In this document: positions 1 to 22,212 of the stretch, one piece after another | How positions within the stretch are numbered: the first letter of the stretch is position 1 | Layout of the letters: each line of letters starts with the position of its first letter | Source: a virus | IMG/VR virus record: IMGVR_UViG_3300007640_000270 | Location: 1 to 22,212 of that record | Direction: 5' to 3' (one strand) | Length of the DNA stretch: 22,212 nt | Program-made: the position numbers and the translations under genes | Notes under the pieces: generated by a model | Databases searched by the model: none | What the model was told of the DNA's origin: nothing | Seen by the model: the letters and a program-made list of their open reading frames with translations, nothing else

Positions 1-608
1 TAATAACTTGTGATAGTAGTAGGTTGGTCAAGTGTTTCTGGAATGCCGGCAGCAGTATACAAAGTTGTATCTGCCCGTGTATCAATAAAGATTGGAGTGG
101 ACGAACCAGATACTTCAGTATAGTTTGCAACTGATGCAGAGGTAGAGATTGTATATGTTCCGTTAGTATACGCACTCTCACTACCTGTATTCATGCCAGC
201 AAGAACTGGATAGATAAATGTATCTCTATAGTCTGTGGCAGACATTGCAACAATATCACTACCATCATAGTATGCAGGGAATGCAACGTTGTTTGTATCA
301 CCAGTTGCACTGAGTGCAGTATTATATGTTGGTCCTGTAACCTTGTCGTAGTTGACAGTCACAGTTGAAGGTTCGGCAGTTGTTGCCTCAGCAGGAAATG
401 CAGACACAGCAGTTGAGTATGCACCAGCCTGTAGTCTGGTGTCTGCCATTGTTGGAGATAGAGTACCACTAGACGCAACAACAGTTACCGTTACAGATGG
501 GTCTGTGCCGTACAGATACGCAATGTACTGTTTCCACTCATTAATCTGAGTGGCATTCATCTCTTGAATTTCTGTTCCATTCCAATATACAGGTGTTCTT
601 ACAGTCAT
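1..608 (-). CDS. Partial virion structural / tail-fibre-like protein (N-terminal about 202 residues)
   Basis: The reading frame opens with ATG at 608 and stays open to the left edge, so only the first 202 residues are visible. The protein starts MTVRTPVYWNGTEIQEM, followed by a short helical stretch with NEWKQYIAYLYGTDPSVTVTV. The rest is Thr/Ser/Ala/Val-rich and looks like beta structure, with no Cys, no signal peptide and no membrane segment. Openings of the form 'RTP.Y..G...QEM' are, as far as I recall, found in small structural proteins next to fibre genes in marine T4-like phages; that is family memory, not a search result. The gene begins 5 nt after the tail fibre stop, so it is the next member of the same late operon. 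It is probably a fibre or fibre-attachment component, but the function is not proven. The C-terminus is outside the window. Confidence 0.75.
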   Translation of the reverse strand, partial: MTVRTPVYWNGTEIQEMNATQINEWKQYIAYLYGTDPSVTVTVVASSGTLSPTMADTRLQAGAYSTAVSAFPAEATTAEPSTVTVNYDKVTGPTYNTALSATGDTNNVAFPAYYDGSDIVAMSATDYRDTFIYPVLAGMNTGSESAYTNGTYTISTSASVANYTEVSGSSTPIFIDTRADTTLYTAAGIPETLDQPTTITSY

Positions 609-613
609 ATCAA

Positions 614-2104
614 TTAAACCCCATTGATTGTTTTAAGTGTTGTACCAGCAGAGTCTTTAATTAAAAGAGAGTTGCCTGGATTTGTTACAGTTACCGTACC
701 AGTAATAGTGACACCCGCAGCAGTTGTTTCAAACTTCTTTACATTGTCATAGTAAAGGGACACTGCGCCATTAGTTGTAAATATAGCTTTGTTTTCATTT
801 ACAGCAGCATTGGTAAATGTAATGTTGTTATCTGCTGCAATTAATAAATCGCCTGTGCCTGAGTCTATAATTTTTGAGTTTGAACCATCATGGTAAATTG
901 AAAGATCACTATCAGTACCAAACCGCAGTTCATCACTATCTGTGAACAAAACATTACCACTTGCATCAGCAGTTACAGTCTTACTTGCCTGTACTGTTCC
1001 AAGTGTGGTAATATCGTTGTAGTTAAGTTCAGCAGCACTTGCATCAACACTAAGTGTGGATAGTGTAATATCACTGGTTAGTGCCATAGTACCAGTAGCA
1101 TCTGGCATAGTGATGGTTCTATCTGCCGTAGGATCAGTGATCGTTAGGGTTGTCTCAAAGTCGTTTGCCGTTGCACCCTCAAATACGATTGCATTTGCCG
1201 CTTCCATCGTAACTGTATTGACCTGTGTCGTCGTTCCAGCAACCACCAAGTTTGGTGCAAGAAGTGTTCCTGTACTTGGGTTGTAACGCAATGCGCCAGT
1301 ATCATCTAATAGTCCGTTAGACTCATTGTGAAATACAATGGGGAAGTTTGTGTTCGCAGTGCTATCAGAAACCGTTACTGTAGATGCAAGAGTTGCAGAT
1401 GCAACGTTATCTGATGTAAGTGCAAGTGTACCAGTAGATGTTGGTAGAGTCAACGTTCCAGTGTTACTAATTGTACTGATCACTGGAGAAGTAAGAGTTT
1501 TATTTGTTAACGTGTCAGTAGTTGCTCGACCAACCAGTGTATCTGTAGATGTTGGTAGAGTCAATGTTCCACTGTTACTAATACTACTAATAACAGGTGA
1601 AGTTAGTGTCTTGTTGGTAAGAGTGTCAGTTGTGGCTCTACCCACCAACGTATCAGTTGACGTTGGTAGAGTCAATGTTCCACTGTTACTAATACTACTA
1701 ATCACTGGTGTGGTTAGAGTCTTGTTTGTTAAAGTTTCTGTACCAGCAAGAGTTGCAAAACTACCATCACTAAGTGCAGTATTAAACTGTGCAGTTGTAC
1801 CAGTTAAGGTATTTGATGACAAGTTTACTGTTTTATTTGTCAGAGTATCTGTTGTTGATTTACCAACTAGAGTATCAGTTGCATTTGGCAAACTAACTGT
1901 TCTGTCTGCCGTTGGGTCAACGACTGCAAGAGTAGTTTCGAAGTCATCAGCAGTAGAACCTTCAAATACAATAGTTCCACCAGCATCCTCAATGAGACTG
2001 CTATATGTTACACTAACAAGGTCTGATCTGAGTGTATTAAACTGTTCCTTGAACTGTTCTAAAGAACTATCAAGGGAAAGTTCACTTGCATTTACTGTTG
2101 CCAT
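614..2104 (-). CDS. Repeat-rich tail fibre protein
   Basis: This 496-residue protein has the build of a phage tail fibre. Residues 1-30 form a short helical head. Residues 46-80 hold an '[22 protein letters not shown]' module that recurs at 306-345. Residues 122-228 hold three tandem 37-residue units built around [23 protein letters not shown]. Residues 352-400 carry an '[19 protein letters not shown]' segment, and 390-465 carry the [20 protein letters not shown] and [15 protein letters not shown] segments typical of marine phage fibres. It ends in [15 protein letters not shown], a tail also present in the protein at 10387-11007. The near absence of Cys, Trp and charged clusters fits a trimeric beta fibre. 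The ATG directly abuts the stop of the upstream coiled-coil gene. No S74-type self-cleaving chaperone domain is visible. It probably contributes to host recognition, but no receptor can be named. Confidence 0.88.
1421..1741 (-). repeat. Three tandem 111-bp units inside the tail fibre gene
   Basis: Residues 122-157, 158-194 and 195-228 of the fibre are copies of a 37-residue unit, which is 111 bp at the DNA level. Two copies share an identical 41-nt tract (1551-1591 and 1662-1702, offset exactly 111). The neighbouring part of each unit differs mostly at synonymous positions. The third copy, from 1440, has several differences in the same tract. This pattern points to an old duplication with later local homogenisation. 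Confidence 0.9.
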
Positions 2105-2326
2105 TTACTTGTCCTCTACCAGTTTCAATAACATATTTTTAATTTCATGCATCTCAGATTTAAGACTATTTAGTTCTCTTGTAGTCTCACGAATTTCATC
2201 ACGTTGTCTTTGAGCCTCTTCTGCACGTTTCTTTGCAATGAGGTATGCAGACTTATTTGTGTTCACGATTGCATTTGATCTCTCATCACGAACCAGATCA
2301 TTATGTCCTTCAACTTGTATTTTCAT
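2105..2326 (-). CDS. Small coiled-coil protein between the DUF4815-type gene and the tail fibre
   Basis: This is a 73-residue, highly charged protein. After a short head ([20 protein letters not shown]) residues 28-72 form one long predicted helix, with [20 protein letters not shown] followed by a heptad-like [19 protein letters not shown] stretch, so a coiled-coil oligomer is likely. It has no membrane segment and no Cys. The ATG lies 1 nt after the stop of the giant upstream gene, and its own TAA touches the ATG of the tail fibre, so the three genes are translationally linked. A short coiled coil placed directly before a trimeric fibre could be a fibre connector, collar piece or assembly chaperone; this is inference from position and composition only. 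I do not recognise a named family. Confidence 0.85.
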
Positions 2327-2327
2327 G

Positions 2328-5300
2328 TTATGTCGCCAATGCTAGAATTCTGAGGTCTTTAATCCTTGGTGGTCTTGCAGAGTTTGTTGCCCGCATTACA
2401 ATCTTAATCTGGAAGGCAATGAACTCATCAAGTGGTGTACCGATACCATCGTCTGTCACACCAGCAGTAAACTCATACTCATTAAACTGATCCAATCCAA
2501 GTGATGGAGACACACTTACGTCTGGTCCACCAGAACCGGCAACAGTTCCATCATCATTGAAGAACTTAAAGTCCAACTCATCAAAGTCATTTGCATCATC
2601 AGTTCTTAGAATTTTATAGAGAACCTTGATGTCAGCAGTGTCATCTCTGTTTGCATCAAAGATAACTCTAAGTGATGTTGCAGGATTTTCTAGTGTTGCA
2701 CGTTTTGTCAAATAGATTGCATCGTGGTCATCACCAGATGGGTCTGTCATTGGATCATAGATTGATGCTGGATACACATCAGCAGATGAATCAATCTCAT
2801 TGATTCTGTTTGCAATAGCCAAGAACGTCATTCTCTTCAAGTCGATAACAGGAGATACGTTACTGTTTGTTGAAGAAAGTGTCAGTGGCATAATCAAAGA
2901 CTTACCACCAGACATTTCGTTTGTCTCGTTAATCTCTGAGGCAACCATATATGGGTCTTCATAGTAGTAGTTATCATTCAATGGAATTGTCTCTGCATTA
3001 GCAAGAGTAGACTGTGTGAATGAAGTTTGAGAACCACTAGCACTTGTTGCGGTGGTAGGTCTAATCTTTGAAACAATATCACACTCTGGTGGAATGAGAG
3101 TTCCAATAACTGTACTACTGACATCATACATTGCGTTTTCTGTTGCAGTCACAGAACTTCCACCAAATGAAGAGTCCCCACCACTTGCAACAACTGGTGT
3201 TGTTGAAAGAGAAACTGTGTAGTAATCCGTAGATGGATTTGCAATTGCAGTATGCGTCTTATTGATTTCTGTAAATGGAACTTTGTGTAACATATACAGT
3301 TCAACAGCAGCACCATTTGCGTGAGCAGTAGCAGTTGTTCCACCGACACCTCTTGTTGCACCAGTAATATTGTTACCTGTGATTGAGGTGTAAGAAATAA
3401 TCTCATCGCCAATCTTGATGTAGTAGATACTGCCAACAGCTGTTGGTGCATACTTACCTGTGGTATCATCAAAGTTTGTACCAGAAGTTAGTGTGATTGC
3501 AGTCGCATCATCGGCAATTGCACCATTCAGTGTAGTCTCTGCACCAGATACCACACCACTAATTGTGACATTGTTTGATGTAGAATGCATCTGGTTATCA
3601 AAGTGATTTACCTTTAGAGTGGTACTACCATTTGTCATTACTAGTGGATTCTTACCAAGAGTAAGTGTTGGTACTGCGTCATTAGTGAGAGTGACTGCAC
3701 CAGCAGCAGTTGTATCAAAATTTGCTGCTCGAAGAGTGAACTTAACATCTTGTGTTGGAGATATGGCCCAAGCACGGTTATTATGACTCTTAAACACAGA
3801 ACCAACATGTGGTTGTTCTGAAACAAGGTTACCATCTGAGTCCTCTTGTCCCAAATCAGAAATCCAAATAAGATAATTTGGTGTAGTTGCCTGAACAACA
3901 AAACAGTATTCTGACATTGACTGCAAATATACAGGCGATTTAAATGTAAATGTTGTTGCTGTCTTACCGTCAGAAGAAACATTAACATCTGCTGGTTGTT
4001 TTGTTATTCTACTAAATGGTAAGACTTTAGGGCCTGGGTAACCATTTACAACATTACGAACTTCAACTGTTACTGGAAGTTCATCATCTTTAGCAGAGAA
4101 GAACAAGTCTATAGATGTAATAAATCTACCAGCATCTCCATCACCCACATTACTTAAATCAGAATTAAACTGTTTATCTTCATCTGCAATTATAAATGTT
4201 TGTGCAATTGGGTCTGGACCGCCGCCGGTGTCACCGCCGTCATCGCTGGCATCCCATCCTTGAATTGCTACTTCTCTAGATATTGCTCTTGATTCACTAA
4301 CTCCTTCATAAGCTAACCTACCATTTCTTGTTGCAATAATTGTTTCTTGGTTTACATTTAGAATACCATTTGCACTATATGTTGTTACAGCTTTCGAAAT
4401 TGCTTTTTGTTCAGTTGCAGAAGTTTCTGAAGTTAACATAAATTCAATATCACCAGTTTGGAACTGAGGATTTCCCGAAACTTTTGGGTCAGGAATTGCA
4501 AAAGTACCACTACATTGACTATTTGCTTGAACGATTATAGGACTACCCGCAACAGGTGTTGAGTCTGTAGTTGAATTTGCATCTGGTGTAACATATGAGC
4601 TTACATTCTGTCTATCAAAGAAAACATACATTCTTTGGAAAGGTTTTACACCATTTGCTTCAAATCTCACATTCCTTGCACGAACAATAGGAATTGCAGT
4701 TCTAGAAATTGTTCTGAAACCCTGACTTTCTCTTTGAATGTCTTCTTCAACAAAAGTTCTTGTTCCGGTTCTTCTTGAAGTGCCGGTTTCAATTGTGCGG
4801 CCCGGGAAGAACATCCCCCCATCATCGGAGCGTTGCCAGAGCGGGTTGAAGGTAGTACGTCCACTCCATGTATCCTGCCAAGAATTCCAAACAGTTCCTA
4901 ACTGGTTTCTGTTTGCATTCACAACTGCATCAAAGTTACCTTCGACATTGATAACAAGTTCTGGTGCAACCTCTGTCTCAAACCAAGAGTCTTGGTCTGG
5001 GTCAAGTTCTACTGTACCATGCCATGAGGCAGTTAGAAATGGTGCTACTCTTTCAAGAGTTGTTGCAAAAGGTTGTTCTGTTAGAACCTCTTCTGTATAT
5101 GGAAGTGTAAGTAGATCACCTGTCTTCTTATAACCAGCAGTAGTTCTTGCACTATCCGTGGTTGCCTGTTCAATAAGGTCAATACCCTTTGTCTTATGAA
5201 CTGGACGTAACTCACCCAATTCCATGTCCATAGAATTTCTATAATCTGGATGTCGAGTATCACCAACAGAATGACCACGGAATGGGTCAACGATGAAACC

Positions 5301-8300
5301 AGACTTAAATCTGTTTAGTCCGTTTGCATCAGTGACCTCAAAGGACTGTGCATCTTTCTCAAGCAATGAAAGTGTAGTAACTCTTTCAACATTAGTAAGT
5401 CTTTGTTCAATCCTACCAATGTCACGCATTGTGAATCTTTGAGTTTTTTCTCTTTCTAGAGTTACATCTTGTGGTTTAAAGGTAAATGCAGGAAGAAACA
5501 GATCAGCAAGTTTCATTGCATTATCAACAGGAGTTGGTAACCGAGGAATTTCGGAAGACGCACCATCTCTTACAATAATATTGCCTCTGTCGTCCATGAA
5601 GATAGATGCACGTTTTGGTAGATAGTACTCAAGGTCTGACTGAACGTTAGAAGCTGGTTTACCAAAGTTAGAATATGATGAACCTGTACCAGTGTAAACT
5701 CTAGAGGTAAAGTCAAAAGAGTTTCCAGTGATTTCATCTACTGTTGAAAGTGTTGCACTTGCACCAGCAACGTCAGCAACTCTTGGTCTAAAGTCGTATG
5801 TTTCATATAGTGGAAATAGACCTGTTGGTTCTGGATCATCTGGGTCAACTCTTGATGCATTATATGATGGAATGTCTTCGTAATCCATCTGGTTTGCAAC
5901 ATCAGTATATGAGTCAACTGTCATTACATCACCAGTACCATGTTCCATGTAGTCATAAACTACAAGGAGTCTACCCTGTGGTGTGGGAACACTTGGTTTT
6001 CTGATGATACGAGAAATGTCATAGAAGTTATCACGTTGTCCTGTATCAAGAAGGAAGTCTGAGGTGATAACAACATCACCTGCCGTCACTGCACTCACTG
6101 TTGCAGTTGCGCCAGAGGATTCACCTGTAATAACATCACCCACAGTAAAGTCTGTTGCTGATGTCAGAACATAACTAAATGGTGATGCAGTATCAATAAT
6201 TCTACCTGTTGCACCACTTGTTCCACCAGTAATCTTTTCACCTCTGGTGAATGTACCAGTAATTGCACCTGTGGTTAGTTCTGGTGCAACAGCATCTATT
6301 GATGTGTCTTCTGAGTCAAACACGGCAACAAGTTTGAATGCATCTGCCCGACCAAGAGAAATATCTTTATCCGTTGGGCGTGTACCATATGCATCAGTTG
6401 TGCCTGGTGTTACTTTTACCTGTTTCATCAACTGAACAGTTTTATTCTTTTGTGTTACAGAAGTCTTCGTTGTGGTTGCAAGAAGTTTTACCTTTGATGC
6501 ATTGAAGTTGGAGTCAGTAATTGTAATTGTACCAGAGCCAGTTCCAGTAATATTACCATCAATACTTACAATGTCACCAGTTGCGTGAGTAGAACCACTA
6601 CCGATATCAAGAACAGATAATGTGTAGTCACCTTCTGAAAAACCGTTAAAGGTTTCGTTTGTACCAGCAGTAAATGATACCACACCAGATGCATCTGTTG
6701 TACCAACGAACTGTCTGCGAATGGTGAATTGTGTGTCACTTGCACCGCCATTTGCAGTTGTCAAGTGAGTTTTTACAACTCTCTTTGATGGTTTGAATAG
6801 TGCGATATTTTTTTCTGGGTCTTTCAACTGAGCACGTTTACGAATAACGTTTGCGGTTGTAATTGCGTCAGTTGATGGTACAACAGTAAATGAGATTGCA
6901 GTTGAGGTAATACCGTCAACAACTCTTTCTTCAGTTGCACCGGCAGTACCAGTTGGAATTTCTAGAATGTCACCAACCTTGACCTCACTCGTATCATAAC
7001 CTGACACACCAATAAGGTTGTCTGTACCAGTTGTCTCTGTACGATATGTACCACTAAGTGTCAGTTGATTGTCAAGAACAAAGTCAGCAGTAAAGTCTTG
7101 ACCAGCATCTGCATCATTCATGAAGATTTGTTTGAAGTCTTGGAATGAATATGTGGTTACTGATGAGATTGTCAGGTCTGTGTTACCTGAGTCCTCAACA
7201 ATACTATCTGTTTCAGATGAATCTGAAGCCGTAATCTTTTCCCCAGAAACGAATGTTCCGATAACATTTGTTAGGTTGACGTTAGTTGTTGATGTACCTT
7301 CACCAAATACAAGACCAGTTGCACCACTCGTCACACCCGTAACAAGAACACCATCAGTATGGTTTACAGTAAGTGTTGGACTTGGTGTACCACTCAGAGT
7401 TAGAACTGTAAATGGTCTTAGGTCAAACAAGAACAGCTTGTACTGTGAGGTTGTGTTAGAAGAAGTTGCACCCGCCGTTCCACTATGATAAGACATAGAA
7501 CGAGCACGTCCCACACCAATCAGTGTTCCGTTTGCAGTACCACGAGATGAGTTCTGTGTATCATAGAACTGACACTCTTTGAAAGGAGTTGCCTCACTGG
7601 TTACTTCTGAGATATCTGGTGAGTTGTAAATATTTGTGATGAGTGCATAGTTACCAGTATCAAAAACTGTAATGTCAGCATTCTTGGTTTCAAAGTCACG
7701 CGCCTTATTGATGTCCTTAAACGTTGGAACGTCCTTTTCAAGTTCGAAACCATTGACATAAGCTTTGCCGGGAGAAACCTTGATTGCAAGTAAATCTGAA
7801 CTTGCAGTATTACCATCATCTGTAGTTGCACCAACGGCAAATCTACCAGTGTTCTCATTTACCGTTACTGACTCTTGGAGTTGAAACTGGAAAGGACGAA
7901 CTGTATAGTTACCAGACTCATCAAATGTGCGTCTTGCAAACTCTTGAGAAAGAACAGAATACTCTGTCTCTCTACCCATTGCAACAGTTACACCATTCTT
8001 AAGTTGGGCAAGTTGAATAAAGTTTGCATTAGTTGCAGTTGTTTTCTTTGCGAGAGTAAGAGTTAACTGAAGACGATGAGCACCCTTTGCAGCAAAGTTT
8101 GAAGAACCTTGTGCGTTGTCTAGAAGTGATGATTCATCCTCTGGAGTAACTAGTGTCTCTGTAATATCAAAACCAACAAACCCACTAAAATTTCCATTGT
8201 ATGGATCAAGTACTAATGTTTGATCCGTAACCGCAACAAAAAAACCACGAACATAATAAACACCTGTTTTTACATAATAGGCTATACCTGCTCTAGATGC

Positions 8301-8858
8301 TGGACCTTGCGCACTCGTTACATCTGTAGAAGTCGCAGTAAAGGTAGTTGCTGATGCAACATCAATAGAATAAGATGTTGCATCATGTTGAATTGCAACA
8401 CTAGCAGTAATGTTTTCACCATCTGCAAATACCGCAGTTGTATTATCCGTTCCTGCTCTTATATAATTAAGAAAGAGAAGTGGTTGTTCTGTAGCACTAC
8501 CCGCCTGATATCCAATAACCTCTGCTTTAACACCAGTAGTTGCACCAGTAATAATAACTCTACTTCCAATAGTTTCATTAAAATATTTTGATGGGTCTAC
8601 GTTTTCGCCATTAAATTGTGTTGCAAGTTTTAGTGAAAAATATTTTTTATGGTTACTTGCGCCAGGTACGACCATCGCACCTTCTTTGAAAATGTGACTA
8701 CCGTGGGCCTCAATCTGATGCTGCAACTGACTCTGTAACTGAGTAAGTTCTCTTGCCTGAACTGCAAAACCAGGCCGAAAGAGTGTGCGAACGTAATTAT
8801 TGTCCTTATTAAAGTCGTCGTAATAAGGTGCAGCGTTAAGATTTGTTTTTTGTGCCAT
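2328..8858 (-). CDS. Giant DUF4815-type virion structural protein (2176 residues)
   Basis: The N-terminus (about 12-66) carries the block I know as DUF4815: YYDDFNKDNNYVRTLFRPGF, then ARELTQLQSQLQHQIEAHG and FKEGAMVVPG. Other recognisable parts are GE.ITG.TSGATG modules (roughly residues 490-560 and 870-930), a conserved helical block near 1130-1200 with FTMRDIGRIEQRLTNVER, a Gly/Asp linker followed by DPIAQTF and ITSIDLFFSAKDDELPVTVE near 1540-1600, and a MHSTSNNVTISG..IKIGDEIISY segment near 1755-1850. It ends with RPPRIKDLRILALAT. DUF4815 proteins are virion components in marine T4-like phages; a role in the outer baseplate or fibre anchoring is likely but inferred. The ATG sits 1 nt after the gp8 stop, so the two are co-expressed. 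Two local GC-rich patches in the middle suggest mosaic history. The frame is intact throughout. Confidence 0.9.
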   Translation of the reverse strand: MAQKTNLNAAPYYDDFNKDNNYVRTLFRPGFAVQARELTQLQSQLQHQIEAHGSHIFKEGAMVVPGASNHKKYFSLKLATQFNGENVDPSKYFNETIGSRVIITGATTGVKAEVIGYQAGSATEQPLLFLNYIRAGTDNTTAVFADGENITASVAIQHDATSYSIDVASATTFTATSTDVTSAQGPASRAGIAYYVKTGVYYVRGFFVAVTDQTLVLDPYNGNFSGFVGFDITETLVTPEDESSLLDNAQGSSNFAAKGAHRLQLTLTLAKKTTATNANFIQLAQLKNGVTVAMGRETEYSVLSQEFARRTFDESGNYTVRPFQFQLQESVTVNENTGRFAVGATTDDGNTASSDLLAIKVSPGKAYVNGFELEKDVPTFKDINKARDFETKNADITVFDTGNYALITNIYNSPDISEVTSEATPFKECQFYDTQNSSRGTANGTLIGVGRARSMSYHSGTAGATSSNTTSQYKLFLFDLRPFTVLTLSGTPSPTLTVNHTDGVLVTGVTSGATGLVFGEGTSTTNVNLTNVIGTFVSGEKITASDSSETDSIVEDSGNTDLTISSVTTYSFQDFKQIFMNDADAGQDFTADFVLDNQLTLSGTYRTETTGTDNLIGVSGYDTSEVKVGDILEIPTGTAGATEERVVDGITSTAISFTVVPSTDAITTANVIRKRAQLKDPEKNIALFKPSKRVVKTHLTTANGGASDTQFTIRRQFVGTTDASGVVSFTAGTNETFNGFSEGDYTLSVLDIGSGSTHATGDIVSIDGNITGTGSGTITITDSNFNASKVKLLATTTKTSVTQKNKTVQLMKQVKVTPGTTDAYGTRPTDKDISLGRADAFKLVAVFDSEDTSIDAVAPELTTGAITGTFTRGEKITGGTSGATGRIIDTASPFSYVLTSATDFTVGDVITGESSGATATVSAVTAGDVVITSDFLLDTGQRDNFYDISRIIRKPSVPTPQGRLLVVYDYMEHGTGDVMTVDSYTDVANQMDYEDIPSYNASRVDPDDPEPTGLFPLYETYDFRPRVADVAGASATLSTVDEITGNSFDFTSRVYTGTGSSYSNFGKPASNVQSDLEYYLPKRASIFMDDRGNIIVRDGASSEIPRLPTPVDNAMKLADLFLPAFTFKPQDVTLEREKTQRFTMRDIGRIEQRLTNVERVTTLSLLEKDAQSFEVTDANGLNRFKSGFIVDPFRGHSVGDTRHPDYRNSMDMELGELRPVHKTKGIDLIEQATTDSARTTAGYKKTGDLLTLPYTEEVLTEQPFATTLERVAPFLTASWHGTVELDPDQDSWFETEVAPELVINVEGNFDAVVNANRNQLGTVWNSWQDTWSGRTTFNPLWQRSDDGGMFFPGRTIETGTSRRTGTRTFVEEDIQRESQGFRTISRTAIPIVRARNVRFEANGVKPFQRMYVFFDRQNVSSYVTPDANSTTDSTPVAGSPIIVQANSQCSGTFAIPDPKVSGNPQFQTGDIEFMLTSETSATEQKAISKAVTTYSANGILNVNQETIIATRNGRLAYEGVSESRAISREVAIQGWDASDDGGDTGGGPDPIAQTFIIADEDKQFNSDLSNVGDGDAGRFITSIDLFFSAKDDELPVTVEVRNVVNGYPGPKVLPFSRITKQPADVNVSSDGKTATTFTFKSPVYLQSMSEYCFVVQATTPNYLIWISDLGQEDSDGNLVSEQPHVGSVFKSHNNRAWAISPTQDVKFTLRAANFDTTAAGAVTLTNDAVPTLTLGKNPLVMTNGSTTLKVNHFDNQMHSTSNNVTISGVVSGAETTLNGAIADDATAITLTSGTNFDDTTGKYAPTAVGSIYYIKIGDEIISYTSITGNNITGATRGVGGTTATAHANGAAVELYMLHKVPFTEINKTHTAIANPSTDYYTVSLSTTPVVASGGDSSFGGSSVTATENAMYDVSSTVIGTLIPPECDIVSKIRPTTATSASGSQTSFTQSTLANAETIPLNDNYYYEDPYMVASEINETNEMSGGKSLIMPLTLSSTNSNVSPVIDLKRMTFLAIANRINEIDSSADVYPASIYDPMTDPSGDDHDAIYLTKRATLENPATSLRVIFDANRDDTADIKVLYKILRTDDANDFDELDFKFFNDDGTVAGSGGPDVSVSPSLGLDQFNEYEFTAGVTDDGIGTPLDEFIAFQIKIVMRATNSARPPRIKDLRILALAT

Positions 8859-8859
8859 A

Positions 8860-10359
8860 TTAGAATTCCACTATGATTTTGATGTCTTCGGTCTGGTCTG
8901 TGGCCCGAGAGATGGGTGACCTGTTCTCATTATATATGATGTCTCCACTGTCGGGTTGCAGTTCTGGATTTGCATATCCATTTGTGAATGTGATTGTATT
9001 TCCACCAGAGAGTGTCACCGCACTATCTGCATCAGCATCTGGTGTTCCTGATGCAGATGAGTCTGCACCAGTTACAGCATTTGCACCAGAGAATGCAACG
9101 AATGAACCAGTGGTTGAGTTTGTGCCATAATCACCGTAACGTTCCTGTTGATAATATAGAATACTCAAATCTGAATCCCACTCTACAACTTTACCAACAG
9201 CTCCAGTTGATGTCTGAGTAATCTTCTCGTCAGCAGCAAATGTTCCACTTACACCTGTAAGTTTAAGTGCAGAGGTCTGACGAATTGTTGCATCTGTTGC
9301 AACTGTGGAAGTTCCATAAGTTGTTGGGTCAACTACGATTGCAATGTTTCTGAAATCGTTACCTGTGAGAAGGTCGTCACGTTCTGCACCGATAAAGAGT
9401 GTGTTCAACATGACATAGTGACCACCAAGTTGGTCAACAGCATTTGAACCATGACCACCCTTTGGACTAATCACAACACGAATGGAACCACCAGAACCAC
9501 CGATTGCAGATGCACTTGTTAGAGCTGCATCTGAGAATGTATAACCTGATGCAAGATTTACAGTTCCGTATGTATATCCAGAACCACCCGCATAAACAGT
9601 TGTGTCTGTTCCATCTGTTAGACCAAATGCATTCAGAACACCGTCTGAGTCAACAATAATCTTTACGATTGCACCAGAGGCAGTCCCTTGGTTTGAACCA
9701 TCACCATAAACTGCGGCGTAGTACGTTCCCTGTGTATAACCAGAACCACCAGTAACAACAAGTGATTCGATTTTACCGTCAGTTGCAGCAGAAGAAACAG
9801 TGGAGTCTGTGCGAACAGGCATAAAGTCCGTTGTTAGAAACTTAACTTGGTCAGATGCACTGATGGTATACATGTACTTAAGAATGTATCCACCAGAAGC
9901 AAAGGGTGTATTTGCTTCTGAAGTAGGTTCTGTACCAGAATATGCAGTACCAGCATTATTGTCTAGAACCATATATACTCTGTTATCTGATGTTCTAAAG
10001 AAAAATGTTGAGTCATACAGATTTGTTGCGCCAGATGTAGAAGTATTTGATGCACTAACAGTATCATCATACATATCATATGTCGTTGCGTTTGCCCAAT
10101 CTCTACGAGGAATAACATACTGAACATCTGTAGATGAAATATTCTTACCAGCAATGGTCTGATCCCAAACATAGAACTCACTTGAGACATCATCAACAGG
10201 AGTTGGTGGTGCAGAGTCAGTTCCACCACTGGTTCCAGCAGTAAATGGAGTTGCCTTACCAATCAACATGTAATATGTTGACTTTGCAGCCTCTGAGAAT
10301 GACTCATAAAACTGTTCGGCGTTATGTTGTCTGAATTTTTGTGTGATGATTGCAGTCAT
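8860..10359 (-). CDS. 8: Baseplate wedge subunit gp8
   Basis: This 499-residue protein carries the T4 gp8-like landmarks of marine phages: an N-terminal FRQHNAEQFYESFSEAAKSTYY block (residues 9-30), FYVWDQTIAGKNISSTDVQYV (62-82) followed by IPRRDW, and a C-terminal DIIYNENR.PI.R..DQ.EDIKIIVEF block (473-499). The middle holds two GGSGYT units (204-210 and 258-263), GGHYVMLNT (312-320) and one GTFAADEKITQTSTGAVGKV module (372-391). In T4, gp8 joins gp6, gp7, gp10 and gp53 in each baseplate wedge. Its start has a good Shine-Dalgarno site (AAAGGA about 8 nt upstream). A CATAAATA late-like element lies 24 nt before the ATG, so it probably heads its own operon with the DUF4815-type gene and the fibre genes downstream. 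Confidence 0.9.
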   Translation of the reverse strand: MTAIITQKFRQHNAEQFYESFSEAAKSTYYMLIGKATPFTAGTSGGTDSAPPTPVDDVSSEFYVWDQTIAGKNISSTDVQYVIPRRDWANATTYDMYDDTVSASNTSTSGATNLYDSTFFFRTSDNRVYMVLDNNAGTAYSGTEPTSEANTPFASGGYILKYMYTISASDQVKFLTTDFMPVRTDSTVSSAATDGKIESLVVTGGSGYTQGTYYAAVYGDGSNQGTASGAIVKIIVDSDGVLNAFGLTDGTDTTVYAGGSGYTYGTVNLASGYTFSDAALTSASAIGGSGGSIRVVISPKGGHGSNAVDQLGGHYVMLNTLFIGAERDDLLTGNDFRNIAIVVDPTTYGTSTVATDATIRQTSALKLTGVSGTFAADEKITQTSTGAVGKVVEWDSDLSILYYQQERYGDYGTNSTTGSFVAFSGANAVTGADSSASGTPDADADSAVTLSGGNTITFTNGYANPELQPDSGDIIYNENRSPISRATDQTEDIKIIVEF

Positions 10360-10383
10360 TTGTTATTCCTTTAACCCTACAGT

Positions 10384-10391
10384 TATTTATG
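10384..10391 (-). promoter_or_regulatory. Late-type promoter element CATAAATA before gp8
   Basis: The minus strand reads CATAAATA, one base away from the T4 late promoter consensus TATAAATA. It lies 24 nt before the gp8 ATG, with an AAAGGA ribosome site between them. Bases 10387-10389 of the element are also the TAA stop of the preceding fibre-like gene. Late elements of this type are read by RNA polymerase carrying the phage sigma gp55 in T4. Confidence 0.55.
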
Positions 10392-11007
10392 CGAAACTCT
10401 TAACGGTTTTTAGTGTTGTTCCCGCTGAATCTTTAATTTCAAAGTCTACTGTTCCTACAGCAGCAACTGTTCCAGAAAATGTAACGTTACCATTTGCGGC
10501 AATTGTCATTGCTGCGGGAGTTGTTGTAGTACCAAGTGTTCCCCCATCTTTAATAACAATATCATCTACAAAGGTTACTATACCTGTAGAGGCAATTGTC
10601 AATGCAGATGTTGAAGATGCAGAACCAATTGTCCCTGCATTTGGAATTAGAATATTACCAGCAAAAGTTGTATTAGAATTGTCTACCTTTAGTCTTTGTG
10701 TTCCACCAGTAGTTACTGCAACCTCATCGGCTGCACTAAAATAGATACCTGTATTGGCATCACCAGTTTTCGAGATTGATGGAACAGCTGCAGAACCAGA
10801 AGCAAATGATGCAACACCCGTAATAGTAGGACCAGCAAGAGTTACGACAGAAGAAGTTGCACTCAAACCAGTGGTGAGTGCAGTTCCAGTACCTAGAAGG
10901 GTGTAAATCTCATCAAAGTTGTCATTGATCTTATCACCGCCAGCACGGATGGTATCACCCGTACCATCGTTTGCTGAAATTCCGATTCCAATTACTTGTT
11001 TTGCCAT
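10387..11007 (-). CDS. Short tail-fibre-like protein between the gp7-like gene and gp8
   Basis: This 206-residue protein opens with IGISANDGTGDTIRAGGDKI followed by NDNFDEIY, the 'NDGTGD..R....KIN.NF.E.Y' block often seen at the N-terminus of phage fibre and structural proteins. Residues 85-115 contain NTGIYFSAADEVAVTTGGTQ then RLKVDN, a common marine fibre motif. The C-terminal half has short beta repeats (GTIGSASSTSALTIAS and GTLGTTTTPAAMTIAANGNV), and the protein ends [19 protein letters not shown], sharing [11 protein letters not shown] with the long fibre at 614-2104. It has its own TATAAATA late promoter and an AAAGGA ribosome site. Its position between wedge genes suggests either a short fibre attached to the wedge or a recently inserted fibre cassette. 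The exact role is unknown. Confidence 0.82.
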   Translation of the reverse strand: MAKQVIGIGISANDGTGDTIRAGGDKINDNFDEIYTLLGTGTALTTGLSATSSVVTLAGPTITGVASFASGSAAVPSISKTGDANTGIYFSAADEVAVTTGGTQRLKVDNSNTTFAGNILIPNAGTIGSASSTSALTIASTGIVTFVDDIVIKDGGTLGTTTTPAAMTIAANGNVTFSGTVAAVGTVDFEIKDSAGTTLKTVKSFA

Positions 11008-11027
11008 TTGAGAAATCCTTTATTTCT

Positions 11028-11035
11028 TATTTATA
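11028..11035 (-). promoter_or_regulatory. T4-type late promoter TATAAATA before the short fibre gene
   Basis: The minus strand shows a perfect TATAAATA 20 nt upstream of the ATG at 11007, followed by an AAAGGA ribosome site. It sits in the small gap after the stop of the gp7-like gene, where such a promoter is expected. Confidence 0.8.
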
Positions 11036-11038
11036 ATT

Positions 11039-14000
11039 TTATACAACAGTCTTATCAAATGTGAACTCAGAACTATCAAAAGTTTCTGAAGTTGCAGAGA
11101 AATCTTTAAATGGAGCACTACCATAAAGGTTGTCTAGGAACGATTCTGATGTTCCACTCTCAACTAGAATGTTAAATCCACCAATATTCACACCAGCCAA
11201 GTCTGTAGTTGCATCCTCATATTGAATCTGTGTATCACCTTGATCAATTTCTGATTCGTAATAAAGTCTACCGATTTGTGTAACATAAACTTCAGCAGAA
11301 TAAGTAAATCTTGGAATTGCAGATGTACTTGAATATACTTCAACTGGTGTATGTCCAATAGAAGTCTCGTCTTCAAGTGCAATAACATTATTTTCAAGAA
11401 CAAGTTTACCACCAACTGTTAGACCAACAGCATCCTCTAAAAGTATTTCGTCTCCATGTGTTCCTGATACTGTAGTACCGTCCTCTTGTCTGATAGAACC
11501 TGTTTCCGCCTGTTCTAATAGAATATTGACAATAGAAGTTTCATCAGATATGTTTAGTCCATCAGCAACAGTAATATCACTGATTGAATATGCAGTATTT
11601 GCTCTACCATAGTCATTAATTGAAATTCCCTGACCCTCATTGACATCTTCAACAGTTTCCAAAAGTATTCTGTCACCAACATCGGCAGTACCAATATCTG
11701 CTGTATTGTCAAGTAGAATATCACCAACCATACCAGCAACACCAAGTTCAACACCAGCCTCTACGGCAAGTGTATCACCAAGAATACTCTCTTGAGTTAC
11801 ATTACTAATAAACGATATTCCATTAGCACTGTCACCTATACGGTTTGGTTTTACACTAACCTGTACTTGGGTTTTTCTAATAACTCTGAGTTCATAATCT
11901 TCGGTTGGATTTGCAACATCACCCTCCTCAAGAATCATTCTCTCATTGTTTTCACTGAGAACTGTACCACCGATTGAATCTTCTAGAAGAATATCAGGAG
12001 AAACTTGATCAAATACTTTGTGTCTTCTTCTTATAACCTCATCAAAGAGAACTTCGAATGTGGATGCAAGAATTGGGCTAAACGTATTTGTATCTGCAAC
12101 ATACTCGTCACCAAGTGTTGCACCCGTTGGTGTAGAGATACCCGCATACACAGCAGTAGAAGACTTTACCTTACTGAATACATTAAATCCAGATGGGTGT
12201 ACAGATTTCTTCAGTGGGTTTAGATATGATCCAGAACCAGATGCAGTTTGAACTTCGTATGAGAACTGTTGATAATAATAAGAATCTTGAATGCGAATAA
12301 GGTCTTCACCAATAAGACTTTCGATGTCTGGATATCGACCAAATCTGTCAGCAGCCATTCCTACATTAAGAGTTCCTTTTGCAATGTCTGCGTTTAAAAT
12401 CGTTGCACTGGCTGATGCAGTTGTAATAGAAACATCTTTACCAGAGAAATCAATTGCATCTTCATATACAAGATAGTCACCAGTATCAAAACTGCCTGTT
12501 GGGTCTGTACCATCAAGAACGATGTTGTCAAAAGTTCCGTCTTCACTAACAATTCTTTCGATGTCAGAAAATGAAACTGTTAGAACTTGTGTTCCTGATT
12601 CAAATGCACGAACTGTTCCAACGTGACTTGTAAGTGCATCTCCAACATTAAAGGTTCCACTTATATCCTTAACAACAAAGTTTGCACGGAACTCAGCAAC
12701 AGGAGCAACCTGATAATCAAACCCAACTGTTCTTAGATTTACATCTTCAATTCTACCAATATCATTTGTTGTTGCAAGAAGCTTCGCACCACTACCAAAT
12801 TTCGAGGTAATCGTGACAGTCGGAAGTTTGGAATATCCAAATCCACCGTCCTGTAGGAATACTTTTGTGATATCACCAGAACCAGACTCCAGAATAAATG
12901 TATCATCATCTCTTTTTGACACATCCACTCTTTCTTCAAAGATAGATGCCTCTGCTTGAATTCTGTTACCAAGTTCTGCCTCTGTGTTGATACCACCAAC
13001 TTCTACTGCGGCATTACCAGACTCAAAGAATAGTTCTCCACCATCCTCTTGTACGATATTGAAATACTCAACCTCTCTATTGGTTGCACCTTCTTGAAGA
13101 AGTGTCTCACCATCCTCAAGTAGAATAGAACCATGAATAACTGCGACACGAGCGGAAGCAGACTGAACAAGTCCTGCTTCTGATGTATTATCAGTAAATG
13201 TTAGAACATCACCAAGCTCGTAATCTGTACCGGCATCATCTACTTCAACACCACTAACAGAACCAGTTGCAACTTGTCCCACAACAGCATCAACATCACC
13301 ACTACCGATTACTGTGTCTGTTTCAACATCAATTGTGTCATTGGTAGAATAAAGAATACCTTCATTAGAGACTGTTGCAGAACTTACGATTTGTCGTATA
13401 TTATATTTGTAGACGACATCAACAACACCAGAGACACCGTGTATCTCTTCATCCTTTGTAAATGTACCGTTAATATCACTAATAGTAATTTCTACAATTG
13501 TAGCTGCATCTGATGGATCAACAAACGTTGCACAAGCCTCAACTCTTGCAGTTGCGCCAGATGTTTGCCCAGTAATCGTTTGTCCTTCCAGCTCACCATG
13601 AATTGGAGTTCCAATTGGACTTGCACGAATAATTGTAGGTTTGTCCCAATCACCTCCAGACACACGAAGCATTCTTGTGTTGGGATAAAACACCTCAGCT
13701 TCTTCGTCAAGAAGAATACGAATGAAAAGTTTGATACCTTCTTGAGTTCCCTTCCTACGATAGAGTTCACGAATATTCTTAATGATTTTTCTTTTGTCAA
13801 CTGCAAGATTGCTTGGAATTGCATTCATGAATGACTTACGAAACTCTTCTAGGAAGTCGTAGATAGTATTATCAACATCTGCGTATGCGAGAAGTTGTTG
13901 AATATTCTGTACAGGACTTGCACGATAACTTGTTACTGTGCCAGTTGCACCAGAGGTTGCACCAGTGATTGTCTCACCAGTTACAAACTGTTGTTGAGAT

Positions 14001-14368
14001 GTGATGAATAGTCTTGGTCTTCCATTATTACCCAAGTCATCAACAAGAACTTCAGCAGTAGCTTTAGAAGTAGAACCAGTGATAATCTCACCAACGACAA
14101 ACTTACCTGTAGTACCAGTTCCCTTCTCTAGAACGATGCGGTCTGCATTCTCATCAAGAAGTCGAGTAGTTGTTTCTACCTCAAGAAGTAGATTATCAAT
14201 TGTTGCAGAGACGACAAGTTCACCAGACTCCAGATACTTGTAGTAACTTTGAAGAAAGGATGAGAATATAGGATGGTCATCTGCCACAAAGTCGGGAAGT
14301 TGACCATCAATCTGTGTGCTGACCTTATTGATTAGGTCTGGTGAATATCTGCCGTCAAAAGGTGCCAT
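11039..14368 (-). CDS. 7: Baseplate wedge protein, gp7-like (1109 residues)
   Basis: I assign this by position (directly after gp6, ahead of gp8), by length (T4 gp7 is also about 1000 residues) and by blocks I associate with marine gp7-like proteins: PIFSSFLQSYYKYLE (33-47), KRKIIKNIRELYRRKGTQEG (192-211), FIRILLDEEAEVFYP (215-229), DSYYYQQFSYEV (695-706) and YLNPLKKSVHPSGF (715-728). The N-terminal third contains three GE.ITG.TS.AT modules (about 93-106, 131-144 and 261-274). The second half is filled with short acidic beta elements of the form ILLE or VLE (for example 416-420, 793-797, 901-904, 949-952 and 975-979). The ATG overlaps the gp6 stop by 1 nt (TAATG). In T4, gp7 nucleates the wedge with gp10. 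Direct similarity to T4 gp7 would need a profile search, so the gp7 name is less secure than gp6 or gp25. Confidence 0.8.
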   Translation of the reverse strand: MAPFDGRYSPDLINKVSTQIDGQLPDFVADDHPIFSSFLQSYYKYLESGELVVSATIDNLLLEVETTTRLLDENADRIVLEKGTGTTGKFVVGEIITGSTSKATAEVLVDDLGNNGRPRLFITSQQQFVTGETITGATSGATGTVTSYRASPVQNIQQLLAYADVDNTIYDFLEEFRKSFMNAIPSNLAVDKRKIIKNIRELYRRKGTQEGIKLFIRILLDEEAEVFYPNTRMLRVSGGDWDKPTIIRASPIGTPIHGELEGQTITGQTSGATARVEACATFVDPSDAATIVEITISDINGTFTKDEEIHGVSGVVDVVYKYNIRQIVSSATVSNEGILYSTNDTIDVETDTVIGSGDVDAVVGQVATGSVSGVEVDDAGTDYELGDVLTFTDNTSEAGLVQSASARVAVIHGSILLEDGETLLQEGATNREVEYFNIVQEDGGELFFESGNAAVEVGGINTEAELGNRIQAEASIFEERVDVSKRDDDTFILESGSGDITKVFLQDGGFGYSKLPTVTITSKFGSGAKLLATTNDIGRIEDVNLRTVGFDYQVAPVAEFRANFVVKDISGTFNVGDALTSHVGTVRAFESGTQVLTVSFSDIERIVSEDGTFDNIVLDGTDPTGSFDTGDYLVYEDAIDFSGKDVSITTASASATILNADIAKGTLNVGMAADRFGRYPDIESLIGEDLIRIQDSYYYQQFSYEVQTASGSGSYLNPLKKSVHPSGFNVFSKVKSSTAVYAGISTPTGATLGDEYVADTNTFSPILASTFEVLFDEVIRRRHKVFDQVSPDILLEDSIGGTVLSENNERMILEEGDVANPTEDYELRVIRKTQVQVSVKPNRIGDSANGISFISNVTQESILGDTLAVEAGVELGVAGMVGDILLDNTADIGTADVGDRILLETVEDVNEGQGISINDYGRANTAYSISDITVADGLNISDETSIVNILLEQAETGSIRQEDGTTVSGTHGDEILLEDAVGLTVGGKLVLENNVIALEDETSIGHTPVEVYSSTSAIPRFTYSAEVYVTQIGRLYYESEIDQGDTQIQYEDATTDLAGVNIGGFNILVESGTSESFLDNLYGSAPFKDFSATSETFDSSEFTFDKTVV

Positions 14369-16275
14369 TAGTTATAGCTCGATGGTGCGGTGTAACCAGA
14401 AGTGGTTGTAAATGAAGTATTGCCTGAGTCGTTACCTTGAGCAACTGTATCAACAGATGCAGTCACAGTGGTATTCACCAAATCAATTTCAAGTAACTGA
14501 TTTCTCTTTGGAACAATATCAAGTGAGTCTGGTGTAACAGTAATACGAATTTGTGTAGAAGTTGCACCGTCAACATTTGAAACACTATTAATGGATATTG
14601 GGTTAATAGATATAGTACCGGCAATATAGTCAATTGTTCCCGCCGTAGAATCAAGATATGTTCTTACACCAGAAACTAGATAATAAACTCTAATATTGCC
14701 GTTCCCATCATCATCAAAGAAAAATTCTGTTGTATTCTGACCAACAATACCAAATCCTGTTGATGCAACGATACCACCACCCATAGCATTATGTCCAGAG
14801 TGTGGGTTATATAATCTGTTATTGAAATAAACTTTATAAGATTTTGATTCTGCTAAAGTTGGAATAACGTATTTTGCCAAAGTAACATTCAATGAGTTAC
14901 CAGTGATTGATGTATCTGTGTCATCAATCAATCCTGTCAACTTAGAGTGTCTAAACAAACCGTTAAAGGTATTGAGATTGTCTGTGTTATAATTTGTAAT
15001 TGTATTACGAACATTGGATTCAATAGTTGCCTCACCCTTTGTTGTTGCGTTTGGATTAAACTTGACATTTGACTGGAGTATGAGGAAGAGTGTTTCTGGA
15101 TCAACGATTACGGGAGTAATAGAGGCAACTGTATATTGTTGTAAGTTTGTCTTCAAAGTTTCTTTCTGTGTCTCAGTAAGATTTTGACCAGTGGTTGACT
15201 TGACACTAATAAACACTTTACCAAATTCTGGTGTGGAGGTCACACCAATACTTGTATCAAAAGAACCCGTCTCTCCACCAAAGACTGCAACTGCTTGAGT
15301 CTGTGCAAAGAGTTGTCTTACGAGAGTCTTATAATCCTCTGTCGTTACAGCTCTACCCTGTGAAGCATAATCCAAAGGTGCATTGAGTTTGATAGATTCA
15401 ATTGACTCTGCTTCTGAACCACCGATAGAATTTTGAATTGTTGTAACAGATACGTTTGTAACACCATCAATTGCACCAGCAGATGTGAATATTGAAGCTC
15501 CGTTGCCATCCTCTTTGTTAGATACAACATACTGAAGAATTACAATGTTGTCATCTGACAATGCTTTACCAATAACACCATCTCCAAAGTATACTTCGAA
15601 TTTACCAATCTCAACTTCTTGTAGAAAGTAAACATGACTTGTACCAGTAACCTGTGCAATGTCTGTTGCAAGAGTATAAGTTGTTGTAGTGGAGTCAGAT
15701 GCAGAGTTCTGAACCTTAACTGTAAGTGTACGAGTATCTACTCTGTTATCGTTAATTAAGAATCTCTGTTCAACGTCTTGTGTGTCAACAGTAAATCTAG
15801 AAGTGACAAATGTTCCCTCGTAAAGAACAAGGTTAGAGAACACAACACTATTACCAATATTTGATGCAGTAATTTCTGTTGGATTAATGAATGTGTATGC
15901 ATCACCTTCAATAGTTGTATTGAAAACTGTCCCAGCAGACATCGTTGCAGTTGGATTTGTGGTGTTCAATGCAACCTCGACAGTTGCAGTTGCGGCTCTT
16001 GCAGACTGTGGAACATACCCAAGTGTCTTTGCATGGGATACAACAGATGAACGTAGAGAAGAACTGTCAAGGAACATTTCATTTGCAAGCATATTCGCAT
16101 TGAACGCAAGATAGTGAGTGTTATATGCAAGAACATCCAAAAGGATGTTCATACCAGAACCTTCAAAGTCGTAATCAGTAAACTCTGTCTGTCCCTTTAG
16201 AAATGTCTTGAGATTTCCTTTGATATCATCAAAGTCCAACTCTGTTACATTTAGTCGTCTTGGATTTGCCGCCAT
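14368..16275 (-). CDS. 6: Baseplate wedge subunit gp6
   Basis: This 635-residue protein has the strongly conserved gp6/baseplate J-like start seen in T4-like phages: LDFDDIKGNLKTFLKGQTEF (13-32), DYDFEGSGMNILLDVLAYNT (34-53), NMLANEMFLDSSSLRSSVVS (61-80) and AKTLGYVP. A second block near 285-340 reads SIESIKLNAPLDYASQGRAV then TTEDYKTLVRQLF, the core expected of J-type baseplate proteins. T4 gp6 dimers form the continuous ring that ties the six wedges together, bound to gp25 and gp53. Both ends use a TAATG one-base overlap, with gp25 upstream and the gp7-like gene downstream, so these three wedge genes are translationally coupled. Nothing in the frame looks broken. Confidence 0.93.
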   Translation of the reverse strand: MAANPRRLNVTELDFDDIKGNLKTFLKGQTEFTDYDFEGSGMNILLDVLAYNTHYLAFNANMLANEMFLDSSSLRSSVVSHAKTLGYVPQSARAATATVEVALNTTNPTATMSAGTVFNTTIEGDAYTFINPTEITASNIGNSVVFSNLVLYEGTFVTSRFTVDTQDVEQRFLINDNRVDTRTLTVKVQNSASDSTTTTYTLATDIAQVTGTSHVYFLQEVEIGKFEVYFGDGVIGKALSDDNIVILQYVVSNKEDGNGASIFTSAGAIDGVTNVSVTTIQNSIGGSEAESIESIKLNAPLDYASQGRAVTTEDYKTLVRQLFAQTQAVAVFGGETGSFDTSIGVTSTPEFGKVFISVKSTTGQNLTETQKETLKTNLQQYTVASITPVIVDPETLFLILQSNVKFNPNATTKGEATIESNVRNTITNYNTDNLNTFNGLFRHSKLTGLIDDTDTSITGNSLNVTLAKYVIPTLAESKSYKVYFNNRLYNPHSGHNAMGGGIVASTGFGIVGQNTTEFFFDDDGNGNIRVYYLVSGVRTYLDSTAGTIDYIAGTISINPISINSVSNVDGATSTQIRITVTPDSLDIVPKRNQLLEIDLVNTTVTASVDTVAQGNDSGNTSFTTTSGYTAPSSYN

Positions 16276-16730
16276 TATCGTAGTCTCTCTAATAGAACTG
16301 TGGTATCAACTAATTCTGTAGGAGCATTCTGTACATAAAACTCAACGGTGATTTCATATGCATTGCGGCCCAAGTCAGGGTTTGCCCGCACACCCACTAG
16401 TCTTGCTCTTGGTTCAAAATTCTCAATTACATCTTCAACCTTCTGTGATAATACGAATGCAGTGATAGGACTTAATGGTTCGAATAGAAGTCCACGAATA
16501 CCAGAACCTATCTCTGGATGAAAGGGTTTCTCATAGATGTTGGTGAGAATAAGATTTCTCACAGACCTCTTGATTGCCTGAATACCATTTACCTTTGAGA
16601 TATCCTTGGTTGCACTTTTCTTACCAAAGAACAAGTCTAGGTCTTTGTATACCTGTGCATCCCTATCAGTATCGATATTTCTAGACTGTGCATCAGAAAA
16701 AGTTGTGTTTAGAGATGCTCCGTGGGCCAT
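16275..16730 (-). CDS. 25: Baseplate wedge subunit gp25
   Basis: This 151-residue protein is a clear gp25-family member (GPW/gp25 fold). It shows the leading FSDAQSRNIDTDRDAQVYKD segment (11-30), then KRSVRNLILTNIYEKPFHPE (54-73), GIRGLLFEPL (77-86) and the signature NFEPRARL (104-111), with EPR at 106-108. In T4 the gp25 EPR region forms the core bundle with gp6 that joins wedge to tail tube and sheath, and homologues exist in type VI secretion (TssE). The ATG has an AAGGAT ribosome site and lies 18 nt after a perfect TATAAATA, so gp25 heads the gp25-gp6-gp7-like operon. Its stop overlaps the gp6 ATG by 1 nt. Confidence 0.95.
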   Translation of the reverse strand: MAHGASLNTTFSDAQSRNIDTDRDAQVYKDLDLFFGKKSATKDISKVNGIQAIKRSVRNLILTNIYEKPFHPEIGSGIRGLLFEPLSPITAFVLSQKVEDVIENFEPRARLVGVRANPDLGRNAYEITVEFYVQNAPTELVDTTVLLERLR

Positions 16731-16748
16731 GAGTAATCCTTTTTATAT

Positions 16749-16756
16749 TATTTATA
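16749..16756 (-). promoter_or_regulatory. T4-type late promoter TATAAATA before gp25
   Basis: This is a perfect TATAAATA on the minus strand, 18 nt before the gp25 ATG with AAGGAT in between. Bases 16752-16754 of the element also serve as the TAA stop of the preceding 93-residue gene. Confidence 0.85.
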
Positions 16757-17033
16757 CTCGCTCACTCGCAGTTTGTTTCATAATATACTTCTTTGGTGAA
16801 CCCCATACGTCACTTGCATTAACTCGAATGAATCTTTTGTTTGTTTCGTTCTTGTTTGGGTTTTCGATTGTCAAAACAACATTCTTGTTCTTCAACCAAG
16901 CATCCTGTTGATTTCTAAACCTCTCCAATGGAGTTGTATCAAGACGAACTGCATTGCGTGTCTTCTTGTTTACGTTTGGTCGTTCTCCCTTTGAAACGTA
17001 ATGTGTACCTTTACTCTTCTTACCTCTAGCCAT
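16752..17033 (-). CDS. Conserved small basic protein of unknown function
   Basis: This 93-residue, strongly basic protein has no membrane segment. It starts MARGKKSKGTHYVSKGERPN, has a helical basic middle (TTPLERFRNQQDAWLKNKN, 53 residues in), and ends in a beta-like segment VVLTIENPNKNETNKRFIRV followed by NASDVWG.PKKYIM. I recall similar 'IENPNKNETNKRFIRV' proteins next to gp25 in marine T4-like phages, without an assigned job. The start has a GGAG ribosome site, and the gene overlaps the end of the 78-residue gene upstream by 8 nt. Its stop codon lies inside the gp25 late promoter. A nucleic-acid or acidic-protein binding role is possible from the charge alone, but nothing more can be claimed. 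Confidence 0.85.
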   Translation of the reverse strand: MARGKKSKGTHYVSKGERPNVNKKTRNAVRLDTTPLERFRNQQDAWLKNKNVVLTIENPNKNETNKRFIRVNASDVWGSPKKYIMKQTASERV

Positions 17034-17262
17034 TATAAAACTCCTTCACTGGCCTGTATGATGTTTCATACTCATCGCATAAAAGAACTTCTGATATAAC
17101 CGCATCAATATTCTCTTGCCAAAAATTTAAAAACTCGTGTACTCTTGGATACTCTGGTTTAACATCCTGCATCTGCCAAATGAACTCTTGCAGAATGTCC
17201 TGATAATCAGGCATCCAATAAAGTATATTTAGTGTGACTATAGATTTTCTTTTTATAATCAT
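17026..17262 (-). CDS. Small conserved acidic protein of unknown function
   Basis: This 78-residue protein is rich in Tyr, Trp and acidic residues: IVTLNILYWMPDYQDILQEF (8-27), then IWQMQDVKPEYPRVHEFLNF and WQENIDAVISEVLLCDEYE. The pattern suggests a compact helical protein and there is no signal or membrane helix. The ATG overlaps the stop of the 423-residue gene (ATGA), and its own stop overlaps the next gene by 8 nt, so it is coupled on both sides. Similar small proteins occur at this place in marine T4-like phages as far as I recall. The function is unknown; a tail assembly factor would fit the position but is a guess. Confidence 0.82.
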   Translation of the reverse strand: MIIKRKSIVTLNILYWMPDYQDILQEFIWQMQDVKPEYPRVHEFLNFWQENIDAVISEVLLCDEYETSYRPVKEFYNG

Positions 17263-18530
17263 TTTGATTCTGGATCGTAATTATCCCTGTATGAATATGA
17301 TACTGTAAACTGTTTTCCTTTATACTTTTTGTTTCTAAAATCGTCATATATTAGTCTTCCACCCAAACGACCTCTTATTGTTTTTGCAAAGAATGTTCCT
17401 GTTTTAATTTCTGGATCACCTCTTCTATCTGTTGTATATGTTATTGATGTAAGATTGCCTGGATGATTGCCCTGCAAAGAATATGGTGTTGGTACTGTTA
17501 TTTTATTACCGTCAATTTTTATAACATCACGCAAATTCTTGAAGTCTGGATGTTCCCATAAATGTTGTCCATGAATTCCATAAGTCTCTTTGTATGCCTT
17601 ACCAATATTATCTTCAACGATACTAACTTCATTTTCAGCTAAGTTATATTGTGTCACCTCAATATATGAATCTGCGACAACATCAGGTAAAGTAATCTCT
17701 ATTAACTGGCGACCAAAAGAGTCTCTTCCTTTATTAATACAATCAGCAAAATCAATATCAACCTTTTTAGAAGAAATTCTATGAACAAATCCATGAGACT
17801 GAATTCTAGGAGTTACATTAGATCGTTCCTCAACTGTTTCAACTTTTTTTGTAATAACCTTTGTGGTTCCTGCGGCAGTTGATATCTCTTTTACTTTGTT
17901 ATCTTCTGTAACCTTATAAGAACCTGTAGATACAGTCAGTGGTTCATCTGTAGTTCCTAGAGGTGTGATATTATTATTAACTTCTGTGGTTATCTCTGTG
18001 GTTTTAGAAGTTACGTCAATATTCTGTACCACTACAGATACAGTTTCCGTTTCTGGTGCAACTGCTGCCTGCAAAACGTTTGTTGCTTTCTCTGTTGCTG
18101 GATTTGTACTACCCGCTTCCTTCTCTACATTAGGAACCACATTACAGATATTGCCACCAGAGACAATTGCAGACAGACCATCATTAATAAGTGTGCCTAA
18201 ATCTTTTCCTGCGGCCGCAAGGTCTGCTTCAAACTCTTTTGTAATATTTGCAAGAGCAGATATATATGCGGGTGTGCCTGGTATGAGTTCAGACAATCCT
18301 TTGATTTCTGCCTGTAGATTTAGTTTTGGTAATTGTGGAATCTCAATGGACTGCAATTTTGCAGTTAAAGTATTAAGTTCTGTCTGTGCAGATGCAAATG
18401 CTGCTGCAGCAGTTGATGCTGCTTCATCAATCTTTGCTTCAATGTCTGCTGCAGCCTCGTCCAACTTCTTGAACAAATCGTTCATCTCTGGACTTGCACC
18501 ACATAGATTTGAGTTTGCAAAATCTACCAT
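17259..18530 (-). CDS. Probable virion structural protein of unknown function (423 residues)
   Basis: The protein falls into three visible parts. Residues 1-125 are helical and Ala-rich, starting MVDFANSNLCGASPEMNDLF, with heptad-like stretches such as KLDEAAADIEAKIDEAAS and a break at IEIPQLPKLNLQAEIKGL (62-79). Residues 140-235 are a low-complexity Thr/Val/Glu segment that looks like a stalk. Residues 240-420 look like beta domains, with DSFGRQLIEITLPDVVADSY, GIHGQHLWEHPDF and KGKQFTVSYSYRDNY. It has no catalytic motif, signal peptide or membrane segment. TAGGAG gives a good ribosome site 9 nt after the PAAR stop. The position between the spike tip and gp25, and the helix-stalk-beta layout, suggest a baseplate-hub or spike-associated part; this is inference. 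Codon use is more AT-rich than in gp5. Confidence 0.85.
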   Translation of the reverse strand: MVDFANSNLCGASPEMNDLFKKLDEAAADIEAKIDEAASTAAAAFASAQTELNTLTAKLQSIEIPQLPKLNLQAEIKGLSELIPGTPAYISALANITKEFEADLAAAGKDLGTLINDGLSAIVSGGNICNVVPNVEKEAGSTNPATEKATNVLQAAVAPETETVSVVVQNIDVTSKTTEITTEVNNNITPLGTTDEPLTVSTGSYKVTEDNKVKEISTAAGTTKVITKKVETVEERSNVTPRIQSHGFVHRISSKKVDIDFADCINKGRDSFGRQLIEITLPDVVADSYIEVTQYNLAENEVSIVEDNIGKAYKETYGIHGQHLWEHPDFKNLRDVIKIDGNKITVPTPYSLQGNHPGNLTSITYTTDRRGDPEIKTGTFFAKTIRGRLGGRLIYDDFRNKKYKGKQFTVSYSYRDNYDPESK

Positions 18531-18539
18531 CGTTTACTC

Positions 18540-18830
18540 CTATGGACCACAGAAAACGTCTGGACTTCCTGCCGCAACAGAAGTACATGCAGAGATGGCA
18601 TCACCAACTCTTCCAGCACCCTTACTGTTTACAAAGACTGTGGGTGAACCTGTTGCAATTGGTGCAGCATGAGGTGGACAAGGTGCGCCAGGTAGAAGAT
18701 GCACAGTGTTTACATCACCCTGTCTACTCCATGCAATACTATTTACGAATACATTTGAACTTCCTACTGCTCTGGTCATACCAGAACAGTGTGGTACATC
18801 TGCATCACCGATTCTTGTTGCTGCGGGCAC
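18540..18830 (-). CDS. PAAR-repeat spike-tip protein (gp5.4-like)
   Basis: This 96-residue protein is built from three similar units ending GSSNVFVN (23-30), GSPTVFVN (61-68) and GSPDVFCG (88-95), together with an initial PAATRIGDADVPHC. That is the PAAR pattern. The residues H14, H44, H54 and C82 are well placed to bind a metal ion at the tip, as in known PAAR proteins. T4 gp5.4 and type VI PAAR proteins cap the end of the gp5/VgrG needle and sharpen it for membrane piercing; here gp5 lies two genes upstream, which supports that role. The start is GTG at 18830, chosen because GGAG lies about 8 nt upstream and the PAAR pattern begins at once. The first 26 nt overlap the end of the preceding gene. 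Confidence 0.9.
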   Translation of the reverse strand: MPAATRIGDADVPHCSGMTRAVGSSNVFVNSIAWSRQGDVNTVHLLPGAPCPPHAAPIATGSPTVFVNSKGAGRVGDAISACTSVAAGSPDVFCGP

Positions 18831-19017
18831 GTTCTTTCTCCATTAATCCTTGTAGTCTTGAATTCCATTCGGAGATTTCTTCATGTTCTTCCTCAGTATG
18901 CGGTTCTGCCGCAATGTCTGGAAGAAACTTAATGACATGTTCAAAGTCATCTGGAATACTTTCCCAACTATCGTATGTTACTAACTCTCCATTTACTATA
19001 AACTGAAACTCTGCCAT
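18805..19017 (-). CDS. Small acidic protein between gp5 and the PAAR protein
   Basis: This is a 70-residue protein, MAEFQFIVNGELVTYDSWES followed by IPDDFEHVIKFLPDIAAEPH, an acidic run (TEEEHEEISEW) and a basic C-terminus (KERARSNKNR). I chose the ATG at 19017, 7 nt after the gp5 stop, rather than an earlier in-frame start that would lie inside gp5, because the protein sequence from here is compact and the upstream part reads like antisense junk. It may form a small alpha/beta fold with a charged tail. No family is recognised. Its place between spike and tip suggests a spike chaperone or accessory part, which is inference. Confidence 0.82.
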   Translation of the reverse strand: MAEFQFIVNGELVTYDSWESIPDDFEHVIKFLPDIAAEPHTEEEHEEISEWNSRLQGLMEKERARSNKNR

Positions 19018-19024
19018 GTTACAC

Positions 19025-20515
19025 CTATGGGTTAAAGTCAATTCTTGCACCAACAATCGTGACGTTACCTGTAGATGTATGGTCCCAAGTTGTTCCTGTT
19101 GTTCCAGCCCATGATGTTCCAACGGTCTGAATAAGATTTGTCTCTGTATGCATCGTCATTGTCTGTGCGGACTTGAAGTTCAGTGTCGTACCAGACTTCA
19201 TGGACACAATACCAGAGATAGTTGACTGTGAAAGGTTACCACTTACGTCAAGCAGATAGTCTTTCGATGTTTTGATGTGAACACCTCGTTCACTTTCATT
19301 AGAGTCCATCTTCTTACCATCAACAGATAGTTTCCATTGACCGCCGACAACCTCAACACTAGACTTCTCTTTCGAAACAATCGTGTCACCACCGATACGT
19401 CCCTTCACATCGTCCTTGATGTTGTATGCATGGTTACCAACAATCTCTTCCTCACGGTTACCACCGATAGGCTCACCAGTTGTTGGGTCAGACTTTGCAC
19501 CAACCTTAATTCTTTCGTTGCCGTGTATCTTTCTATAGAAGTCACCTTCGACTTCCAGTATGTAATCACCCTTGATAAGTTGACGAACAGAACCCTCTAC
19601 AGTGATATTCTGTGAACCCTTAATGACAATGTTCTCACTACCGATAACAATCTCATAGTTGTCACCGATAATCTTGGTGACCATATCACCATTTGGATGT
19701 ATCTCTTCAAATGTTCCTGTACGGTGTTGCCGATACAGTCTCTCTGCGCCTGGACTGTCATCAATCTCCATGATATGTCCAGATTCAGTCTCCACAACAT
19801 GATTATATGGATAGGCACCAGAAATATAGGGATCAATGTTTGATGCAACACCCTTTGGATGTGGTTCTTCCCAAAATCCTCTTGTCTCTGCTTCTGCGGC
19901 GTCAGATACACTTGCAAGATTTGGTTTGGTTGCAGTGGGAATACCTGTTTTATCGTTAGGGTCTGTAGGTTCTGTTGCAGGAGCAGGATTACCACGCAAT
20001 CTGCGTGTTCTACGATCTATAAGAGCATTGTGAGACTCAGATAACTTACCTCTGGCCAGTCTATTGGTATCTGATTCACCTATGTCATGACCACTATTCC
20101 TCTCGCCTGGATATGGACCATACACAGGATTCATTCTGTAGTCGTCTTGTGCAGAAGAATCAGAACGAGGATCATTGAATCCCTCTGATGGATTTGCTTC
20201 TTCTTGTGGTCTGCCGGGGAGAGAACCAATAATCAGTGGTTGTTGAAATTCGTTATCACGAAAGAACCCAACAACCCATGCACCTTCAACTAACCATGAA
20301 GGTGTAGAACCCAATCCTTGCATGGATGGGTCTGTTACGGGGTGCATCACATGCGCCCAAGGTAAATCGGCCGTGGGGAGTGCAACAACATCCTCAGTAT
20401 GATAACCAAGGCATCGCACCCTCACACGGCCGACTTGTTGTGGATCATTTCGGTCTTCGACAACGCCGACAAACCAGTTAAATCCGTCGAGTCCCATGAA
20501 ATAGTTAGTCTGCAT
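19025..20515 (-). CDS. 5: Baseplate central spike / hub protein gp5, no lysozyme domain
   Basis: This 496-residue protein starts with an OB-fold like that of T4 gp5 and VgrG: GFNWFVGVVEDRNDPQQVGR (11-30), VRVRCLGYH, LPWAHVMHPV (51-60), GSTPSWLVEGAWVVGFF (69-85) and QQPLIIGSLPG (91-101). A hydrophilic linker follows (102-215). After HVVETESGHIMEIDDSPGAE (239-258) comes a run of short beta-strand repeats with regular Gly (about 275-400, for example IVIGSENIVIKGSQNITVEG), as expected for the triple beta-helix needle, then a Ser/Thr-rich end. No T4-type lysozyme domain is present. The protein would form the membrane-piercing spike at the baseplate centre, tipped by the PAAR protein. A perfect TATAAATA lies only 5 nt before the ATG. 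An ATG at codon 7 is an alternative start. Confidence 0.92.
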   Translation of the reverse strand: MQTNYFMGLDGFNWFVGVVEDRNDPQQVGRVRVRCLGYHTEDVVALPTADLPWAHVMHPVTDPSMQGLGSTPSWLVEGAWVVGFFRDNEFQQPLIIGSLPGRPQEEANPSEGFNDPRSDSSAQDDYRMNPVYGPYPGERNSGHDIGESDTNRLARGKLSESHNALIDRRTRRLRGNPAPATEPTDPNDKTGIPTATKPNLASVSDAAEAETRGFWEEPHPKGVASNIDPYISGAYPYNHVVETESGHIMEIDDSPGAERLYRQHRTGTFEEIHPNGDMVTKIIGDNYEIVIGSENIVIKGSQNITVEGSVRQLIKGDYILEVEGDFYRKIHGNERIKVGAKSDPTTGEPIGGNREEEIVGNHAYNIKDDVKGRIGGDTIVSKEKSSVEVVGGQWKLSVDGKKMDSNESERGVHIKTSKDYLLDVSGNLSQSTISGIVSMKSGTTLNFKSAQTMTMHTETNLIQTVGTSWAGTTGTTWDHTSTGNVTIVGARIDFNP

Positions 20516-20520
20516 GGGAC

Positions 20521-20528
20521 TATTTATA
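20521..20528 (-). promoter_or_regulatory. T4-type late promoter TATAAATA before gp5
   Basis: This is a perfect TATAAATA on the minus strand, followed by GTCCC and then the gp5 ATG. In T4 late promoters this element occupies about -13 to -6, so transcription would begin at or next to the A of the ATG. No Shine-Dalgarno site is visible for gp5. Confidence 0.75.
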
Positions 20529-20532
20529 AAGG

Positions 20533-20703
20533 TTAATGTAGGTCTGGATCGCGACCGAGACGTTTCTCTACGGTACTCCAGTTGTACTTAAGTACTTCAA
20601 GTTTCTTGTCTGGATTTTGCACCTGTAATTGCTGAAGAACCGAATCTGCTTCTTCTTTATCCAGATGCTCTGCCATCGTAGACACGATCTTGTACTTTTC
20701 CAA
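20533..20703 (-). CDS. Small conserved unknown with probable TTG start (56 residues)
   Basis: A short frame fills the gap between the oxygenase and gp5. With TTG at 20703 it reads MEKYKIVSTMAEHLDKEEAD, SVLQQLQVQNPDKKLEVLKY, NWSTVEKRLGRDPDLH. The TTG touches the oxygenase stop (TAGTTG) and has GGGAG about 9 nt upstream, so I prefer it. An ATG at 20676 (codon 10) is the alternative and would give 47 residues. The protein looks like a small alpha/beta fold, and the 'STV..LGRDPDLH' ending resembles small proteins I recall from marine T4-like phages. The function is unknown. The stop lies just before the gp5 late promoter, so this gene closes the upstream unit. Confidence 0.7.
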   Translation of the reverse strand: MEKYKIVSTMAEHLDKEEADSVLQQLQVQNPDKKLEVLKYNWSTVEKRLGRDPDLH

Positions 20704-21246
20704 CTATCTACTCCCAATTACCAGATGCGTTCTGTCTTCTCCACAGTTAAATACCGTATGCAGAGATGTTGTTTTTGTCTCATACACCACACCATCCGCT
20801 GGTATGTGATACGTTTTACTGTCTCTCAAACCACCTTCGGGTGCATTTGGAAAGAACATATACGCATGTGGATTCGTAATCAGAGCCATATGGTAACGAT
20901 TAGTTTTATCTTTATGTAACGAGTAAGTGGTATGCTTTCTTTTCATCATGAAGCGAGCACGCACACCATTCAAATCACTTATGATCTCTTCAAAGATAGT
21001 TCCCCTGTACAAAGGAACTATAGTATCATAGTTTGACTCTTCCTTACTAGTGTTTCTAAAAGACCCGCACCCACCGATCCACATATCTTCGGTAGAGTTA
21101 GGGTCATATTGCAGGCAACTCTGCTGACTTCCATCATCAGAGGTATGCCATACAATATCACTTTGAATTCTATCCCATTCCATAAGAACACGATCAATGT
21201 CGTACTTATGGATTGTGGGTGTCACATATGGGTCAAATTCATTCAT
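20704..21246 (-). CDS. 2-oxoglutarate/Fe(II) oxygenase, aspartyl/asparaginyl hydroxylase-like
   Basis: From the ATG at 21246 the protein has 180 residues. Its second half follows the Asp/Asn beta-hydroxylase pattern: YSLHKDKTNRYHMALITNP (108-126) gives the HxD iron site (H111, D113) with R117 and H119, then a beta segment, then SLHTVFNCGEDRTHLVI (161-177) gives the distal iron ligand H163 and the 2-oxoglutarate-binding R172. The enzyme would couple oxidation of 2-oxoglutarate to hydroxylation of a protein or small molecule; the substrate is unknown. The N-terminal 80 residues are not assignable. I preferred this start to one 19 codons upstream because the longer form overlaps the 84-residue gene by 47 nt and its extra residues look like out-of-frame translation. 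Related oxygenases are frequent in marine T4-like phages. Confidence 0.78.
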   Translation of the reverse strand: MNEFDPYVTPTIHKYDIDRVLMEWDRIQSDIVWHTSDDGSQQSCLQYDPNSTEDMWIGGCGSFRNTSKEESNYDTIVPLYRGTIFEEIISDLNGVRARFMMKRKHTTYSLHKDKTNRYHMALITNPHAYMFFPNAPEGGLRDSKTYHIPADGVVYETKTTSLHTVFNCGEDRTHLVIGSR

Positions 21247-21253
21247 GCAGGGG

Positions 21254-21261
21254 TATTTAGT
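21254..21261 (-). promoter_or_regulatory. Weak late-type element ACTAAATA before the oxygenase gene
   Basis: The minus strand reads ACTAAATA, two bases from TATAAATA, 7 nt before the ATG of the oxygenase gene. It contains the TAA stop of the 84-residue gene (21257-21259). The layout copies that of the confident late promoters, but the match is poor and it may be chance. Confidence 0.25.
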
Positions 21262-21511
21262 ATCCGATAATCTCTGATGGAAGAATAAAGTCCAGTGAAC
21301 CACCAGAACCCTCTACTTCGATATAAACCGAGTCAAGAGACTTACCCTTAATGGGTACATACTTCTTCAGCTTCTTGGAATAGGTAAGAAACACCCCATT
21401 TTCCAACTTCACATCATCATACGAGTCCTTATCCGAACCAATCGCACAGATTTTCGCGATTTTCGACTCGCCGTATTCACCCACATAGGTCACTACTTCA
21501 CCGATATTCAT
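21257..21511 (-). CDS. Small protein of unknown function, probably beta-rich (84 residues)
   Basis: The sequence MNIGEVVTYVGEYGESKIAK, ICAIGSDKDSYDDVKLENGV, FLTYSKKLKKYVPIKGKSLD and the tail DFILPSEIIGY alternates short beta strands with turns, which would suit a small SH3-like barrel. That is judged from pattern only. It has no catalytic motif and no membrane helix. The ATG overlaps the stop of the 63-residue gene (ATGA), and the gene ends 10 nt before the oxygenase ATG, so it belongs to the same run of small genes. No family is recognised. Confidence 0.8.
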   Translation of the reverse strand: MNIGEVVTYVGEYGESKIAKICAIGSDKDSYDDVKLENGVFLTYSKKLKKYVPIKGKSLDSVYIEVEGSGGSLDFILPSEIIGY

Positions 21512-21699
21512 GTCTTTGATCCTTTCTCTAGAATATCACCAATCGCACAGGATATACTTGAGGCTCCTGCAAACCTATTCTGTATTGTCGGGATAACACC
21601 GACACATTCTTCCATTGTTTTCACACCGTACATACGAGATGCACTCAAAGTTACCTCTACACCACTCAGATAGGTAATAATCATTAATATCTCAATCAT
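21508..21699 (-). CDS. Small two-cysteine protein with hydrophobic N-terminus (63 residues)
   Basis: I place the start at the ATG at 21699, because it forms an ATGA overlap with the preceding gene. A longer in-frame extension upstream would only read through that gene in the wrong frame. The protein begins MIEILMIITYLSGVEVTLSA, a hydrophobic stretch that could be a signal peptide or membrane anchor, and continues with TMEECVGVIPTIQNRFAGAS and SISCAIGDILEKGSKT. The two Cys (32 and 51) in an 'EEC...C' spacing recall small exported phage proteins in which they may form a disulfide. Function is unknown. Its stop overlaps the ATG of the 84-residue gene. Confidence 0.72.
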   Translation of the reverse strand: MIEILMIITYLSGVEVTLSASRMYGVKTMEECVGVIPTIQNRFAGASSISCAIGDILEKGSKT

Positions 21700-21854
21700 A
21701 CTGATATAATCCAATAGAATAATGCACCATACACAATCATACCCAAAGTAATGCATCCCAGAATTGCAGAGATCACTTTGAATGTTATCACAGGATGGCG
21801 TATCAGGTAATACACCGCAAACCCTGTAAGAAGTAATATCAATAATCCTACCAT
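21696..21854 (-). CDS. Very small membrane protein (52 residues, two helices)
   Basis: The frame from ATG 21854 reads MVGLLILLLTGFAVYYLIRH, PVITFKVISAILGCITLGMI, VYGALFYWIISV. Two hydrophobic segments (about 3-18 and 25-50) are separated by a short RHP loop, so a hairpin in the inner membrane is likely. The ATG lies inside the last codons of the preceding gene (7-nt overlap), and its TGA overlaps the next ATG (ATGA), which strongly supports it as a real coupled gene. There is GGAAGAG about 11 nt upstream. The longer reading frame over the same bases has an odd, Cys-rich composition and is not credible here. Function is unknown. Confidence 0.75.
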   Translation of the reverse strand: MVGLLILLLTGFAVYYLIRHPVITFKVISAILGCITLGMIVYGALFYWIISV

Positions 21855-22006
21855 AATTCCAATGCTCTTCCATTACCCACGATGATGAATAGACAGGTAA
21901 CAATATGTAGAAGAACCCACACAGTTCGTATCAGAGCAACCCTGTCTGCCTTACGGTTATCAGAGTATGCCTTTGCACCTATTGCTTTACACCAGTAGTT
22001 CCACAT
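21848..22006 (-). CDS. Very small conserved protein with one membrane helix (52 residues)
   Basis: From ATG 22006 the frame reads MWNYWCKAIGAKAYSDNRKA, DRVALIRTVWVLLHIVTCLF, IIVGNGRALELW. The N-terminal 27 residues are polar and basic, and residues 28-44 form one membrane helix, so a cytoplasmic N-terminus with a single span is likely. I recall very similar 'MWNYWCKAIG..AY' micro-proteins in marine T4-like phages, always without known function. It is the first gene after a sigma-70-like promoter, and its stop overlaps the start of the next micro-gene. Confidence 0.78.
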   Translation of the reverse strand: MWNYWCKAIGAKAYSDNRKADRVALIRTVWVLLHIVTCLFIIVGNGRALELW

Positions 22007-22015
22007 TATATAATC

Positions 22016-22044
22016 ACTCTACCATACTCTTTCGAGATTGTCAA
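22016..22044 (-). promoter_or_regulatory. Sigma-70-like promoter (TTGACA - 17 nt - TAGAGT)
   Basis: On the minus strand a perfect -35 hexamer TTGACA (22039-22044) is followed after exactly 17 nt by TAGAGT (22016-22021), four of six matches to TATAAT. The ATG of the first micro-gene lies about 10 nt further on. It sits in the only real intergenic gap of the right part. The host polymerase or a phage early/middle programme could read it; it clearly differs from the TATAAATA elements to the left. Confidence 0.6.
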
Positions 22045-22052
22045 TACAAAAT

Positions 22053-22211
22053 TTAACTAAAGGCGATTAAACTTAACAATAGACTGTTCAAAGAAAATCC
22101 AATTGCATTCGAAACAATGTACAGAATATCCTTTGCACAGATCGCCCGAACCAAAAACAGAAACAAACCCAGCCAAACCAACAGAATAAAGTTCAGTGGG
22201 GGTAAGTTTGC
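22053..22211 (-). CDS. 3' end of a further gene, reading frame uncertain
   Basis: Two minus-strand frames stay open from the right edge. The one ending TAA at 22053 reads like a small membrane protein (ANLPPLNFILLVWLGLFLFL, VRAICAKDILYIVSNAIGFS, LNSLLLSLIAFS), similar in style to the two micro-genes after it. The other, ending TAG at 22057, gives a soluble Cys/Trp-containing end (GSGDLCKGYSVHCFECNWIF, FEQSIVKFNRL). T-rich DNA easily gives hydrophobic residues in a wrong frame, so I prefer the first only slightly. The start is outside the window. Confidence 0.35.
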   Translation of the reverse strand, partial: ANLPPLNFILLVWLGLFLFLVRAICAKDILYIVSNAIGFSLNSLLLSLIAFS

Positions 22212-22212
22212 A

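Follow-up and report, generated by a model that had tools for sequence, protein, structure and literature searches.

Overlapping small genes behind a longer reading frame at the upstream end of a T4-like marine phage fragment

Several open reading frames overlap near one end of this phage DNA, and the question is which of them are genes and what their products might do. The window analysed here is the whole 22,212-base virus record, a marine phage fragment whose minus strand carries T4-like structural genes, including gp5 (19025-20515; Gp5_OB, 77 bits in a Pfam search). Read along the minus strand from the upstream end, the order is P (partial), A, B, C, D, a gene of about 180-199 aa, a gene of 56 aa and gp5. 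A DNA search with positions 21200-22212 found matches in four Melnitz-like records, all of them confined to the P gene; by DNA, the closest named relatives at this end are thus Melnitz-like Methylophilales phages, by way of a single gene.

A sequence-only reading of this DNA had proposed three genes of 52, 52 and 63 codons overlapping by 7 and 4 nt, and we found the coordinates, lengths and overlaps all as claimed. Its two-cysteine protein is C, with cysteines at residues 32 and 51 when counted on the translation, and the longest frame, which it placed at 21903 and described as joining C to an out-of-frame reading of B, is a 131-codon frame with a TTG start and C's stop, here called X. The word nested applies to B, which lies inside X; the real genes overlap end to end only. 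A fourth link went unmentioned, namely that the stop of C overlaps the start of D by ATGA, so that stops and starts overlap by 7, 4 and 4 nt, as in pairs of genes that use termination-reinitiation. The features of the region are as follows.

22053-22212, minus strand: P, 3' part of a small membrane protein of about 85-90 aa that begins outside the window; adjoins the cassette on its upstream side
22016-22044, minus strand: sigma-70-like candidate promoter TTGACA-17-TAGAGT directly before A, judged by its position after P in relatives
21848-22006, minus strand: A, 52 aa, one predicted transmembrane helix, phrog_1679 family (profile match, relatives, pN/pS)
21848-21854, minus strand: A/B overlap of 7 nt, ATGGTAG, with B's ATG inside A's Trp-stop; conserved in relatives
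21696-21854, minus strand: B, 52 aa, predicted two-helix hairpin membrane protein with motif YYLIRHP (13 loci, pN/pS, model)
21508-21699, minus strand: C, 63 aa, predicted beta-beta-alpha-beta, C32 and C51, lineage-specific (junctions, codon score, model); overlaps B by 4 nt, ATGA, and D by 4 nt, ATGA
21257-21511, minus strand: D, 84 aa, next gene after B or C (17 loci)
21508-21903, minus strand: X, 131-codon frame from a TTG start at 21903 to C's stop; false upstream of 21699, identical with C below 21699
20521-20528, minus strand: TATAAATA, a late promoter motif of the T4 type immediately before gp5, at the end of the cassette (motif search)

Frame X against genes A and B

The length of these frames is a weak argument for any of them, because mononucleotide shuffles of the region often hold such frames: among 2000, an ATG frame of at least 52 codons occurred in 244 and one of at least 63 codons in 100. 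Relatives were far more informative. The nearest (L010, contig 3300025759_003569; L numbers denote loci) differs from the window at 1 base in 1606. In four diverged relatives (L011, L013, L014 and L015) A and B are both exactly 52 codons long and share the same 7-nt overlap, and the overlap itself, ATGGTAG, is conserved in these four, as the check named by the sequence-only reading had called for, and in L010. Frame X is stopped inside B in 4/4 of the diverged relatives, two of which carry an additional stop. Relatives that kept the long frame and lost the 52-codon frames would have spoken against A and B; the opposite was found in all four.

Substitution patterns agreed with this picture. Pairwise pN/pS values, which come from five related sequences and small counts, were 0.09 in the A frame before the overlap with X and 0.15 inside it, and in the B frame 0.11 in the shared 5' part and 0.21 for full-length B, counted among the four relatives. 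For the X frame the values were 1.06, 2.08 and 2.23 where X itself runs, and 3.32 upstream of the TTG. In the third frame they were 1.59 and 3.14 over A and 0.38 and 0.33 over B, so that the margin of B is modest over the third frame and clear over X; over B the third frame is A's frame continued past A's stop, and it holds no long open frame there. When each variable column was counted once, changes fell on codon positions one, two and three in the proportions 5/3/12 in A (n=20) and 9/3/11 in B (n=23, four relatives), and read in the X frame the same columns were synonymous in only 3/20 and 4/23 cases. Between the window and L009 (3300025853_001552), eight base changes at the start of B alter two residues of B and seven of X, in a stretch that sits at the end of a contig, where an assembly error is possible.

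A and B are therefore settled as genes by the comparison with relatives, which, at the level of sequence conservation, shows both to be real protein genes and X to be false upstream of C's ATG, as the sequence-only reading had held. The idea that A and B are an RNA element instead of protein genes was rejected, the changes being mostly synonymous. There is next to no chance that X is the real gene of 131 codons and B the accident: no frame in the region is longer than X, which stays open for 68 codons before C begins, and B's own codon score is poor, but X is interrupted in every one of the four relatives, its pN/pS runs from 1.06 to 2.23, its first 68 codons score like an out-of-frame piece (-0.56 per codon, out-of-frame pieces averaging -0.62 and -0.87) and the B family occurs in 13 loci. 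A rule that takes the longest frame would thus choose the wrong gene here, as the comparison has shown.

The B/C mosaic and the status of C

The B family comprises 13 loci, each on its own contig, with conserved motifs including YYLIRHP, and the modelled B protein (pLDDT 87) has helices at residues 2-19 and 21-51. Seven of the 13 contigs pass from B to D without C, two carry C and four (L195-L198) have other neighbours. In L011, L013, L014 and L015, D begins about 4-10 nt after B and C is absent; the more distant L089-L091 also go from B to D. The window's B is close to the four relatives over roughly its first 21 codons and differs sharply from there on. Since B diverges past that point and C is missing from those relatives, C seems to have arrived together with the 3' half of B, and the alignments show a mosaic at B/C in which both look to have been swapped in.

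Searches with B gave little. No match was found in phage records at E up to 0.1, window B had no PHROG or Pfam match, holin and superinfection-exclusion families included, and a fold search with the hairpin against a viral library found none. Relatives of B had weak PHROG or Pfam matches only (E 0.07 or worse), one of them to phrog_1130, 'membrane protein', at E 0.94. B also occurs without A (L090, L091, L195-L198). In L090 and L091 the gene before B encodes 123 aa with LLFVCTNNKHRSVTAANM near its start, and we take it to resemble a low-molecular-weight phosphatase.

C was found only in L010 and L009, where it is identical base for base, so that selection on it lies beyond measurement by divergence. 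Codon usage offered another view. C has a log-odds score of -0.12 per codon when read in its own frame, and the other two frames give -0.78 and -0.72; D scores -0.04, A -0.26, P -0.28 and B -0.42, B being hardly above its other frames (-0.55 and -0.52), and in P another frame scores slightly better. The training structural genes average 0.44 (sd 0.19), and since all cassette genes fall below them the score discriminates weakly. Single-sequence AlphaFold modelling gave a best model of C with pLDDT 83 and pTM 0.66, made of two strands, a helix and a strand; the five models reached 83.1, 83.0, 81.3, 56.9 and 39.4, the last two being poor.

Neither phage records nor PDB sequences returned anything for C at E up to 1, and a fold search against viral and PDB models gave no match at E <= 0.001, the model resembling many small, mostly uncharacterised phage proteins above that limit. 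A second structural comparison reached Z values of up to 5.0 (PaaB), within the range that the tool calls a common arrangement. In that same range (Z 3.2-4.4) lie three phage inhibitors of similar length that overlay the model in part: T7 Gp2 (Z 4.4 over 51 residues), T4/RB69 Dmd (Z 3.8 and 3.6; Foldseek E 2.0) and phi29-type p56 (Z 3.5 and 3.2; Foldseek E 1.2-3.3). Gp2 was not among the 50 Foldseek matches listed for C. We treat this modelled likeness to Gp2, Dmd and p56 as a lead only.

That C is a gene is supported but not proven by its junctions, its codon score and its single-sequence fold. It is unlikely, although the case has some weight, that A and B are real and C is a chance open frame in a spacer swapped in between B and D. 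Outside the window, C has been seen in just two contigs, which are near-identical, a frame of its length arises in the shuffles at the rate given above, seven relatives do without it, its codon score falls well short of the training average and two of the five models are poor. Set against this, C fits between B and D with ATGA at each end, its own frame outscores the other two, and its best model was obtained at that confidence without an alignment.

Gene A, its annotation and its 3' end

A matches phrog_1679 (E=1.1e-10, 42 bits), residues 1-45 aligning with positions 6-50 of the 71 in the profile. The protein begins with a Trp-rich, charged N-terminus, followed by one strongly hydrophobic stretch that is predicted to form a single membrane helix. 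Relatives were collected from 72 viral loci, many of them partial. The core, WxxLHIVTCLFIIxGNGRxLGxW-stop, has 15/27 columns identical in 12 chosen sequences, the N-terminus varying, and is encoded in 315 viral stretches, of which the best 80 were retained. Among 50,697 phage records, 127 had a match at E <= 0.01, all of them cyanophages or Synechococcus or Prochlorococcus phages by name. As the core is near-invariant and present in so many viral stretches, A at least is under strong constraint. A cellular origin of A was also weighed: the core is present in five MAG contigs from one-genome-per-species assemblies, one of which, equal in length (60,409) to an IMG/VR contig recovered in the searches with A, is probably phage.

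The resemblance extends to the layout of five aligned cyanophage members of phrog_1679, which share with A a W..W.KA.G N-terminus, a charged stretch, IRT and one membrane helix. The family corresponds to T4-LIKE GC 416, in that the P-RSM4 protein labelled GC 416 matches phrog_1679 at 1.2e-33. A differs from these proteins in length, having 52 aa and ending in LW-stop, whereas eight cyanophage frames of phrog_1679 / GC 416 run to 64-97 codons. Some homologues of A carry the names 'Rnf-Nqr' or 'nitrogen fixation protein-like' (GU071099, HQ698895, MH512890 and others). For A itself no Pfam family, and hence no Rnf/Nqr profile, was found at E up to 1; Pfam likewise gave nothing for the sole member so named that was searched (the P-RSM4 protein, GU071099), a literature search joining 'Rnf-Nqr' to cyanophage returned no paper, and the A profile had no match among PDB sequences at E up to 1.

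Eight phage records were opened to see how A is annotated. A coding sequence covers A in three (P-RSM4, DSL-LC02 and S-CBS4), and the match lies under no annotated coding sequence in the other five (S-PM2, S-RIM32, S-SSM7, S-WAM1 and S-CAM9), three of which were picked because the listing had no feature at that place. In these five the A frame enters the next annotated coding sequence by 62, 62, 128, 65 and 151 nt; in the three annotated records it does not reach it. Because the frame runs into its neighbour in all five unannotated cases and in 0/3 annotated ones, overlap with the neighbour seems to cost A its annotation. The sequence-only reading had expected automatic annotation to miss one gene here and mis-start another; this is plausible, and the five records bear it out for homologues of A in deposited phages. 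Several deposited genomes thus lack an entry for a small membrane protein that is near-invariant and belongs to widespread marine phages. In four of the eight records A adjoins replication genes (P-RSM4, S-PM2, S-RIM32) or regA (S-CAM9), and in the other four it lies elsewhere, near gp5 in S-WAM1.

The shortest form of A is a 31-residue frame with a TTG start, the bare membrane core (L062-L082, around 2990-3085), which in most of the loci listed, though not in L078, overlaps a DUF6552-like gene at its end; it is very likely missed by standard annotation. In L047, just after 3144, the 64 aa gene that follows A looks by eye as though it were copied from the membrane part of A and had since diverged, possibly after a tandem duplication.

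The 3' end of A has a second property. Of 159 loci entered, 128 matched the core pattern and 72 were distinct, 27 of which had no next open frame by the rule used; these 72 loci are from related phages and are not independent events. Twenty of the 72 end in NTA TGG TRR, five of them being the A-B loci themselves, and in 19/20 the resulting ATG opens a frame of 45 codons or more. Other out-of-frame ATGs, taken as a control from the last 150 bases ahead of A's stop, begin a frame of that length in only 5/206 cases. The 19 next genes fall into 12 mutually unrelated clusters (blastp, 1e-3). In the remaining 26 A loci with a next open frame, the start lies at +1 or -1 in 16, at -4 in three and elsewhere in seven. 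For L012 the longest-frame rule chose the in-frame ATG of X, and its row was set to -7 by hand in the offset tally, an adjustment on which the count of 19/20 does not depend. In L048 and L265 a second ATG nearby could be the real start of the next gene. Overlaps of 7 nt are a rare class in prokaryote genomes (PMC10666635).

On a plain reading, the end of A is conserved because it anchors the protein in the membrane, and compact phages make use of the ATG it contains. Tentatively, and at odds that we put low, A could instead be a portable coupling head, in which Leu-Trp-stop is reread as the start of the next gene and the downstream gene can be exchanged at a fixed junction while remaining tied to A's translation and to the membrane. 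If true, this would be a simple device for swapping phage accessory genes while keeping translational control.

Promoters, timing and a proposed role

The sigma-70-like site before A leaves nine bases between its -10 hexamer and A's ATG, with hardly any leader or ribosome-binding site. The region holds two promoter-like sites against 5.7 expected, and TTGACA-17-TAGAGT alone is not above chance. Its position in relatives is more telling: in the 90 nt that follow P, 35 of 50 distinct P tails, which include the window's own and come from related phages, have a match of 10/12 or better, compared with 11 of 250 shuffles. The offset is common to 9/12 of the P-tail rows listed, and the spacing is 17 in 12/12. 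By these sequence comparisons, the promoter before A is supported but not proven. It cannot be general, because A directly follows another gene in L011, L013 and L014.

At the other end of the cassette, TATAAATA occurs three times in the window (11028-11035, 16749-16756 and 20521-20528), each time on the minus strand and at most 25 bases upstream of a gene start; 0.92 occurrences were expected, and 5/100 shuffles reach three. In the Melnitz description, sigma-70 promoters are taken as early and TATAAAT as late (PMC9004378). With the sigma-70-like site before A and TATAAATA before gp5, the motifs suggest that the cassette is early and gp5 late.

Our main reading, with a probability of roughly 0.55, is that A-B-C-D form a translationally coupled early cassette of host-takeover micro-proteins. 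The gene structure of A and B is well supported; the coupling, the timing, the membrane localisation and the role of the products are what we infer. The four genes would be read from one transcript, most likely from the host-type (early) promoter just upstream of A, with gp5 downstream using its own late promoter motif. Ribosomes ending A would restart at the ATG within its last Trp-stop, and then at the ATGA of B/C and of C/D; such coupled restarts would make the products together and in linked amounts. A, with one membrane helix, and B, as a helical hairpin, would enter the inner membrane. In this lineage, recombination would have brought in C, a small, soluble folded protein, together with the 3' half of B.

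In the gene pairs tested in PMC10666635, translation is coupled across short overlaps by termination-reinitiation. The 4-nt ATGA junctions of B/C and C/D are like those pairs, -1 being the commonest class there, whereas the 7-nt A/B overlap is unlike the commoner ones, its phase being several-fold rarer than -8/-11/-14 in the same work.

As to role, early host takeover at the membrane or control of superinfection would be most likely. We favour these over lysis on the strength of the early-type promoter, the replication-gene setting of A in some cyanophages and the absence of a lysis match. PHROG, Pfam, PDB and fold searches gave no profile or fold match that supports a function for A, B or C, and none for the action on the host envelope or on superinfection that the sequence-only reading had put forward. 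Small phage membrane proteins of the T4 Imm type act in superinfection exclusion or host takeover; A and B are like them, and like pinholins, in size, hydrophobicity and having one or two helices only, and comparison with either kind gave no convincing sequence or fold match. Many different genes follow A, and C is absent from 11/13 contigs with B; since the three genes do not travel as a set, their products are unlikely to form a fixed A-B-C complex. The cassette belongs to known kinds, phage micro-proteins and overlapping genes, and the recurring A junction is moderately interesting.

It is improbable, if worth weighing, that the cassette is genomic filler, that is, fast-exchanged accessory genes with no common function, packed by genome-length selection alone. 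The neighbours of A and B do change freely, and C and the 3' half of B have been replaced, as such a view would have it; the near-invariant core of A in its 315 viral stretches and the conserved motifs of B speak against it.

A lysis role, in which B, with or without A, would be a small holin or antiholin-like hairpin made late, we regard as quite improbable. Pinholin-like proteins have a size and a two-helix hairpin compatible with those predicted for B, and no holin was recognised among the neighbours searched. Yet B has no holin profile match in PHROG or Pfam, the early-type promoter is nearer than the late one, the Pfam search of eight window proteins found no lysis gene, and in cyanophages A has replication genes or regA beside it in half of the opened records, while in the rest it lies elsewhere.

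The upstream neighbour P has a frame that is open to the window end, and its Melnitz counterpart is locus tag 67. Relatives of P occur in at least 94 viral stretches, the best 80 being 81-94% identical. A full-length relative of 90 aa has a match to MtN3_slv over nearly its full length that falls below the cutoff (15.3 bits, cutoff 23.7), and P is perhaps a SemiSWEET-like phage protein, given this weak match to a sugar-transporter family. The notion that A always stands behind a SemiSWEET-like gene was dropped, since the gene that precedes A in L011, L013 and L014 is a different, soluble-looking one.

Two further observations concern the window itself. Positions 21983-22022, around the start of A, match 8523-8563 in a 2176-codon gene of the same record (40 bases, 86%, E 2.5e-5 within the record), probably by chance. 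After D lies a 199-codon frame with a GTG start (20704-21303); because that start would overlap D by 47 nt, the true one is probably an ATG near 21246, which would make this another likely mis-start for automatic calling.
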